From Streptacidiphilus sp. PB12-B1b (GTDB lineage Bacteria; Actinomycetota; Actinomycetes; Streptomycetales; Streptomycetaceae), in contig NZ_CP048405.1 of NCBI RefSeq assembly GCF_014084125.1, positions 5,890,001 to 5,954,000 of the forward strand: a stretch of DNA of 64,000 nucleotides, written 5' to 3'. Of this stretch, positions 1-64,000 are shown one piece after another. Below the pieces are notes generated by a model, which did no database searches, had not been told where the DNA came from, and worked only from the letters and a program-made list of their open reading frames with translations. Each line of letters begins with the position of its first letter. Position 1 is the stretch's first letter. The position numbers and the translations under genes were made by a program.

Positions 1-1147
1 AGGCCAGCATCGCGGCCAGCCGGTGCGCGTCGGCCGGGCCGCAGGCCCCCTCCCGGATCCAGTCGGCCAGCAGCGCGCCCAGGGCGTGCCGGAAGGCGGC
101 GGCGCCGGTCAGGAACAGCTCGGGCAGGCCGAAGGCGTCGGTGGAGAACAGCACCTTGCCGAACGGCGCCAGCTCCAGGAACTCCCCCAGCACCCGGACC
201 GCGCCCGGCCCGGTGTACGACAGGGTCAGCCCCAGGTCGCAGTGGACGTGCGGGAACGCCTGGGCCAGCCAGGCGGCCTGCCGGTGGTAGGGGTGGCCGT
301 GCAGCAGCACCAGCGGGACGCCGCTCGGCTCGACCGCGCGGACGAACGGGGTGAGCAGCGAGGGATCGGCCCGGTGCAGGGTCAGGTCCGGGTCGCCGAA
401 GCCGGTGTGCAGCTGGATCGGCAGGCCCAGGTCCACCGCCGTCCACAGCAGGTGCCGCAGCAGCACCGGGTGGTCCAGCCGGGCGGCCGGGGCGGCCAGC
501 CACTCCCCGGCCGCCCGGGCCGTCTCGGCGGCGGACGGGCGGGCCGGGTCCAGCTCCAGACCGTGGCGGTAGGCGGCGACGGACTTGACCGCGATCGCGT
601 CCCGCTCCCGGACGGTCGCGGCCAGGGCCTCGGCGACGTCCGCGCCGAAGCGGGCGGCGGTGGTGCCGCTGCCCCCGGCCGGGCCGCCGTCCGGGCCGCC
701 GTCCGAGCCGCCGTCCGAGCTGCTGTGCAGCCGTTCGGCCACCTGCTCCAGCCGCACCACCTCGCGGACCCGGGCGCCGCCGGCCCGGGCCAACGCCGGG
801 AGGTCCAGCAGCGGGGCCCCGGCCGCCTCGGTGAGTCCGGTGTCGACCAGGCAGGCGTCCAGCGCGGCGGCCCGCAGCAGCGCCCCGGTGGCCCGCTGCG
901 GGCCCAGCTCGCGGCGGCGGGCCAGGTAGTCCGCCGCGGGGGCGTGCGGCTCCAGGCCGAGCGCCGGGGGGCACCAGCGGCGTACCGCCAGGCCCAGCGC
1001 GCTGTCCCAGGCGCTGGTGCCGGGCGGCTGCGGGCGGTCGGACTCGGTCAGCAGCGAGCCGAAGGCGTCGTCGGACAGGTCGGCGGCGGTGACGCTGTGG
1101 CAGTGGTGGTCCAGCAGCAGCAGCCCCGGCGGCAGCCGGAAGGCCAT
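1..1147 (-). CDS. Amidohydrolase family protein, 3' end outside the window
   Basis: The reading frame starts with ATG at 1147, overlapping the TGA of the glutamine-synthetase-like gene (TGATG), so the two are translationally coupled. It is still open at base 1. The N-terminus carries LLLLDHHCHSV, the His-x-His metal motif of the amidohydrolase superfamily. A second metal-type region reads LPIQLHTGFGDPDL, followed by PLVLLHGHPYHRQ and, near the cut end, KVLFSTDAFGLPELF, whose Asp fits the last metal ligand. A Gly/Ser/Asp-rich stretch near 660-730 is probably a loop. The amidohydrolase-plus-glutamine-synthetase pairing matches the domain order of fungal FluG, fused there and adjacent here. A role in releasing or recycling a gamma-glutamyl amine is inference. 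The missing C-terminus prevents closer assignment. Confidence 0.85.
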   Translation of the reverse strand, partial: MAFRLPPGLLLLDHHCHSVTAADLSDDAFGSLLTESDRPQPPGTSAWDSALGLAVRRWCPPALGLEPHAPAADYLARRRELGPQRATGALLRAAALDACLVDTGLTEAAGAPLLDLPALARAGGARVREVVRLEQVAERLHSSSDGGSDGGPDGGPAGGSGTTAARFGADVAEALAATVRERDAIAVKSVAAYRHGLELDPARPSAAETARAAGEWLAAPAARLDHPVLLRHLLWTAVDLGLPIQLHTGFGDPDLTLHRADPSLLTPFVRAVEPSGVPLVLLHGHPYHRQAAWLAQAFPHVHCDLGLTLSYTGPGAVRVLGEFLELAPFGKVLFSTDAFGLPELFLTGAAAFRHALGALLADWIREGACGPADAHRLAAMLA

Positions 1148-2514
1148 CAGTAGCGCCAGCGGGTGGCGGCGATCACGGCCTCGGGCGGCTGCCCGGCGAA
1201 GGCCGCGGCCTCCGCCCGGCGGACCGCCGCGACGGTGTCGTGCAGCACCTCGCCCAGGGCCTCCCGCAGCACCGCCGACGCCTCGAACGCCGCCAGCGCC
1301 TGCTCGGGGCCGGTCGGCAGCCGGGGGACGCCGTCGGCCGAGGCCGGATCGCCGCGCACCTCCGGCGGCAGCACCGCTCCGGCGTCCATCCCGGCCAGAC
1401 CGGCCGCGATCACCCCGCCCACCGCCAGGTACGGATTGGCCGCCCCGTCGAAGCACTTGACCTCGGCGTTGGCGCTCTCCGGCCGGTCCGGCAGCCCCGG
1501 CACCAGCCGCAGCGCGGCCTCGCGGTTCTCCGGGCCCCAGCACTGGAAGGCCCCGGCCCAGTGCGAGGGCACCAGCCGCAGATGGCTGGACGGGCCGGGC
1601 GCGCCCAGCGCCAGCAGCGCGGGCAGCTCCGCCAGCACCCCGGCCAGGAACGCCTCGCCCTGCGCGGTCAGCCCGTGCCGTCCGGGGCCGCCGGTCAGCA
1701 GGTTCTGCGGCGCCGCGTCCGGCCCCGTGCGCCAGACGCTCAGGTGCAGGTGGGCGCCGCTGCCGACGCCGCCGGGGGCGAACGCCGGGGCGAACGAGGC
1801 GCGCAGGCCGTGCGCGGCGGAGACCGCCCGCAGGGTGTGCCGGACCAGGACGGCGGTGTCGGCCGCGCCGACCGGCCCCTCCGGCGCCACCGAGACCTCG
1901 AACTGGCCCTCGGCGTACTCCGGATGGATCTGCTGCACCGTCAGGCCCTGCTCCGCCAGGGCGGAGAGGATGTCCCGCAGGTAGTCGGAGAGGTCGGTCA
2001 GCCGGTTCATCCCGTAGGCCGGGCCGTCGGTGGGATAGCCGCCGTCCGGCCGCTGGACGATCCACTCGGTCTCGTAGGCGGCCCGCAGGGCCAGCCCCCG
2101 GGCGGCGGCCCGCTCGGCCATCCGCGCGGCGAACTGCCGCTGGCAGGCCGGGTGCGGCGTGCCGTCCTGCCGGTAGCGGTCGGCCGGGGCCCAGGCCCAG
2201 CCGGGCTGCGCGGCCAGGGCCACCGCCCGGCTGAGGTCGGGGAGGAGCCGCAGGTCGCCGTCGGGGCCGCCGAGCCAGCGGCCGGAGGTCATCGAGTCGT
2301 CCACCAGGAAGGTGTCGAACACCGGCGACATGCCGACGCCCTGGTCGGCGGCGTCGGCCAGCCGCGCCAGCGGGACCGCCTTGACCCGGCCGACCCCGGC
2401 GTTGTCCACCCAGCCCAGGGCGACGCCGACCACCCCCTCACCGCCGAGGCGGGCGGCGGTGACCCGGGGGTGCTCCTCGGACGGCTGTGCCGGGGGCTCG
2501 GGCGGCTGCGCCAT
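1147..2514 (-). CDS. Glutamine synthetase-like gamma-glutamyl amine ligase (GlnA-type)
   Basis: 455 aa, about the length of a type-I glutamine synthetase. ATG at 2514 is preceded by AAGGAG at 2525-2530 (10-nt spacer), which selects it over upstream in-frame starts. Family motifs in order: YAEGQFEVSV (metal-binding Glu strand), APGGVGSGAHLHLSVW (ATP-binding signature, with FA where classical enzymes have the Lys-Pro), NREAALRLVPG, and VKCFDGAANPYLA near the C-terminus. The early VGVALGWVDNAG region resembles the divergent GlnA2/3/4-like group rather than housekeeping GlnA. In streptomycetes such paralogues join glutamate to polyamines or ethanolamine. The coupled amidohydrolase and a nearby PuuB-like oxidase fit amine catabolism, but the substrate cannot be read from sequence. 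Confidence 0.88.
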   Translation of the reverse strand: MAQPPEPPAQPSEEHPRVTAARLGGEGVVGVALGWVDNAGVGRVKAVPLARLADAADQGVGMSPVFDTFLVDDSMTSGRWLGGPDGDLRLLPDLSRAVALAAQPGWAWAPADRYRQDGTPHPACQRQFAARMAERAAARGLALRAAYETEWIVQRPDGGYPTDGPAYGMNRLTDLSDYLRDILSALAEQGLTVQQIHPEYAEGQFEVSVAPEGPVGAADTAVLVRHTLRAVSAAHGLRASFAPAFAPGGVGSGAHLHLSVWRTGPDAAPQNLLTGGPGRHGLTAQGEAFLAGVLAELPALLALGAPGPSSHLRLVPSHWAGAFQCWGPENREAALRLVPGLPDRPESANAEVKCFDGAANPYLAVGGVIAAGLAGMDAGAVLPPEVRGDPASADGVPRLPTGPEQALAAFEASAVLREALGEVLHDTVAAVRRAEAAAFAGQPPEAVIAATRWRY

Positions 2515-2567
2515 GGGCTCAGGTCTCCTTCCGGGGCCGACGGTGGGCCGACGGTGCTCCGGGGCGG

Positions 2568-4052
2568 CTACGCGCCCCCGTCGTGGACGCTGAAGGCGCT
2601 GCGGCGGGCGGCTCGGGCGACGCCCGGGTCGGGGTGGGCCGAGGCGACCGCGGCCAGGACCTGCCCGGCGCGCGGGTGCCCGACCCGTCGGGCGAGCGCG
2701 AACAGCCGGCCCGGATCGCCGTCGGCCGCGCCCTGGACGTGCCGGACCAGCATCGCGGTGTCCCCGTGCTCCAGCACGGCGGCGCCGGTGTCCACCCAGA
2801 GCCAGGCGGCGTCGTCCTGGCCGAGGACGTCCGAGGGCAGGACGCCCTCGTCGGTCTGCTCGGCCAGCCACAGCAGCGCGTACGGGCGCAGCAGCGGCTC
2901 GTCCACGCAGTCTCGCACGGCGGGTTCGGCCGGGTGCCCAGCGACGCGCAGGGCCTCGAAGGCCAGGCCGCGCAGCAGGGCGTCCTCGCCGCGGGCCACG
3001 GCCAGCAGGTCGGCGACGGCGCGGTCGGTCTGCCGGGCGGCCAGCCAGGCCCGGTACTCGGCCCGGGCCGGGCCGGGCGAGTAGCGGGCGCAGGCGGTGA
3101 GCAGTTCCAGCGCGGACTGCTCGATGTGCCCGGCGGCGGTCTGGGCGACCATGCAGATCTCTTCGAGCTTGGCGCGGACCGCCCAGTGCCCGAGGGGGGT
3201 GAGCTCGGCGCAGCCGTCGGCTGCGTCGGCGCCGTCCGGGCCGGTGCACTCGGCGTGCCGGACCAGCGCGCCGACGGCGGCGAAGCCGTCCAGCATCCAG
3301 TCCAGGACGCCGGCGACCTCGGCCGGGCCGGGGGTGAGGGTGAGCGCCAGGGCGCTGTCGCCGCGCACGGCGGAGACCGCCCAGGCGGCGTGCGGGACGG
3401 GGGCGCCCAGGGCCGGATGCACCCCGCCGTGCCACTGCTCCTCCAGGCCGCGTCTCAACAGCTCCCGCAGCTCGGTGAGCGGAACCGGATCGTCCACCAG
3501 GTGCAGGAAGGAGAGCAGTTGCGGCGCGTGGTCGACGGCCAGGCCGGCCAGCGAGGTCAGCGCCCGGTCCGGGACGGGCACCAGCAGCGTCCAGGCGTCG
3601 AACAGGGCCGCCCAGCCGCGCAGGACGGCCTCGTCGTCGTGCTCCCAGGCGTGCAGCCGCCAGCCGGGGCCGGCGCCGCTGCCGCGCAGCTCGATCAGGC
3701 CGGTCAGCCGGGCGCGTTCCCACGCCTCGGCGGCGGCGGGCATGGTCAGGGCCAGCGCCCGCCCGGCGGCGTGGGCGTCCGCCTCGTGGAGGTCCCCGCG
3801 CCGGTCGACGCTGGGGAGTTCCCCGGCCCAGCGGGCGATCCGCACCGCGTCGGCGAGCAGCCGCCGGGCGAGCGGAGCGAGCTGGGCGGGTCCTGGCAGC
3901 CCGGCCGGTGGAGTGCGGCGGGCTTGGGTCGAAGGTCGGGGCGGGGCGCTGCTGCGTGGCTGCGTGGGAAGCACAGCCGTGGGCAGCCTGGTCACCTGAG
4001 CGGTGCCACCCACAGGTCGGGCATCACGGTCGCGCGAATTCCGGGACGTCAC
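2568..4052 (-). CDS. Conserved hypothetical, alpha-helical repeat-type protein
   Basis: 494 aa from a GTG at 4052; a later in-frame GTG (VTRLPTAV) is possible because no clear Shine-Dalgarno marks either. The first ~60 residues are Pro/Arg-rich and probably disordered. The rest is Leu/Ala-rich and helical, without membrane segments or recognisable catalytic motifs. It is paralogous to the gene ending at 62291: LLADAVRIARWAGELPSVD matches PLLSDAIRLARWVAPFRPVD, and RRVGHPRAGQVLAAVASAHP matches WRVDHPYTTAVLEAVGELHP. The C-terminal half resembles HEAT-like repeats (inference). It lies 53 nt upstream of the glutamine-synthetase-like gene on the same strand, so co-transcription is possible. Function unknown. 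Confidence 0.75.
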   Translation of the reverse strand: MTSRNSRDRDARPVGGTAQVTRLPTAVLPTQPRSSAPPRPSTQARRTPPAGLPGPAQLAPLARRLLADAVRIARWAGELPSVDRRGDLHEADAHAAGRALALTMPAAAEAWERARLTGLIELRGSGAGPGWRLHAWEHDDEAVLRGWAALFDAWTLLVPVPDRALTSLAGLAVDHAPQLLSFLHLVDDPVPLTELRELLRRGLEEQWHGGVHPALGAPVPHAAWAVSAVRGDSALALTLTPGPAEVAGVLDWMLDGFAAVGALVRHAECTGPDGADAADGCAELTPLGHWAVRAKLEEICMVAQTAAGHIEQSALELLTACARYSPGPARAEYRAWLAARQTDRAVADLLAVARGEDALLRGLAFEALRVAGHPAEPAVRDCVDEPLLRPYALLWLAEQTDEGVLPSDVLGQDDAAWLWVDTGAAVLEHGDTAMLVRHVQGAADGDPGRLFALARRVGHPRAGQVLAAVASAHPDPGVARAARRSAFSVHDGGA

Positions 4053-4139
4053 GCCGTGCAGTCTTCCCCGTGGACGGTGTAGTTGTCACATCCTCAGGTA
4101 CACGGGCTTCCAACGTGTCCCGGAATGGTGACGGATGGG

Positions 4140-5324
4140 TCACAGGAGGGGGGTGAGGAACCTGCGCAGGGTCTCCTCGTAACCGGCCGGATCGGCGTTC
4201 CACAGGGCCGCGTGCTCAGCCCCGGGGAACTCCCGGTACAGCACCAGGTCCTCGCGGCTCGCGGCCAGCCTGCGGGCCGGTCCCGGGTCGGCGACGGTGT
4301 CGTCCGGGCTCTGCATCAGCAGCACCGGGGCATTCAGCCCGAGGCCCAGCGCGAGCCGGTCCGCGGCGGCGCCGTCCAGCCCGGCGCGGCCCTCGGCGGC
4401 GCGGGCCCCCAGGACGGCCAGGGCGTCCGGCACGCCGCGCCGGGCGGCCTGGCGGCGGGCGGCGCCGCGGACGTCCAGCACCGGGGAGTCCAGCACCACG
4501 CCGCGCACGCTGTCCCGCCACGGGGAGCGCTCCAGGAAGTGCAGCGCCGTGGTCGCGCCGATCGACCAGCCGTGGAGCAGGACCCGCCCGAAGCCGCCGG
4601 ACAGGGCCAGCTGGACGGCCGCCTCCACGTCCCGCCACTCGGTCTCGCCGAAATGCGAGAGGCCGTCCGGCGAGCGCGGCGCGCCCTCGTCGTTGCGATA
4701 GGTCACGGCCAGCACCTGCACCTTGAGCCGGGTCAGCAGCGGCAGCAGCGGCAGCACCTGCTGTCGGTCCTCGCCGGGGCCGTGGACGGCCACCACGCAC
4801 AGGTCGCGGGCGCCGGACAGGTACCAGGCGGGCATGGGCCCGAGCTCGCCGCGGACCAGGGGCTCGGTGAAGTCCAGCCCGAGCGCGGTGGACGGGTCGC
4901 CGACCAGCACCCGCGGGGTGATCCGGACGGCGGTGCCGTCGGGGGGCGCCGTGCCGCTCTCCAGCCGGCGGACGACGGTGCGGTCGGTGGTGCCGATCAC
5001 CTCGCCGACCACGGCCCGGCCGGAGCGGCCGGAGCCCAGGCCGGCGGCGGGCACGGAGCCGGCGACGGGGCCGGTGCCGTCCGGACCGGAGCCGTCCGGG
5101 CCCCACTCCAGGGCGTAGCGGCCCGGGCGGAGCGTCTCCCCGCTGCGGGTCAGCTCGATCCGGCCGTCGGCGGAGGCCTGCACCCGCAGCCCACCGCCCC
5201 CGGCCGGAGGCGTCTCCCGGGGCCGGACCGAGAAATCGGAGGCCGCCCGGCTCGCCGCCAGCACCGCCGCACCGGCTCCGACGGCGGCTGCGGCGGCCAC
5301 GGCTGCTGCCCTTCCCCAACGCAT
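4140..5324 (-). CDS. Membrane-anchored or exported alpha/beta hydrolase
   Basis: 394 aa from ATG 5324. This start puts a signal-anchor-like segment (MRWGRAAAVAAAAAVGAGAA) at the N-terminus and has GGGGAG just upstream; longer in-frame starts add only a Pro/Arg-rich tail. After a ~150-residue N-terminal region the C-terminal half is an alpha/beta hydrolase: DLCVVAVHGPGEDR (oxyanion loop), LLHGWSIGATTAL (nucleophile elbow GxSxG), LMQSPDDTVADP (acid) and FPGAEHAALW (His). This is the layout of secreted acyl-ester or peptidase-like hydrolases such as the BAAT/Dlh group. Substrate unknown. It is divergent from the FAD oxidoreductase, with 231 nt between their starts. Confidence 0.85.
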   Translation of the reverse strand: MRWGRAAAVAAAAAVGAGAAVLAASRAASDFSVRPRETPPAGGGGLRVQASADGRIELTRSGETLRPGRYALEWGPDGSGPDGTGPVAGSVPAAGLGSGRSGRAVVGEVIGTTDRTVVRRLESGTAPPDGTAVRITPRVLVGDPSTALGLDFTEPLVRGELGPMPAWYLSGARDLCVVAVHGPGEDRQQVLPLLPLLTRLKVQVLAVTYRNDEGAPRSPDGLSHFGETEWRDVEAAVQLALSGGFGRVLLHGWSIGATTALHFLERSPWRDSVRGVVLDSPVLDVRGAARRQAARRGVPDALAVLGARAAEGRAGLDGAAADRLALGLGLNAPVLLMQSPDDTVADPGPARRLAASREDLVLYREFPGAEHAALWNADPAGYEETLRRFLTPLL

Positions 5325-5555
5325 GTCGCTCCCCACGCTCGGCGGTGCCCGCTCGGTACTCCTCCCCGCCATCCCAGTGCCCATGCACGGCGCGCGCCAG
5401 CCGGGCGCGGCCATCCGGCGGACGCCCGGAACGCCCGTCCGTCCGACGCTGTGTCCCGTTTCCCGGCGGGAGGCTGACAGAGTGCGCATTGCCGCTGCTC
5501 GCGGCGGATGGGTACGGTCCGGAAAACCCACTCCTCGCGGAAGCAGGTCCTCCTG

Positions 5556-6959
5556 ATGGGCACGTCCGCCATCGCCAACGGCGGTGTCTCGTTCTGGTAC
5601 GCGGAGGCGGGCGTCCCCGCGCCGCGCACGCCCCTCGACGGCTCGGCCGAGGCCGACGTCTGCATCGTCGGCGGGGGCTACACCGGGCTGTGGACCGCGT
5701 ACTACCTGAAGAAGGCCGATCCCGGGCTCCGGATCACCGTGCTGGAGCAGCGCTTCTGCGGCTACGGCGCGTCAGGCCGCAACGGCGGCTGGCTCTACAA
5801 CGGCTTCGCCGGGCGCGGCGCCTTCGCCCGCCGGTACGGCAAGCCCGGCGCGGTGGCCATGCAGCAGGCGATGAACCGGTCCGTGGACGAGGTGATCGAG
5901 GTCTGCGCGGCCGAGGGCATCGAGGCCGACATCGTCAAGGGCGGCATGATGGAGGTCGCCTACACCCCGGCGCAGCTGGACCGGCTGCGCGGGTACGTCG
6001 CCACCGAGCACGCCTACGGCGAGACGGACCAGGTGCTGCTCGGCGCCGCCGAGGCAGCCGCGCGGATCAGCGTCGCCGGGACGCTGGGCGGCAGCTGGAC
6101 GCCGCACGGGGCCCGGATCCAGCCGGCGAAGCTGGCCCGGGGGCTGGCCCGGGTGGTCCGGGCGCTGGGCGTGACCGTGCACGAGGGCACGGCGGTGCGG
6201 GAGATCCTGCCCGCCGCCGACGGCCGCCCGGCCCGGGCGGTGACCGCGACCGGGACCGTGTCGGCGCGGTACGTGCTGCGGGCCACCGAGGGCTTCACCT
6301 CGGCGCTGCGCGGCGAGCGGCGCTCCTGGCTGCCGATGAACTCGTCCATGGTGGTGACCGAGCCGCTGCCCCGGGAGTTCTGGGACTCGGTCGGCTGGGA
6401 GGGCCGGGAGACCCTCGGCGACATGGCGCACGCGTACATGTACGCCCAGCGCACCGCCGACGACCGGATCGCGCTGGGCGGGCGCGGGGTGCCGTACCGC
6501 TTCGGCTCGCGCACCGACAACGACGGGCGGACCGCACAGCAGACCGTCGACCAGCTGCGGGAGATCATGGTCCGCTTCTTCCCGGCCGCGCGGGACGTGC
6601 GGATCGCACACGCCTGGTCCGGGGTGCTCGGGGTGCCGCGCGACTGGTGCTCCACCGTCGAGCTGGACCGGGCCTCCGGCCTGGGCTGGGCCGGGGGCTA
6701 CGTCGGCAGCGGCGTCACCACCACCAACCTGGCCGCCCGGACCCTGCGCGACCTGGTGCTGCGCGAGGACGGCAGCGAGCTGACCGGCCTGCCGTGGGTG
6801 GGCCACCAGGTCCGCCGCTGGGAGCCGGAGCCGCTGCGCTGGATCGGCGTGCACGGCATGTACGCCGCCTACCACGCCGCCGACCGGCAGGAACGCGGCG
6901 GCCGGACCACCACCTCGCCGATCGCCCGATTGGCGGACGTGGTCTCCGGGCGGCACTGA
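5556..6959 (+). CDS. FAD-dependent amine oxidoreductase, DAO/PuuB-like
   Basis: 467 aa from ATG 5556 (MGTSAIANGGVSFWY); an in-frame ATG at 5508 lacks a ribosome-binding site. The Rossmann motif VCIVGGGYTGLWTAYYL binds FAD, and GYGASGRNGGWLYNG is the conserved second motif of the D-amino-acid-oxidase/PuuB group. The C-terminal half has WSGVLGVPRDWCSTVELD and GYVGSGVTTTNLAAR, typical of the FAD-closing domain. Best family match is gamma-glutamylputrescine oxidase-like enzymes, which oxidatively deaminate gamma-glutamylated amines. Proximity to the gamma-glutamyl-ligase-like gene, although divergent, fits a Puu-type route. The substrate is inference. No signal peptide; cytoplasmic. Confidence 0.88.
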   Translation: MGTSAIANGGVSFWYAEAGVPAPRTPLDGSAEADVCIVGGGYTGLWTAYYLKKADPGLRITVLEQRFCGYGASGRNGGWLYNGFAGRGAFARRYGKPGAVAMQQAMNRSVDEVIEVCAAEGIEADIVKGGMMEVAYTPAQLDRLRGYVATEHAYGETDQVLLGAAEAAARISVAGTLGGSWTPHGARIQPAKLARGLARVVRALGVTVHEGTAVREILPAADGRPARAVTATGTVSARYVLRATEGFTSALRGERRSWLPMNSSMVVTEPLPREFWDSVGWEGRETLGDMAHAYMYAQRTADDRIALGGRGVPYRFGSRTDNDGRTAQQTVDQLREIMVRFFPAARDVRIAHAWSGVLGVPRDWCSTVELDRASGLGWAGGYVGSGVTTTNLAARTLRDLVLREDGSELTGLPWVGHQVRRWEPEPLRWIGVHGMYAAYHAADRQERGGRTTTSPIARLADVVSGRH

Positions 6960-7010
6960 CACGGTCACCGACAGGCATTGCTGACACGCGTCACTGACAG
7001 GCAGTGACCG
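6955..7010. repeat. Short repeat cluster behind the FAD oxidoreductase
   Basis: Three CACYGACA copies fall in about 50 nt. Two belong to a near-perfect 16-bp direct repeat (6965-6980 and 6991-7006, two mismatches). CGGTCAC at 6962-6968 pairs with GTGACCG at 7004-7010. It could be a weak terminator for the oxidoreductase or an operator for the small gene at 7109. Confidence 0.5.
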
Positions 7011-7108
7011 GGCGTGGGCGCTCCGAGATGCGGAAACGCCCGCCGGAGCGGACGCTGGACTCCGGGGGGTTCCACCGGACCGCAGCACTCAACGACCTTG
7101 GGGTGCCC

Positions 7109-7459
7109 ATGTCTGTCCTTGCCTGGCTGCTCATCGCCCCGCTGGGGCTGCTTCTGATCCTCGGCCTCGCCTGGTTCGAGGACACCGTCCTGCGCCCGCC
7201 GGCCAGCCCGGCGGACCAGGTGCTGCAACGCCAGACGGAGACAGTCGCGCCCGCGCGGCGCGGCCGGGCCACCGGTCGGTCCAACCCCGTCGCCCAGATC
7301 TCCCAGGCCGCCAAGGCCGCGCAGGCGGCCCAGGCCGGAAAGGTCGCCCAGGTCGCCCAGGTCGCCCAGGGCACGGCGGAGCTGCTCAGCCTGGTCAGGC
7401 TGCAGCCTCGGCGCACCGCCGAGCGGCCGGGCGCGGGCGGCCGCGACAGCGCCGCCTGA
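7109..7459 (+). CDS. Small single-pass membrane protein
   Basis: 116 aa from ATG 7109, preceded by TTGGGG. Residues 1-24 (SVLAWLLIAPLGLLLILGLAW) form one transmembrane helix or uncleaved anchor. The rest is soluble, with an Ala/Gln/Val tract (QAAKAAQAAQAGKVAQVAQVA) that could form a coiled coil or amphipathic helix, and a basic tail. An earlier in-frame ATG at 7004 would add a charged leader and destroy the anchor topology. I do not recognise the family. It stands alone between the repeat cluster and the strong hairpin at 7467. Confidence 0.6.
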   Translation: MSVLAWLLIAPLGLLLILGLAWFEDTVLRPPASPADQVLQRQTETVAPARRGRATGRSNPVAQISQAAKAAQAAQAGKVAQVAQVAQGTAELLSLVRLQPRRTAERPGAGGRDSAA

Positions 7460-7466
7460 GCCGCCC

Positions 7467-7522
7467 GACGCGAGGACGCCGAGCCCGTGCCGCACCCGGC
7501 GCGGGCTCGGCGTCCTCGCGTC
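7467..7522. terminator. 21-bp perfect hairpin separating the small membrane gene from the cobalamin operon
   Basis: Bases 7467-7487 are exactly complementary to 7502-7522 with a 14-nt loop. No T-tract follows, as is common in high-GC actinobacteria. It begins 7 nt after the stop of the small membrane gene and lies about 50 nt before the cob promoter, so it should insulate the operon. Confidence 0.8.
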
Positions 7523-7571
7523 CGGCCGGGGGGGCGGGCGCCGGGTGTGAGAAGAGTCGCCGGGCCGTGTG

Positions 7572-7601
7572 TTGACGGTCGGTCCGGCAGCGTGGTGGGA
7601 T
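7572..7601 (+). promoter_or_regulatory. Sigma-70-type promoter of cobalamin operon half 1
   Basis: TTGACG at 7572-7577, 18-nt spacer, TGGGAT at 7596-7601. The string CGTGGTGGGAT around the -10 box is identical to that of the second cob promoter (30909-30914). The predicted start lies near 7608, just before the aptamer. Confidence 0.6.
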
Positions 7602-7604
7602 CAT

Positions 7605-7800
7605 TGCGCCAAACGGAGGCATGCAGAGGAAGCCGGTGCGAATCCGGCGCGGTCCCGCCACTGTCACCGGGGAGCGCTTTCGAACGACGGCCACGGCAGT
7701 GCGGTACCGCTGCGGGAAGGCCCGGAAGCGCGTCGATCCGGAAGCCAGGAGACTCTCGCCCCCGGTACGTCGATCCAGGGCGCGGACCCTGAGTGAGGAC
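7605..7800 (+). ncRNA. Cobalamin riboswitch 1
   Basis: The conserved core AGCCGGTGCGAATCCGGC followed by GCGGTCCCGCCACTGT at 7631-7664 and the B12 box AGCCAGGAGACTC at 7743-7755 identify a class-I adenosylcobalamin aptamer. P5 is GCCGG/CCGGC with loop TGCGAAT (7637-7643). The expression platform is a short hairpin, AGGG-CGCGGA-CCCT (7777-7790), whose CGCG can pair with TGCG of L5, as in the known L5-L13 kissing loop. The Shine-Dalgarno sequence GAGTGAGGAC (7791-7800) abuts it directly, so translational control is the likely mode: ligand closes the kissing loop and hides the ribosome site. Exact 5' limit uncertain. Confidence 0.93.
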
Positions 7801-7810
7801 ATCCCACGCC

Positions 7811-7873
7811 ATGCGCGTCCCCTGCCTGCCACCCCCGCACGCCGCCCCCACCGTCCCGCAGCCGCTCCGCTGA
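7811..7873 (+). CDS. Riboswitch-proximal leader peptide ORF, Pro-rich, 20 aa
   Basis: ATG 7811 lies 10 nt after the riboswitch-controlled GAGGAC; the cobD start has no such site of its own. The 20 codons encode 7 prolines, including a PPP triplet at residues 7-9, begin Met-Arg and end in Arg. Its TGA (7871-7873) lies six nt before the cobD GTG and overlaps an in-frame CTG. The second riboswitch is followed by a similar ORF (31084-31152). Likely role: translational coupling between riboswitch and cobD, perhaps with polyproline stalling. The peptide itself may have no function. Confidence 0.6.
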   Translation: MRVPCLPPPHAAPTVPQPLR

Positions 7874-7878
7874 CCGCC

Positions 7879-8877
7879 GTGCGCAGCGCACCGGCCCTGG
7901 GCGTCGCGGCGGGATACGCCGCCGACGCCGCCTTCGGCGACCCCCGGCGCGGGCACCCGGTGGCCGGGTTCGGCCGGGCGGCCGGGGCGCTGGAGCGACG
8001 GCTGTGGCGTGACCACCGGGCGGTCGGCGCGGCCTTCACCGCCCTGTGCGTCGGGACGGTCGCGGCCGGGGCGATCGCCGCCGAGCGCGCGGTGCGCGGG
8101 CCCTCGGGCGGCGGCTCCTCCGTCCGTTCCCCGGGCCTGGCGTCGGCGGGCCGGATGCTGCTGGCCGGGGCGGCGACCTGGACCGTGCTCGGCGGCGCGT
8201 CGCTGGTCCGCGAGGCGCGGACGATCGGCGGCTCGCTGCACGCCGGGGACCTGCCCGCCGCCCGCGCGCGGCTGCCGTACCTGTGCGGGCGCGACCCGCG
8301 CGGGCTGACGGAGCAGCAGATCGCCCGCGCGGTGGTGGAGTCCGTCGCCGAGAACACCGCCGACGCCGTGGTCAACGCCCTGGTCTGGGGCGCGCTGGCG
8401 GGCACGCCGGGGCTGCTGGCCTTCCGGGCGGTGAACACCCTGGACGCCATGGTCGGCCACCGCTCGCCGCGCTACCTGCGCTTCGGCTGGGCCTCGGCCC
8501 GGCTGGACGACGTCGCGGGCTGGCCCGGCGCCCGGCTGACCGCGCTGCTGACCGTCGCCGCCGCCGGTCCCGGGCGGCGCGCGGAGACCTGGCGGGTCTG
8601 GCGGCGCGACGCCTCGGCCCACCCCAGCCCCAACGCCGGCCAGGCCGAGGCGGCCTTCGCGGGCGCACTCGGCGTCCGCCTCGGCGGGACGCTGGCGTAC
8701 GGGACCAGGACCGAGCACCGGCCGGTGCTGGCGGCCGAGTGCCGTCCGGTGGCGGTCGGCGACATCGAACGGGCGTGCGTGCTGTCGCGCCGGGTGGGGC
8801 TGCTGGCCGTCGGCGCGGCGGTCGCGGCGGTCCTGCTCCGGGAACGCCTCGGCGGACGTGGGAGGGAACGGCGTTGA
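7879..8877 (+). CDS. cobD: Adenosylcobinamide-phosphate synthase (CobD/CbiB)
   Basis: 332 aa, typical for the family. This membrane enzyme attaches the aminopropanol (phosphate) arm to adenosylcobyric acid. Family motifs: [17 protein letters not shown] near the N-terminus, [17 protein letters not shown] in the centre, then [19 protein letters not shown] and [14 protein letters not shown]. Hydrophobic Ala/Leu/Val stretches are the expected membrane helices. The start is uncertain: GTG 7879 is the first ordinary start codon after the leader ORF, while an in-frame CTG at 7870 would overlap the leader stop. Neither has its own Shine-Dalgarno, so expression probably depends on ribosomes that translated the leader. 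Confidence 0.93.
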
Positions 8878-10370
8878 CGGGTGCACTGCTGGTCGCGGGG
8901 ACGACCTCGGACGCGGGCAAGAGCGTGGTCACCGCGGGCATCTGCCGTTGGCTGGCCCGCACCGGCGTCTCGGTCGCGCCGTTCAAGGCGCAGAACATGT
9001 CGCTCAACTCCTTCGTCACCGCCGACGGCGCGGAGATCGGCCGGGCCCAGGCCATGCAGGCGGCGGCCGCCGGGATCGAGCCGGAGGCGGCGATGAACCC
9101 GGTGCTGCTCAAGCCCGGCTCGGACAGCCGCAGCCAGGTCGTGGTGCTGGGCCGCCCGGTGGCCGAGGTCGGCGCGCTCGACTACCACCAGCGCAAGCCC
9201 GCGCTGCTGCGGATCGCCCTGGACTGCCTGGCCGACCTGCGCCGCCGCCACGACGTGGTGGTGTGCGAGGGCGCGGGCTCCCCCGCCGAGATCAACCTGC
9301 GCGACCGCGACCTGGCCAACATGGGCCTGGCCACCGCCGCCGGACTGCCGGTGGTGGTCGTCGGCGACATCGACCGGGGCGGGGTGTTCGCCTCCATGTA
9401 CGGGACGCTGGCGCTGCTGTCGGCGGAGGACCAGCGGCACATCGGCGGCTGGATCGTCAACAAGTTCCGCGGCGACGTCCGGCTGCTCCAGCCCGGCCTG
9501 GACATGCTGCTGAAGCTGACCGGGCGCCCCACCGTCGGCGTACTGCCGATGCTGCAGGGCCTGTGGCTGGACGCCGAGGACTCGCTCGACCTGGCCGGGC
9601 TGGTCGACCGGGCCCCGAGCGGCCCCGCCCACGGCGCGGAGGTGCTGCGGGTGTCGGTGGTGCGGCTGCCCCGGCTGTCCAACTTCACCGACGTCGACGC
9701 CCTGGCCCAGGAGCCCGGCGTCCTGGTCCGCTGGGCCACCCGGCCGGAGGAGCTGGCCGACGCCGACCTGGTGGTCCTGCCCGGCAGCCGCGCCACCGTC
9801 GCCGACCTGGCCTGGCTGCGCGAGCGCGGCCTGGACGCGGCCCTGGCCCGGCGGGCCGCGCAGGGACAGCCGCTGCTCGGCGTCTGCGGCGGCTACCAGA
9901 TGCTGGCGCGCGAGGTCGTGGACGAGGTCGAGTCCCGGGCCGGGGCCGTCCCCGGACTCGGACTGCTCCCGGTGCGAGTGGAGTTCGCCCGGGAGAAGAC
10001 CCTGGCCCGCCCGGTCGGCGAGGCGTACGGGCAGACCGTCGCCGGGTACGAGATCCACCACGGGGTGGCCACCGTGGAGGGCGGCGAGCCGTTCCTCGAC
10101 GGCTGCCGCACCGGCGCGGTCTGGGGCACCACCTGGCACGGCGCGCTGGAGAACGACGGCTTCCGCCGGGCCTTCCTGCGGGAGGTCGCCCAGCTGGCCG
10201 GGCGCGCTTTCACCCCCGCGCCGGACACCTGCTTCGCCGCCGCCCGCGAGGACCGGCTGGACCGGCTCGCGGACCTGATCGAGGAGCACGCCGACACGGC
10301 GGCGCTGCTGCGGCTGATCGAGGGCGGCGTGCCGACCGGGCTGCCGTTCGTACCGCCGGGCGCACCGTGA
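8874..10370 (+). CDS. cobQ: Cobyric acid synthase (glutamine-hydrolysing)
   Basis: 498 aa. It amidates side chains b, d, e and g of adenosylcobyrinic acid a,c-diamide. Start is TTG 8874, overlapping the cobD stop (TTGA), with GGAGGG 8-10 nt upstream. The N-terminal dethiobiotin-synthetase-like ATPase domain begins [18 protein letters not shown] and continues [15 protein letters not shown]. The C-terminal triad-type glutamine amidotransferase domain has [12 protein letters not shown] (nucleophile Cys about residue 338) and a catalytic His in [11 protein letters not shown]. All key residues appear intact. Third cistron behind riboswitch 1, counting the leader ORF. Confidence 0.96.
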
Positions 10371-10459
10371 CCGCCCCGCCTCGCACACCCCCGCCCTCTT
10401 CACCCGCTTCACCACCGACGCCGTCCTCACCATCCTCACCACCGACAGGGGAGACCACC

Positions 10460-14160
<3,701 letters not shown>

Positions 14161-14164
<4 letters not shown>

Positions 14165-14211
14165 GCGGGCGACCGACCCCCACCCGTACCGGCCGAGGAG
14201 GCGCACGATGA
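14161..14211 (+). CDS. 16-codon bridge ORF between cobN and chlID
   Basis: ATG 14161 overlaps the cobN TGA (ATGA), and this ORF's own TGA (14209-14211) overlaps the ATG of the chelatase gene in the same way. It encodes MSGRPTPTRTGRGGAR. Its 3' part contains GAGGAGG, the Shine-Dalgarno for the next gene. Ribosomes could be handed from cobN to chlID through it without intergenic scanning. Coincidence is possible in such a short stretch, and no peptide function is implied. Confidence 0.35.
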
Positions 14212-16280
14212 GCAACCGCTATCCCTTCACCGCCGTCGTCGGCATGGACGACCTGCGGCTCGCGCTGCTGATCAACGCCGTCTCCCCGGCCGTCGGCGGG
14301 GTGCTGGTGCGCGGCGAGAAGGGCACCGCCAAGTCCACCGCCGTCCGCGCCCTGGCCGGGCTGCTGCCGCCGCTCGCGGTGGTCGACGGCTGCCGGTTCG
14401 CCTGCGACCCGGCCGCGCCCGACCCGCAGTGCCCGGACGGCCCGCACGAACCCGCGAGCGGCGCCTCCGGGCCCGGCGGCGTGCGGCCGACCCGGCTGGT
14501 GGAGCTGCCGGTCGGGGTCTCCGAGGACCGGATCGTCGGCTCGCTGGACCTGGAGCGGGCGCTGGCCGAGGGCGTGAAGGCGTACGAGCCGGGGCTGCTC
14601 GCCGCAGCCCACCGGGGCGTGCTCTACATCGACGAGGTCAACCTGCTCGGCGACCACCTGGTCGACCTGCTGCTGGACGCCGCCGCGATGGGCCGCTCCT
14701 ACGTCGAGCGCGAGGGCGTGTCGGTGCGGCACGCGGCCCGCTTCCTGCTGGTCGGGACGATGAACCCGGAGGAGGGCGAGCTGCGGCCGCAGCTGCTCGA
14801 CCGGTTCGGGCTGACCGTGGAGATCGCCGCGACCCGCGAGCCCGAGCAGCGCGCCGAGGTGGTGCGGCGGCGGCTGGCTTACGACGCCGACCCGGAGGGC
14901 TTCGCCGCCCGCTGGGCCGAGGAGGAGCGCGCGCTTGCCCAGCGCATCGTGGTCGCACAGGAGTTGCTGCCGCAGGTGGTGCTCGGCGATGTGGCGCTGC
15001 GTCAGATCACGGCCACCTGCGCCGCGTTCGAGGTGGACGGGCTGCGCGCGGACATCGTGATGGCGCGCACCGCGGTCGCGCTGGCGGCCTGGGCGGGCCG
15101 GACGACGGTGCTGGCCGAGGACGTCCGCACCGCGGCCAAGCTGGCGCTGCCGCACCGGCGCCGGCGCAACCCCTTCGACGCACCGGGGTTGGACGAGGAG
15201 AAGCTGGAGCAGGCCCTGGAGCAGTCGGCCGGCCAGGACCCGGACGACACCGACCCGGACACCGACCCGGACGGCCCGCCCGACGGCGGCGGCCCCCAGG
15301 GCGGCCCGGACAGCGGCGGCCCGCAGGACGGCCGCCAGGACGGCTCCGGCCCGGACGCACCCGCCGATCCGGGCAGCAGCAAGGAAACTGACGCCACGTC
15401 GGAGAAGAAGCAGCCCGGCAACGGCAGCAGCGGCGACGCCCCGGCCGCACCGGCCGCCGAGCCCTACCGCACCCGGCTGTACCAGGTGCCCGGCACCGGC
15501 GAGGGCGCGGCCGGCCGCCGCTCGCGGGCCCGCACCGACGCGGGCGGCCACACCATCCGGGCCGCCCGCCCCACCGGCGCGCTGCAACGGCTGCACCTGG
15601 TGGCCACGCTCACCGCCGCCGCCCCGCACCAGCTGGCCCGCGGGCGCGACGGCCGAGCGCTGCGGCTGCGCCGGGACGACTTCCGGGAGCAGGTGCGCGA
15701 GGGCCGGGAGTCCAACCTGGTGCTGTTCGTGGTGGACGCCTCCGGGTCGATGGCGGCGCGGCAGCGGATGTCCGCCGTCAAGGGCGCGGTGCTGTCGCTG
15801 CTGATGGACGCCTACCAGCGGCGCGACAAGATCGGCCTGATCACCTTCCGCGGCGCCGAGGCCACCCTGGCGCTGCCGCCGACCTCCTCGGTGGAGGTCG
15901 GCGCGGCCCGGCTGGAGCAGCTGCCCACCGGCGGCCGTACGCCGCTGGCGGCCGGTCTGCTGCGCGCCCACGAGACGCTGCGGCTGGAGCGGCTGCGCGA
16001 TCCGCGCCGCCGCGCGCTGCTGGTGGTGGTCACCGACGGCCGGGCCACCGGCCGCCCGCAGGCGGGCGGCAGTGCGCTGGCGGACGCCCGGCGGGCGGCA
16101 CAGCTGCTGGCCGCGCAGGGCACCGCGGCGATCGTGGTGGACTGCGAGAGCGGTCCGGTGCGGCTCGGCCTGGCCGCCGAACTGGCCGGGCACCTCGGCG
16201 GAACGGCGGTCCGGCTGGACGAGCTGGCCGCCGACAGCGTCACCCGACTCGTACAGACCATCCGGAAGGAGGCGGCGTAG
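14208..16280 (+). CDS. Cobalt chelatase ChlI-ChlD fusion (AAA+ plus VWA)
   Basis: 690 aa. The N-terminal AAA+ domain has Walker A GEKGTAKST (residues ~36-44) and Walker B VLYIDEVNLL (~138-147), followed by LVGTMNPEEGELRPQLLDRFG. A linker of about 85 residues, rich in Asp, Pro, Gly and Gln (~335-420), leads to a C-terminal von Willebrand A domain with MIDAS motif FVVDASGSMAARQRMS (~508-520). This is the fused subunit that actinobacteria and some others use with CobN in place of CobS and CobT; it hydrolyses ATP to drive metal insertion. The ATG at 14208 has GAGGAGG upstream. Confidence 0.95.
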   Translation: MSNRYPFTAVVGMDDLRLALLINAVSPAVGGVLVRGEKGTAKSTAVRALAGLLPPLAVVDGCRFACDPAAPDPQCPDGPHEPASGASGPGGVRPTRLVELPVGVSEDRIVGSLDLERALAEGVKAYEPGLLAAAHRGVLYIDEVNLLGDHLVDLLLDAAAMGRSYVEREGVSVRHAARFLLVGTMNPEEGELRPQLLDRFGLTVEIAATREPEQRAEVVRRRLAYDADPEGFAARWAEEERALAQRIVVAQELLPQVVLGDVALRQITATCAAFEVDGLRADIVMARTAVALAAWAGRTTVLAEDVRTAAKLALPHRRRRNPFDAPGLDEEKLEQALEQSAGQDPDDTDPDTDPDGPPDGGGPQGGPDSGGPQDGRQDGSGPDAPADPGSSKETDATSEKKQPGNGSSGDAPAAPAAEPYRTRLYQVPGTGEGAAGRRSRARTDAGGHTIRAARPTGALQRLHLVATLTAAAPHQLARGRDGRALRLRRDDFREQVREGRESNLVLFVVDASGSMAARQRMSAVKGAVLSLLMDAYQRRDKIGLITFRGAEATLALPPTSSVEVGAARLEQLPTGGRTPLAAGLLRAHETLRLERLRDPRRRALLVVVTDGRATGRPQAGGSALADARRAAQLLAAQGTAAIVVDCESGPVRLGLAAELAGHLGGTAVRLDELAADSVTRLVQTIRKEAA

Positions 16281-16282
16281 CC

Positions 16283-16879
16283 ATGCCGCAGGGACAGCCG
16301 ACCACCGTACCCGAGGACGGACTGACGACCCGTCAGCGCCGTACCCTGCCCATCCTGGCCGTGCACACCGGTCCGGGGAAGGGCAAGTCGACGGCCGCCT
16401 TCGGGCTGGCCCTGCGGGCCTGGAACCAGGGCTGGCCGATCGGGGTGTTCCAGTTCGTCAAGTCCGCCAAGTGGAAGGTCGGCGAGGAGAACGCGCTGCG
16501 GGTGCTGGGCGCCAGCGGCGAGGGCGGCCCGGTGGCCTGGCACAAGATGGGCGAGGGCTGGTCCTGGGTGCAGCGCACCATCGCCGACAGCGAGGAGGCC
16601 GCCCGCGAGGGCTGGGAGCAGGTCAAGCGCGACCTCGCGGCGGAGACCTACCGGCTGTACGTGCTGGACGAGTTCACCTATCCGCTGCACTGGGGCTGGA
16701 TCGACACCGCCGAGGTGCTGGCCGTGCTGCGGGACCGCCCGGGCAACCAGCACGTCGTCATCACCGGCCGCAACGCGCCGCAGGCGCTGCTGGACGAGGC
16801 GGACCTGGTGACCGAGATGACCAAGGTCAAGCACCCGATGGACGCCGGCCGCAAGGGCCAGCGCGGCATCGAGTGGTGA
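16283..16879 (+). CDS. cobO: Cob(I)yrinic acid a,c-diamide adenosyltransferase
   Basis: 198 aa, family length. CobO/BtuR enzymes transfer the adenosyl group of ATP to Co(I) corrinoids. The P-loop is VHTGPGKGKSTAAFGLALRA; LYVLDEFTYPLHWGWID contains the conserved Asp-Glu region, and VVITGRNAPQALLDEADLVTEM the C-terminal signature ahead of KHPMDAGRKGQRGIEW. Two nt separate it from the chelatase stop, and AAGGAGG about 12 nt upstream supports ATG 16283. Confidence 0.96.
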   Translation: MPQGQPTTVPEDGLTTRQRRTLPILAVHTGPGKGKSTAAFGLALRAWNQGWPIGVFQFVKSAKWKVGEENALRVLGASGEGGPVAWHKMGEGWSWVQRTIADSEEAAREGWEQVKRDLAAETYRLYVLDEFTYPLHWGWIDTAEVLAVLRDRPGNQHVVITGRNAPQALLDEADLVTEMTKVKHPMDAGRKGQRGIEW

Positions 16880-18279
16880 CGGCCGGGGCCGTGCCCAGGA
16901 TCGTCCTGGCCGCGCCCGCCTCCGGCAGCGGGAAGACGACCGTCGCCACCGGGCTGATGGCCGCGCTGACCGGGCGCGGGCTGCGGGTGTCGCCGCACAA
17001 GGTGGGGCCGGACTACATCGACCCCGGCTACCACGCGCTGGCCGCCGGGCGGCCGGGGCGCAACCTGGACGCGTTCCTCGCCGGGCCCGAACGGCTGGCG
17101 CCGCTGCTGCTGCACGGCTCGGCCGGGGCGGACGTGGCCGTGGTCGAGGGCGTGATGGGGATGTTCGACGGCGCGGCCGGGCGGGGCGAGTTCGCCTCGA
17201 CCGCGCACGTGGCCAAGGTGCTGCGGGCGCCGGTGGTGCTGGTGGTGGACGCCTCCTCGCAGAGCCGCTCGGTGGCGGCGCTGGTGCACGGCTTCGCCTC
17301 CTGGGATCCGCAGGTGCGGCTGGGCGGGGTGATCCTCAACCGGGTGGCCTCGGACCGGCATGAGCAACTGCTGCGCGAGGCGCTGGAGGAGGGCGGCGGC
17401 GTACCGGTGCTGGGAGCGGTGCGGCGCAGCGCCGAGGCGGCCACCCCCAGCCGCCATCTGGGCCTGGTCCCGGCGGCGGAGCGGGACGCCGAGGCGGTGC
17501 GGGCGGTGCGGGACATGGGCGCCCTGGTGGGGGCGGGCGTGGATCTGGACGCGGTGCTGGCCCTGGCCCGCTCCGCGCCGCCGCTGCCGGACCGGCCGTG
17601 GAGCGCGGAGGCGGAGATCGCCGCGCTGGGCGGGCCGGTGCCGGGCCGCCCGGTGGTGGCGCTGGCGGCGGGCGCGGCCTTCTCCTTCTCGTACGCGGAG
17701 AACGCCGAGCTGCTGGCGGCGGCCGGCGCCGAGGTGGCGCCGTTCGACCCGCTGCGGGACGAGCGGCTGCCCGAGGGGGCGCGCGGCCTGGTGATCGGCG
17801 GCGGCTTCCCCGAGGTGTACGCGGCGCAGCTGTCGGCCAATGCGCCGCTGCGCGCCGAGGTGGCGGCGCTGGCCGCCTCCGGCGCGCCGCTGGCGGCCGA
17901 GTGCGCCGGGCTGCTGTACCTGGGGCGGTCGCTGGACGGGCAGCCGATGTGCGGGGTGCTGGCGGCGGACTCCCGGATGAGCGGGCGGCTGACGCTGGGC
18001 TACCGCGAGGCGGTGGCGCTGTCGGACAGTCCGCTGGCCGCCGCCGGAACCCGGGTGCACGGCCACGAGTTCCACCGGACGGTCTGCGAGCCGTCGGCGG
18101 GGGCGGCCCCGGCCTGGGGCTGGCGTGCGGCGGACGGGCCGCGCACCGAGGGCTTCACCGGCGCCTCGGTGCACGCCTCCTACCTGCACCTGCACTGGTC
18201 GGGCGCGCCGGAGCTGCCGCTGCGCCTGGTCCGGCACGCCGCCGCGAGCGCCAACTCTGCTCGCCGCCAAGGGGGATGA
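16876..18279 (+). CDS. cobB: Cobyrinic acid / hydrogenobyrinic acid a,c-diamide synthase
   Basis: 467 aa. It amidates carboxylates a and c with glutamine and ATP. GTG 16876 overlaps the cobO stop (GTGA). The N-terminal ATPase motif is APASGSGKTTVATGLM, then HKVGPDYIDPGYH and VEGVMGMFDG, the CbiA/CobB signature. The C-terminal amidotransferase carries GGGFPEVYAAQLSAN and the nucleophile Cys in LAAECAGLLYLG (about residue 342), with GHEFHRTV and ASYLHLHW further on. It is the last gene of this operon half. The next 197 nt hold no gene. Confidence 0.96.
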   Translation: MTAGAVPRIVLAAPASGSGKTTVATGLMAALTGRGLRVSPHKVGPDYIDPGYHALAAGRPGRNLDAFLAGPERLAPLLLHGSAGADVAVVEGVMGMFDGAAGRGEFASTAHVAKVLRAPVVLVVDASSQSRSVAALVHGFASWDPQVRLGGVILNRVASDRHEQLLREALEEGGGVPVLGAVRRSAEAATPSRHLGLVPAAERDAEAVRAVRDMGALVGAGVDLDAVLALARSAPPLPDRPWSAEAEIAALGGPVPGRPVVALAAGAAFSFSYAENAELLAAAGAEVAPFDPLRDERLPEGARGLVIGGGFPEVYAAQLSANAPLRAEVAALAASGAPLAAECAGLLYLGRSLDGQPMCGVLAADSRMSGRLTLGYREAVALSDSPLAAAGTRVHGHEFHRTVCEPSAGAAPAWGWRAADGPRTEGFTGASVHASYLHLHWSGAPELPLRLVRHAAASANSARRQGG

Positions 18280-18476
18280 GCCGGACCCCGGGCCGGGGGC
18301 GCTGACCGGCCGCGTCCGGTCCGGCTGCGGGTTCGCTGGGAATTCGGTGCGCGTCCCTGGTTTACCCATACGATGCACCACCACTATTGCGAGTGGACCA
18401 GGTACGCGTGCCCATCCCGCTCCGTATGCTGTGCTGCGGGGGGGTGGGTTGCCATGCCTATGGGGGGAAACACATA

Positions 18477-21368
18477 GTGCAAGAGATGATGTCCGAGACG
18501 CCCGGGCGCGCGGTCGACCAGTCCGGACCCGACGACCCCACGGGCCGGCTGACGCTGACGGTCGTGGTGTGCGCCTACACGCTCGACCGGTGGGACGACA
18601 TCGTCCAGTCCGTCCAGTCGCTGCGCGACCAGCAGCGCCTCCCGGACCAGATCGTGCTGGTCACCGACCACAACGAGGAGTTGCTGGAACGGGCCGGCCG
18701 GGCCTTCCCGGACGTGGAGGTGATCCCCAGCACCGAGCGGCAGGGCCTCTCCGGCGCGCGCAACACCGGGATCGCCGCCGCCCGCGGGGACGTCGTGGCG
18801 TTCCTGGACGACGACGCCGCCGCCGCGCCGGACTGGGCCGGGAAGATCCTGGCCGGCTACCGGGATCCGAAGGTGATCGGCGTCGGCGGCTGGATAGAGC
18901 CGCAGTGGGAGGCCGGGCGCCCCACCTGGTTCCCCGCCGAGTTCGACTGGGTCGTCGGCTGCACCTACACCGGGCTGCCGCAGACTCCGGCTCCGATAAG
19001 GAACATGATCGGCGCCAACATGTCGCTGCGCCGGGAGGTCTTCGGCGCCGTCGGCGGCTTCAGCCACGACCTCGGCCGCACCGGCACGCTGCCGCTCGGC
19101 TGCGAGGAGACCGAGCTGTGCATCCGCGCCGGACGCCACTACCAGGACGGCGTGATCCTCTACCTGCCCGACGCCGTCGTCCGCCACCACGTCGGGGCGG
19201 CCCGCGGCACCTGGCGCTACTTCCTGGACCGCTGCCTGAAGGAGGGCCTCTCCAAGGCCGCGGTCAGCCGGATGACCGGCCCGCAGCTCGCCCTCGCCTC
19301 CGAGCGCGCCTACCTGCGCAGCACCATCCCGCGCGCGGTCGGCCGGGCGCTGCGCCCCGGCGCGGACCGCTACCCGCCGTCGATCCTGCCCGCGCTGGTG
19401 CTCGGGGTGGTGCTGACCGCGCTGGGCTACCTCGCCGGACGCTCCCGGCAGCTGCTCCAGCCCACCGCCGACCACGACGGCGCGGCCGCCGGGGACGACC
19501 CCGACGCGGCCGTCCGACCGGGGCGCACCGCCGTCGGACTGCTGGCGCCGCTGGTCGGCGCGATCGGCCTGTGGGCCTGGTCCCTCCGCCACGTGGACGT
19601 CAGCCACCTGGGCGGCTTCGGGCTGCCCGCGCAACTGCCCTGGAGCTACTGGGTCTCGCTGGTGCTGCTGCTGCTCGGCTTCGTCGGCGCGCTGCGCAGG
19701 CGCGGCCGGCACCCGGTGTGGCCCGCCGCGTACACCGTGGCGCTGCTGGTGGTGCAGCGCGCCACCTCGGCGCTGGTCTACCACACCCTGCTGTACGCCT
19801 GGACCTGGAAGCACATCGACATCATCGACCGGCTGCTCGCCAACGGCGGCCACCTGAACCTCAGCAACCAGCTGGGCGCGATGGCCCCGTACGACCAGTG
19901 GGCCGGCTTCTTCGCCGCCAACACCGCGCTGATCCGGCTGCTCGGCCTGAACACCGCGCTGTCGTACGCCGCCTGGGCGCCGTTCGCCTCCAGCCTGCTG
20001 CTGATCGCCCCGCTGTACCTGATCTTCCGCTGCTTCAGCCGGGACCAACGGCTGGTGTGGACCGCGGTGTGGGTGTTCTTCCTGGGCAACTGGGTCGGCC
20101 AGGACTACTTCTCCCCGCAGGCGTTCGGCTTCTTCCTGTACCTGGGCGTGCTCGCGGTGGTCTTCCGCAAGCTGGCCCGCCCCAGCCCGCCCGGGCTGCT
20201 CTCGGCGCTGGACGCGGGCTACCCGCTCGGGGTGCAGCCGGCCCAGCCGCTGGACCGCCGCAGCCGGCGGCTGTGGATCCTGCTGCTGGTGCCGATCATG
20301 GTCACCATCGCCGCCGCGCACCAGCTCACCCCGGTGATGCTGGCCGTGGGCCTGGCCGCCATCTGCCTCACCCGGCGCTACCGCAACCTGTGGCTGGCCG
20401 CCATCGCCTGCGCCATCCCGGCGCTGTGGGACTTCACCTCCGCGCTGGACTTCTTCAAGCTGCAACTCCCGTCCATGGAGCAGACCTTCGGCAACCTGCT
20501 GGCCAACTCCCAGGCCGGCGCCGGGACGACGCCCACCGGGCCGGGCCCGGTCACCGTCTCCTACCTGGACCGGGGGCTGTCCGGCGTCGTCGGCCTGCTC
20601 GCTGTGGTCGGGCTGCTGCGGCACCCGCCGCTGCGCCGCGCCGGGCTGCCGCTGCTGCTGCTCGGGGTGTCGCCGATACCGATGGCCGTGGCCAACAACT
20701 ACGGCGGCGAGATGATCTTCCGGGTGTTCATGTTCGCCCTGCCCGGGCTGTCCTTCTTCGCCGCCGCCGCGCTCCAGCCCAGCCCGCCCAACGGCCGCAC
20801 CACCTCCTGGGGGCGGCAGGTGACCTTCGCCCCGGTGCAGCGGCTGCGCACCGCCGCGCTGGGCGTGGGCGTGCTCGGGGCGCTGATGGCCGCCTTCTAC
20901 CCCAGCTACTACGGCAAGGACGCGGTCAACTACTTCCCCCCCGGCGAGATCCAGCTGGTGGACCGGCTCTACGCGATCGCGCCGCCCGGCTCGCAGATCA
21001 TCGCGGCCACGCCCAACTTCCCCGACGCCTACCGCAACTACGACAAGTACACGCTGTGGTGGCTCTCCGACAACGACCTGGCCGGGACCGACGAGCTGCT
21101 GGCGGACCCGGCCGGCTTCCTCACCGGGCAGAAACAGACCGGCTGGATCCACCAGCAGAACCCGCGCGCCTACTCCTACGTGATCTTCACCCGGGCCCAG
21201 TTCGCCGACGTCGCCATGGACGGCCTGCTGCCCGCCGGATCGATCCAGCGGATCGAGAGGTCCCTGGACGGCTCCTCCCGCTTCAAGGTGATCCTGCAGA
21301 ACGCCGACGGAATCGTCTACCAGGTCCTGCCGCCCGACGACGGCACCTCCGCAGGGAGCGCCCCATGA
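18477..21368 (+). CDS. GT2 glycosyltransferase fused to a large polytopic membrane domain
   Basis: 963 aa from GTG 18477, preceded by GGGGGG at 18462-18467; nearby ATGs at 18486 and 18489 are alternatives. Residues ~25-290 form a GT-A family-2 transferase: TLTVVVCAYTLDRW, RQGLSGARNTGIAAARGD, FLDDDAAAAPDW (metal-binding DDD) and GCEETELCIRAG (catalytic acid region). From ~300 the protein has roughly ten or more membrane helices, including FFLGNWVGQDYFSPQAFGFF and NNYGGEMIFRVFMFALPG, then an extracytoplasmic-looking tail of ~130 residues. The membrane part resembles GT-C-like or YfhO-like proteins only in layout. It may extend and export, or modify, a lipid-linked glycan (inference). First gene of a three-gene overlapping set. 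Confidence 0.85.
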   Translation: MQEMMSETPGRAVDQSGPDDPTGRLTLTVVVCAYTLDRWDDIVQSVQSLRDQQRLPDQIVLVTDHNEELLERAGRAFPDVEVIPSTERQGLSGARNTGIAAARGDVVAFLDDDAAAAPDWAGKILAGYRDPKVIGVGGWIEPQWEAGRPTWFPAEFDWVVGCTYTGLPQTPAPIRNMIGANMSLRREVFGAVGGFSHDLGRTGTLPLGCEETELCIRAGRHYQDGVILYLPDAVVRHHVGAARGTWRYFLDRCLKEGLSKAAVSRMTGPQLALASERAYLRSTIPRAVGRALRPGADRYPPSILPALVLGVVLTALGYLAGRSRQLLQPTADHDGAAAGDDPDAAVRPGRTAVGLLAPLVGAIGLWAWSLRHVDVSHLGGFGLPAQLPWSYWVSLVLLLLGFVGALRRRGRHPVWPAAYTVALLVVQRATSALVYHTLLYAWTWKHIDIIDRLLANGGHLNLSNQLGAMAPYDQWAGFFAANTALIRLLGLNTALSYAAWAPFASSLLLIAPLYLIFRCFSRDQRLVWTAVWVFFLGNWVGQDYFSPQAFGFFLYLGVLAVVFRKLARPSPPGLLSALDAGYPLGVQPAQPLDRRSRRLWILLLVPIMVTIAAAHQLTPVMLAVGLAAICLTRRYRNLWLAAIACAIPALWDFTSALDFFKLQLPSMEQTFGNLLANSQAGAGTTPTGPGPVTVSYLDRGLSGVVGLLAVVGLLRHPPLRRAGLPLLLLGVSPIPMAVANNYGGEMIFRVFMFALPGLSFFAAAALQPSPPNGRTTSWGRQVTFAPVQRLRTAALGVGVLGALMAAFYPSYYGKDAVNYFPPGEIQLVDRLYAIAPPGSQIIAATPNFPDAYRNYDKYTLWWLSDNDLAGTDELLADPAGFLTGQKQTGWIHQQNPRAYSYVIFTRAQFADVAMDGLLPAGSIQRIERSLDGSSRFKVILQNADGIVYQVLPPDDGTSAGSAP

Positions 21369-21772
21369 CCGTGCTCGCCCGACTCCCGCTGGCCGCCACC
21401 GGCTGGTTCACCCTGCTGGTCACCACCCTGATCGCGGACGCCGCGCCGCTGCGGATCGCCGTGGTCTCGGTCTTCCTGCTGCTGGGGCCGGGCGCGGCAC
21501 TGCTGCGCCCGCTGCGGCCCGCCCTGCGCCCGGCCGCGCCCGCCTCCGGCGCCACCGCCCCGTACAGCCTGGAGCGGCCCGAGCCGCACACCGGCGAGGC
21601 CACGCAGAACCTGCTGCTGCTGGTGATGCTGAGCCTGTCCGCGCTGGTACTGGCCTCCACCGCGCTGATGCTGGCCGGGGCCTTCAGCGGGGGCGCCACC
21701 CTGGTCGTGCTGGCCGCCGTCACCAGCGTCGCGGCCCTGTGCCCGGCGCTCCCGGGGCCGGTCCGGGGATGA
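21365..21772 (+). CDS. Small membrane protein of the glycan cluster
   Basis: 135 aa; ATG 21365 overlaps the stop of the GT2/membrane fusion (ATGA), with GGGAG upstream. It has about four hydrophobic segments: TGWFTLLVTTLIADAA, IAVVSVFLLLGPGAALL, LLLLVMLSLSALVLAST and LMLAGAF...LVVLAAVTSVAAL, with a short Pro/Arg-rich soluble loop in the middle. No family recognised. Tight coupling on both sides suggests it works with the two neighbours, possibly as an accessory subunit of the membrane transferase. Confidence 0.75.
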   Translation: MTVLARLPLAATGWFTLLVTTLIADAAPLRIAVVSVFLLLGPGAALLRPLRPALRPAAPASGATAPYSLERPEPHTGEATQNLLLLVMLSLSALVLASTALMLAGAFSGGATLVVLAAVTSVAALCPALPGPVRG

Positions 21773-22851
21773 CCGGGGCCGGGCACCGGCTGAGGGAGTT
21801 ACTGCCGGCGGCGCGCCGCCGGACACTGACCGCGATCGGGGCCGGGCTGGTGCTGCTGCTCGGGCTGCTGCTGTTCGTCCCGCTGCCGGGCGCGGTGCAC
21901 GCCCGGGGCCGGGCCGCCGACCCCTGCGCCGCCGACGCGCTGCTGGTGCCGCCGTGCGGCGCGTGGTGGGGCGCCTACGTGCCGACCGGCCCGGACGGGC
22001 TGGTGGCCTCGGTCGACTCGCTGGAGCAGCGGACAGGCCGCCGACTGGACCTCGTCTACACCTACCACGACATGGGCGGCGGCACCGACGGGCAGCTGCT
22101 GGACCCGGCCGAGCAACAGCTGGGCCGGGACCACCTGCTGATGCTCTCCTGGGAGTCCGACGTCTGGTCGGACGACGACGGCGGCAGCGCCTCCACCCCG
22201 CTGGGCTGGGCGAAGATCGCCGCCGGGGACTACGACGCCACCGTGATCGACCCGCAGGCCGAGCGGGTCAAGGCGTACGGCCGGACCGTGCTGATCGCCC
22301 TCGACCAGGAGATGGACTCGCGCACCCCGGCCGACGGCAGCCCCGCCGACTTCGTCGCCGCCTACCGGCACGTGGTGGACCGGTTCCGGCAGCTGGGCGC
22401 GGACAATGTCCGCTGGGTGTGGACGATCACCGGCTACATGGCGCACACCCGGCTGTTCAGCGCCATGTACCCGGGCGACGGCTACGTCGACTGGATCGGC
22501 TACGACCAGTACAACTACTACGGCTGCAAGCGCGATCCGCACTGGCTGTCCTTCGCCCAGGCCGAGCTGCCCGCCTACACCTGGCTGCGCGCCCACATCT
22601 CCGCCACCAAGCCGCTGATGCTGGCCGAGTACAGCACCGCCGTGGACGCGGCCGACCCGGCCGCGCAGCAGCAGTGGTACCAGCAGGTGCCCGGGGTGCT
22701 GCAACGGCAGCTGCCGGGGGTGAAGGCGGTGGTGCAGTGGGACTCCTCGGTGCCCGGCCCCGACTGCGACCTGTCGCTGGACACCCCGCCCGCGCTGGCC
22801 GGCTTCGCCGAGGCCGGCCGCAGCAGCTACCTGCGGCAACCACTGCCCTGA
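21769..22851 (+). CDS. GH26-like glycoside hydrolase (beta-mannanase fold), exported
   Basis: 360 aa; ATG 21769 overlaps the preceding stop (ATGA). Residues ~15-45 (TLTAIGAGLVLLLGLLLFVPLPGAV) form a signal anchor. The rest is a TIM-barrel domain like GH26: WWGAYVPTG at the first strand, TVLIALDQEMDSR (candidate acid/base Glu), VDWIGYDQYNYY, and KPLMLAEYSTAVD (candidate nucleophile Glu). Exopolysaccharide clusters often encode such an enzyme to trim or release the polymer. The real glycan is unknown. Confidence 0.82.
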   Translation: MTGAGHRLRELLPAARRRTLTAIGAGLVLLLGLLLFVPLPGAVHARGRAADPCAADALLVPPCGAWWGAYVPTGPDGLVASVDSLEQRTGRRLDLVYTYHDMGGGTDGQLLDPAEQQLGRDHLLMLSWESDVWSDDDGGSASTPLGWAKIAAGDYDATVIDPQAERVKAYGRTVLIALDQEMDSRTPADGSPADFVAAYRHVVDRFRQLGADNVRWVWTITGYMAHTRLFSAMYPGDGYVDWIGYDQYNYYGCKRDPHWLSFAQAELPAYTWLRAHISATKPLMLAEYSTAVDAADPAAQQQWYQQVPGVLQRQLPGVKAVVQWDSSVPGPDCDLSLDTPPALAGFAEAGRSSYLRQPLP

Positions 22852-22900
22852 CCACTCGATGCCGACCGGACGACCGCAGCCGGGCCGCCGGGTCAGCGGG

Positions 22901-23722
22901 TCAGCCGGCGAAAGACGGCCCGTGCAGCATCGCCCGCGAGCGCCGGTAGGCCCGCCAGCCGATGGTGCGCAGCCGGTCCGGGTACGGGGCCACCGGCGCG
23001 CCCAGCCCCTCCAGCCAGAACGCCAGCTCGGCGGTGGTGTCGGTGCTCTTGAGCATCAGCCGGGCGATCCGGAAGGGGTCGTCCCGGGTGGAGCTGAGGG
23101 CGTCCCGGACCGCCGTCGCCGAGGTGTAGCCGGTGGCCCTGACCAGCCGCCGGACCGCCCCGGAGTTGTAGCCGTGCGGGTAGGCGAAGGCCGGGACCGG
23201 CTCGCCCAGGACGTCCTCCAGGACCGCCTTGGGGGTGCGCAGCTCGCGCAGCACCTCGGCCGTCGACAGGGTGTCCAGTTGCGGATGGGTCACCGTGTGC
23301 GCGCCGATCTCCAGGCCGCAGTCGGCGACCTCCTTGACCTGGTCCAGCGTCATCATCGGCGCGGGCGGCAGCAGGCACCGCGGGTCGGCCGCCAGCGCCC
23401 CGGTGGTCAGGTACGCGGTGGCCGGAATGCCGCGCTCGGCCAGCGCCGGGGCGGTGAACCGGGGCAGGTCGGCGAAGCCGTCGTCGATGGTGACCACGAT
23501 CGGACGCTCGGGCAGCGGCGCCCGGCCGGCCAGCGCCTCGGTCAGCCCGGTGGCGGTGAGCGGGGTCCGGCCGCTGTCCCGGATGGCGTCCAGCTGCGCC
23601 AGGAACTGCCGCGGACGCACCGTGAACCGGGCGATCCACGGCGGCGGATCGTCCGTCACGGCGTGGTACAGCAGCACGGGGATCCGCGCGCTCACCGGAA
23701 TCCGCTCGCCCGACGCGGCCAT
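22901..23722 (-). CDS. Polysaccharide deacetylase (NodB/CE4 family)
   Basis: 273 aa from ATG 23722, with GGGGGA just upstream; a longer frame to 23779 would overlap the flippase gene and lacks support. CE4 motifs are complete: PVLLYHAVTD, PIVVTIDDGFADL (catalytic and metal Asp pair), IGAHTVTHPQLDTLS (metal His pair), FAYPHGYNSGAVRRL. No signal peptide, so it probably acts on a cytoplasmic or membrane-associated acetylamino sugar, in contrast to the secreted deacetylase at 52150. It is last in the minus-strand glycan operon, 29 nt after the flippase. Confidence 0.92.
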   Translation of the reverse strand: MAASGERIPVSARIPVLLYHAVTDDPPPWIARFTVRPRQFLAQLDAIRDSGRTPLTATGLTEALAGRAPLPERPIVVTIDDGFADLPRFTAPALAERGIPATAYLTTGALAADPRCLLPPAPMMTLDQVKEVADCGLEIGAHTVTHPQLDTLSTAEVLRELRTPKAVLEDVLGEPVPAFAYPHGYNSGAVRRLVRATGYTSATAVRDALSSTRDDPFRIARLMLKSTDTTAELAFWLEGLGAPVAPYPDRLRTIGWRAYRRSRAMLHGPSFAG

Positions 23723-23751
23723 CGCCGTCCCCCGTTCACTCTGCCCTGGTG

Positions 23752-25263
23752 TCAGTGTTCCTCCTCCGCCCGCGCCCATTCACGTTTCCGCGGAATCGTC
23801 ATCAGGGAGACCGTCTCCACCGGCGCCTCGGCGACCCCAGGGCGCGGCGGCGCGCCGGGGCGCGGCATCCGGATCCGGGGCTCGGCCGGCAGCCAGGAGC
23901 TGCGGAACACCAGCAGCGCGCCCGCCACCAGCACCTGGGTGACCAGCCAGGCCATGCCCATGCCGGACAGCCCCAGCTCCGGCACGAACAGCTGGAACAG
24001 CCCGAACACCAGGACGCAGACCGCCGCGTACACCGCCACGACCATGCCGGCCTTGCGGCGGACCCGGTACGCCGCCAGCGCGGTCGCGGTGATCAGGTTG
24101 GGCACCGCGGAGAGCGCCAGCAGCCGCAGCAGGCCGGTGGCGTGCCCGGGGTAGTCGGAGCCGAACAGTCGCAGCACCAGCGGCGCGGCCAGGACGAGCA
24201 CCACCGTGCCGCTCAGCAGCAGCGCCCCGGTGCTGCGCAGCACCGTCCGCACGGCGGCGACCAGCCGCCGCGGATCCCCCGCCGACTCGACCACGATCGA
24301 GGAGCCCATGTTGGTGCTGATCACGTAGAGCATGGTGGTGATCACCCAGCTGATGGAGAAGTAGGCGCTGTCCCGGGCGCCCAGCGTGTCCAGGATCAGG
24401 ACCTGCGGCAGGGTGGCCGCGGCCAGCCAGAACAGCCCGCCGACGTAGGTGGTGGCGGTGAACCGGACCAGGCCGTTGGTGGACTCCATCGGGATCAGGT
24501 GCATCCCGGTGACGTCCCCCGCCGCGGCGTCCCGGGCCCAGGAGGGCCGCCGCTCCATCCGGCTCACCTCCCGCTCCCGGGCCGGGATGGCGGCGCGGAA
24601 GAGGTAGGTGTTGACGTACACCAGGGCCAGCACCAGCGCCACGGTCCAGGACAGCAGGATGCCGGAGCCCCGGGCGAACAGCGCGAACACGCCGACCGCG
24701 ACCAGCTTGGTGACCGAGAACAGCATCTGCTCGCCCAGCACCCAGTTGGTGCGGCGCAGCCCGGTCAGCACCCCGTCCTGGAGGATGAAGATCCCGTAGG
24801 TGACCACCGCCAGCACGAACACCCCGCCCATCAGCGGCGTGTGCAGGAAGTCCAGCCCCGGCGACATCCAGGGGATCAGCACCACGAAGCCCACCGACAC
24901 CAGTAGCGCCAGGGTGATCGAGGCGAGGTACGCCCGGGAGACGATGCGCCGGGTGGCGCGCCCCGCCGAAGGGGCGAACCTGACCATCACGTCGGCCAGG
25001 TTCAGCTGCGACACCCCGCCGAGGAACATCACCATGGAGACGGCGGAGTAGTTCCGGCCCACGGTGCCGGTGGAGTAGTGCAGCCCCGGCCCGACCACGG
25101 ACCAGTAGGCGGCGCCCAGCACCGAGGAGGCCAGCGAGGCCAGGGTCAGCACCACGCCGTTGCGCAGCAGTGGATCCCCGCCCAGGAAGCGCCCGATCAG
25201 CGGCAGGCCGCCCACTGCCCGAGCGAGTCGGCCTGGTGTACGAATGGTCCGGCTCTTGCCCAT
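23752..25263 (-). CDS. MOP-superfamily polysaccharide flippase (Wzx-like)
   Basis: 503 aa from ATG 25263 with GGGGGGA upstream. It has twelve or more hydrophobic segments, e.g. GVVLTLASLASSVLGAAYW, ASITLALLVSVGFVVLIPW, LLSGTVVLVLAAPLVLRLF and AVYAAVCVLVFGLFQLFV, in the layout of oligosaccharide flippases. A cytoplasmic loop (REREVSRMERRPSWARDA) divides the halves. It would move undecaprenyl-linked glycan across the membrane. It sits between the deacetylase and the PRTase-like gene and is presumably the exporter of this cluster. Confidence 0.87.
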   Translation of the reverse strand: MGKSRTIRTPGRLARAVGGLPLIGRFLGGDPLLRNGVVLTLASLASSVLGAAYWSVVGPGLHYSTGTVGRNYSAVSMVMFLGGVSQLNLADVMVRFAPSAGRATRRIVSRAYLASITLALLVSVGFVVLIPWMSPGLDFLHTPLMGGVFVLAVVTYGIFILQDGVLTGLRRTNWVLGEQMLFSVTKLVAVGVFALFARGSGILLSWTVALVLALVYVNTYLFRAAIPAREREVSRMERRPSWARDAAAGDVTGMHLIPMESTNGLVRFTATTYVGGLFWLAAATLPQVLILDTLGARDSAYFSISWVITTMLYVISTNMGSSIVVESAGDPRRLVAAVRTVLRSTGALLLSGTVVLVLAAPLVLRLFGSDYPGHATGLLRLLALSAVPNLITATALAAYRVRRKAGMVVAVYAAVCVLVFGLFQLFVPELGLSGMGMAWLVTQVLVAGALLVFRSSWLPAEPRIRMPRPGAPPRPGVAEAPVETVSLMTIPRKREWARAEEEH

Positions 25264-25313
25264 GTCGAATCGTCCCCCCTGCCTGGCTGTGCCCCCGGTC
25301 CTGCTGCGGCGGG

Positions 25314-26546
25314 TCAGGTACCGCCGTCGGCCAGGGCGGGCTCGTAGGCGCGCTCGCTGATCAGCACCCCGTCGACGACGCCCAGGCGGCGCGGGCCCCC
25401 CGGCCGCTCCGGGGCGTTCGCGGGCCGGTGGCCCAACGGCAGCCCCCGGGCGGCCAGCCGCAGCGTCCGGCGCTCGCCGTCGGCCTCCCGCACCAGCGCG
25501 GTGAACTCCACCGACCGGTGGCCGCGCGGCGTGGGCGGCGCGAGCGGGGCGATGTCGTCCACCGAGAGCAGCTCGGAGCCGTCCGGCAGCACCTCGGCGA
25601 CCGAGCGGGCCAGGCCCTCGCGGTCCAGCAGCCGGTTGATCCGCCACTGCGAGGCCGGCAGCACCACCGCCGGGTGGCGGCGCAGCAGCCGGGGCGGCTG
25701 CGCCGCGTCGTCCAGCGCCGGGTACACCGGGACGATCCGGTCCGGCGCGAACCCGGCGTCGGTGAAGCGGGCGGCGACCGAGGCCAGCGCCGCGCCGGAG
25801 CGCGGCGGCCCGCCGAGCAGCATGACCAGCCCGCTGACCCGGCGCACCGAATCCGGCAGCCGGGGCTCCTCGGGCAGCAGCGGCCCGCCGGGCCGGGTGG
25901 TGCGGGCGACGACGTGCTGGTACTCCAGCCGCCCGAGGGCGGCGGCGGCCAGCGGCGCCAGGTAGCCGCCGGAGGAGCGCAGCCCGAGCACCAGCAGCGG
26001 ACGCTCCCGGTCGGGGTTCAGCTCGGCGAAGCGCTCGGCGAGGGCGACCACGTCCTCCGGGCGCAGGTCCAGCTCGCGGAAGCTGGACGGGTCGTGCAGC
26101 TGGGCCCCGGCCAGCATCCGGGCCGTGTGCGGCGGGATGCCGGAGCGCAGGCCCTCCACCGCCGTCCGGACGCTGAGCAGCACCCCGGCGACGTCCTCCT
26201 CGGTGTCCCCGAGGACGGCCTCGGCCAGGACGTTGGCCAGGTCGCGCAGGAGCACGTGCCACGCGGAGAGGCCGAGCCTGCCCCGGGCGGCGGTGAGCGA
26301 GGTCTCCAGCAGCCGCCGCGCCGCGCCGATCCCGCCGCGCGGCGGTATCAGCCGCAGGGGCGGCTGCACCGGCAGCGCGGAGACGCCCTGGAGCCGGTCG
26401 GCGACGATCTGCGCGGCGCCGGCCGCGTGCAGGAAGGCGTCCAGGGCCTGCCCGCCGTCCGCGGCGGCGACCAGCCGCTGCAGCACGGTGCGCAGTTGGA
26501 CGGCGGGCGGATACGGTGCGGGGCTGATCCGCTGGTCAGTGACCAT
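25314..26546 (-). CDS. Unknown protein with a phosphoribosyltransferase-like segment
   Basis: 410 aa from ATG 26546, overlapping the upstream GT2 gene by 11 nt. No membrane segment or signal. The central part, LLVLGLRSSGGYLAPLAAAAL, then VSGLVMLLGGPPRSGAALASVAARF and DRIVPVYPAL, has the alternating strand/loop look of type-I PRTases, with the second stretch where a PRPP loop would be, but the canonical acidic PRPP motif is absent. The N-terminal 150 residues are helical and the C-terminus has a short beta-rich region. Position inside the glycan operon argues for a role with the sugar substrate. Family not recognised with certainty. Confidence 0.7.
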   Translation of the reverse strand: MVTDQRISPAPYPPAVQLRTVLQRLVAAADGGQALDAFLHAAGAAQIVADRLQGVSALPVQPPLRLIPPRGGIGAARRLLETSLTAARGRLGLSAWHVLLRDLANVLAEAVLGDTEEDVAGVLLSVRTAVEGLRSGIPPHTARMLAGAQLHDPSSFRELDLRPEDVVALAERFAELNPDRERPLLVLGLRSSGGYLAPLAAAALGRLEYQHVVARTTRPGGPLLPEEPRLPDSVRRVSGLVMLLGGPPRSGAALASVAARFTDAGFAPDRIVPVYPALDDAAQPPRLLRRHPAVVLPASQWRINRLLDREGLARSVAEVLPDGSELLSVDDIAPLAPPTPRGHRSVEFTALVREADGERRTLRLAARGLPLGHRPANAPERPGGPRRLGVVDGVLISERAYEPALADGGT

Positions 26547-27960
26547 GCTGGCGCGCCTCCCAGGGCGGTGGTGTTCCGTGGACCAGGCGGCGGCTGCGCA
26601 GGTAGCCGACGGGGCCGTAGAGCAGCCCCCGCCGCTGGAGCCGGGACAGCCGTGCGGGCCAGGCGTGGGCGTGCCGCGCCTCGCCGCCGTCCCCGGAGGG
26701 GTCGGCCGGGTCGGGCCGGGCGCCGGTGTCGCGCAGGGCGTAGCGTATGCCGCCGGGCAGTCGGCGCAGCAGCGCGGGCAGCATCCGGGGCTCCCGGGCG
26801 ACGGCCGCGGTGAGGTAGGCGCCCAGGCCCGCGCCGTAGCCGAACGCCTGGTTGTCGAGGTCCTCCGGGCGCTCCCGGTGGTGGTGCCAGACCACGGCCT
26901 CCGGCTGGTAGACCAGGTGGTGGCCGTTGACCACGGCGCGGAAGAACGCCAGCAGGTCGTCGCCGCCCTTGGCCGGGGTGCCGGTGCCGGTGGCCGGGTC
27001 GAAGCCGCCGAGCCGCCGCAGCGCCTCGGCGCGGAAGGCCATGTTGGCGCCGGAGCCGAAGCGTCCGGCGGTGAACGGGAACAGCGGCTCGTCGGCCGGG
27101 GGCTGGTCCAGCCGCCACCGGCGCTGCTCGAAGCCCTTGGTGAAGCCGCCGTGGGCCTCCAGCATGACCTGGGTGCGGGTGCGCAGCCGGGCGGGCAGGA
27201 TCAGCCCGGTGACGCAGCCGACCCGGGGGTCGGCGGCGGCGCCGTCGGCGTCGGCGAAGCCGGCCGCGATCGCCCGCAGCCAGTCGGGGTCGAGGACGAC
27301 GTCGTCGTCGGTGAAGGCGACGATCTCGCCCCGGGCCTCGGCCAGCCCCCGGTTGTGGGCGGCGGCCAGCCCCCGGACCGGCTCGCGCACGTAGCGGACC
27401 AGGTCGGCGCAGGTGTCGCGGATCAGCGTGCCGGTGGCGTCGGTGACCGGGTCGTTGTCCACCACCACGACCTCGATCCGCGGGTAGCGCAGCGCCCGGA
27501 CCGAGGCCAGGCAGCGGGCCAGCAGCTCGGGGCGTTCACGAGTGGCGATGACGACGGTGATCAGCGGCGCGTAGCCGGGGGCCGGATCGGGCCCAGCCGC
27601 ACCGGCGTCCGCCCCGGCCCGGGCCAGGGCGGCGGTGGCGCGCCGCACGGCGGGGCCCAGCTCGCGGCGGGCGGCCTCGGCGAGGACCGGAGCCGGGTCC
27701 TCCCCGGCGCCGACGACGGCCTGGACCAGGCCGACCGGTCGGCCGTGGACCCGGGCCAGGGCCAGCACCGGGCCGGGCGGGACGGCGCCGCTCTCGCCGA
27801 CCCGGCGCAGCTCCGGGGCCCGGGCGCCGTCGCCGAGCTCCAGCTCGACCACGTCCACGGGGGCCTGGTCGGGGTCGAGCCGCAGCGGCGGCCCGGGCGC
27901 GGCCGCCGCCTCGGCCTCCTCGGCCTCCTCGGTGGACGGCCGCAGGGCGGTCTGCCTCAC
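26536..27960 (-). CDS. GT2 glycosyltransferase with N-terminal extension
   Basis: 474 aa; GTG 27960 overlaps the stop of the upstream GT2 gene (GTGA). Residues ~1-130 are an Ala/Glu/Pro-rich extension without a clear fold. The catalytic GT-A domain follows: LITVVIATRERPELLARCL, VVVVDNDPVTD, VRGLAAAHNRGLAEARGE, AFTDDDVVLDPDWL (DDD metal site), FGSGANMAFRAEALRRLGGFD and KGGDDLLAFFRAV. A C-terminal helical part could touch the membrane. Donor and acceptor are unknown; the motifs fit rhamnosyl- or galactosyl-type GT2 enzymes equally well. Confidence 0.88.
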   Translation of the reverse strand: MRQTALRPSTEEAEEAEAAAAPGPPLRLDPDQAPVDVVELELGDGARAPELRRVGESGAVPPGPVLALARVHGRPVGLVQAVVGAGEDPAPVLAEAARRELGPAVRRATAALARAGADAGAAGPDPAPGYAPLITVVIATRERPELLARCLASVRALRYPRIEVVVVDNDPVTDATGTLIRDTCADLVRYVREPVRGLAAAHNRGLAEARGEIVAFTDDDVVLDPDWLRAIAAGFADADGAAADPRVGCVTGLILPARLRTRTQVMLEAHGGFTKGFEQRRWRLDQPPADEPLFPFTAGRFGSGANMAFRAEALRRLGGFDPATGTGTPAKGGDDLLAFFRAVVNGHHLVYQPEAVVWHHHRERPEDLDNQAFGYGAGLGAYLTAAVAREPRMLPALLRRLPGGIRYALRDTGARPDPADPSGDGGEARHAHAWPARLSRLQRRGLLYGPVGYLRSRRLVHGTPPPWEARQHGH

Positions 27961-28880
27961 CGTGCGGCCCCCACCGGGCGGCCGTTGCGCTCGCGCAGCA
28001 GGGTGCGCAGCACCCGGTGCCCGTCGCGGAAGGTGCGCAGGTTGGACTGGCCGGTGCGGCGCGGGAGCTCCAGCGTCGGCACCTCGGCCACCCGCAGCCC
28101 GGCCAGCAGCGCCCGGACCACGATCTCGGTCTCTATCTCGAAGCCCGAGGACTGGAGGTCGAGCTGGTCCAGGATGTTGCGGTTGAAGGCGACGTAGCCG
28201 TAGCAGAGGTCGGTGAGGCTGCTCTGGTACATCACGTTGACCAGGGCGAGCAGCCCGCGGTTGCCCATCCTGCGCAGCGTGGTGATGTCCAGTGAGCCGC
28301 CGCCGCCGGTGAACCGCGAGCCCTTGACCAGGTCGAAGCCGCTCTCCAGGAAGTGGATGTAGCGCGGGATCTCACGCGGCGACATGGAGCCGTCGGCGTC
28401 GATCATCACGATGTACTCGTGCTTGGCGGCCAGGAAGCCGGTCCGCAGGGCGTTGCCCTTGCCGGGGCCCTGCTGCGGCACGATCCGCAGCGAGGGCAGG
28501 GTGGCCCGGGCCATCTCCAGGGTGGCGTCGGTGGATTCGCCGTCGACCAGGATGACCTCGTCCACGCAGTCGGGGATGCGGTTGAGCACCCAGCCGATGT
28601 TGGCGGCCTCGTTGCGGGCCGGGACGATCAGGCTGACGCCGCCGCGGGAGGGCCCCCCGGCGAGCAGCGGCACGGCGTCGACGGCGCCGACCGCGTCCGC
28701 GCCGACCGGCGCTCCGGCCCGGCCGGTCCGGTCGACCCCGCCGGTCTCGTCGACGTCCCAGCGCTCGGCCAGGCCGGTCGAGCGGCCGGCGGCGTTTGAC
28801 ATTGGCACATTCATGAACGGCACCTCGGTTCCCCCCACGGCAGCCAGCCGCGACATTCGAACGTCCGTATGTTCGGTCAT
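27957..28880 (-). CDS. GT2 glycosyltransferase, dolichyl-phosphate-mannose-synthase-like
   Basis: 307 aa from ATG 28880; internal ATGs near 28856 and 28814 are credible alternatives because the first ~75 residues look disordered and the upstream ribosome site is weak. The catalytic domain reads VSLIVPARNEAANIGWVL, EVILVDGESTDATLEMA, QQGPGKGNALRTGF, IVMIDADGSMSPREI (DAD metal site) and VKGSRFTGGGG, then a family-typical LTDLCYGYVAFNR. This subgroup usually charges a polyprenyl phosphate with a sugar, giving the donor for later periplasmic transfer. First gene of the minus-strand glycan operon. Confidence 0.88.
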   Translation of the reverse strand: MTEHTDVRMSRLAAVGGTEVPFMNVPMSNAAGRSTGLAERWDVDETGGVDRTGRAGAPVGADAVGAVDAVPLLAGGPSRGGVSLIVPARNEAANIGWVLNRIPDCVDEVILVDGESTDATLEMARATLPSLRIVPQQGPGKGNALRTGFLAAKHEYIVMIDADGSMSPREIPRYIHFLESGFDLVKGSRFTGGGGSLDITTLRRMGNRGLLALVNVMYQSSLTDLCYGYVAFNRNILDQLDLQSSGFEIETEIVVRALLAGLRVAEVPTLELPRRTGQSNLRTFRDGHRVLRTLLRERNGRPVGAAR

Positions 28881-29505
28881 GACATCTGCTCTGCGGGCCG
28901 ATCCCCCACGGTCGGCACGCAGAGGTCCCCCTGCCTTCGCGTCACATTAGTCGGACTGAAACGTACTTGATTCCCGGGTGATCACTCGTCGGTGATCATT
29001 CAGACGTGCTCACGGGCACCCGCCACGTAACGGGACACGACCCCCTCGGCCGTCGGCGCCCTCAGGGAAACCGTACCCGGGCCCGAGTGCCCGCGTAAGA
29101 CATTTCGCGGCAGTCGCTGCCCGAATTCCCGAGTCGCCGGAAATCAGCCGTCTCAACACCTCCTTTACCCTCTCTGCCAACGAGGACCTCAATCGGACGC
29201 TCGGCCTCCGCTGTGGCCAGGTGCTCCACCGGGGCGCCGGGAGGGCCCTCCCGGCCGCGAAGCGCGCCGCCGCAGCGGGGGCCGGGGCCGCGTCCGCCCG
29301 GCGGCCGCCGGGACATGGCCCATCGTCAGCCGGACCCACGCAGTCCCCACGCAGTCCCGACCCATGCTGCTACGGAAGGGCACCGATGTCAGGAGATCGA
29401 CCGGATCGACCGGATCCTCCCAGGAGGACTTGGCAAAACGCGATCCGCGCACCCCGGCCCCGGGCATCATGGTGCGCACCAGGGACCGAGCAGGGGGGCT
29501 GCGCG
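28881..29505. other. 625-nt divergent intergenic region of the glycan cluster
   Basis: No convincing gene. It separates the minus-strand glycan operon from the ATP-grasp gene and must hold promoters for both. It is locally less GC-rich at about 28940-29000 and 29085-29210. A direct repeat lies at 28977-28998. Near 29400 the string GATCGACCG occurs twice in tandem ahead of the ATP-grasp gene. I could not fix a -35/-10 pair with confidence. Confidence 0.5.
28977..28998. promoter_or_regulatory. Direct repeat GGTGATCA x2, possible operator
   Basis: GGTGATCA occurs at 28977-28984 and 28991-28998, 14 bp apart; each copy contains the palindrome TGATCA. It lies about 100 nt upstream of the minus-strand GT2 start. 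The regulator is unknown. Confidence 0.35.
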
Positions 29506-30888
29506 TTGGACACAGGTCTGGACCGGGACACACCCGTACTGGTCGTCAAGATCGGCCACTACCCGCTGCACCACGGCGGCGTCGGCGCGATCCGCAGCCT
29601 GGGCCGGGCCGGTGTGCCGGTCTACGCCGTCGCCGAGGACCGCTACACCCCGGCGGCGCTCTCCCGCTTCCTGCGCGGACGCTTCGTCTGGCCCACCACC
29701 GGCGCCGAGCCCGCCGCCGACCTGGTGGACGGCCTGGCCCGGATCGGCCGGCGGATCCTGGAGCGCGAGGGCCGCCGCTGCATCGCGCTGCCCACCGACG
29801 ACGAGGCCGCGGTGCTGCTGGCCGAGCACGCCGAGGAGCTGGCCCCGTACCTGCTGATGCCGCGGGTGGAGGCGGGGCTGCCGCGCGCCCTGGCCGGGAA
29901 GCAGTCGCTGCACCGGCTCTGCCTGGAGCACGGCGTGGCCACCCCGCGCTCGGCCCGGCCCGCCACCCGGGAGGAGCTGGAGGCCGCCGCCGCCCAGCTG
30001 GTCTTCCCGATCGTGGCCAAGAACGCCGACCCGTACGCGCGGCTGAGTGATCCGGCGGTCGGCTCCACCACGGTGCTGGCGGACCGGGCCGCGCTGGACC
30101 GGCTGGCCGCGGGCTGGACCGGCCCCGCCCTGCCCCGGGTATTGCTGCAGGAGTACCTGCCGGTGGAGCACTCCGAGGACTGGATCGCCCACCTGTACTG
30201 CGGCGACCGCGCCCGCGAGGACGCCGCGGAGCTGGTCTTCACCGGCGTCAAGGTGCGCGCCTGGCCGCCGCGCGGCGGGGTCACCGCGCACGCCTACACC
30301 ACCGCCAACCCCGAACTGGCGCGGGAGAGCGCCCGGTTCTGCCGCGCCGTCGGCTTCCACGGCATCTGCGACCTGGACTGGCGCTTCGACCGCCGCGACG
30401 GCCGCTACAAGCTGCTGGACTTCAACCCCCGGCTGGGCGCGCAGTTCCGGCTGTTCGAGACCGGCCCAGGAATCGACCTGGTCCGGGCCATGCATCTGGA
30501 CCTCACCGGCCGGAGCCTGCCCGAGGGCGGGCAGCTGGAGGGCCGCCGCTTCACCGTGGAGATCCTGGACGGCCCGGCCCGGATCGCCGCCCGCCGCGGC
30601 CAACGCTCCGCGCAGCTGCCCGAGCCGCCGAAGGCCGCCCCCGAGTCCGCACCCGAATACGCACCCGGGTCCTTGCCCGGGGACGCCCCGGCCGGCGGCG
30701 CCGCGCAGGGCCGGGGCCGGCTGCGGGAGTTGGCCTGGAGCGCCGCGGACGATCCGCTGCCCGCGCTGTCGGCGGTGGTCCGCTCGGCCGGTCCGGCCGT
30801 GCACCGGCTGCGCGGAGCAGCCGGTTCGCTGCGGGGCGCGGCCCGGCGCGGGCCCCGACGTGGGACAGGACACACCCCCTCCGGTTGA
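29506..30888 (+). CDS. ATP-grasp carboxylate-amine ligase-like protein
   Basis: 460 aa from TTG 29506, preceded by AGGGGGG with a 7-nt spacer; no ATG or GTG in this frame fits. The N-terminal pre-ATP-grasp domain reads VLVVKIGHYPLHHGGVGAIRSLGRAG. The ATP-grasp fold follows: LPRALAGKQSLHRLCLEHGV, FPIVAKNADPY (ATP Lys), LLQEYLPVEHSEDWIAHLY, and CDLDWRFDRRDGRYKLLDFNPRLGAQF (metal-binding Glu/Asp/Asn region). The last ~90 residues are low-complexity Pro/Ala/Arg. Such enzymes couple a carboxylate to an amine or hydroxyl; a role in decorating the glycan is inference. Its TGA lies inside the -35 box of the second cobalamin promoter. Confidence 0.85.
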   Translation: MDTGLDRDTPVLVVKIGHYPLHHGGVGAIRSLGRAGVPVYAVAEDRYTPAALSRFLRGRFVWPTTGAEPAADLVDGLARIGRRILEREGRRCIALPTDDEAAVLLAEHAEELAPYLLMPRVEAGLPRALAGKQSLHRLCLEHGVATPRSARPATREELEAAAAQLVFPIVAKNADPYARLSDPAVGSTTVLADRAALDRLAAGWTGPALPRVLLQEYLPVEHSEDWIAHLYCGDRAREDAAELVFTGVKVRAWPPRGGVTAHAYTTANPELARESARFCRAVGFHGICDLDWRFDRRDGRYKLLDFNPRLGAQFRLFETGPGIDLVRAMHLDLTGRSLPEGGQLEGRRFTVEILDGPARIAARRGQRSAQLPEPPKAAPESAPEYAPGSLPGDAPAGGAAQGRGRLRELAWSAADDPLPALSAVVRSAGPAVHRLRGAAGSLRGAARRGPRRGTGHTPSG

Positions 30889-30914
30889 CTGCCGCGCGCG
30901 GCGCGTGGTGGGAT
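30885..30914 (+). promoter_or_regulatory. Sigma-70-type promoter of cobalamin operon half 2
   Basis: TTGACT at 30885-30890, 18-nt spacer, TGGGAT at 30909-30914. Spacer length and the 11-nt string at the -10 box match the first cob promoter (7572-7601). The -35 hexamer overlaps the stop codon of the ATP-grasp gene. Confidence 0.6.
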
Positions 30915-30919
30915 TCCGG

Positions 30920-31077
30920 GGCCTGATACGGCGGCATTGATGAGGAAGTCCGGTGCGATTCCGGCGCGGTCCCGCCACTGTCACCGGGCGGCCCGGCGCA
31001 CACCGTCGGCCCGTCCGCGAGCCAGGAACTCTGGCCGCCGTCACCACGAAACGGGGCGCGGACCCCGAGTGAGGACT
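30920..31077 (+). ncRNA. Cobalamin riboswitch 2
   Basis: The core GTCCGGTGCGATTCCGGC with GCGGTCCCGCCACTG (about 30948-30980) and the B12 box AGCCAGGAACTC (31020-31031) mark a second class-I aptamer, shorter in its variable arm than riboswitch 1. P5 is CCGG/CCGG with loop TGCGATT. The expression platform GGGG-CGCGGA-CCCC (31053-31066) differs from that of riboswitch 1 by one compensatory base pair and keeps the same loop, which can kiss L5. GAGTGAGGAC follows at 31067-31076 as the controlled ribosome site. Confidence 0.93.
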
Positions 31078-31083
31078 GCCGCC

Positions 31084-31152
31084 ATGCGCTCTGCCGCGCC
31101 CCCGCCCTTCCCCCTGCCTGCTGCTCCGGTGCCTGCCCCGGCCGCTCGGTGA
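31084..31152 (+). CDS. Riboswitch-proximal leader peptide ORF, Pro-rich, 22 aa
   Basis: ATG 31084 is 7 nt after the riboswitch-controlled GAGGAC. It begins MRSAAPPPFPLP and has 8 prolines in 22 residues, with PPP at residues 6-8 and a terminal Arg. Its TGA overlaps the cobI GTG (GTGA at 31149-31152). cobI has no independent Shine-Dalgarno, so its translation should depend on this ORF. It is the counterpart of the leader at 7811-7873. Confidence 0.6.
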   Translation: MRSAAPPPFPLPAAPVPAPAAR

Positions 31153-31892
31153 GCCCGCGCCAGCTGGGCCCGCGCCTGGTGGGCCTGGGCATGGGCCCCG
31201 GCGATCCGGAACTGGTCACGGTCAAGGCGGTCCGGCTGCTGGCCGAGGCCGACGTGGTGGTGGTGCCGGTGCTGGACAGCGGCGAGACCGGCCGGGCCGA
31301 GGCCACCGTGCTGCACCACACCGGTGCGGCCAAGATCGAGCGCATCGTCTTCGCGCTGAACGAGCGGCAGGACCGCGCCCGGCGCGAGGCGGCCTGGGAT
31401 GCGGCCGGGGCCCGGGTGGCGGAACTGCTGCGGGAGCACGGCCTGGTGGCCTTCGCCACCATCGGCGACCCCAACATCTACTCGACCTTCACCTATCTGG
31501 CGCAGACCCTGACCGCCCTGGTGCCGGGGCTGGTGGTGGAGACCGTCCCCGGGATCACCGCCATGCAGGACCTGGCCGCGCGCAGCGGCACCGTCCTGGC
31601 CGAGGGCACCGAGCCGCTCACCCTGGTGCCGGTCACCGCCGGTTCCGCGGTCCTGCGCGAGGCGCTGACCGGGAGCGGGACCGTCGTCGCCTACAAGTTC
31701 GGGCGGCACGCGGCCGAGGTGGCCGAGGCGCTGTCCGGGACCGGACGCGACACCACCGCTGTCTGGGGGGCCTCGCTGGGCCTGCCGGACGAGCAGATCC
31801 GGCCCGTCGGCGAGCCCCTGGACGGCCCGCTGCCCTACCTGTCCACCCTCATCGCCCCGGCGACCCGCACCACCCGTGGAGGCAAGCTGTGA
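31149..31892 (+). CDS. cobI: Precorrin-2 C20-methyltransferase
   Basis: 247 aa, family size. It uses SAM to methylate C20 of precorrin-2. GTG 31149 overlaps the leader stop. The tetrapyrrole-methylase N-terminal motif is LVGLGMGPGDPELVTVKAVR; then LVAFATIGDPNIYSTFTYL (GDP loop) and VETVPGITAMQDLAARSG, characteristic of CobI/CbiL. C-terminal GTVVAYKFGRHAAEVAEAL is also family-typical. First enzyme gene of the second cob half. Confidence 0.95.
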   Translation: MSPRQLGPRLVGLGMGPGDPELVTVKAVRLLAEADVVVVPVLDSGETGRAEATVLHHTGAAKIERIVFALNERQDRARREAAWDAAGARVAELLREHGLVAFATIGDPNIYSTFTYLAQTLTALVPGLVVETVPGITAMQDLAARSGTVLAEGTEPLTLVPVTAGSAVLREALTGSGTVVAYKFGRHAAEVAEALSGTGRDTTAVWGASLGLPDEQIRPVGEPLDGPLPYLSTLIAPATRTTRGGKL

Positions 31893-32718
31893 GCACGCAC
31901 CAGGCCGACGGCACGCGGCAGCCGGGCAAGGTCACCTTCGTGGGCGCCGGGCCGGGCGCGGCCGACCTGCTGACGTTCCGTGCGGCCCGCGCCATCGCCG
32001 AGGCCGACACCGTGATCTGGGCCGCCAGCCTGGTCCAGCAGGAGGTCCTGGAGCACGCCCGTGACGGCGCCGAGATCCTGGACTCCTCGCTGGTCCCGAT
32101 GGAGGACGTGCTGGCCGTGTACGAGCGCGCCGCCGCCGAGGGCCGCCGGGTGGCCCGGATCCACTCCGGCGACCCCTCGCTGTGGGGCGCGGTGCAGGAG
32201 CAGCTGGACCGCTGCCGGGAGCTGGGCCTGGACACCGAGATCGTGCCCGGGGTCTCCTCGTTCGCGGCGGTCGCCGCCATCGCCCAGCGCGAGCTGACCA
32301 TCCCGGAGGTGGCGCAGAGCGTCATCCTCACCCGGCTCGGCGGCGGCAAGACGCCCATGCCGCCCGGCGAGGAGGTGCGCGACTTCGCCCGGCACGGCAC
32401 CACCATGGCGGTCTTCCTGTCGGCGGCCCGGGCCAAGCAGCTGGTCGAGGAGCTGACCGAGGGCGGTTACCCGGCGGACACCCCGGTCGTCATCGCCTAC
32501 CAGGCGACCTGGCCGGACGAGCTGGTCCTGCACGGCACCCTGGAGACGCTGGAGGCGCAGGTCAGGGAGCACCGGCTGTGGAAGCACACGCTGTTCCTGG
32601 TCGGCCCGGCGCTGGCCGCCGCCGGCACCCGCTCGCACCTGTACCACCCGGGCCACTTCCACGGCTACCGCCGCGCCGATCCCGACGCCCGCCGCGCGCT
32701 GCGTGCCGCCGCGAAGCA

Positions 32719-32722
<4 letters not shown>
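31889..32722 (+). CDS. cobM: Precorrin-4 C11-methyltransferase
   Basis: 277 aa; GTG 31889 overlaps the cobI stop (GTGA). Motifs: VTFVGAGPGAADLLTFRAAR, VARIHSGDPSLWGAVQEQLD, VPGVSSFAAVAAIAQRELT, VILTRLGGGKTPMPPGE and GTTMAVFLSAARAKQLVEEL, the CobM/CbiF signature set. The C-terminal HRLWKHTLFLVGPAL is conserved in the family. The last ~30 residues, ending RRALRAAAKQ, form a basic tail. Confidence 0.95.
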
Positions 32723-34025
<1,303 letters not shown>

Positions 34026-34029
<4 letters not shown>

Positions 34030-35780
34030 TTGGCCTGATCGCGGCCACCGCCGCAGGCCGCAGGGCCGCCGCCCGGCTCGCCGAAGCGCTCGGCGACTGC
34101 CGGGTGTACCAGGAGGCGTCGGTCGGCGAAGCGCTGCGCCGTGCCTGGAGCGAGTGCGACCAGCTGGTCTGCTTCCTGGCGACCGGCGCGACCGTGCGCC
34201 TGATCGCGCCGCTGCTCGCCGACAAGCACACCGACCTGGGCGTGGTCTGCGTGGACGAGGCTGCCCGCTTCGCCGTCGCCCTGGTCGGCGGGCACGCGGG
34301 CGGCGCCAACGCGCTGGCCGAGCGGACCGCCGAGGCGCTGGAGGCGCAGCCGGTGCTGACCACGGCCACCGACGCGGTGGGCGTGCCCGGGCTGGACACC
34401 CTGGGCTGGCCGGTGACCGGCGAGGTCGCGGCCGTCGGCCGCGCGGTGCTGGACGGCTCCCCGGTGCGGCTGGTCGCCGACGCCGTGCACCCGCTGCCCG
34501 CCCTGCCGGACAACGTCCGCCCCTGGCCGCCGACCGCGACCGGCTCCGTGAAGGCGGCCGACGCTCCCGCCGCCACCGTCTACGTCAGCGACCGGCTGGC
34601 GCCGTGGGCGGCGGAGGGCGGCGCGCCGTCCGGGCCGTCCGTGGTGCTGCACCCGCGCAGCCTGGCCGTGGGCGTCGGCGCCAGCCGGGGCGTGGCCGCC
34701 GCCGAGGTGCTCGACCTGGTCGCGGCCGCGCTGGCGGACGCCGGGCTCAGCCCGCACGCGGTGGCCTGCCTGGCCAGCGTGGACGCCAAGGCCGACGAAC
34801 CGGGCCTGGTCGAGGCGGCCCGCACCCTCGGCGTGGAGCTGGTGACCTTCACCGCCGACGCCCTCGCCGCCGTACCGGTGCCCAACCCGTCGGCCGCCCC
34901 GCTGGCGGCGGTCGGCACCCCGAGCGTGGCCGAGGCCGCCGCCGTGGTCGCCGCGGGCGGCGGCGAGCTGCTGGTCCCCAAGCGGAAGTCGGCCCCCGAG
35001 GGCCGCGCCGCCATGTGCACCGTCGCCGTGGCCCGCCGCCCGGTGCGCGGACGGCTGGCCGTGATCGGCCTCGGCCCGGGCGCGCGCGACCTGCTGACCC
35101 CGCGCGCCCGCACGGAGCTGCGCCGGGCGTCGGTCGTCGTCGGCCTGGACCAGTACGTCGACCAGATCCGCGACCTGCTGCGGCCCGGCGTCCGGATCGA
35201 GGAGACCGGCCTGGGCGCGGAGGAGGAGCGCGCGCGCAGCGCCGTGCGCCTGGCGGAGCAGGGCCTCGCGGTCGCGCTCATCGGCAGCGGCGACGCGGGC
35301 GTGTACGCCATGGCCTCCCCCGCGCTGGCCGAGGCCGGCCCGGACATCGACGTGGTCGGCGTCCCCGGGGTCACCGCGGCGCTGGCGGCGTCCTCGCTGC
35401 TCGGCGCGCCGCTGGGCCACGACCACGTCTCGATCAGCCTCTCCGACCTGCACACGCCCTGGGAGGTGATCGAGCGCCGGGTACGCGCCGCCGCCTCGGC
35501 CGACTTGGTGGTGACCTTCTACAACCCGCGCAGCCGGGGCCGCGACTGGCAGCTGCCCAAGGCGCTGGCGCTGCTCGCTGAGCACCGCGACCCGGCGACC
35601 ACCCCGGTCGGCGTCGCGCACGCGGTCTCCCGGCCCGACGAGTGGTGCACCGTCACCACCCTGGCCGAGGTGGACGTGACCACGGTGGACATGACGACCG
35701 TGGTGGTCGTCGGCAACACCGCCTCCCGCGCGGTCGCGGGCCGGATGGTCACCCCGCGCGGCTACCGGTGGCAGGGGTGA
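34026..35780 (+). CDS. CbiG-CobJ fusion: cobalamin biosynthesis protein / precorrin-3B C17-methyltransferase
   Basis: 584 aa; GTG 34026 overlaps the cobL stop (GTGA) and has AGGAG seven nt upstream. Residues ~1-335 are CbiG-like: VCFLATGATVRLIAPLLADK and VVCVDEAARFAVALVGGHAGGANALA, then GVGASRGVAAAEVLDLV and ASVDAKADEPGLVEAA. Residues ~340-584 are CobJ/CbiH: LAVIGLGPGARDLLTPRAR, VALIGSGDAGVYAMASP, VPGVTAALAASSLLGAPLGHDHVSISLSDL and VTFYNPRSRGRDWQ. The fusion should couple C17 methylation and ring contraction with delta-lactone opening. Confidence 0.93.
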
Positions 35781-35869
35781 ACGGCCCCGCCCCGCACGAC
35801 CCCCGTCCCTCCGCACCACCCACCGACCCGACCGCGCACTCCCTGCGAACCGCAACCCGAGGAGCCCTC

Positions 35870-36778
35870 GTGACCCCCCCAGCCCTGTTGGTCGTCGGCC
35901 ACGGCACCCGCGACGACGAAGGCGCGGAGGCGTTCCGCGCCTTCGTCGCCGGGCTGCGCGACCGGCTGCCGGACACCCCCGTCGGCGGCGGCTTCATCGA
36001 GCTGTCCCCGCCGCCGCTGGCCGACGCGGTCAGCGAGCTGGTCGCGGCCGGAGCCACCCGCTTCGCGGCCGTCCCGCTGGTGCTGGTCTCGGCCGGGCAC
36101 GCCAAGGGCGACATCCCGGCCGCCCTGGTGCGCGAGCGCGAACGCCACCCCGGCACCTCCTTCGGCTACGGGCGCCCGCTGGGCCCGCACCCGGCGCTGC
36201 TGACCGTCCTGGAACGGCGGCTGGACGAGGTGCTGCCGCGCGAGGACCGGGCCGATACCACCGTGCTGCTGGTCGGCCGGGGCTCCACCGACCCGGACGC
36301 CAACGCCGAGGTCGCCAAGGTGGCCCGGCTGCTGTGGGAGGGCCGGGGGCTGGCCGGGGTGGAGACCGCGTTCGTCTCGCTGGCCGCACCCGACGTCCCG
36401 GCCGGTCTGGAGCGCTGCCGACTGCTGGGCGCGCGGCGGATCGTGGTGCTGCCGTACTTCCTGTTCGCCGGAATCCTGCCGACCCGGGTCGAGCAGCAGG
36501 CCGCCGCCTGGGCCGCCGACCACCCCGACCTGGACGTGCGCCAGGCCGGGGTGATGGGCGCCACCGACGAGCTGGCCGAACTGGTGGTCGAGCGCTACCG
36601 CGAGGCGCTGGCCGGGGACGTCCGGATGAACTGCGACACCTGCGTCTACCGGATCGCCATGCCCGGCTTCGAGGACCGGGTCGGCGCGGAGCAGCGCCCG
36701 CACCACCACCCGGACGACCCCGCGCACACGCACGGCCCGCACTCCCACGGCCCGCACACGCACACCCACGCGCACTGA
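35870..36778 (+). CDS. cbiX: CbiX-type sirohydrochlorin chelatase with His-rich tail
   Basis: 302 aa from GTG 35870, with GAGGAG five nt upstream; an in-frame GTG at 35777 overlapping the cbiG-cobJ stop would add 31 Pro/Ala/Thr-rich residues. Two tandem CbiX-like halves: the first keeps the metal His in VVGHGTRDDEGAEAF, the second has VGRGSTDPDANAEV with Arg in the His position. DTCVYRIAMPGFEDRVG is a Cys-containing C-terminal module seen in long CbiX proteins. The final 27 residues contain 11 His, a likely cobalt or nickel reservoir. It inserts Co2+ (or Fe2+) into sirohydrochlorin. Confidence 0.9.
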   Translation: MTPPALLVVGHGTRDDEGAEAFRAFVAGLRDRLPDTPVGGGFIELSPPPLADAVSELVAAGATRFAAVPLVLVSAGHAKGDIPAALVRERERHPGTSFGYGRPLGPHPALLTVLERRLDEVLPREDRADTTVLLVGRGSTDPDANAEVAKVARLLWEGRGLAGVETAFVSLAAPDVPAGLERCRLLGARRIVVLPYFLFAGILPTRVEQQAAAWAADHPDLDVRQAGVMGATDELAELVVERYREALAGDVRMNCDTCVYRIAMPGFEDRVGAEQRPHHHPDDPAHTHGPHSHGPHTHTHAH

Positions 36779-36780
36779 CC

Positions 36781-37869
36781 ATGCCCGGCGACCCCACCTC
36801 AGCCGACCCGTCGGCGGTCGATCCGCCGGTGGTCGACCCGTCAGCGGCCGAGCCGGACCTGCGGCACCACGGCGACCGGGAGGTCGGCGGCGGCCTGACC
36901 GACCTGGCGGTCAACGTCCGGACCGGCACGCCGCCGCCGTGGCTGCGCGAGCGGCTGGCGGCCTCGCTCGACGGCCTGGCCGCCTACCCGGACGGCACAG
37001 CCGCGCGCGCGGCCGTGGCCCGACGGCACGGCCGACCGGTCGGCGAGACGCTGCTCACCTCGGGCGCCGCCGAGGCGTTCGTGCTGCTGGCGCGCGTCCT
37101 GCGGCCGCGCCGGGCGGTGGTGGTGCACCCGCAGTTCACCGAGCCGGAGGCGGCGCTGCGCGACGCCGGGCACGCCGTGCAGCGGCTGCTGCTGCGCCCG
37201 GAGGAGGGCTTCCGGCTCGATCCGGCGCGGGTGCCGGACGACGCCGACCTGGTGGTGGTGGGCAATCCGACCAACCCCACCTCGGTCCTGCACCCGGCCG
37301 CCGACCTGGCCGCCCTGGCCCGCCCCGGCCGCACCCTGGTGGTGGACGAGGCGTTCGCGGACACCGTCCCCGGCGAGGCGCAGAGCCTGGCCGGGCGCGG
37401 CGACCTGCCGGGCCTGGTGGTGCTGCGCAGCCTCACCAAGACCTGGGGGCTGGCCGGTCTGCGGATCGGCTACGTGCTGGCCGAGCCCGGAACGGTCGCC
37501 GCCCTGGGCGCGGCGCAGCCGCTGTGGCCGGTGTCGGCCCCGGCCCTGGTCGCGGCCGAGGCGTGCTGCGCCCCGGCGGCCCTGGCCGAGGCGGAGGCCG
37601 CCGCCCGGGCCACCGCCGCCGACCGCGAGCACCTGCTGCGCGGGCTGGCCCGGATCCCGGGGGTGAGCGTCCACGGCGAGCCGCGGGCGTCCTTCGTGCT
37701 GGTCCGGCTGGACGGCGCGGACGCGGTCCGCGAGCGGCTGCGCGGGCTGGGCTTCGCGGTCCGCCGCGGCGACACCTTCCCCGGCCTGGGCCGGGACTGG
37801 CTGCGGATCGCGGTCCGCGACCGGGCGACCGTGGACGGCTTCCTGAAGGCCCTGGAAGCCGCCCGGTAG
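36781..37869 (+). CDS. cobC: PLP-dependent threonine-phosphate decarboxylase-like aminotransferase (CobC)
   Basis: 362 aa from ATG 36781, two nt after cbiX. Fold-type-I aminotransferase: LTSGAAEAFVLLARVLRPRR, VVVGNPTNPTSVLHP (substrate/PLP Asn), TLVVDEAFADTVPGE (PLP Asp) and RSLTKTWGLAGLRIGY (PLP Lys about residue 220), with a C-terminal Arg in WLRIAVRD. This group makes the (R)-1-amino-2-propanol phosphate arm in cobalamin synthesis or sits in actinobacterial cob operons as CobC. The first ~25 residues, rich in Asp and Pro, are probably disordered. Last gene of the second cob half. Confidence 0.88.
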   Translation: MPGDPTSADPSAVDPPVVDPSAAEPDLRHHGDREVGGGLTDLAVNVRTGTPPPWLRERLAASLDGLAAYPDGTAARAAVARRHGRPVGETLLTSGAAEAFVLLARVLRPRRAVVVHPQFTEPEAALRDAGHAVQRLLLRPEEGFRLDPARVPDDADLVVVGNPTNPTSVLHPAADLAALARPGRTLVVDEAFADTVPGEAQSLAGRGDLPGLVVLRSLTKTWGLAGLRIGYVLAEPGTVAALGAAQPLWPVSAPALVAAEACCAPAALAEAEAAARATAADREHLLRGLARIPGVSVHGEPRASFVLVRLDGADAVRERLRGLGFAVRRGDTFPGLGRDWLRIAVRDRATVDGFLKALEAAR

Positions 37870-38027
37870 CGCCGGGCCGGGGCGGCGGAGCAGGTCACCG
37901 CCGTCCGCCACCCCGGCCCAGCGGCCTGCCCGGCGGCCAGCCTGCCTTCACCACGGGTGCTCTCCCCTCCGTGAGCACCGGCGGCGCGGGAGCACCGGGC
38001 GGTTGCCGCCCGCTGCCCCCGCCGGGT

Positions 38028-38081
38028 GCGGCTGTCGCGCCGCGACCGCCCCCCGGCAGCCGCGCCCCCCGCGACAGCCGC
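38028..38081. terminator. Bidirectional terminator between cobC and the secreted protein gene
   Basis: A 12-bp perfect inverted repeat (38028-38039 and 38070-38081) with a 30-nt loop lies just past the 3' end of the minus-strand gene and 158 nt past cobC. A second, weaker hairpin (GGTGCTC/GAGCACC, 37956-37979) lies closer to cobC. Bases 37870-38085 contain no gene. Confidence 0.65.
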
Positions 38082-38085
38082 CCGA

Positions 38086-39141
38086 TCAGGACCGGCGCCG
38101 ACGGGCTGCCCAGACCCCGCCCGCGCCCGCGGCCAGCAGCGCCAGGCCGACGCCGCCGATCATCGGGGCGTCGCTGCCGCCACCGGTCTCGGCCAGGCTG
38201 GTGGTGCCGCCGAGCGGGGTGGCCGCCGCAGCGGGCTGGGCGGTGCTGCCGGAGCCGGGCGAGGCGCTGGGACCGGTCGACGGCGTGCCGGAGGCAGGCG
38301 CGGACGGGGTGGCGGACGCGCCGCCGCCCGAGCCGGGAGCGGCGCTGCCGGAGGGCGCCGAGGACGGCCCGCCGGACGGGTCGGCCGGGGCCGAGGGCGC
38401 CGCGCCGCCCGGGTCTCCGGCGCCCTCGTGGCAGCTCACCGCGGCGATCTCGACGCTGCCGGTGACCTCGGCGACGTTGAGCTGCAACGGGTTGATCGAC
38501 ACCTGCAGCTCCAGCGCGGTGGCCGCCGCCGAGGCGTCGCCGACCGTCTTCCGCGACAGCCACAGGCTGACCTTGCCGATGCCGGGCACCGACACCAGCG
38601 TCGGCCCGGCGGCGCTCAGCGAGACCCGCTCGCCGAGGATGCCGACGTCGCCGAGGACGTCCACCCGGGCGCTGGGCCTGCCGTCGGCCGGGCAGTCGGC
38701 CTGCGCGTGGACCTGGTCCAGGGTGATCAGGCCGGTTCCGAGCAGCCCGGGGACGTCCACCCGGGCGTTGACCAGGTCCACCAGGGCGTGCGCGCCGGTG
38801 CGGTCGGCGGTGGCGCTGCTGTGGGCGAGCTTCGCCCGGACCAGGGTCAGCGGCCCGCCGCTGCCGACGCCGTCGACGTCGGCGGTCAACAGGCTGCCGT
38901 CCTGGCTGCCGGGCGCCTGGATGGCGTTGAGCGAGAGGTCGACCGGGACGTCCACGGTGCTGTTCAGCAGCTTGACGTCCAGGCCCAGGCGGGCGGTGGT
39001 GGCCGAGGCGCTGCCGACCGCCGAGCCGTGCCCGCCGCCCGTCGCCCGGGCGGGAGCCGCGGCCTGCGCGGGTGCGGCGGCGAACACGGAGGCCGCGACG
39101 AAGGCGCCCAGGGCGGCGGCGGGACGGCGAATGGCATGCAT
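38086..39141 (-). CDS. Secreted cell-wall-anchored protein with LAETG sorting signal
   Basis: 351 aa from ATG 39141, which places a clean signal peptide at the N-terminus (RRPAAALGAFVAASVFAAAP, cleavage after AQA); the open frame upstream is not signal-like. Residues ~30-220 form a Val/Leu/Asp-rich, probably beta domain (TARLGLDVKLLNSTVDVPVD), with two cysteines (QADCPADG, VSCHEGAG) that could pair. A ~100-residue Pro/Ser/Gly/Ala spacer precedes SLAETGGGSDAP, a hydrophobic helix and RRRRS, the arrangement recognised by class E sortases. Ligand unknown. It ends convergently with the cob operon. Confidence 0.88.
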   Translation of the reverse strand: MHAIRRPAAALGAFVAASVFAAAPAQAAAPARATGGGHGSAVGSASATTARLGLDVKLLNSTVDVPVDLSLNAIQAPGSQDGSLLTADVDGVGSGGPLTLVRAKLAHSSATADRTGAHALVDLVNARVDVPGLLGTGLITLDQVHAQADCPADGRPSARVDVLGDVGILGERVSLSAAGPTLVSVPGIGKVSLWLSRKTVGDASAAATALELQVSINPLQLNVAEVTGSVEIAAVSCHEGAGDPGGAAPSAPADPSGGPSSAPSGSAAPGSGGGASATPSAPASGTPSTGPSASPGSGSTAQPAAAATPLGGTTSLAETGGGSDAPMIGGVGLALLAAGAGGVWAARRRRS

Positions 39142-39382
39142 GTGGAAAACCCCCACAAAAGTAACGGGACACGCAGGTACGCAAGAGGACGCGCGGGTCT
39201 CATGGGACGGGTCGGGGCGCTCACCCCCATGCAGCGGTACACACGCGGCGATACAACGGAGCGCCCGGACGTGATCTCGGACCCGGCCTATCCTTGCGAA
39301 CCATCCGTCACTCTGGAAGCACACACAGTGAGTTCACCCGAACGAGTGAGATAACCTCAGTTGCCCGGAAAATCACGGCAGT

Positions 39383-40060
39383 TCAGGACAGTCGCCAGTC
39401 AATCGGCTGTGCTCCCTGTCGTACCAGCAGATCATTGGCCCGGCTGAACGGCCGGGAGCCGAAGAAGCCGCGGTCGGCCGACATCGGGCTGGGATGCGCC
39501 GACTCGATGGCGGGGTAGTCGCCCAGCAGCGGGCGCAGGTTGCGGGCGTCCCGCCCCCACAGGATCGCCGCCAGCGGCTTGCCGCGCGCGGCCAGCGCCC
39601 GGATGGCCTGCTCGGTGACGGCCTCCCACCCCTTGCCGCGGTGTGCGGCGGGCTGCCGGGGAGCGGTGGTCAGCGCCCGGTTGAGCAGCAGCACCCCGTG
39701 CCTGGTCCACGGCGTGAGGTCGCCGTTGGCCGGTGCGGGCAGGCCCAGGTCCCGCTGGTACTCCTGGAAGACGTTGACCAGGCTGCCCGGCAGCGGCCGC
39801 ACCTCGGGCGCCACCGCGAAGCTCAGCCCGACCGCGTGGCCCGGTGTCGGGTAGGGGTCCTGACCCATGATCAGCACCCGGACGTCGTCGAAGGGCTGTT
39901 GGAAGGCGCGGAGCACATGAACCCCGGACGGCAGGTAGGTCCGCCCGGCCGCCACCTCCGCCCGCAGGAAGTCGCCCATCGCGGCGATCTGTCCGGCCAC
40001 GGGCTCGAGCGCCTTGGCCCAGCCTGGTTCAACGATCTCACTCAAGGGACGTGCAGCCAT
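39383..40060 (-). CDS. ung: Uracil-DNA glycosylase, family 1
   Basis: 225 aa, family length, from ATG 40060 (GGTGA upstream). It removes uracil from DNA. Motif A is [20 protein letters not shown] (catalytic Asp in GQDPYP, residues ~63-68); then [36 protein letters not shown], and motif [23 protein letters not shown] (catalytic His about residue 188). All essential residues are present. The 241 nt between its stop and the secreted-protein start contain no gene. It is divergent from the rhomboid-like gene. Confidence 0.96.
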
Positions 40061-40135
40061 AGGCGTCACCCTAATGGACCATGGAGCCTTCCGGGAATCC
40101 ACGACAAAGACTCCCATAGCCGACAGAATGTCCCC

Positions 40136-40879
40136 ATGGTCGCCGAGCACGAGCAGCCGCTGCACCCGCCGGGCGGCCTGTTCCCCACCGTCTGGGCCTA
40201 CGTCCGGCGGGCGCCCGGCACCTACCTGTGGCTGCTGGCCCTGCTGTTCACGACCTTCCTGATGCACCACATCAATCCGGCCTTCACCGACGACTTCCTG
40301 CGCCGCCGCTCCACCAACCTGCACCAGCTGGCGATCGACCCGGTCCGGGTGCTCGCCGCCAGCACGCTGTGGCTGGACGGCGGCAGCTGGTTCGGCTACT
40401 TCGTCCTCTACAACCTGTTCCAGGTGCCGGCCGAACGCTGGCTGGGCACCCTGCGCTGGTTCCTGGTGATCGCCCTCGCGCACGTCGGCGCCACCTACAT
40501 CAGCGAGGGCGCGCTGTACTGGGGCATCCAGCACGGCCGCGCGCCCCACTCCGCCGTCAACACCCTGGACGTGGGCGTCAGTTACGCCCTCGCCGGGGCG
40601 CAGGCGGTGCTGGTGTACCGGATCGCGCCGCCCTGGCGGTACGGCTACCTGGCCGGGCTGCTGCTCTGGTACGGCAGCGCCCTGGTGTCCGGCCGCACCT
40701 TCACCGACGTCGGCCACTTCACCGCCGCGCTGCTCGGCCTGGCCTGCTACCCGCTGACCCGGGGCCGCGGCGGGCCCTGGGATCCGGCGACGCTGCACCC
40801 GCTGGCGTGGCTCCGCGCCCAGCGCAGCCGGCACCGCCGCAACCGCCGGGCCGGGCACGAGCGCAGGCACGGCCGTTGA
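40136..40879 (+). CDS. Rhomboid-like membrane protein
   Basis: 247 aa from ATG 40136. About six hydrophobic segments, e.g. [54 protein letters not shown] and [35 protein letters not shown] is typical of the actinobacterial rhomboid-like group. Residues in rhomboid positions, [11 protein letters not shown] (candidate Ser) and [12 protein letters not shown] (candidate His), suggest the dyad may survive, but the canonical GxSG is altered to GVSY, so protease activity is doubtful. The basic C-terminal tail ([18 protein letters not shown]) should be cytoplasmic. Confidence 0.8.
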
Positions 40880-40943
40880 ACCGCCCGCCCGGGCCCGCCT
40901 GCACGCGCCCGCACCCACGCACGCACCCGCGCCCGGGCCGCCG

Positions 40944-42032
40944 CTAGGCCACCACCGCGCCGCGCAGCACCACCGCCAGCGGGTCCGCCAGCACCCGGAC
41001 GTCCGCGCGCGGGTCCGAGCCGTAGACCACCAGGTCGGCCGGGGCGCCCTCGGTGAGCCCGGGGCGGCCGAGCCACTCCCGCGCGCCCCAGGTGGCCGCC
41101 GACAGCGCCGCCACCGGCGGCAGCCCGGCCCGGACCAGCTCGGCGACCTCCTGCGCGACCAGCCCGTGCGGCAACGAGCCGCCCGCGTCGGTACCGGTGA
41201 ACACCGGCAGCCCGGCCTCGTACGCCGCCGCCACGGTCGCGTAGCGGCGCCGGTGCAGCTCCCGGATGTGGGCGGCGTAGGCCGGGAACTTGGCCTCGCC
41301 CCGGTCGGCGATCCCGGGGAAGGTACCGATGTTGACCAGCGTCGGCACGATGGCCACCCCGCGTTCGGCGAACAGCGGGATGGTCTCCCCGGTCAGGCCG
41401 GTGGCGTGCTCGATGCAGTCGATCCCGGCGCCGACCAGGTCGGCCAGCGAGTTCTCGCTGAAGCAGTGCGCGGTGACCCTGGCCCCCTCGGCGTGGGCCG
41501 CCGCGATCGCCTCGTCCAGCGCCCAGCGCGGCCAGCAGGGCTCCAGGTCGCCGCTGCCCCGGTCGATCCAGTCGCCGACCAGCTTGACCCAGCCGTCCCC
41601 GCGCCGGGCCTCGGCCCGGACGTAGGCGGCCAGGTCGCCGGGCTCGATCTCGTGCGCGTAGTTGCGGATGTAGCGGCGGGTGCGGGCGATGTGCCGGCCC
41701 GCCCGGATGATCCGCGGCAGGTCGTCGCGGTCGTCCACCCAGCGGGTGTCGGACGGCGATCCGGCGTCGCGCAGCAGCAGCGCGCCCGCGTCCCGGTCGG
41801 TCAGCGCCTGCTTCTCGCTGGTGGCGTCGTCCACCGGGCCGTGGGCGTCCAGGCCGACATGGCAGTGCGCGTCCACCAGCCCGGGCAGCGCCCAGCCGTG
41901 CAGCGTCCGCACCTCCCGCAGACCGGCCGGGCGCTCGAACGACACCCGGCCGCCGACCACCCACAGTTCGTCCCGGACGTCCTCGGGGCCGACCAGCACC
42001 CGGCCCCGGACGTGCAGGGCCTCGCCGCTCAC
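40944..42032 (-). CDS. Amidohydrolase, imidazolonepropionase-like
   Basis: 362 aa; GTG 42032 overlaps the aminopeptidase stop (GTGA), so the pair is coupled. Metal motifs: [14 protein letters not shown] (HxH), [11 protein letters not shown] (Lys region), [15 protein letters not shown] (His), CIEHATGL (His) and [13 protein letters not shown] (Asp). The small beta-sandwich domain is split between the N-terminus ([16 protein letters not shown]) and C-terminus ([17 protein letters not shown]). It belongs to the prolidase or imidazolonepropionase-related subgroup. Substrate unknown; coupling to an aminopeptidase suggests a peptide or amino-acid derivative (inference). Confidence 0.88.
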
Positions 42033-44527
42033 CGGGCGGCCCCGCGCACCCGCAGCGCCCGGCGCAGGTCGTCGACCTCGTCCTCGAGCACCCGACGGGT
42101 GGCGGCGGTGAGGTCGTCCCGGCCGAGGCACGCCTCGGCGGCGGCCAGGGTCTGCGGCGTGGCGGCGTAGGCCGGGAAGCCGGCGCGGCCCAGGGCCCGG
42201 GCGATGGCCGGGCCGCGCCGGGAACCGGTGGCGACCACGTCCTCGAAGTAGCGCAGCGGCAGCTCGCCCAGCAGCTCCGCCTGCTCGGGCTGCCACAGGC
42301 CGCGTGCGGTGGCGGCGATGATGTAGGCCGAGGCGTCGCTGTGGAAGAGCAGCTGCCAGGCGGCCTCCTTGGCGTCCGCCTCGGGCAGCGAGGCCCGGCA
42401 GCGGGCCGCGCCGCGCTCGCCGATGGCGCTGGGGTCGCGGACCAGCTCGGCGTCGATCTCGGCGGTGCCGGCCGCGCCCAGCACGCACAGCCGGGCCAGG
42501 ATCTGCCAGCGCAGGTCGGGATCGAGCACCGGGCCGCCGGGCACGGTGTCCTCCGCCCGCCACTGCTGCAGCTCGGCGATCTCGACCGGGGTGTACGTGG
42601 AGTCGATCAGGCCGCGCACGGCCAGCAGCCGCAGCCCGGACTCGTCCGGCCCGCCCTCGGTGCGGCGCAGCAGCGCCCGGCAGACGCCGACGAGCACCGC
42701 CAGCGCGGCGGGCCGCTGCTCCGGAACGGTGTAGCAGTCGGCGACCGTGTCGCGGGCGTAGCCCAGCACGGCCTGGACGATGTGCGAGGACTCCTCGCCG
42801 GGCAGGTGGGCGGCGACCAGCTCCAGGAACTCGGCCGGGTCGATCTCGGCCTCGCGGACCAGGTCCCGGGCGGCGTTCCAGACCACCGCGCGGGCCAGCG
42901 CGTCGGGGACCTCGTTCAGCGAGTCCCTGACGGTCCGCCAGGAGCGCTCGTCGAAGCGGATCTTGACGTAGCTCAGGTCGGTGTCGTTGAGCAGCAGCAG
43001 GGCCGGTTCGGCGGTGCCGGTCTCGCGCCAGCGGTGGACCGGCTCGGCGGGCAGGTCCAGCGGGATCCGGGAGGCGGCGATCAGTCGGCCGTCCGGCGCC
43101 CGGTCGAACTCCCCGGCGGTGATCCGGTGCGGCCGCAGCGTCCCGTCGGCGGAGCTGTGCAGGATGTCGGTGCCCTCGACCCGCAGGGTGTCCACGCCGG
43201 TGGTGCGCAGCCAGCTGGCGGCCCACGCCTGGACGTCCCGGTCGGTGGCCCCGGCCAGCGAGCGCAGCAGGTCGTCCAGGGTGGCGTTGCCGAAGGCGTG
43301 CCGGCGGAAGTGCTCGTTCAGGCCGTTGAGGAAGTCCTCCTCGCCGAGGTAGGCGACCAGCTGCCGCAGCAGCGAGGCGCCCTTGGAGTAGGAGATGCCG
43401 TCGAAGTTCTGCAGGGCCTCGGCGGTGTCGGCGACGTCCTCCGGGGCGACCGGGTGGGTCGAGGGGCGCTGGTCGGCGTCGTAGCCCCAGGCCTTGCGGG
43501 CGCAGGCGAAGCCGGTCCAGACGCCGGTGAAGCGGGTGGCCTCGGAGACGGTCTGGTGGCCGAGGTACTCGGCGAACGCCTCGTTCAGCCACAGGTCGTC
43601 CCACCAGCGCATGGTGACCAGGTCGCCGAACCACATGTGCGCCATCTCGTGCGCGACCACCATGGCGCGCTGCTCGCGCTCGTTCTCGGTGACGGCGGAG
43701 CGGAAGACGAACTCGTCGCGGAAGGTGACGCAGCCGGGGTTCTCCATGGCGCCCGCGTTGAACTCCGGTACGAAGCACTGGTCGTAGGAGTCGAAGGGGA
43801 ATCGGTGCTCGAAGATCCGGTGGTAGTGGTCGAAGCTCTGCCGGGTGAACTGGAGGATCTCGGCCGCGTCGGCGTCCAGGTAGGGTGCCAGCGAGCGGCG
43901 GCAGTGCAGGCCCAGGGGGATGCCGTCGTGCTCGCTGAGCACCGAGTGCAGCGGCCCGGCGACGACCGCCACCAGGTAGCTGCTGATCGGCGGGGTGGGC
44001 GCGAACTCCCAGCGTCCGCCTTCGCGTCGGGCGACGACGCTGTTGCCGACGACGGTCCACTCCTCGGGGGCGGTCACGCTCACCTGGTGGACGGCCTTGA
44101 GGTCGGGCTGGTCGAAGCAGGCGAAGATGCGCGGCCCGTCGTCGAGGAACGCCTGGCTGTAGACGTAGTCCTCGCCGTCGGCGGGGTCGGTGAAGCGGTG
44201 CATGCCCTCGCCGGTGTGCGAGTAGGCCATGTCGGCCTCGATCCGCAGCTCGTTCTCCGCCTCCAGGCCGTCCAGCGGCAGCCGCCCGTCGGCGAGCGCC
44301 GCCGGGTCGAGCTCGCGGCCGTTCAGCCGGGCCGAGCGCAGCACGGACGGCTTGACGTCCACGTAGGTCGCCGCGCCGGGCTCGGTGCAGGCGAAGCTGA
44401 TCACCGTGGTGGAGCCGAAGACCTCGGCCCCCCGGGTGAGGTCCAGATCCACGCTGCTGCTGTGGACGTCCAGGAGGCGGCGGCGGTCAACGGCTTCGGC
44501 GCGCGTCATTGCAGGCATGAGGATCAT
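42029..44527 (-). CDS. pepN: Aminopeptidase N (M1 family zinc peptidase)
   Basis: 832 aa from ATG 44527 (GAGG just upstream). It releases N-terminal residues from peptides in the cytoplasm. Exopeptidase motif FNAGAMENPGCVTF (~255-268); zinc site VVAHEMAHMWFGD with the third ligand in LWLNEAFAEYLG (HExxH-x18-E). ISYSKGASLLRQL provides the catalytic-Tyr region. The C-terminal half is the expected ERAP1-like helical domain. Size and motifs are those of actinobacterial PepN. Confidence 0.96.
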   Translation of the reverse strand: MILMPAMTRAEAVDRRRLLDVHSSSVDLDLTRGAEVFGSTTVISFACTEPGAATYVDVKPSVLRSARLNGRELDPAALADGRLPLDGLEAENELRIEADMAYSHTGEGMHRFTDPADGEDYVYSQAFLDDGPRIFACFDQPDLKAVHQVSVTAPEEWTVVGNSVVARREGGRWEFAPTPPISSYLVAVVAGPLHSVLSEHDGIPLGLHCRRSLAPYLDADAAEILQFTRQSFDHYHRIFEHRFPFDSYDQCFVPEFNAGAMENPGCVTFRDEFVFRSAVTENEREQRAMVVAHEMAHMWFGDLVTMRWWDDLWLNEAFAEYLGHQTVSEATRFTGVWTGFACARKAWGYDADQRPSTHPVAPEDVADTAEALQNFDGISYSKGASLLRQLVAYLGEEDFLNGLNEHFRRHAFGNATLDDLLRSLAGATDRDVQAWAASWLRTTGVDTLRVEGTDILHSSADGTLRPHRITAGEFDRAPDGRLIAASRIPLDLPAEPVHRWRETGTAEPALLLLNDTDLSYVKIRFDERSWRTVRDSLNEVPDALARAVVWNAARDLVREAEIDPAEFLELVAAHLPGEESSHIVQAVLGYARDTVADCYTVPEQRPAALAVLVGVCRALLRRTEGGPDESGLRLLAVRGLIDSTYTPVEIAELQQWRAEDTVPGGPVLDPDLRWQILARLCVLGAAGTAEIDAELVRDPSAIGERGAARCRASLPEADAKEAAWQLLFHSDASAYIIAATARGLWQPEQAELLGELPLRYFEDVVATGSRRGPAIARALGRAGFPAYAATPQTLAAAEACLGRDDLTAATRRVLEDEVDDLRRALRVRGAAR

Positions 44528-44601
44528 GCTGCCTCATCCCCGCCCCCAGCACGAGCACCTTCCCCCACCTCGCCCCGCCCCTGCCCGGCGCACCCGCCCG
44601 G

Positions 44602-46131
44602 CTACCGCTGGAGGGCGCCGTCGAGGCGGCGGGGGATGCCGAGGGGGTTGGCATCGTGGAGCTCCGGCGGGAGCAGCTGCTGGGGGGTGTTCTGGTAGAC
44701 GACCGGGCGCAGCCAGCGGTCGACGGCGGTGCCGCCGACGGAGGTGCCGGTGCCGGTGGTGGCCGGGTAGGGGCCGCCGTGGTGCATGGCGGGGGCGACC
44801 GCGACGCCGGTGGGCCAGCCGCCGAAGAGGATCCGCCCGGCCAGCGGGGTGAGCCGCTCCAGCAGGGCGGCGGCGTCGGGCTCGTCCGGCTCGGCGTGCA
44901 GGGTGGCGGTGAGGTTGCCGCCGAGGCGGGCCAGGACGGCGGCGACCTCGTCCGGGCCCTGGTAGCGGGCGACGACGGTGACCGGGCCGAAGCACTCCTC
45001 CAGCAGCGGCCGGTACTCCGGCTGCGCCAGCAGCGCCGCCGGCAGGCTCAGGTAGCCGGGGCGGACGCCCTGCTCCAGGCCCTCGGCCCGCTGCTCCCCG
45101 GCGGCGACCGGGGTGTCGACGCCGGGCAGGGCGGCGCGTTCGGCGAAGCCCTCGAGGAAGCCGGCGCGCATCCGGGCGTCCAGCAGTGCCCCGGCCGGGG
45201 CCTGTCCGGCGGCTGCGGCCAGGGCCTGCTCCAGCCGGTCCCCGGCCGCTCCGGCGGGGACCAGGACCAGGCCCGGCTTGGTGCAGAACTGGCCCATGCC
45301 GAGGGTGAACGAGCCGCCGAGGCCGGAGCCGATCTCCTCGGCGCGGGCGTCGGCCGCGCGCTCGGTCACCACTACCGGGTTGAGGCTGCCCAGCTCGCCG
45401 TGGAAGGGGATGGGCACCGGCCGGGCGGCGGCCAGGTCGTACAGGGCGCGTCCGCCGGGGATGGAGCCGGTGAAGCCGGCGGCGGCGATCAGCGGGTGCT
45501 GGACCAGGTCCACCCCGGCCTGCCGCCCGTGCACCAGGGCCAGGACGGCGGCGGGCAGGCCGACGCTCTCGGCGGCCTCGCGCAGGGCCTCGGCCGCCAG
45601 CTCGGAGGTCTGCGGGTGGTCCGGGTGGGCCTTGGCGACGACCGGGCACCCGGCGGCCAGGGCGCTGGCGGTGTCGCCGCCGGGGACGCTGAAGGCGAAC
45701 GGGAAGTTGCTGGCGGCGAAGACCGCGACCACGCCCAGCGGGACCTTCCAGCGGCGCAGGTCGGGCCGGGGCGCGGGGGCGGCCTGCGGGTCCGCGTGGT
45801 CGATGACGACGTCGAGGAAGGCGCCCTCGTCCACCGCGTCCGCGAAGGCCCGGAACTGGTAGGCGGCGCGGGCCAGCTCGCCGGTCAGCCGGGGGGTGCC
45901 GAGGGCGGTCTCCCGGTCGGCGGCGGCGATCAGCTCCGGCCCGCGCGCCTCCAGCCGCTCGGCGGCGGCGCGCAGCAGCGCGGCCCGGGCCCGGCGGTCC
46001 GCCAGCGCGGGCAGGGCGATCTGCGCGGCCCGTACCGCGCGGTCGACGGCGTCGGTGGCCGTCTCTACCGTGACGCGTACGGCCGGGGCGCCGCTACGGG
46101 CGTCGACGCTCCACACTGGGACGGTGTTCAC
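44602..46131 (-). CDS. Alpha-ketoglutaric semialdehyde dehydrogenase-like (NADP+)
   Basis: 509 aa from GTG 46131, with GGAGG seven nt upstream. Aldehyde dehydrogenase of the 2,5-dioxovalerate type: VFAASNFPFAFSVPGGDTAS (catalytic Asn), KAHPDHPQTSELAAEAL (NADP Lys), AGFTGSIPGGRALYDLA, FHGELGSLNPVVV (Glu) and GSFTLGMGQFCTKPGLVLVP (Cys about residue 281). This family oxidises alpha-ketoglutaric semialdehyde to alpha-ketoglutarate, the last step of oxidative sugar-acid routes. That agrees with the divergent IclR regulator and the uronate dehydrogenase nearby. Confidence 0.9.
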   Translation of the reverse strand: MNTVPVWSVDARSGAPAVRVTVETATDAVDRAVRAAQIALPALADRRARAALLRAAAERLEARGPELIAAADRETALGTPRLTGELARAAYQFRAFADAVDEGAFLDVVIDHADPQAAPAPRPDLRRWKVPLGVVAVFAASNFPFAFSVPGGDTASALAAGCPVVAKAHPDHPQTSELAAEALREAAESVGLPAAVLALVHGRQAGVDLVQHPLIAAAGFTGSIPGGRALYDLAAARPVPIPFHGELGSLNPVVVTERAADARAEEIGSGLGGSFTLGMGQFCTKPGLVLVPAGAAGDRLEQALAAAAGQAPAGALLDARMRAGFLEGFAERAALPGVDTPVAAGEQRAEGLEQGVRPGYLSLPAALLAQPEYRPLLEECFGPVTVVARYQGPDEVAAVLARLGGNLTATLHAEPDEPDAAALLERLTPLAGRILFGGWPTGVAVAPAMHHGGPYPATTGTGTSVGGTAVDRWLRPVVYQNTPQQLLPPELHDANPLGIPRRLDGALQR

Positions 46132-46154
46132 TGGGCGGCCTCCGCATGCGAGCA

Positions 46155-46190
46155 TTCCATATCCTGAACGCTGTCCATTATGCTGAACGC
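46155..46190. promoter_or_regulatory. Tandem imperfect repeat, probable IclR operator
   Basis: TTCCATATCCTGAACGC (46155-46171) is followed directly by GTCCATTATGCTGAACGC (46173-46190). Each unit is a loose TTC/GAA dyad as seen in IclR-family boxes. The pair sits in the 100-nt divergent region between the semialdehyde dehydrogenase and the IclR gene, where it could control both. Confidence 0.5.
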
Positions 46191-46231
46191 CTCCGACGAT
46201 ACGTCTCCCCGAGAAAAGGGGTCAACCCGCG

Positions 46232-47047
46232 ATGGCCCAGAGCAACCCGCGCACCGCCGCCGACGCGCCCGGAACCCCCGACGCCGGCGGCGCGGGCGGC
46301 GCCCAGGTCAAGTCCGCCGTGCGGACGGTCGAGCTGCTGGAGTACTTCGCCGGGCGCCCCGGCATGCACAGCCTGGCCGAGGTGCAGCAGGCCGTGGGCT
46401 ACCCCAAGAGCAGCCTCTACATGCTGCTGCGCACCCTGGTCGAGCTGGGCTGGGTGGAGACCGACCCCACCGGCACCCGCTACGGCATCGGCGTGCGCGC
46501 CCTGCTGGTCGGCACCTCCTACATCGACGGCGACGAGGTCGTGGCCGCCGCCAGGGCCGCCCTGGACCGGCTGGCCGACGACACCACCGAGACCATCCAC
46601 CTGGCCCGGCTGGACGGCGCGGACGTCATCTACCTGGCCACCCGCCAGTCGCAGCACTACCTGCGGCCCTTCACCCGGGTCGGCCGCAGGCTCCCGGCGC
46701 ACTCCACCTCGCTGGGCAAGGCGCTGCTGGCGACCCACACCGACGACCAGGTCCGGGCCCTGCTGCCGCAGCGGCTGGAGCCGCTGACCGAGCACACCCA
46801 CACCGACCTGGACGCCCTGCTCGCCGACCTGCACGAGATCCGCGAGCGCGGCTACTCCATAGACGCCGAGGAGAACACGGTCGGCCTGCGCTGCTTCGGC
46901 ATCGCCATCCCCTACCGCACCCCCGCGCGCGACGCGGTCAGCTGCTCGGTCCCGGTCGCCCGGCTCACCCCGGGCCGCGAGCAGATGATCCGGGACGCCC
47001 TGTTCGCCGCCCGCGACCGGCTGACCACCGCCACCCGCCACCTGTAG
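46232..47047 (+). CDS. IclR-family transcriptional regulator
   Basis: 271 aa from ATG 46232 with AAGGGG upstream. The N-terminal winged HTH spans about residues 25-90 (KSAVRTVELLEYFAGRPGMH, then YPKSSLYMLLRTLVELGWVE). The C-terminal IclR effector domain is complete: TSYIDGDEVVAAARAALDRL, RVGRRLPAHSTSLGKALLA (conserved HSTSLGKA), GYSIDAEENTVGLRCFGIAIP. It probably senses a sugar acid or keto acid and controls the divergent dehydrogenase and perhaps the uronate dehydrogenase. Confidence 0.93.
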   Translation: MAQSNPRTAADAPGTPDAGGAGGAQVKSAVRTVELLEYFAGRPGMHSLAEVQQAVGYPKSSLYMLLRTLVELGWVETDPTGTRYGIGVRALLVGTSYIDGDEVVAAARAALDRLADDTTETIHLARLDGADVIYLATRQSQHYLRPFTRVGRRLPAHSTSLGKALLATHTDDQVRALLPQRLEPLTEHTHTDLDALLADLHEIRERGYSIDAEENTVGLRCFGIAIPYRTPARDAVSCSVPVARLTPGREQMIRDALFAARDRLTTATRHL

Positions 47048-47058
47048 ACCCGCGTCAG

Positions 47059-47089
47059 CGCCGGGCGCCCCCGGCGTCAGCGCCCGGCG
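47059..47089. terminator. Convergent terminator, 10-bp stem
   Basis: CGCCGGGCGC (47059-47068) pairs perfectly with GCGCCCGGCG (47080-47089), loop 11 nt. It lies between the IclR gene and the convergent 417-aa gene and overlaps the latter's last codons. Confidence 0.6.
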
Positions 47090-48330
47090 GCCCCGGCCAG
47101 GGCCTGCCGCAGTACCACGAGATCCGGGTCCGAGGCCAGGCCGGCGTGGTAGAGCCGCAGCTCGTCGGCGGCGGGCGGGGCGGTGGCGGGGAGCGCCGGG
47201 TCGCCGCCCAGGCCGGAGACCACGGTCAGGTTGGCGGCCAGCCGCCCGCCGGGCCAGGCGGCGGCCAGCTCCGGGAGCGCGTTCCCCAGGCCGTCCGGCC
47301 CGGTGCAGGGCAGGACCAGCCCGTCCGGCGCGGCCGGGCCCCGGCCCAGCCGCGCCACGTCCACGCCGACGTTGGCGCCGACCCGGTGCACGGCCGGGTC
47401 GGCGTGCAGGTACACCCGGAAGCCCTCCCCGGCGGCCGCCCGGACCGCGGAGACGCAGCCGCGCTGCAACTCCAGGGCGCGCGCGGCCCGGTGGTCCAGG
47501 GTGAGCCGGGCGAGGTCGGCGCCCAGCAGTTGCTCCACCGCCGCCCACTCCTCGGCCCTGTCCGCATACCCGCCCGCACCTGCGCTCCCCTGACCGCTCC
47601 CCTGACCGCCCGCCGGACTTCCCGCCGGACCTCCCGCCGGGGTACCGCCGCCGCGCCAGACCGGCTCCAGCGCGGAGCGCACGGCGGCGTCCAGGTCCGG
47701 CGCGCCGGCGTCCGCCCAGGCCGCCGAGCAGACGTCGCAGAAGCACAGCGACATCAGGTACTGCGCCGCGCCGTCCAGCTGCACCCCGCCGGTCTTGTCG
47801 TGCGCGTGCAGGTGGGCCAGGCCGTACCAGCCGCAGGACTCCAGCTCGGCGGCGACCGCCCCGGGCCGCGCCCCGGCCTCGGCGGCCAGCTCGGTGCAGT
47901 AGCGGACCACCTCCGGCCGGGCCGCGCACAGCGCCCACGGGTAGCGGTCGCCGTACGCGTTGCACACCGAGCTGGCCGGGAAGTCGTCCCCCAGGCGGGA
48001 GTTGTGCGCCAGCACCACCCAGCTGGAGACCTCCAGGCCGACGTCGCGCAGCGCCTGGGCCGCCTCGCCCCAGGGGTCGTCGCCGGGCAGCCACTCCTGC
48101 TGGTAGGGCCGCAGGTCGTGGCCGGACCAGCGGGCGCTCGCGGCCGGGTAGTACACCGCCGAGTGCGGCGCGGTGACGATCCGGGTGGCCGGGTGGCGCG
48201 GGGTCAGCGCCCGGGCGCTGTGGTACGCCGAGGCCAGCGTCACGCCGTCCACCCCCAGGTCGCGCAGCCGGGCGGGCGCGGCGGGGTCGCCGAGGACGTC
48301 CCAGGGATAGAGGAAGGCGGAGCTGCGCAA
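47077..48330 (-). CDS. Unknown 417-aa protein of the uronate cluster
   Basis: Starts at TTG 48330 (GAGGAG six nt upstream); no ATG or GTG fits better. No signal peptide or membrane helix. Conserved-looking patches: SAFLYPWDVLGDP, GVDGVTLASAYHSARAL, SSWVVLAHNSRLGDD, ELESCGWYGLAHLHAHDKTG, LMSLCFCDVCSAAW (Cys cluster) and GFRVYLHADPAVHRVGANVGVD. The strand-helix pattern and His/Glu/Asp-rich loops suggest a TIM-barrel hydrolase related to glycosidases (inference). A Gly/Ser-rich linker lies near residues 230-250. Placement between the IclR regulator and uronate dehydrogenase suggests action on a uronide or sugar acid. Confidence 0.72.
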   Translation of the reverse strand: MRSSAFLYPWDVLGDPAAPARLRDLGVDGVTLASAYHSARALTPRHPATRIVTAPHSAVYYPAASARWSGHDLRPYQQEWLPGDDPWGEAAQALRDVGLEVSSWVVLAHNSRLGDDFPASSVCNAYGDRYPWALCAARPEVVRYCTELAAEAGARPGAVAAELESCGWYGLAHLHAHDKTGGVQLDGAAQYLMSLCFCDVCSAAWADAGAPDLDAAVRSALEPVWRGGGTPAGGPAGSPAGGQGSGQGSAGAGGYADRAEEWAAVEQLLGADLARLTLDHRAARALELQRGCVSAVRAAAGEGFRVYLHADPAVHRVGANVGVDVARLGRGPAAPDGLVLPCTGPDGLGNALPELAAAWPGGRLAANLTVVSGLGGDPALPATAPPAADELRLYHAGLASDPDLVVLRQALAGAAGR

Positions 48331-48353
48331 GGGGTACTCCTCGGGGGCGGCTG

Positions 48354-48412
48354 TTGACGGTCCGACGTGGCGCTCCTAGGCTAGCCATATATGTGAATAG
48401 CATCCACATTCA
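48354..48412 (+). promoter_or_regulatory. Promoter and operator-like dyad upstream of uronate dehydrogenase
   Basis: TTGACG (48354-48359), 17-nt spacer, TAGGCT (48377-48382): the best housekeeping-type promoter in the window. The predicted start is near 48389. A dyad TGAAT-N9-ATTCA (48394-48412) lies just downstream and could act as a roadblock operator. The region also serves the divergent 417-aa gene. Confidence 0.65.
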
Positions 48413-48451
48413 TGACAGCTCTTTTCTGCTCTCTCCCGCCTGGGGGCACGC

Positions 48452-49312
48452 ATGACCGCACCTGACCCGGCACCGCACGCCACCGCCGAGCCCCGCTCCG
48501 CGCACCCCGCGCCCCGCACCGTGCTGCTCACCGGGGCCGCCGGGGGCGTCGGCACTTTCCTGCGGGCGAGCCTGCCCGGCTACGGCTACCGGCTGCGCTG
48601 CACCGACCTGGTGCCGGTGCCGGACGACCCGGAGGCGCTCACCGTCGACCTACGCGACCCGGAGGCGGTGCGCGAGGCGGTCCGCGGCACGGACGCCGTC
48701 GTCCACCTGGGCGGCCTCTCGGTGGAGGACACCTTCGACCGCATCCTGGACGCCAACATCCGCGGCGCGTACCACCTGTACGAGGCGGTCCGGCTGGAGG
48801 GCGTGCGCCGGGTGGTGTTCGCCAGCAGCAGCCACACCATCGGCTTCGTCCCCCGCCCCGCGCAGCAGCCCGAGCAGCCGCTGCCGGTGGAGACGCCGCA
48901 CCGGCCGGACACCTACTACGGCCTGTCCAAGTGCTTCGGGGAGTCGCTCGCCTCCCTCTACGCGGACAAGTACGGTGTGGAGACCGTCTCCATCCGCCTC
49001 GGCTCCTGCTACGCCCGCCCCCGGGACACCCGGATGCTGGCCACCTGGCTCAGCCCGGCCGACGCCGCCAGGCTCGTCCACGCCGCGCTCACCGCGCCCG
49101 ACGTGCACCACAGCGTGGTCTACGGCATCTCCGCCAACACCCGGGGCTGGTGGGACCTGGCCCCGGCCCGGGCCCTGGGCTACCGGCCGCAGGACGACGC
49201 CGAGGTCCACGCGGCCGAGGTCCTGGCCGAGCACGGCGAACTGGCCCCGGACAGCCCGGAGTTCCGGTACCTCGGCGGGGCCTTCACCCGGGCCGAGCCG
49301 CAGCGCCGCTGA
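48452..49312 (+). CDS. udh: Uronate dehydrogenase-like short-chain dehydrogenase/epimerase
   Basis: 286 aa from ATG 48452. Extended SDR fold: TVLLTGAAGGVGTFLRASLP (NAD motif, residues ~23-42), VVHLGGLSVEDTFDRILDAN, VVFASSSHTIGFVPR (Ser) and RPDTYYGLSKCFGESLASLY (Tyr/Lys pair), then VSIRLGSCYARPRDTRMLATWL. SSxHTIGF with YYGLSKCFGE is the pattern of bacterial uronate dehydrogenases, which oxidise glucuronate or galacturonate to the aldarolactone with NAD+. Together with the semialdehyde dehydrogenase it supports an oxidative uronate route; the middle enzymes are not in this window. Confidence 0.88.
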   Translation: MTAPDPAPHATAEPRSAHPAPRTVLLTGAAGGVGTFLRASLPGYGYRLRCTDLVPVPDDPEALTVDLRDPEAVREAVRGTDAVVHLGGLSVEDTFDRILDANIRGAYHLYEAVRLEGVRRVVFASSSHTIGFVPRPAQQPEQPLPVETPHRPDTYYGLSKCFGESLASLYADKYGVETVSIRLGSCYARPRDTRMLATWLSPADAARLVHAALTAPDVHHSVVYGISANTRGWWDLAPARALGYRPQDDAEVHAAEVLAEHGELAPDSPEFRYLGGAFTRAEPQRR

Positions 49313-49386
49313 GCGGTCGGGGCAGCTGCGCCGCCGACCGGGCTCCGCAGGGGCGGCGGCTGCGGCTACGGTGGGCGGTGCGCGCG

Positions 49387-49410
49387 CGGGGGAGCAGAGG
49401 CGCTCCCCCG
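49387..49410. terminator. 9-bp hairpin after udh
   Basis: CGGGGGAGC and GCTCCCCCG flank a 6-nt loop. It sits between udh (75 nt upstream) and the TerD gene (34 nt downstream), so it is either the udh terminator or a 5'-UTR structure of the TerD gene. Confidence 0.55.
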
Positions 49411-49443
49411 GCCGGGCGAACCGACGAGCCTTGGAGGGACACC

Positions 49444-50937
49444 GTGTCCGCAGTCCTCACCCCGGGCGGCAATACGCCGCTGACCAGTGGCCGGGTCACC
49501 GTGGAGGTGGCCGCCGCCAAGGCCCTCGACGTGTCGGCGCTGCTGGTCACCGCCTCCGGCAAGGTCCGCTCCGACGACGACTTCGTCTTCTTCAACGCCC
49601 CCGAGGGCCCGGGCGTCCACTACTCCGCCTCCGGCATCACCGTGGACACCGCCCAGGTGCCGCCCGGCATCGACAAGGTCGTGGTCACCGCCAGCCTGGA
49701 CGACCCGGCGGCCACCTTCGCCGGGACCGAGCCCACCGCGACCGTCCGCGACTCCGCCACCGGCGAGCCGCTGGCCTCCTTCACCCCGCCCCGGCTCGGC
49801 CCGGAGACCGCGCTGATCGTGGTGGAGCTGTACCGGCGCGGCGAGCAGTGGAAGCTGCGCGCGGTCGGCCAGGGGTACGCCGACGGGCTGGCGGGCATCG
49901 CCACCGACTTCGGCGTCTCGGTGGACGACCCCGGCCCCGCCGCCGCGCCCGCCACGCACGCCGCCCAGCCCGCTCCCGCTGCTCCTGCCCCCGCGCAGCC
50001 CGTCGCCGCGCAGGCCCCGGCCGCGCCGTACGCTCCCCCGGCGGCGCCCGCACCCGTCCAGACCCCCGGCTCCCCGGTGTACGGGAACCCGCCGTACCAG
50101 GCCCCGGCGCAGCCGCCCGCGCCGCCGTCGCCGTACCAGAACCTGCCCTACCAGCCCCCGGCGCAGCCGCCCGCCCAGCCCGGCGCCTACCCGAACCCGC
50201 CGGTCTCGCAGGGCTGGATCCCCGCGTCGGTGCCCGCCGCGCAGCCCCAGTCCCAGCCCCAGCTCCCGGCCGAGCCGGACTCCTGGCAACTGGCCCAGCC
50301 TGCGCCCGCCGCCGCCACGCCGCCGCCCACCGCTGCCGCGCCTGCGGACACCGGAGGCCGGGTCACGCTCGACAAGGGCCGGGTGTCGCTGACCAAGGGC
50401 AGCTCGGTCTCGCTGGTCAAGAACGGGCAGCCGCTGCTCACCTCGGTCCGGATGGGCCTCGGCTGGGAGCCCGCGTTCGGCGGCCGCAGCGTCGACCTGG
50501 ACGCCTCGGTCATCGCCTACGACAAGCACCGCAAGGAACTGGACAAGGTCTGGTTCATGAACCTGAAGGCGTTCGACGCCTCCATCCAGCACGCCGGGGA
50601 CAACCTCACCGGCGCGGGTGCGGGCGACGACGAGGCCATCACCGTCCACCTGCAGTCGCTGCCGGCCAAGGTCACCGCACTGGTGTTCACCGTGAACTCG
50701 TACTCGGGGCAGCGCTTCACCGAGGTCGCCAAGGCGTACTGCCGACTGCTGGACGCCACCAGCGGCGCGGAGCTGGTCCGCTTCGACCTCACCCACGCCG
50801 AGCCGCACACCGGCGTGCTGATGTGCAAGCTGGTGAAGATGCGCTCCGGCGAGTGGGTGATGACCGCGCTGGAGGAGTATGTCGACTCCAAGACCGTGCG
50901 CGGCATGGTGAAGGCGGGAGCCGACGCCCTGCGCTGA
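49444..50937 (+). CDS. Tandem TerD-domain protein
   Basis: 497 aa from GTG 49444 (GGAGGG five nt upstream). Two TerD folds: residues ~1-155 (DVSALLVTASGKVRSDDDFVFF, IVVELYRRGEQWKLRAVGQGY) and ~305-497 (VSLTKGSSVSLVKNGQPLL, VDLDASVIAYDKHRKELDKVWF, DDEAITVHLQSLP). Between them is a ~150-residue Pro/Ala/Gln/Tyr-rich linker. TerD proteins bind Ca2+ through Asp/Glu loops and take part in stress and tellurite resistance and in streptomycete development. The Asp loop is clearer in the second domain (SVDLDASV) than in the first. Confidence 0.92.
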   Translation: MSAVLTPGGNTPLTSGRVTVEVAAAKALDVSALLVTASGKVRSDDDFVFFNAPEGPGVHYSASGITVDTAQVPPGIDKVVVTASLDDPAATFAGTEPTATVRDSATGEPLASFTPPRLGPETALIVVELYRRGEQWKLRAVGQGYADGLAGIATDFGVSVDDPGPAAAPATHAAQPAPAAPAPAQPVAAQAPAAPYAPPAAPAPVQTPGSPVYGNPPYQAPAQPPAPPSPYQNLPYQPPAQPPAQPGAYPNPPVSQGWIPASVPAAQPQSQPQLPAEPDSWQLAQPAPAAATPPPTAAAPADTGGRVTLDKGRVSLTKGSSVSLVKNGQPLLTSVRMGLGWEPAFGGRSVDLDASVIAYDKHRKELDKVWFMNLKAFDASIQHAGDNLTGAGAGDDEAITVHLQSLPAKVTALVFTVNSYSGQRFTEVAKAYCRLLDATSGAELVRFDLTHAEPHTGVLMCKLVKMRSGEWVMTALEEYVDSKTVRGMVKAGADALR

Positions 50938-50975
50938 TCGGGGCCCGCGCTGATCCGGGGCCCATGCTGATCCGG
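50933..50975 (+). repeat. Three copies of a GCTGATCcGGGGCCC element
   Basis: Near-identical units at 50933-50946, 50949-50963 and 50966-50975 (last one truncated), period about 16 bp. The first copy contains the TerD stop codon. This looks like local duplication; no function inferred. Confidence 0.6.
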
Positions 50976-51032
50976 TCCGCGACGCCGGTCCGCGCGATCC
51001 TCATGGGACGTTCATCCGCAGCGGGCCCGGAC

Positions 51033-51054
51033 TGTCAGTGCCCGCTGCGATGAT
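51033..51054 (+). promoter_or_regulatory. RecA-independent DNA-damage type promoter (PafBC-like), imperfect -10
   Basis: TGTCAGTG (51033-51040), 8-nt spacer, GATGAT (51049-51054). The known consensus is TTGTCRGTG-N8-TAnnnT; here -10 positions 2 and 6 agree. The start site, seven nt past the -10 box, would be base 51061, the first base of the next gene's GTG. Confidence 0.55.
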
Positions 51055-51060
51055 GATGAC

Positions 51061-51351
51061 GTGTCAGGAGCCCGCTTTCCGGTGGACCTCGTACGCGCCC
51101 AGCAGCGGGTGTGGGCGTACGAGGCGGCGTCGCGCGACTTCGTGCTGTCCGGGCCCGACACACCCGTCGGCTGCTGGCCGCTGCCCCGGCAGACCCGCTA
51201 CCGCCGGTTGCGCGAGTCGCTGGAACAGGCCCGCCGCCAGGTCGAGCAGCACCCGGTGATGGCCGCCGCCATCGCCGACCGACGCTGGGCGGCCGCCGCC
51301 CGGGCACTGGCCCGGGCGGCCCAGGACGACCCGCAGCAGGCAGCCGCCTAA
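51061..51351 (+). CDS. Small hypothetical protein, probably from a leaderless mRNA
   Basis: 96 aa from GTG 51061. No Shine-Dalgarno is visible, but the promoter just upstream would start transcription at this GTG, which explains that. It is a charged, mostly helical protein (RYRRLRESLEQARRQVEQHP, then AAIADRRWAAAARALARAAQ) with one Cys in GCWPLPRQ. No family recognised. The promoter type suggests induction by DNA damage. Confidence 0.65.
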   Translation: MSGARFPVDLVRAQQRVWAYEAASRDFVLSGPDTPVGCWPLPRQTRYRRLRESLEQARRQVEQHPVMAAAIADRRWAAAARALARAAQDDPQQAAA

Positions 51352-51361
51352 GCCCCGCGCA

Positions 51362-51378
51362 GGGCTCGCGCAGAGCCC
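51362..51378. terminator. Small hairpin after the 96-aa gene
   Basis: GGGCTC (51362-51367) and GAGCCC (51373-51378) with a 5-nt loop, 10 nt after the stop codon. A further palindrome, TGCCGA-G-TCGGCA, follows near 51403. Weak evidence only. Confidence 0.35.
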
Positions 51379-51472
51379 CGCGCAGGCCGCCGCAGTCCGG
51401 GATGCCGAGTCGGCACAGCCGACGTACCGTGCCAATACATCAGCATTCATCCTGATTGGTGAGGTGACGGTC

Positions 51473-51652
51473 ATGGCGGCACACTTCGAGGTCTACGAGG
51501 ACAAGGCGCACATGTGGCGCTTCCGACTGAAGGCCGGAAATGGCGAGGTCGTGGCCGTCGGCGAGTCCTACCCGACCAGGTCCGGCGCGGAGAAGGGCTG
51601 CGAGGCAGTGAAGCGGGCGGCGGCCGAGGCCGACATCAAGCAGGCGGCCTGA
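51473..51652 (+). CDS. YegP-family (DUF1508) small protein
   Basis: 59 aa from ATG 51473 (GGTGAGG upstream). One DUF1508 unit: FEVYEDKAHMWRFRLKAGNG, then EVVAVGESYPTRSGAEKGCEAV. YegP proteins are small beta-alpha domains of unknown biochemical role. The gene ends exactly where the next begins (TGA-GTG, no gap). Confidence 0.88.
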   Translation: MAAHFEVYEDKAHMWRFRLKAGNGEVVAVGESYPTRSGAEKGCEAVKRAAAEADIKQAA

Positions 51653-51907
51653 GTGAGCACGGAGGCCCTGCGCACCAGCGAGGCCGCACCCGGTGCGGCC
51701 GGTGAAGCCCTGGTGGTGGTCTTCGCCGTGGAGAGCGGGCCGGACGGCCCCGGCCGCCCGGTGGCGGTCGGCGGGACCGTCATCGGCAGCGCCAGGAACT
51801 ACGCCGACGTCGAGCGGCTGATCGACCGCGCCGGGCTGGCCGACCTCGTCCGCGCCGACCCGACGATCGTCGCCTGGCGCGGTGGCGACCCGGACCGCTG
51901 GTCCTGA
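51653..51907 (+). CDS. Small hypothetical protein coupled to the YegP gene
   Basis: 84 aa from GTG 51653, directly after the YegP stop. Core: EALVVVFAVESGPDGPGRPV, VGGTVIGSARNYADVERLID, then DPTIVAWRGGDPDRWS. No signal or membrane helix; mixed alpha/beta. Family not recognised. Confidence 0.6.
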   Translation: MSTEALRTSEAAPGAAGEALVVVFAVESGPDGPGRPVAVGGTVIGSARNYADVERLIDRAGLADLVRADPTIVAWRGGDPDRWS

Positions 51908-51931
51908 CCGGCCCGGCTTCGGCCGCCGAAC

Positions 51932-51953
51932 TGTCAGTGCCGGGCCGTACCTT
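51932..51953 (+). promoter_or_regulatory. RecA-independent DNA-damage type promoter, good consensus match
   Basis: TGTCAGTG (51932-51939), 8-nt spacer, TACCTT (51948-51953), matching TTGTCRGTG-N8-TAnnnT. The start site would be near 51960, where an ATG (51958) and a GTG (51960) occur. Both open short Arg/Pro-rich frames of 60-61 codons with atypical codon use; I do not call either a gene. The next firm gene is the deacetylase at 52150. Bases 51954-52149 hold nothing else I can name. Confidence 0.6.
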
Positions 51954-52149
51954 GAGGATGTGCGCACCGGACCGCCGCTCCGGCGGCGGCAGCCGCGCGA
52001 CGGCGGCGGCCGGACCCGACACACGGGATCCGACCGCCGCCGAGCGACGCCGAGCGACGCCGCCCGCCCCGCCCGCCGCTTGGGCCGAACGGATGGGTGC
52101 CCGACCGCGCCTCCCGCCCGGCGCGGCCGTCCCTCGTTAGCGTGACCGC

Positions 52150-53274
52150 ATGCGAGCAAATGTGCGACTGTGGTCGGCGGTTGTGGGCGTGTGCGCGGCG
52201 GGCCTGGTGTGGCCGATCACCGCCCTGGCGGAGCACGGCGGAGCGCCGACGCGCTCGGCCTCGGCCCAGGTGGCGGCGGCCCACCCGGCGCGGGCCCGGC
52301 TGAGCGCCGACGGCTCACCCTCAGGGCCGGACTGCTCCCGGCTCGCCTGCGTGGCGCTGACCTTCGACGACGGCCCGTCCGAGGCCACCTCGGCGCTGCT
52401 GGACCACCTGGACGCCGCCCATGCGAAGGCCACCTTCTTCGTGGTCGGCCAGCAGGTCCAGGCGTTCCCGGAGCAGCTGCGCCGCGAGGTCGCCGACGGG
52501 CAGGCCATCGGCAACCACACCTTCACCCACCCGGTGCTGGCGTCGCTGACGGCGGACCAGGTGCACGACGAGCTCGCCGACACCCAGGACGCGGTCTTCA
52601 AGGCCGCGGGCGTGCGCCCCACCCTGATGCGTCCGCCGTACGGCTCGTACAGCGCCGCGGTGCGCTCCTTCGGCCTGCCGTTGGTGGTGTGGGACGTCGA
52701 CAGCATGGACTGGTCGCACCACGACCCGGCGATGGTGCTGCGCCGGGCGGCGGCCGGGATCCGCCCGGGCTCGATCATCCTGATGCACGACACCCAGCCG
52801 GAGACCCTGGCCGCCGTCCCGCAGCTCATCCGCAACCTCCGGGCGTCCGGATACACCCTGGTCACCGTCCCCCAGCTGTTCGCCGGCACCCGGCTCGACC
52901 CCGGCTCGGTCTACCGCGACCGGGACTCCGCCGCCCGCCCCGACGCCGACTCCCGCAACTGGCACGCCACCCCGCCCACCGCCGACCAGGACACCGCCGA
53001 CGCCGCCGCCGGTACCGTCCTGTGGCGCTACGCCACCCACTCCCCCACCGGCCCCTCCGAGGCCGGCACCCTGGAGCACGGCCTGCACTCCGGCCAGTGC
53101 CACGACACCCTCCCGCCCCACGCCACCAGCCCGGACGAGGCCGCCTTCGCCATCCGCAACACCACCGGCCACGACGTCGCCATGTACGACACCCCCGACT
53201 GCACCCACCGCACCGCCACCCTCACCCCCGGCAGCGAACAGACCGGCACCCTCCGCAGCTTCAAACTCCTCTGA
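52150..53274 (+). CDS. Secreted polysaccharide deacetylase (NodB/CE4)
   Basis: 374 aa from ATG 52150. Signal peptide RLWSAVVGVCAAGLVWPITA, cleavage likely after ALA. NodB motifs: VALTFDDGPSEATSALL (Asp pair), IGNHTFTHPVLASL (His pair), LMRPPYGSYSAAVRS, WDVDSMDWSHHDP and IILMHDTQPETL (catalytic His). All are intact, so an active peptidoglycan or chitooligosaccharide deacetylase is expected outside the cell. Residues ~255-374 are a Thr/His/Asp-rich C-terminal extension with a small beta-like Cys-containing module (YDTPDCTHRTATLTPGSEQT), possibly for wall or glycan binding. Confidence 0.93.
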   Translation: MRANVRLWSAVVGVCAAGLVWPITALAEHGGAPTRSASAQVAAAHPARARLSADGSPSGPDCSRLACVALTFDDGPSEATSALLDHLDAAHAKATFFVVGQQVQAFPEQLRREVADGQAIGNHTFTHPVLASLTADQVHDELADTQDAVFKAAGVRPTLMRPPYGSYSAAVRSFGLPLVVWDVDSMDWSHHDPAMVLRRAAAGIRPGSIILMHDTQPETLAAVPQLIRNLRASGYTLVTVPQLFAGTRLDPGSVYRDRDSAARPDADSRNWHATPPTADQDTADAAAGTVLWRYATHSPTGPSEAGTLEHGLHSGQCHDTLPPHATSPDEAAFAIRNTTGHDVAMYDTPDCTHRTATLTPGSEQTGTLRSFKLL

Positions 53275-53290
53275 CCCGCCCCCTCGCCCG

Positions 53291-53634
53291 TCAGTTCCGG
53301 GCGAACTGCTGGTGGACGCAGCGCTCCCAACGCTGGGCCTGGTGGTACTGGTAGCAGCTCTGCGCCTTGTGGGCGAACCACAGGCGCCGACCGCGACCAG
53401 GACGGACACCGCGATCGCAAGGGACGACATCACCGTGCCGGCGACGGCCTTGCCCCGGCCCGCGCCGGTCCGCCTGGCCGTCCTCAGGGCGAGGACGCCC
53501 AGGACCAGGCCGACGACGCCGAGCAGGCCGCCGACGAAGACGATCGAGGTGAGCAGCCCGACGACGCCCAGCACCACCGGACACGCATCGCCAGAAGGAG
53601 GGAGAACGGACCCCCTCGCTCGGGGGGCCGTCAC
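53291..53634 (-). pseudogene. DUF4190-like membrane protein gene with apparent frameshift
   Basis: GTG 53634 overlaps the preceding stop (GTGA). The frame codes two membrane helices, LGVVGLLTSIVFVGGLLGVV and AGTVMSSLAIAVSVLVAVGA, the DUF4190 pattern. After VAVGA near 53381-53390 the plausible continuation moves to another frame, LWFAHKAQSCYQYHQAQRWE then RCVHQQFARN-stop at 53291, which is typical for this family. In the original frame translation runs on as an antisense shadow of the deacetylase gene. One missing base explains this: a real null allele, a sequencing error, or less likely programmed frameshifting. Confidence 0.7.
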
Positions 53635-53831
53635 CGACGCCTCGCGCGTGCCCGGGCGGCGGCCGGGGTGAGCCGGTCGCAGACCGCGCAGGCCAGGACC
53701 AGGTAGCCGGGCCCGGACCCCTGGTCCACGCTGCCGACGACCCGGCCCCGGGCGGTGTATTGAGAGCAGACGTGGCAGTACCCGCAGGCGTGCTCCGCCG
53801 CATCACGGTCCCCGTCCCCGCCGCCGGTCAC
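53631..53831 (-). CDS. Tiny zinc-ribbon-like protein
   Basis: 66 aa from GTG 53831, overlapping the upstream stop (GTGA; GTG 53834 is an alternative); its own TGA overlaps the DUF4190-like start. Two Cys knuckles, CGYCHVC and CAVC, with RGRVVGSVDQGSGPGYLVLA between, suggest a structural zinc site. The basic C-terminus is AAARARARRR. Unknown family. Confidence 0.65.
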   Translation of the reverse strand: MTGGGDGDRDAAEHACGYCHVCSQYTARGRVVGSVDQGSGPGYLVLACAVCDRLTPAAARARARRR

Positions 53832-54007
53832 CACCGGCCCGCCTCTCGGGCCATCGTGGCGTCGGCATGCCAGTCGAAGCACGCGTCGTGCTCGGCGCCG
53901 AGCAGCGGCGAGGCGGGGTCGCCCGGCTCGGCCTGGACGAGCCGGCGCGAGGGCTGCCCGCAGTACGCGCAGCGGCCCGGTGTGCCTTCAGGTGGTGATG
54001 TGCTCAT
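53828..54007 (-). CDS. Tiny Cys-rich protein, 59 aa
   Basis: ATG 54007 with AAGGA eight nt upstream. Begins MSTSPPEGTPGRCAYCGQPS and continues LVQAEPGDPASPLLGAEHDA, then CFDWHADATMAREAGRW. The CxxC plus a later Cys/His pair suggest zinc binding. It overlaps the 69-aa gene by 20 nt and the next gene by 4 nt. Codon third positions are G/C-rich, as expected of a real gene. Confidence 0.6.
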   Translation of the reverse strand: MSTSPPEGTPGRCAYCGQPSRRLVQAEPGDPASPLLGAEHDACFDWHADATMAREAGRW

Positions 54008-54197
54008 GGGAGCTGTCCTTTCCGGAGTGGCAGGCGCAGGCGCACAGGACGGGCACCCACCCGAGTGCCGGGTGCCGGTAGCCGGGGTGCTCGCAGGCGG
54101 GATGGCCGTACTTCCAGTCGTCGGGGACGCCGGGGTGCGCGGCGGTGCGGCAGTTCGGCGTCAGATACCCCGGCGCGGGCTTCGCCTGCGCGGTCAC
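53988..54197 (-). CDS. Small Cys/His-rich protein, 69 aa
   Basis: GTG 54197 overlaps the stop of the 67-aa gene (GTGA). Features CRTAAHPGVPDDWKYGHPAC, EHPGYRHPALGWVPVLCACA, CHSGKDSSHEH: five Cys and many His, compatible with metal binding. Second in a run of five overlapping small genes. Family not recognised. Confidence 0.6.
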   Translation of the reverse strand: MTAQAKPAPGYLTPNCRTAAHPGVPDDWKYGHPACEHPGYRHPALGWVPVLCACACHSGKDSSHEHITT

Positions 54198-54397
54198 GGG
54201 CCGACGCCGACATGGTCCGGGCAGGCGACGACAGCCCACCGCAGTACCGCTCCGCCGCTGGACGTCTCGGCGTGCCCGACCGGTATCAGCGGCGGCTCGG
54301 TGCTGCCGCAGCTGATGCACGCCCTGCCCTGCAACCGGACCAGCGTCGCGCCGTCCACCGGCAGGGCAAGCGGTGGCCATCCCGTCGTGTTCGCCAT
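54194..54397 (-). CDS. Small Cys-containing protein, first of the tiny-gene operon
   Basis: 67 aa from ATG 54397. It contains CISCGSTEPPLIPVGHAETS, then VLRWAVVACPDHVGVGP, i.e. CxxC and a distal Cys/His, as in phage- or XRE-linked zinc-ribbon proteins of actinobacteria. No Shine-Dalgarno; a -10-like TACCGT lies seven nt upstream, so the mRNA may be leaderless. The stop overlaps the next GTG. Confidence 0.68.
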   Translation of the reverse strand: MANTTGWPPLALPVDGATLVRLQGRACISCGSTEPPLIPVGHAETSSGGAVLRWAVVACPDHVGVGP

Positions 54398-54404
54398 GTC
54401 ACCG

Positions 54405-54456
54405 ACGGTAGGGGGCAGTGTTGCCGCAACGAGCCGGAGTTGCTCGGGATTGCTCG
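54405..54456 (-). promoter_or_regulatory. Promoter with dense GCAAC/GTTGC dyads ahead of the tiny-gene operon
   Basis: On the minus strand TACCGT (54410-54405) lies seven nt before the ATG. Upstream are TTGCCGCAA (54421-54429, palindrome), GCAAC-N8-GTTGC (54426-54443) and two TTGCTCG copies (54440-54446, 54450-54456). These dyads are candidate sites for the XRE regulator encoded immediately upstream. Confidence 0.4.
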
Positions 54457-54484
54457 CGTCGGCCTGACAGGTGCCGGAAGTTGC

Positions 54485-55327
54485 TTACATGAGGTCCAGG
54501 GCAGCCCGGGCGCGGCCGATCAAACGGTGCGCCTGTGCGCCGTAGAAGGCCGACTCGTTGAGGGTGTCCCAGATCTTGGTGAACAGGGCGACCTCAGCGG
54601 CGTCGTCGAGCCACATCTCAGCGTTCCACGTCTCGGAGATCACAAGCCGGTCGTCGTAGATCCAGAACCCGTCGCCTGGGGCGATCCTCATGGGGGCCTC
54701 GAAGGGGATGATGCCGAGCGAGACCGTGCCCAGGCCCAACAGTCCGACGAGGCGGTCCAGTTGACCGACCAGGACGTCGGGGCGGCAGATCAGCACCCGC
54801 AGCGCGCCCTCCCAGATGAGGGCGTGGAACTCCCTGCCAGGTTCGTACAGGGCTTCCTGTCGGCGCATCCGGGCACTCACCGCAGGCTCCACGTCCCGGG
54901 GCGTACCGCGCAGTTCCACGTACCGGTTGAGGACGGCGCGGGCGTACTCGGCTGTCTGGAAGATCCCGGGGATCACGCCGAACTCGGCGCCGCGCACCAC
55001 CCGCGTCTGGGACAGTTCGACAATCCCCGCTTCCTGGCGTGCGCGGTGGCCACCGGCCAGTTGCCGGCGCCACGAGCGGTACCGGGTCTCGAAGCCGCGA
55101 AGCCTGCCCTTCAACTCGGCGGCGGACTCGGGGTTTCCCACACCGCCCGCCCAGGCCTCCAGGTCGGCGATGCTGGGTGTCTGCTTGCCGTTCTCCAGCT
55201 TGCTGACCTTGGACGGCAGCCATCCGAGGTTGGCCGCCAGTTGGCGACCGGTGAGCCCGGCCTCGGTACGCAGCTCGCGCAGCCGCGCACCGAGGGCGAT
55301 CCGGGCCTGTTGAAAGTCGGTGCTCAC
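54485..55327 (-). CDS. XRE-family regulator with DUF5753-like C-terminal domain
   Basis: 280 aa from GTG 55327, overlapping the DUF6879-like stop (GTGA). HTH at residues ~10-65: ARLRELRTEAGLTGRQLAAN, then SKVSKLENGKQTPSIADLEA. The C-terminal ~190 residues (GIFQTAEYARAVLNRYVELR, ICRPDVLVGQLDRLVGLLGL, then FWIYDDRLVISETWNAEMWL) are typical of the very numerous streptomycete XRE/DUF5753 regulators. These usually pair with DUF397 or DUF6879 proteins; here the partner is the upstream gene. Confidence 0.93.
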   Translation of the reverse strand: MSTDFQQARIALGARLRELRTEAGLTGRQLAANLGWLPSKVSKLENGKQTPSIADLEAWAGGVGNPESAAELKGRLRGFETRYRSWRRQLAGGHRARQEAGIVELSQTRVVRGAEFGVIPGIFQTAEYARAVLNRYVELRGTPRDVEPAVSARMRRQEALYEPGREFHALIWEGALRVLICRPDVLVGQLDRLVGLLGLGTVSLGIIPFEAPMRIAPGDGFWIYDDRLVISETWNAEMWLDDAAEVALFTKIWDTLNESAFYGAQAHRLIGRARAALDLM

Positions 55328-55857
55328 CTCACTGACGGTACCTGCGCAATGAACTCCTGGGCGGGGATGGCGAAGTGCACGGCGGCGTCGCGGATCTGGC
55401 AGCCTCGGAGCACCTCGGCCGGGTCCTCGGTCAGCGCCATGCCGAGGGAGCGGTCACCGTCGAACCGGAAGATTCCGATGGTGTGGGAGTCGAAGATCCA
55501 GAAGTCGTACTCCGGCAGCCCACGGCGTTGCGCCTCGGCGCGTTGCAGATACCGGATGTCCTCCCCGGCCTCGACGCTGTCGGTCACATCAGCGAGCAGG
55601 AAGCGCTGGTAGTCCGTCGGCGGGTCGTCCACGAGCCGTACGCGGCCCACGAGTTTGCCCTGTTCCCGGAGCTGACGCATCAACGCCAACCAGGGGCGCC
55701 CGGGATCAGAGACGTCTTCCCCGCGCAGAAAGGCCCGCAGCGCGTCGCTCTCGGCTGCCACCCCGTACGCGCGCCGGGTCTCCCAACGCCAAGCCGTGTG
55801 CTCGAAGCCGGAGCGGAAGAAGTCCGTGATGGCCGGGCCGCTGATCAGGTCGGGCAC
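55324..55857 (-). CDS. DUF6879-like partner protein of the XRE regulator
   Basis: 177 aa from GTG 55857. AITDFFRSGFEHTAWRWETR then RAYGVAAESDALRAFLRGED is the family's opening; later VRLVDDPPTDYQRFLLADVT and YDFWIFDSHTIGIFRFDGDR. Proteins of this type are encoded beside XRE/DUF5753 regulators in actinobacteria and are thought to form regulatory or toxin-like pairs, although the biochemistry is unclear. It overlaps the XRE gene by 4 nt and lies 5 nt after the 66-aa gene. Confidence 0.82.
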   Translation of the reverse strand: MPDLISGPAITDFFRSGFEHTAWRWETRRAYGVAAESDALRAFLRGEDVSDPGRPWLALMRQLREQGKLVGRVRLVDDPPTDYQRFLLADVTDSVEAGEDIRYLQRAEAQRRGLPEYDFWIFDSHTIGIFRFDGDRSLGMALTEDPAEVLRGCQIRDAAVHFAIPAQEFIAQVPSVR

Positions 55858-55862
55858 GCCGA

Positions 55863-56063
55863 CTACTCCTTCGGCGCGAAGCGCGTCAGCAGCTCGCGCG
55901 GGACGACGACGAACGTCTCTGCGTCCTTGACGTCCCGCAGCTGCTCCAGCGCCTCGGGGTCGGTCAAGCGGTCCCCTTGGACCACGTAGCGTCCGTCCTC
56001 CGTCTCGTACAGGGTGGGGCAGTCGCCGTCCTTCGACGTGGTGCCGACAAACCTGAGCTTCAT
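55863..56063 (-). CDS. Small hypothetical protein, first gene of the XRE module
   Basis: 66 aa from ATG 56063 (AAGGG eight nt upstream). MKLRFVGTTSKDGDCPTLYE, then TEDGRYVVQGDRLTDPEALE and FVVVPRELLTRFAPKE: a compact beta-rich protein. Position directly before a DUF6879-like and an XRE gene is a common actinobacterial arrangement. No enzymatic motif. Confidence 0.78.
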   Translation of the reverse strand: MKLRFVGTTSKDGDCPTLYETEDGRYVVQGDRLTDPEALEQLRDVKDAETFVVVPRELLTRFAPKE

Positions 56064-56140
56064 GGTGGTCACCCTTCGCTCGCGCCCGGCCGTTCGCCGC
56101 GGCTGCTGGCACCGTAGTAGCCGAACGGCAAGACCCAGAA

Positions 56141-56202
56141 GACCGCCCCGCCCCGCCGCTCCGTTCTCCTCCGCGCTGACAACCGCCCGGGCGGGGCGGG
56201 TC
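56141..56202. terminator. GC-rich hairpin after the proline dehydrogenase gene
   Basis: GACC-GCCCCGCCC (from 56141) pairs with GGGCGGGGC-GGGTC (to 56202) through 13 bp with one bulged base and a loop of about 35 nt. The right arm includes the last bases of the minus-strand proline dehydrogenase gene. Confidence 0.45.
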
Positions 56203-57130
56203 AGGTGCGGGTGGCGAGGGCGCGGAGGAAGAAGGTGAGGTTGGCGGGGCGCTCCGCGAGGCGGCGCATGAAGTAGCCGTACCATTCGCCGCCGTAGGGG
56301 AGGTAGATGCGCATGGTGGCGCCGGTGTCCACGATGCGCTGCTGCTCCTCGGGGCGGATGCCGTAGAGCATCTGGTACTCGAAGCTGTCGAGGTCGCGGC
56401 CCTGCCACTGGGCGAGCTGGGAGGCGATGCGGATCATGCGGGGGTCGTGCGAGGCGACCATGGGGTAGCCCTTGCCCTGCATCAGCACCTTGAGGCAGCG
56501 GACGTAGGAGCGGTCCACCTCCTGACGGCTCTGGAAGGCGACCGACTCGGGCTCCTGGTAGGCGCCCTTGCACAGCCGGACCCGCGAGCCGGAGGCGGAG
56601 AACTCGGCGCAGTCGGCCTCCGTCCGCCGCAGGTACGCCTGCAGGACGACGCCCAGCCAGGGGTAGTCGGCGCGCAGCTCGCGGGCGATGCCCAGGGTGG
56701 AGTCGGTGGTGGTGTGGTCCTCCATGTCGAGGGTGACCGTGGTCCCGGCGTCGGCGGCGGCCTCGCAGATGCGGCGGGCGTTGTCGAGCGCGATCCGGGT
56801 GCCGTCCTGCGGCAGGAACTGGCCGACCGCGGAGAGCTTCACCGAGACCTCGGCGCGGTGCGCCAGGCCGGTCTCCTTGAGCGCGGCGAGCAGCTTCTCG
56901 TACGCGGCGGCGGTGTCCGCGGCCTGGCCCGCGTCGCGGGTGTCCTCGCCGAGGTGGTCGAGGGTGATCCGGCGCCCGGCGCCGACCAGTTCGTCGGTGA
57001 CGGCGACGGCCTCGTCCAGGTGGTCCCCGGCGACGAAGCGCTTGACGATGGCGCGGGTGGGCGGCAGTTGCTCGATGACCTGGCGGGCGCGGGGGGCGCG
57101 GGAGGCGGCAAGGAGGGTGGTGCGGAGCAT
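56201..57130 (-). CDS. Proline dehydrogenase
   Basis: 309 aa from ATG 57130, typical of monofunctional actinobacterial ProDH. It oxidises proline to pyrroline-5-carboxylate with FAD. Motifs: EVSVKLSAVGQFLPQDG, VTLDMEDHTTTDSTLGIARE, VVLQAYLRRTEADCAEF, RVRLCKGAYQEPESVAFQSR, MVASHDPRMIRIASQ, FEYQMLYGIRPEEQQRIVDT and the substrate-binding YLPYGGEWYGYFMRRLAERP. It lies 118 nt downstream of pruA in the same direction. Confidence 0.96.
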   Translation of the reverse strand: MLRTTLLAASRAPRARQVIEQLPPTRAIVKRFVAGDHLDEAVAVTDELVGAGRRITLDHLGEDTRDAGQAADTAAAYEKLLAALKETGLAHRAEVSVKLSAVGQFLPQDGTRIALDNARRICEAAADAGTTVTLDMEDHTTTDSTLGIARELRADYPWLGVVLQAYLRRTEADCAEFSASGSRVRLCKGAYQEPESVAFQSRQEVDRSYVRCLKVLMQGKGYPMVASHDPRMIRIASQLAQWQGRDLDSFEYQMLYGIRPEEQQRIVDTGATMRIYLPYGGEWYGYFMRRLAERPANLTFFLRALATRT

Positions 57131-57248
57131 GTGGACTCCTGGGGCAGGTGCTGCGTGGTGCGAGCGGGGTGGCGGTCAGGGAGGACCGCCGCGCCCCGGA
57201 GGGGTGGGGGCGCGGCGGCCGGGGGCCCGAGGGCCCGAGGAGGGGTGG

Positions 57249-58880
<1,632 letters not shown>

Positions 58881-59007
58881 GCGCGTTCTCCTTGGGGCGA
58901 TGGGGGGTCTGGGGGGAGAGGGGTGCGCGGATCGCGCGTCAGCAGAACCGTACGGCCGCGCACGCTCCGGAATCCCTGTCCGGTCAGCCCATGTCTGGGG
59001 CCTACTC

Positions 59008-59043
59008 TTGTCCTGTCGGCCAAATGTCCTGCGTGTCCGCAGG
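59008..59043 (+). promoter_or_regulatory. TGTCC repeat cluster ahead of the PucR regulator
   Basis: TTGTCCTGTCGG (59008-59019), ATGTCCTGCG (59024-59033) and GTGTCCGCAGG (59033-59043) repeat a TGTCCkG core within the 181-nt divergent pruA/PucR region; TACTCT at 59003-59008 is -10-like. A possible binding site for the PucR regulator. Confidence 0.35.
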
Positions 59044-59061
59044 CCCAACCCGGGAGTCGCC

Positions 59062-60675
59062 GTGAGCAGCGAACCGCCGGCGCTCGGCATCACCCTGCGC
59101 CAGCTGCTGATGTCCCTCGGTGAACCCCTGGCCGAGCTCCAGTGTGCCCCCGCCGGGCTGGATGTGCAGGTCAGCGGGGTGTCCCTGGCCGATCCTGAGG
59201 AGCCCCCGGGGGCCCGTCCGGGTGATCTGGTGCTGGCCCTGGGGGTGCGCGGACGGGCCGCGCTGCCGGTGCTGCGGGCCGCCGGACGGGACGGGGCGAC
59301 GGCCGTGGCGGTCAAGCACGCGCCCGGCGCGCAGGCCGACTCGCTGCGCGAGGCCGCCGAGGAGTCGGGCGTGGCGCTGCTGTCGGTACGGGCCGAGGCG
59401 CGCTGGGGGCAGTTGGACGCGCTGGCCCGGGCGGCGCTGGGCAGCGCCCAGCCGGCCCGTCCGGGCGAGGGCCTGGAGGAGGCCGACCTGTTCGCGCTGG
59501 CGCAGACCACGGCGGTGCTCACCGGCGGCATCGTCAGCATCGAGGACACCGCCAACCGGATCCTGGCGTACTCGCGCTCGGCCGACTCCGACGAGCTGGA
59601 CGACCTGCGCCGGCTGACCATCCTGGGCTGGCAGGGGCCGGAGCCGTACCTGGCGCAGCTGCGGGCCTGGGGGGTGTTCCAGCAGCTGCGCGCCTCGGAC
59701 GCGGTGGTGGCCATCGACGCCCATCCGGAGCTGGGGCTGCGGCGGCGGCTGGCGGTGGGCATCCGCTCCGGCGAGCGCCAGCTGGGGACGATCTGGGTGC
59801 AGGAGGGCTCGCTGCCGCTGGCCGAGCGCGCCGAGCAGGCGCTGCTGGGCGCGGCCCGGGTGGCCGCGCTGCACCTGGTCCGGCCCCGGCGCGAGCCCAG
59901 TGCCGACCTGCGGCTGACGCAGGCGCTGCTGGCGGGGGTGCTGGACGGCACCACCGGGCCGCAGTCGCTCGCCGGCCACCTGCGGCTGGACCCGGACCGC
60001 CCGGTGGCGGTGCTGGGCTTCGCCCTGCCCGGGCCGCTGGACCCGGCCCGCACCGAGACGGTCAGCCTGGTGTCGGTGCACGCGGCCGCCCGGCACCGCA
60101 GCGCACTGGTGACCACCATCGGCGACCGGGTGTACGTGCTGCTGCCGGAGCTGCTGCGCGGGGCCGCCCCGGCCACGCTGGTCGGCTGGGTCCAGGAGAT
60201 CTCCGACGCCTCCCGGCGGCACCTGGCCGCGCCGCTGCGCGGGGCGGTGGGCCGGGTGGTGCCGACCCTGGCGCGGGCAGCGGAGTCGCGCCGGGAGACG
60301 GACCGGGTGCTGGACGCCATGGCCTCCGGCCGGGTCGCGGCGGACGTGGCGGCGCTGCCGGAGGTGCTGGCCCAGGTGCTGCTCGGGGAGACGCTGGCGC
60401 TGCTGGCCGGCAGCCCGGCCGTCCGCGATCCACGGCTGACCGAACTGGCCTCGAAAAAGCGTCAGTTGGCGGCTTCGGTGCTGGCCTGGCTGGACGCCTT
60501 CGGGGATGTCCGGGCGGCGGCCGAGGAGTTGCACATCCACCCCAACACCCTGCGCTACCGGATCCGCCGGGCCGAGCAGCTCACCGGCATCGACCTCTCC
60601 GGCCCGGAGCAGCGCCTGCTGGCCATGCTGCAACTGCGGCTGCCGGTACCGCGATCGACGGACGACACGGATTGA
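59062..60675 (+). CDS. PucR-family transcriptional regulator of proline utilisation
   Basis: 537 aa from GTG 59062 (GGGAG five nt upstream). The N-terminal PucR-type sensor spans ~8-130 (ITLRQLLMSLGEPLAELQCA), followed by a GGDEF-related middle region (RPVAVLGFALPGPLDPARTE, VTTIGDRVYVLLPELL). The C-terminal HTH is at ~475-520 (VRAAAEELHIHPNTLRYRIR, then RAEQLTGIDLSGPEQRLLAM). It is divergent from pruA-prodh, the arrangement of PutR-like activators that respond to proline. It runs convergently into the next gene with seven nt between. Confidence 0.92.
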   Translation: MSSEPPALGITLRQLLMSLGEPLAELQCAPAGLDVQVSGVSLADPEEPPGARPGDLVLALGVRGRAALPVLRAAGRDGATAVAVKHAPGAQADSLREAAEESGVALLSVRAEARWGQLDALARAALGSAQPARPGEGLEEADLFALAQTTAVLTGGIVSIEDTANRILAYSRSADSDELDDLRRLTILGWQGPEPYLAQLRAWGVFQQLRASDAVVAIDAHPELGLRRRLAVGIRSGERQLGTIWVQEGSLPLAERAEQALLGAARVAALHLVRPRREPSADLRLTQALLAGVLDGTTGPQSLAGHLRLDPDRPVAVLGFALPGPLDPARTETVSLVSVHAAARHRSALVTTIGDRVYVLLPELLRGAAPATLVGWVQEISDASRRHLAAPLRGAVGRVVPTLARAAESRRETDRVLDAMASGRVAADVAALPEVLAQVLLGETLALLAGSPAVRDPRLTELASKKRQLAASVLAWLDAFGDVRAAAEELHIHPNTLRYRIRRAEQLTGIDLSGPEQRLLAMLQLRLPVPRSTDDTD

Positions 60676-60682
60676 CGGCGCG

Positions 60683-61843
60683 TCAACTGTTGTTCCTGAG
60701 AGAGCGTTCGTACCAGGACTGCCAGAGGCCGAGCCAGCGGGCCTCGGCGTCCACCCGCTCCCGGACCCGCCCCCGGATGGACTCCGGATCGCCGTGGCGC
60801 TGTCGGCCGTGCCAGGCCGTCCGTCGCAACCACTCGGCCCTCCAGGCGAGTTGTGCCTCGACGCTGGGCACGGCGCTGTCGAAGACGGTGTGCCGGATGC
60901 TCTCCTCGACCGCACTGGCGGCGCCGGGCGAGCCGGGGAACCAGTCCACCCGCTGGGCCAGCAGGGTCATCTGGTTGACCAGGATGGTCACCGCCTCGTT
61001 GGCGGTGTCGCGGTCCTCCCCGGCCAGCCGCATCTGCTGGCGCACCGCGCTCTCCCACAACAGCGCCTCGTCCACCCGGCCGCTGCGCGGACGCCGGGGC
61101 CGGGCGCCGGAGCGGACGGCGGCCTCGATGGCCAGCGTCTCCAGGACCGAGTGCTCCACCAGTCGGCGGTGCGCGTCCAGCCCTGCGGCCGGGGGCAGTT
61201 CGCGTTCGCGGACGTCGGTGCGCGGCTCGGTGCGGGCGGCCAGGGCGGCCAGGTTCCTTCGGCGGCCGACGGCGTAGGGCGCCAACTCCTCGACGGTGTG
61301 CAGTTCGATCCGGTCCGGGGGAACGCCGCGCCCGGTGAGGGTGAGCGTCAGCGGGACGCCCGCCGACGGCGGCTCCACGCCGTCGAGGTGCAGCCGGGCG
61401 GCCCACAGCCCGCCCTCGACCCGCAGCAGCGCCCGGACCGGGACGCCGTCGACGCTGATCGAGGGTTCGGACTCGACCCCCTCCCCGCCGCTGCCGTCCT
61501 CGTCGATCCCGGCGTGGTCGAACAGCCGGTCGCGCTCGTCCTCGACCACCTCGCTCAGCGGGTAGCAGACGGCGCTCTCGGCGGCCTCGGCGGCGGCGGT
61601 CTCCACCGCGAGGTACGGCCCCTCGGCTGCGAACAGCGAGCCGTGCCCGAGGACGACCTTGACCAGGACGTCGTTCTGCCGCTCGGTGGCGGCCAGCCAC
61701 GGCGGCTCCAGCCCGAGCGGGCCCGCTGTCGGCGCGTACAGGCCGAAGCGTCGGCCGTCGAGATCCCGCAGGGCGGCCTCGGCCAGCTCCCGCCAGATGT
61801 CGCGCGGCTCGTCCTGTCCCCAGTCGCTGTCCTGAACCTTCAC
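60683..61843 (-). CDS. Conserved hypothetical protein, 386 aa
   Basis: GTG 61843 with GGAGGGGAG upstream. No signal or membrane helix. The N-terminal region begins VKVQDSDWGQDEPRDIWREL; the middle has LLRVEGGLWAARLHLDGVEP and LTLTLTGRGVPPDRIELHTV; the C-terminus is helical and Trp/Arg-rich (VDWFPGSPGAASAVEESIRH, then ARWLGLWQSWYERSLRNNS). There is no recognisable catalytic motif. It reads in the same direction as the 556-aa gene but 447 nt separate them. Function unknown. Confidence 0.78.
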   Translation of the reverse strand: MKVQDSDWGQDEPRDIWRELAEAALRDLDGRRFGLYAPTAGPLGLEPPWLAATERQNDVLVKVVLGHGSLFAAEGPYLAVETAAAEAAESAVCYPLSEVVEDERDRLFDHAGIDEDGSGGEGVESEPSISVDGVPVRALLRVEGGLWAARLHLDGVEPPSAGVPLTLTLTGRGVPPDRIELHTVEELAPYAVGRRRNLAALAARTEPRTDVRERELPPAAGLDAHRRLVEHSVLETLAIEAAVRSGARPRRPRSGRVDEALLWESAVRQQMRLAGEDRDTANEAVTILVNQMTLLAQRVDWFPGSPGAASAVEESIRHTVFDSAVPSVEAQLAWRAEWLRRTAWHGRQRHGDPESIRGRVRERVDAEARWLGLWQSWYERSLRNNS

Positions 61844-62290
61844 GCCGACTCCCCTCCAGGCCCGGCCACCCCCCTGGCACCGGTCGTGCGGCTTCCAGCG
61901 TACGGAAGGCGGTGCGGCGCCGTGGGCGTCCCCGCCCGGACGCCCCCGCCCGGCCGGGTGGTCTACGCCTACCGGCGGAGGCACCCCGGTCGCCCGGTAC
62001 CGCCCCTCCCGGCATCGCCCGTCCCGGCCCCGCCCGCCGCGCCCGGCCCGGCCCGGCCCGCAGGCCGACACGTGCCGGGCCCCCGATCGGCGCGCCCCGG
62101 CGGCAGGGGGCGCGGGCGGCGCTGCCCGCCACCGGTGACCGGGAGCGGGCGAAGGCACGGTCACCGGCCGCGACGGCGACTGCGCCGGGGCAGCGGATCT
62201 GACGGCCCCGGCCGTGCTGCGGGGGCAGCCGGGCAGGACCGGCCACGGCAGCCGCGACCCCAACGGCGCCCCCGCCGGCGGCGGCGGTCG
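61844..62290. other. 447-nt intergenic region, C-rich on the plus strand
   Basis: No gene. Bases 61930-62100 are strongly C-biased with short tandem CCCGG/CCCGC units. The only clear structure is the inverted repeat at 62132-62167. It must carry the promoter of the 386-aa gene near its left end, but I could not place one. Confidence 0.6.
62132..62167. terminator. 10-bp inverted repeat downstream of the 556-aa gene
   Basis: CCGGTGACCG (62132-62141) and CGGTCACCGG (62158-62167), loop 16 nt, about 120 nt beyond the minus-strand stop at 62291. Probably a terminator; an operator is possible. Confidence 0.45.
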
Positions 62291-63961
62291 TCAGTTGTCC
62301 TGGGAGCCGGCGCGGGAGCGGGCCTTGTAGGCGGCCTTGCGGGCCTCCTTCGCGGTGGGCCGGTCGGGGTGGAGCTCGCCCACGGCTTCCAGCACCGCCG
62401 TGGTGTACGGGTGGTCCACCCGCCACAGGTCGGCGAAGAGCAGATCGATCTGCTGCCCCTCGGTCAGGTGCTGGATCAGCTCGCGGAAGAGGTCGTCCTG
62501 CGCCGAGGAGTCGATCAACTGCGCGGCCAGGGAGTCGATCTGGCTCCACAGCAGCACCGACCGGCTCAGCTCGGGGAGCCCCTGGGCGCCCCGGCCGAGC
62601 AGCCAGCCGGTGGCCATCCCGGCCAGCTCCGGATCGTCCAGCACCGCCCGTACGGACGGCTCGGCCGGCTCGCCCAGGCGGTCCAGCGCGACCAGGCAGA
62701 ACATCCGGCGGACCGGCGCCACCACGTCGTTGCCGCGCGAGGCGGCCAGCAGCTCGGCGGCGGCGGCCTGCGGCTCGCGCCCGGCCAGCCACTCGCCGAT
62801 CTCCTCCTCCGGCAGGACGTTGGCCGAGCCGCAGATGCCGGTGAGCAGCTCGACCGCGTCGCCGCGGGCGTGCTCGCCGACGAGCGGGGCGTCGTAGCCG
62901 TCCTCCAGCAGCCACTGGCGTACGCCGTGCACGCCGAGCGGGGTGAGCCGGGCCATGCCGAAGCGGGCGGCCTGCGCGGCGTCGGCCTCCGGGGTCGCGT
63001 CCGGGCCGCCGGGGGCACCGGCCTCCTCGGCGCCCTCGCCGCCCTCGGCCTCCTCGAACAGGGTGGGGTCGATCGGGCTGTAGTCGACCATGCCGATCCC
63101 GGCCAGGTCCTGCAGCATGGGGTCGAGCGTGACCATGACCGCGGTGATGTCGCCCAGCATCTCCTCATCCGGCTCCTGGCCGTCCGGGGTGACCAGCAGC
63201 GCGGCGAGCACGCCCAGTGAGACGGTCTGCTCGGCCTCGGTGGCGGCGAAGGCCCGGGCCTCGTAGAGCACCTGCAGGGCGTCGTCGAGCAGGCCCTGGG
63301 TCTCCTCGCGGTCCTCCTCCAGCTGCGCGTACTCGGCCTCGCTCTCGTCCTCGGAGACCTTCTCCGGGTCGTCCGGGACGCCGAGGTCGATCTCGGCCTC
63401 GACGGCGGTCCCGGCGACGATGGAGGCGGCGGTCTCCCACGCCTCCAGCACGGTGTCCGGGTCGGCGCCCTCGGGCGAGCCGAGGGCCTCCAGCCCGGTG
63501 CCGGGGCGGGCCACCTCTCCCTGGACGGCCTCGCCGTCGATGCTCTCGCCCTCGACCGCGTCGCCGACCTCGATCAGCTCCAGGTCCACCGCCAGCGACC
63601 AGGCGGCGGCGATCCGGCCCAGGGCGACGTCGGCGTCGCCGTCGTCCGGCACCAGGTCCAGCGCCAGCGCGGCCTGGGTCTCCAGCTCCGCGCCCAGCTC
63701 GCCCCACTGGTCGACCGGGCGGAACGGCGCGACCCAGCGGGCCAGCCGGATGGCGTCCGACAGCAGCGGCACCCGCAGCGCGGCCGCCGCCAGCTCCTCG
63801 CGCGGCAGCAGCCGCACCGGCGGTACGACGATCAGCTCGGCGTCCTCGTCGTCGACCGGGTCCTCACCCCTGGCGACGGCCCCGTACAGGGTCTCCAGGT
63901 CGACGTCGGCCGGGAGCGATCCCGCCGAGCTGTCGTTCTTCTTACGGCTCGAACCCGCCAT
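62291..63961 (-). CDS. Conserved hypothetical, acidic repeat-type protein (paralogue of the 2568-4052 gene)
   Basis: 556 aa from ATG 63961 (GGGAGAG nine nt upstream; a GTG at 63979 is the alternative). The first 20 residues are Ser/Lys-rich, followed by LYGAVARGEDPVDDEDAEL. PLLSDAIRLARWVAPFRPVD opens a helical region shared with the gene at 2568-4052, and WRVDHPYTTAVLEAVGELHP near the C-terminus is also shared. A middle section is very acidic (VGDAVEGESIDGEAVQGEVA). It looks like a HEAT-like scaffold without a catalytic site (inference). Function unknown. Confidence 0.78.
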   Translation of the reverse strand: MAGSSRKKNDSSAGSLPADVDLETLYGAVARGEDPVDDEDAELIVVPPVRLLPREELAAAALRVPLLSDAIRLARWVAPFRPVDQWGELGAELETQAALALDLVPDDGDADVALGRIAAAWSLAVDLELIEVGDAVEGESIDGEAVQGEVARPGTGLEALGSPEGADPDTVLEAWETAASIVAGTAVEAEIDLGVPDDPEKVSEDESEAEYAQLEEDREETQGLLDDALQVLYEARAFAATEAEQTVSLGVLAALLVTPDGQEPDEEMLGDITAVMVTLDPMLQDLAGIGMVDYSPIDPTLFEEAEGGEGAEEAGAPGGPDATPEADAAQAARFGMARLTPLGVHGVRQWLLEDGYDAPLVGEHARGDAVELLTGICGSANVLPEEEIGEWLAGREPQAAAAELLAASRGNDVVAPVRRMFCLVALDRLGEPAEPSVRAVLDDPELAGMATGWLLGRGAQGLPELSRSVLLWSQIDSLAAQLIDSSAQDDLFRELIQHLTEGQQIDLLFADLWRVDHPYTTAVLEAVGELHPDRPTAKEARKAAYKARSRAGSQDN

Positions 63962-64000
63962 GGCCGTGCTCTCCCTCACCGGTCCCGCGAGGCGGCGGTA

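Follow-up and report, generated by a model that had tools for sequence, protein, structure and literature searches.

The window, which comprises 64,000 nucleotides of the genome of Streptacidiphilus sp. PB12-B1b, holds two cobalamin riboswitches, one upstream of cobD and one upstream of cobI. At both junctions the Shine-Dalgarno sequence (SD) at the end of the switch precedes a short open reading frame and not the biosynthetic gene, as an earlier note on this DNA had claimed. The features of the two loci are as follows.

7626..7755, + strand: cobalamin riboswitch aptamer core 1 (RF00174 model positions 45-169; cmscan 77.8 bits, E 1.9e-17)
7776..7791, + strand: P13-like hairpin 1, CAGGG-(CGCGGA)-CCCTG, ending three nt 5' of the SD (sequence; covariation)
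7795..7800, + strand: SD GAGGAC of leader ORF 1 (sequence; anti-SD duplex -7.3 kcal/mol)
7811..7873, + strand: leader ORF 1, 20 aa, MRVPCLPPPHAAPTVPQPLR, with a TGA stop (sequence; frame kept in relatives)
7879..8877, + strand: cobD/cbiB, GTG start, without an SD of its own (NF002276 412 bits, PF03186; anti-SD duplex -0.6 kcal/mol)
30942..31031, + strand: cobalamin riboswitch aptamer core 2 (RF00174; cmscan 37.6 bits, E 6e-06)
31052..31067, + strand: P13-like hairpin 2, CGGGG-(CGCGGA)-CCCCG (sequence; covariation)
31071..31076, + strand: SD GAGGAC of leader ORF 2 (sequence; anti-SD duplex -7.3 kcal/mol)
31084..31152, + strand: leader ORF 2, 22 aa, MRSAAPPPFPLPAAPVPAPAAR, stop in a GTGA overlap with cobI (sequence)
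31149..31892, + strand: cobI (precorrin-2 C20-methyltransferase), GTG start within the GTGA overlap, without an SD (TIGR01467 222 bits; anti-SD duplex -1.7 kcal/mol)

The ATG of leader ORF 1 at 7811 is spaced 10 nt from its SD, and that of leader ORF 2 lies 7 nt behind an identical GAGGAC. Leader peptide 1 contains seven prolines with one PPP triplet, and leader peptide 2 contains eight with PPP at residues 6-8. Five nucleotides separate the TGA of leader ORF 1 from the GTG of cobD, the G of the GTG being the sixth, and cobD is read in a different frame from its leader. These particulars, including the second ORF of the same design that overlaps cobI by GTGA, agree with what the earlier note had described. 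The gene products are securely identified as CbiB/CobD (7879-8877) and CobI/CbiL (31149-31892). The stretch 8876-10370 matched no NCBIfam family, probably because it was read in a wrong frame.

Both window riboswitches score above the RF00174 gathering threshold of 31.5 bits and carry the B12 box, and their matches are limited to model positions 45-169, which we take to reflect a compact, class-II-like form. The genome as a whole has five RF00174 matches, four of them above the cut-off and three of them outside the window. Among the latter, a full-length cobalamin riboswitch (L001, 1501-1723) stands, by eye, before an apparent metE that has its own purine-rich SD, with no short leader ORF noticed. 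A sub-threshold match of 24.7 bits (L005, C1:3353006-3353057) lies on the opposite strand about 2.6 kb from that switch and could be a decayed copy. The two window hairpins share the loop CGCGGA, and in each case the SD begins three nt 3' of the hairpin. Across 13 distinct stem and loop combinations both sides of the P13-like stem are altered at three of five pairs; in a single combination the outer pair is a C-C mismatch. The CGCGGA loop at 7776-7791 is likely the kissing-loop partner of L5.

Ribosome-binding potential was compared by the energies of duplexes with the anti-SD. All 100 leader loci evaluated (L098 left out) reach -6 kcal/mol or lower at the leader SD, and at cobD only 17 of these 100 do so, against 22 of 100 shuffled sequences. 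A simple scan of both junctions (7550-8000 and 30860-31300) found no intrinsic-terminator-like site, which fits a translational platform; a terminator hairpin between leader and gene, as in a transcription attenuator, is likewise missing from the window junctions as far as the intrinsic type is concerned. The region of the window's cobD leader folds less stably than its shuffles, with z +1.8 in one run and +1.9 in another.

From this arrangement we infer that the switches bind B12 and turn expression off, and that the leaders are translated and followed by reinitiation. Each riboswitch would act as a translational OFF switch: its expression platform, made of the P13-like hairpin and the adjacent SD, would gate ribosome entry to the short leader ORF. 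Without B12 a ribosome would initiate at the leader ATG, terminate at the TGA beside the SD-less start of cobD or cobI, and reinitiate at the gene start, which lies five nt downstream at cobD and inside the GTGA overlap at cobI. With B12 bound the SD would be blocked, leaving both leader and gene untranslated. The leader would then be a landing pad, whose start, stop and frame matter and whose peptide matters hardly or not at all. That a landing-pad leader and termination-reinitiation operate under a translational OFF switch is, in our judgment, likely at both loci.

The conservation of the leader was examined with an order-wide pattern consisting of the B12 box, GAGTGAGGA and ATG, applied to 147 genomes (the window's genus being placed in Kitasatosporales). 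It matched 112 of them: 111 of 131 genomes of the large sister genus of Streptacidiphilus, which we take to be Streptomyces, and the window's own genome, at cobI. None of the 15 genomes from two other families matched. Pattern matches and the window's genus together yielded 124 non-redundant cobD junctions, with the gene located by motif search; two further loci (L124 and L103) with a leader-like start, where the gene motif was not recognised, stand outside this set. A leader ORF is found at 101 of the 124 junctions, and at the remaining 23 the start codon that follows the SD, ATG or GTG, opens cobD itself.

All 101 leaders end in TGA, and in 100 of them this stop falls within -4 to +7 nt of the cobD start, most often with a gap of 4 nt (59 of 101). 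The exception, L098, fits with a gap of 3 when a second ATG is used. Shifted-frame controls placed a stop in this range in 1 of 101 cases in each of the two other frames; this control is weak, since by construction the TGA belongs to the leader frame. Changes in length with the frame kept, counted on a tree, are the stronger test of conservation. The leaders have 20 distinct lengths between 17 and 89 aa, and on a tree of 121 of the 124 cobD genes (three short rows were dropped) length changes at least 46 times with the frame to the TGA always kept. On the same tree the state of the junction, leader or direct, changes at least seven times. These counts are approximate, as much of the tree is poorly supported: 31 of its 118 branches are starred, and the strongly supported branches alone force two leader/direct changes. 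Within Streptacidiphilus, one group has cobD leaders in all seven sequences and the other group has them in none of seven.

The requirement for an ATG in the pattern had passed over 20 genomes of the sister genus. cobD was found in 18 of these and could be classified in 16 (L239 and L242 have the gene and stand outside the 16), giving ten leader and six direct junctions; one of the ten leaders stops 11 nt inside cobD. Streptomyces-like cobD leaders (for example L012, L017 and L028) look much more alike at their M-x-G-C start and their AG-then-TGA-CC end than in the middle. A test for a long-range helix as the cause of these alike ends gave no clear explanation.

cobI junctions are fewer. Six of the 14 classified have a leader and eight are direct, and the leaders overlap cobI by GTGA in five cases and by 7 nt in one. 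The state at cobI matches that at cobD genome by genome with the exception of L179, a direct cobI with a proline-rich stretch fused to it in frame; few tree events are involved. Outside the 14, because its gene motif was not recognised, is L183 from a related genus, in which a leader that overlaps cobI by ATGA was seen by eye.

A class-wide pattern search matched 52 of 345 genomes. In the matches outside the window's family the P13-like hairpin was absent by eye except in one genome (G389, L081), whose gene appears to have a direct start. A class-wide cobD search (57 of 118 genomes) yielded 30 loci, of which 22 lie beyond the family; of the 15 of these 22 that were listed, three showed a riboswitch by eye. 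Two are direct (L258, L262), and in the third, L264 of another family, a leader seen by eye precedes cobD at a distance of 5 nt. When named genomes were scanned for a variant hairpin-SD element, 116 loci were obtained (one of which, L334, with a misplaced leader start, is locus L189 of the family set). They include 103 cobN junctions, 86 direct and 16 with a leader (the mis-parsed L367 left out), five leader and four direct cobI junctions, and four cobD junctions, three with a leader and one unclassified. Stop and start overlap by 4 nt in 14 of the 16 cobN leaders. Among the loci listed by name (80 of 116), ten cobN leaders come from Streptosporangium, Sinosporangium, Planomonospora and Planobispora, genera of the order Streptosporangiales (looked up for two of them). 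A closely similar riboswitch-cobN junction to that of Blastococcus occurs in a record named 'UNVERIFIED_ORG: Bacillus sp. AZ43' (L294), which is perhaps mislabelled.

In the direct class nine cobN genes have 21-84 aa before the conserved motif and the rest have 3-17. The long stretches may possibly be former leaders that became fused. Long and variable N-terminal extensions, often rich in Pro, Ser or Thr, were seen behind this riboswitch element in CobN of L326, L327, L332, L353 (Planotetraspora), L301 and L385, with 45-73 and 84 aa ahead of the conserved motif. Since leaderless junctions account for 23 of 124 cobD, six of 16 further cobD and 86 of 103 cobN cases, the switch does not require a leader.

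The comparison supports the suggestion, also made in the earlier note, that the reading frame matters and that leader and gene may be translationally coupled. The leaderless junctions count against this, as does the distance from stop to start at cobD, mostly +3 to +5, which differs from the overlap in ppe2. A masking helix between the leader start and the cobD start, one that translation of the leader would open, was considered as a further element. The duplex has -21.5 kcal/mol, as compared to -19.4 for shuffled sequences and -18.9 for a control segment, with a mean z of -0.69 over 100 loci, 70 of which are stabler than shuffled (L098 left out). In the seven loci of the window's genus z is -0.17, and a swap test gave P 0.15. 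Masking the leader start hardly moved the predicted accessibility of the cobD start, from 0.33 to 0.35 in 92 loci and from 0.33 to 0.32 in the seven. We regard this as a weak tendency, insufficient to build on, and with the helix at most weakly supported the missing SD is the only barrier found to independent initiation at cobD. An anti-SD inside the leader was rejected as well, as the region after the start pairs with the SD worse than shuffles do (for example -8.06 against -9.10 for 93 leaders at cobD, and -7.35 against -9.86 for six at cobI). So was a fusion protein made by stop readthrough or frameshift. The gap between leader and cobD modulo 3 is 0, 1 and 2 in 18, 60 and 23 of the 101 junctions, and with all three relative frames occurring a conserved fusion is unlikely.

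A different role for leader translation would be protection from Rho, in which ribosomes shield C-rich RNA and a B12-blocked SD exposes the untranslated leader as a rut site. In the window's genus the cobD leaders do have much C and little G (C 0.555, G 0.224), and in M. tuberculosis Rho-dependent termination was called likely at the metE B12 switch (PMC11260477) and was reported at the pe20 Mbox (PMC12810186). Leaderless cobN junctions, however, are also rich in C after the start (C 0.45, G 0.23), so that C-richness is not specific to leaders, and from the ppe2 stop-codon mutants the authors concluded that Rho was not the cause of the loss (PMC11260477). As the explanation of the leaders we find Rho doubtful, with a modest chance of being correct; a Rho layer could also act alongside coupling.

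A further possibility is that the peptide itself has a function, as a trans-acting small protein or a nascent-chain sensor. Substitutions were counted in 27 disjoint pairs of similar leaders of equal length. They fall evenly on the three codon positions (75/59/75), as opposed to 120/98/329 in cobD of the same pairs. Synonymous codon changes are at the null (51 observed, 47.4 expected, P 0.28). The sole hint of peptide constraint is a slight deficit of nonsynonymous changes (119 observed, 130 expected, P 0.037), to which the recurring M-x-G-C and AG ends of the Streptomyces-like leaders may be added. Against these stand the flat codon positions, the range of lengths and the junctions that have no leader, and we consider a functional peptide very improbable. 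Selection appears to act on the frame and not detectably on the peptide.

The earlier note had also raised polyproline stalling, in which the leader would slow ribosomes in an EF-P-dependent manner as a second layer of control. PPP does occur in both window leaders, and of the seven cobD leaders in the window's genus all have PP and three have PPP. Proline in these seven is nevertheless at the level set by composition (42 observed, 39.9 +- 3.8 shuffled), and in the other 93 cobD leaders (L098 left out) it is below it (325 observed, 421.6 +- 14 shuffled). The cobI leaders (26 observed, 27.4 expected) and cobN leaders (100 observed, 104 +- 7 expected) are likewise unremarkable. Leaders contain from 0 to 11 prolines, and PPP is found in only six of 101 cobD leaders, three of these in the window's genus, and in one of six cobI leaders. 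Across the family leaders no selected, conserved polyproline motif was found. In the first 60 nt of direct genes proline is far below composition for cobD (14 against 57) and cobN (114 against 305), and at composition for cobI (19 against 18.3). With proline at or below composition in leaders and low in direct cobD and cobN, the prolines need no more than C-rich DNA and little protein constraint. Stalling thus found no backing in the comparison, and we judge it very improbable. That the leader is an untranslated spacer whose frame is open by chance is scarcely credible, for even though 79% of shuffled leaders remain open at this base composition, the comparison already contradicts it with stop position and frame kept in 100 of 101 leaders (all 101 with L098 corrected) of 20 lengths through at least 46 changes.

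The landing-pad leader may belong to a wider pattern. We propose, with moderate confidence, that actinobacterial B12 riboswitches have repeatedly gained disposable relay ORFs, at three genes (cobD, cobI and cobN) and in at least two orders. Only the start, the frame and the stop would be under selection, with the peptide free to drift, and a junction would pass between three forms: a separate leader, a leader fused onto the N terminus of the gene product, and direct initiation. If this is true, a riboswitch platform can be installed in front of a gene whose own initiation site is not needed. What had been reported once, for ppe2, would then look like a widespread design among the operons for B12 biosynthesis in Streptomyces and its relatives. 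A natural experiment is offered by sister lineages, some of which have the leader and some of which lack it, and by leaders that hold their frame as their sequence drifts; the many natural variants also lend themselves to work on the distance and overlap at which reinitiation occurs in high-GC bacteria. The leader belongs in gene models and in riboswitch reporters for these operons.

Short leader ORFs before biosynthetic operons are also known from the amino-acid attenuators of Streptomyces lividans, which differ in that their leaders carry codons of the pathway's amino acid (PMC8079986). The same source places a cobalamin riboswitch before cobD-cobQ-cobN of that species, and the available part of its leader-peptide table covers amino-acid-related genes with no entry for cobD (PMC8079986). 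Among the open-access literature matches listed, none reported leader ORFs at these cob genes in Streptomycetaceae or Streptosporangiales, which is not proof of absence. In M. tuberculosis the Mbox-pe20 uORF is similar in that a translational platform acts on a small uORF before the annotated gene; it differs in being under a Mg2+ switch with Rho termination reported, and in that its uORF encodes a peptide described as highly conserved, with a paralogue (PMC12810186), while the cob leader peptides drift.

The earlier note knew of no named family for the leader peptides. Neither window peptide matched Pfam or PHROGs, but the arrangement does have a precedent in uPPE2, the uORF of the ppe2 B12 riboswitch of M. 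tuberculosis, for which mutants of the start codon, the SD and the stop codon demonstrated termination-reinitiation (Kipkorir et al. 2024, PMC11260477). There, as at the cob loci, a compact B12 riboswitch ends in an SD that serves the uORF, the main ORF is without an SD, and the uORF has a poly-proline stretch and a stop that adjoins the main start (PMC11260477), a position conserved at cobI as GTGA and at cobD as a short gap. Expression appears alike, mainly by termination-reinitiation, established by mutants in ppe2 and proposed here for cobD and cobI. The known case is one locus, a PPE gene before cobQ/U with an AUGA overlap (PMC11260477), whereas the window has two B12-biosynthesis operons in one genome, with a 5-nt gap at cobD and GTGA at cobI, and the cob leaders are family-wide with repeated exchange between leader and direct states. 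The B12-riboswitch relay leader is thus of a known kind, and the cob cases are wider and evolutionarily more fluid than those in the earlier reports, as far as the accessible text of those reports extends.
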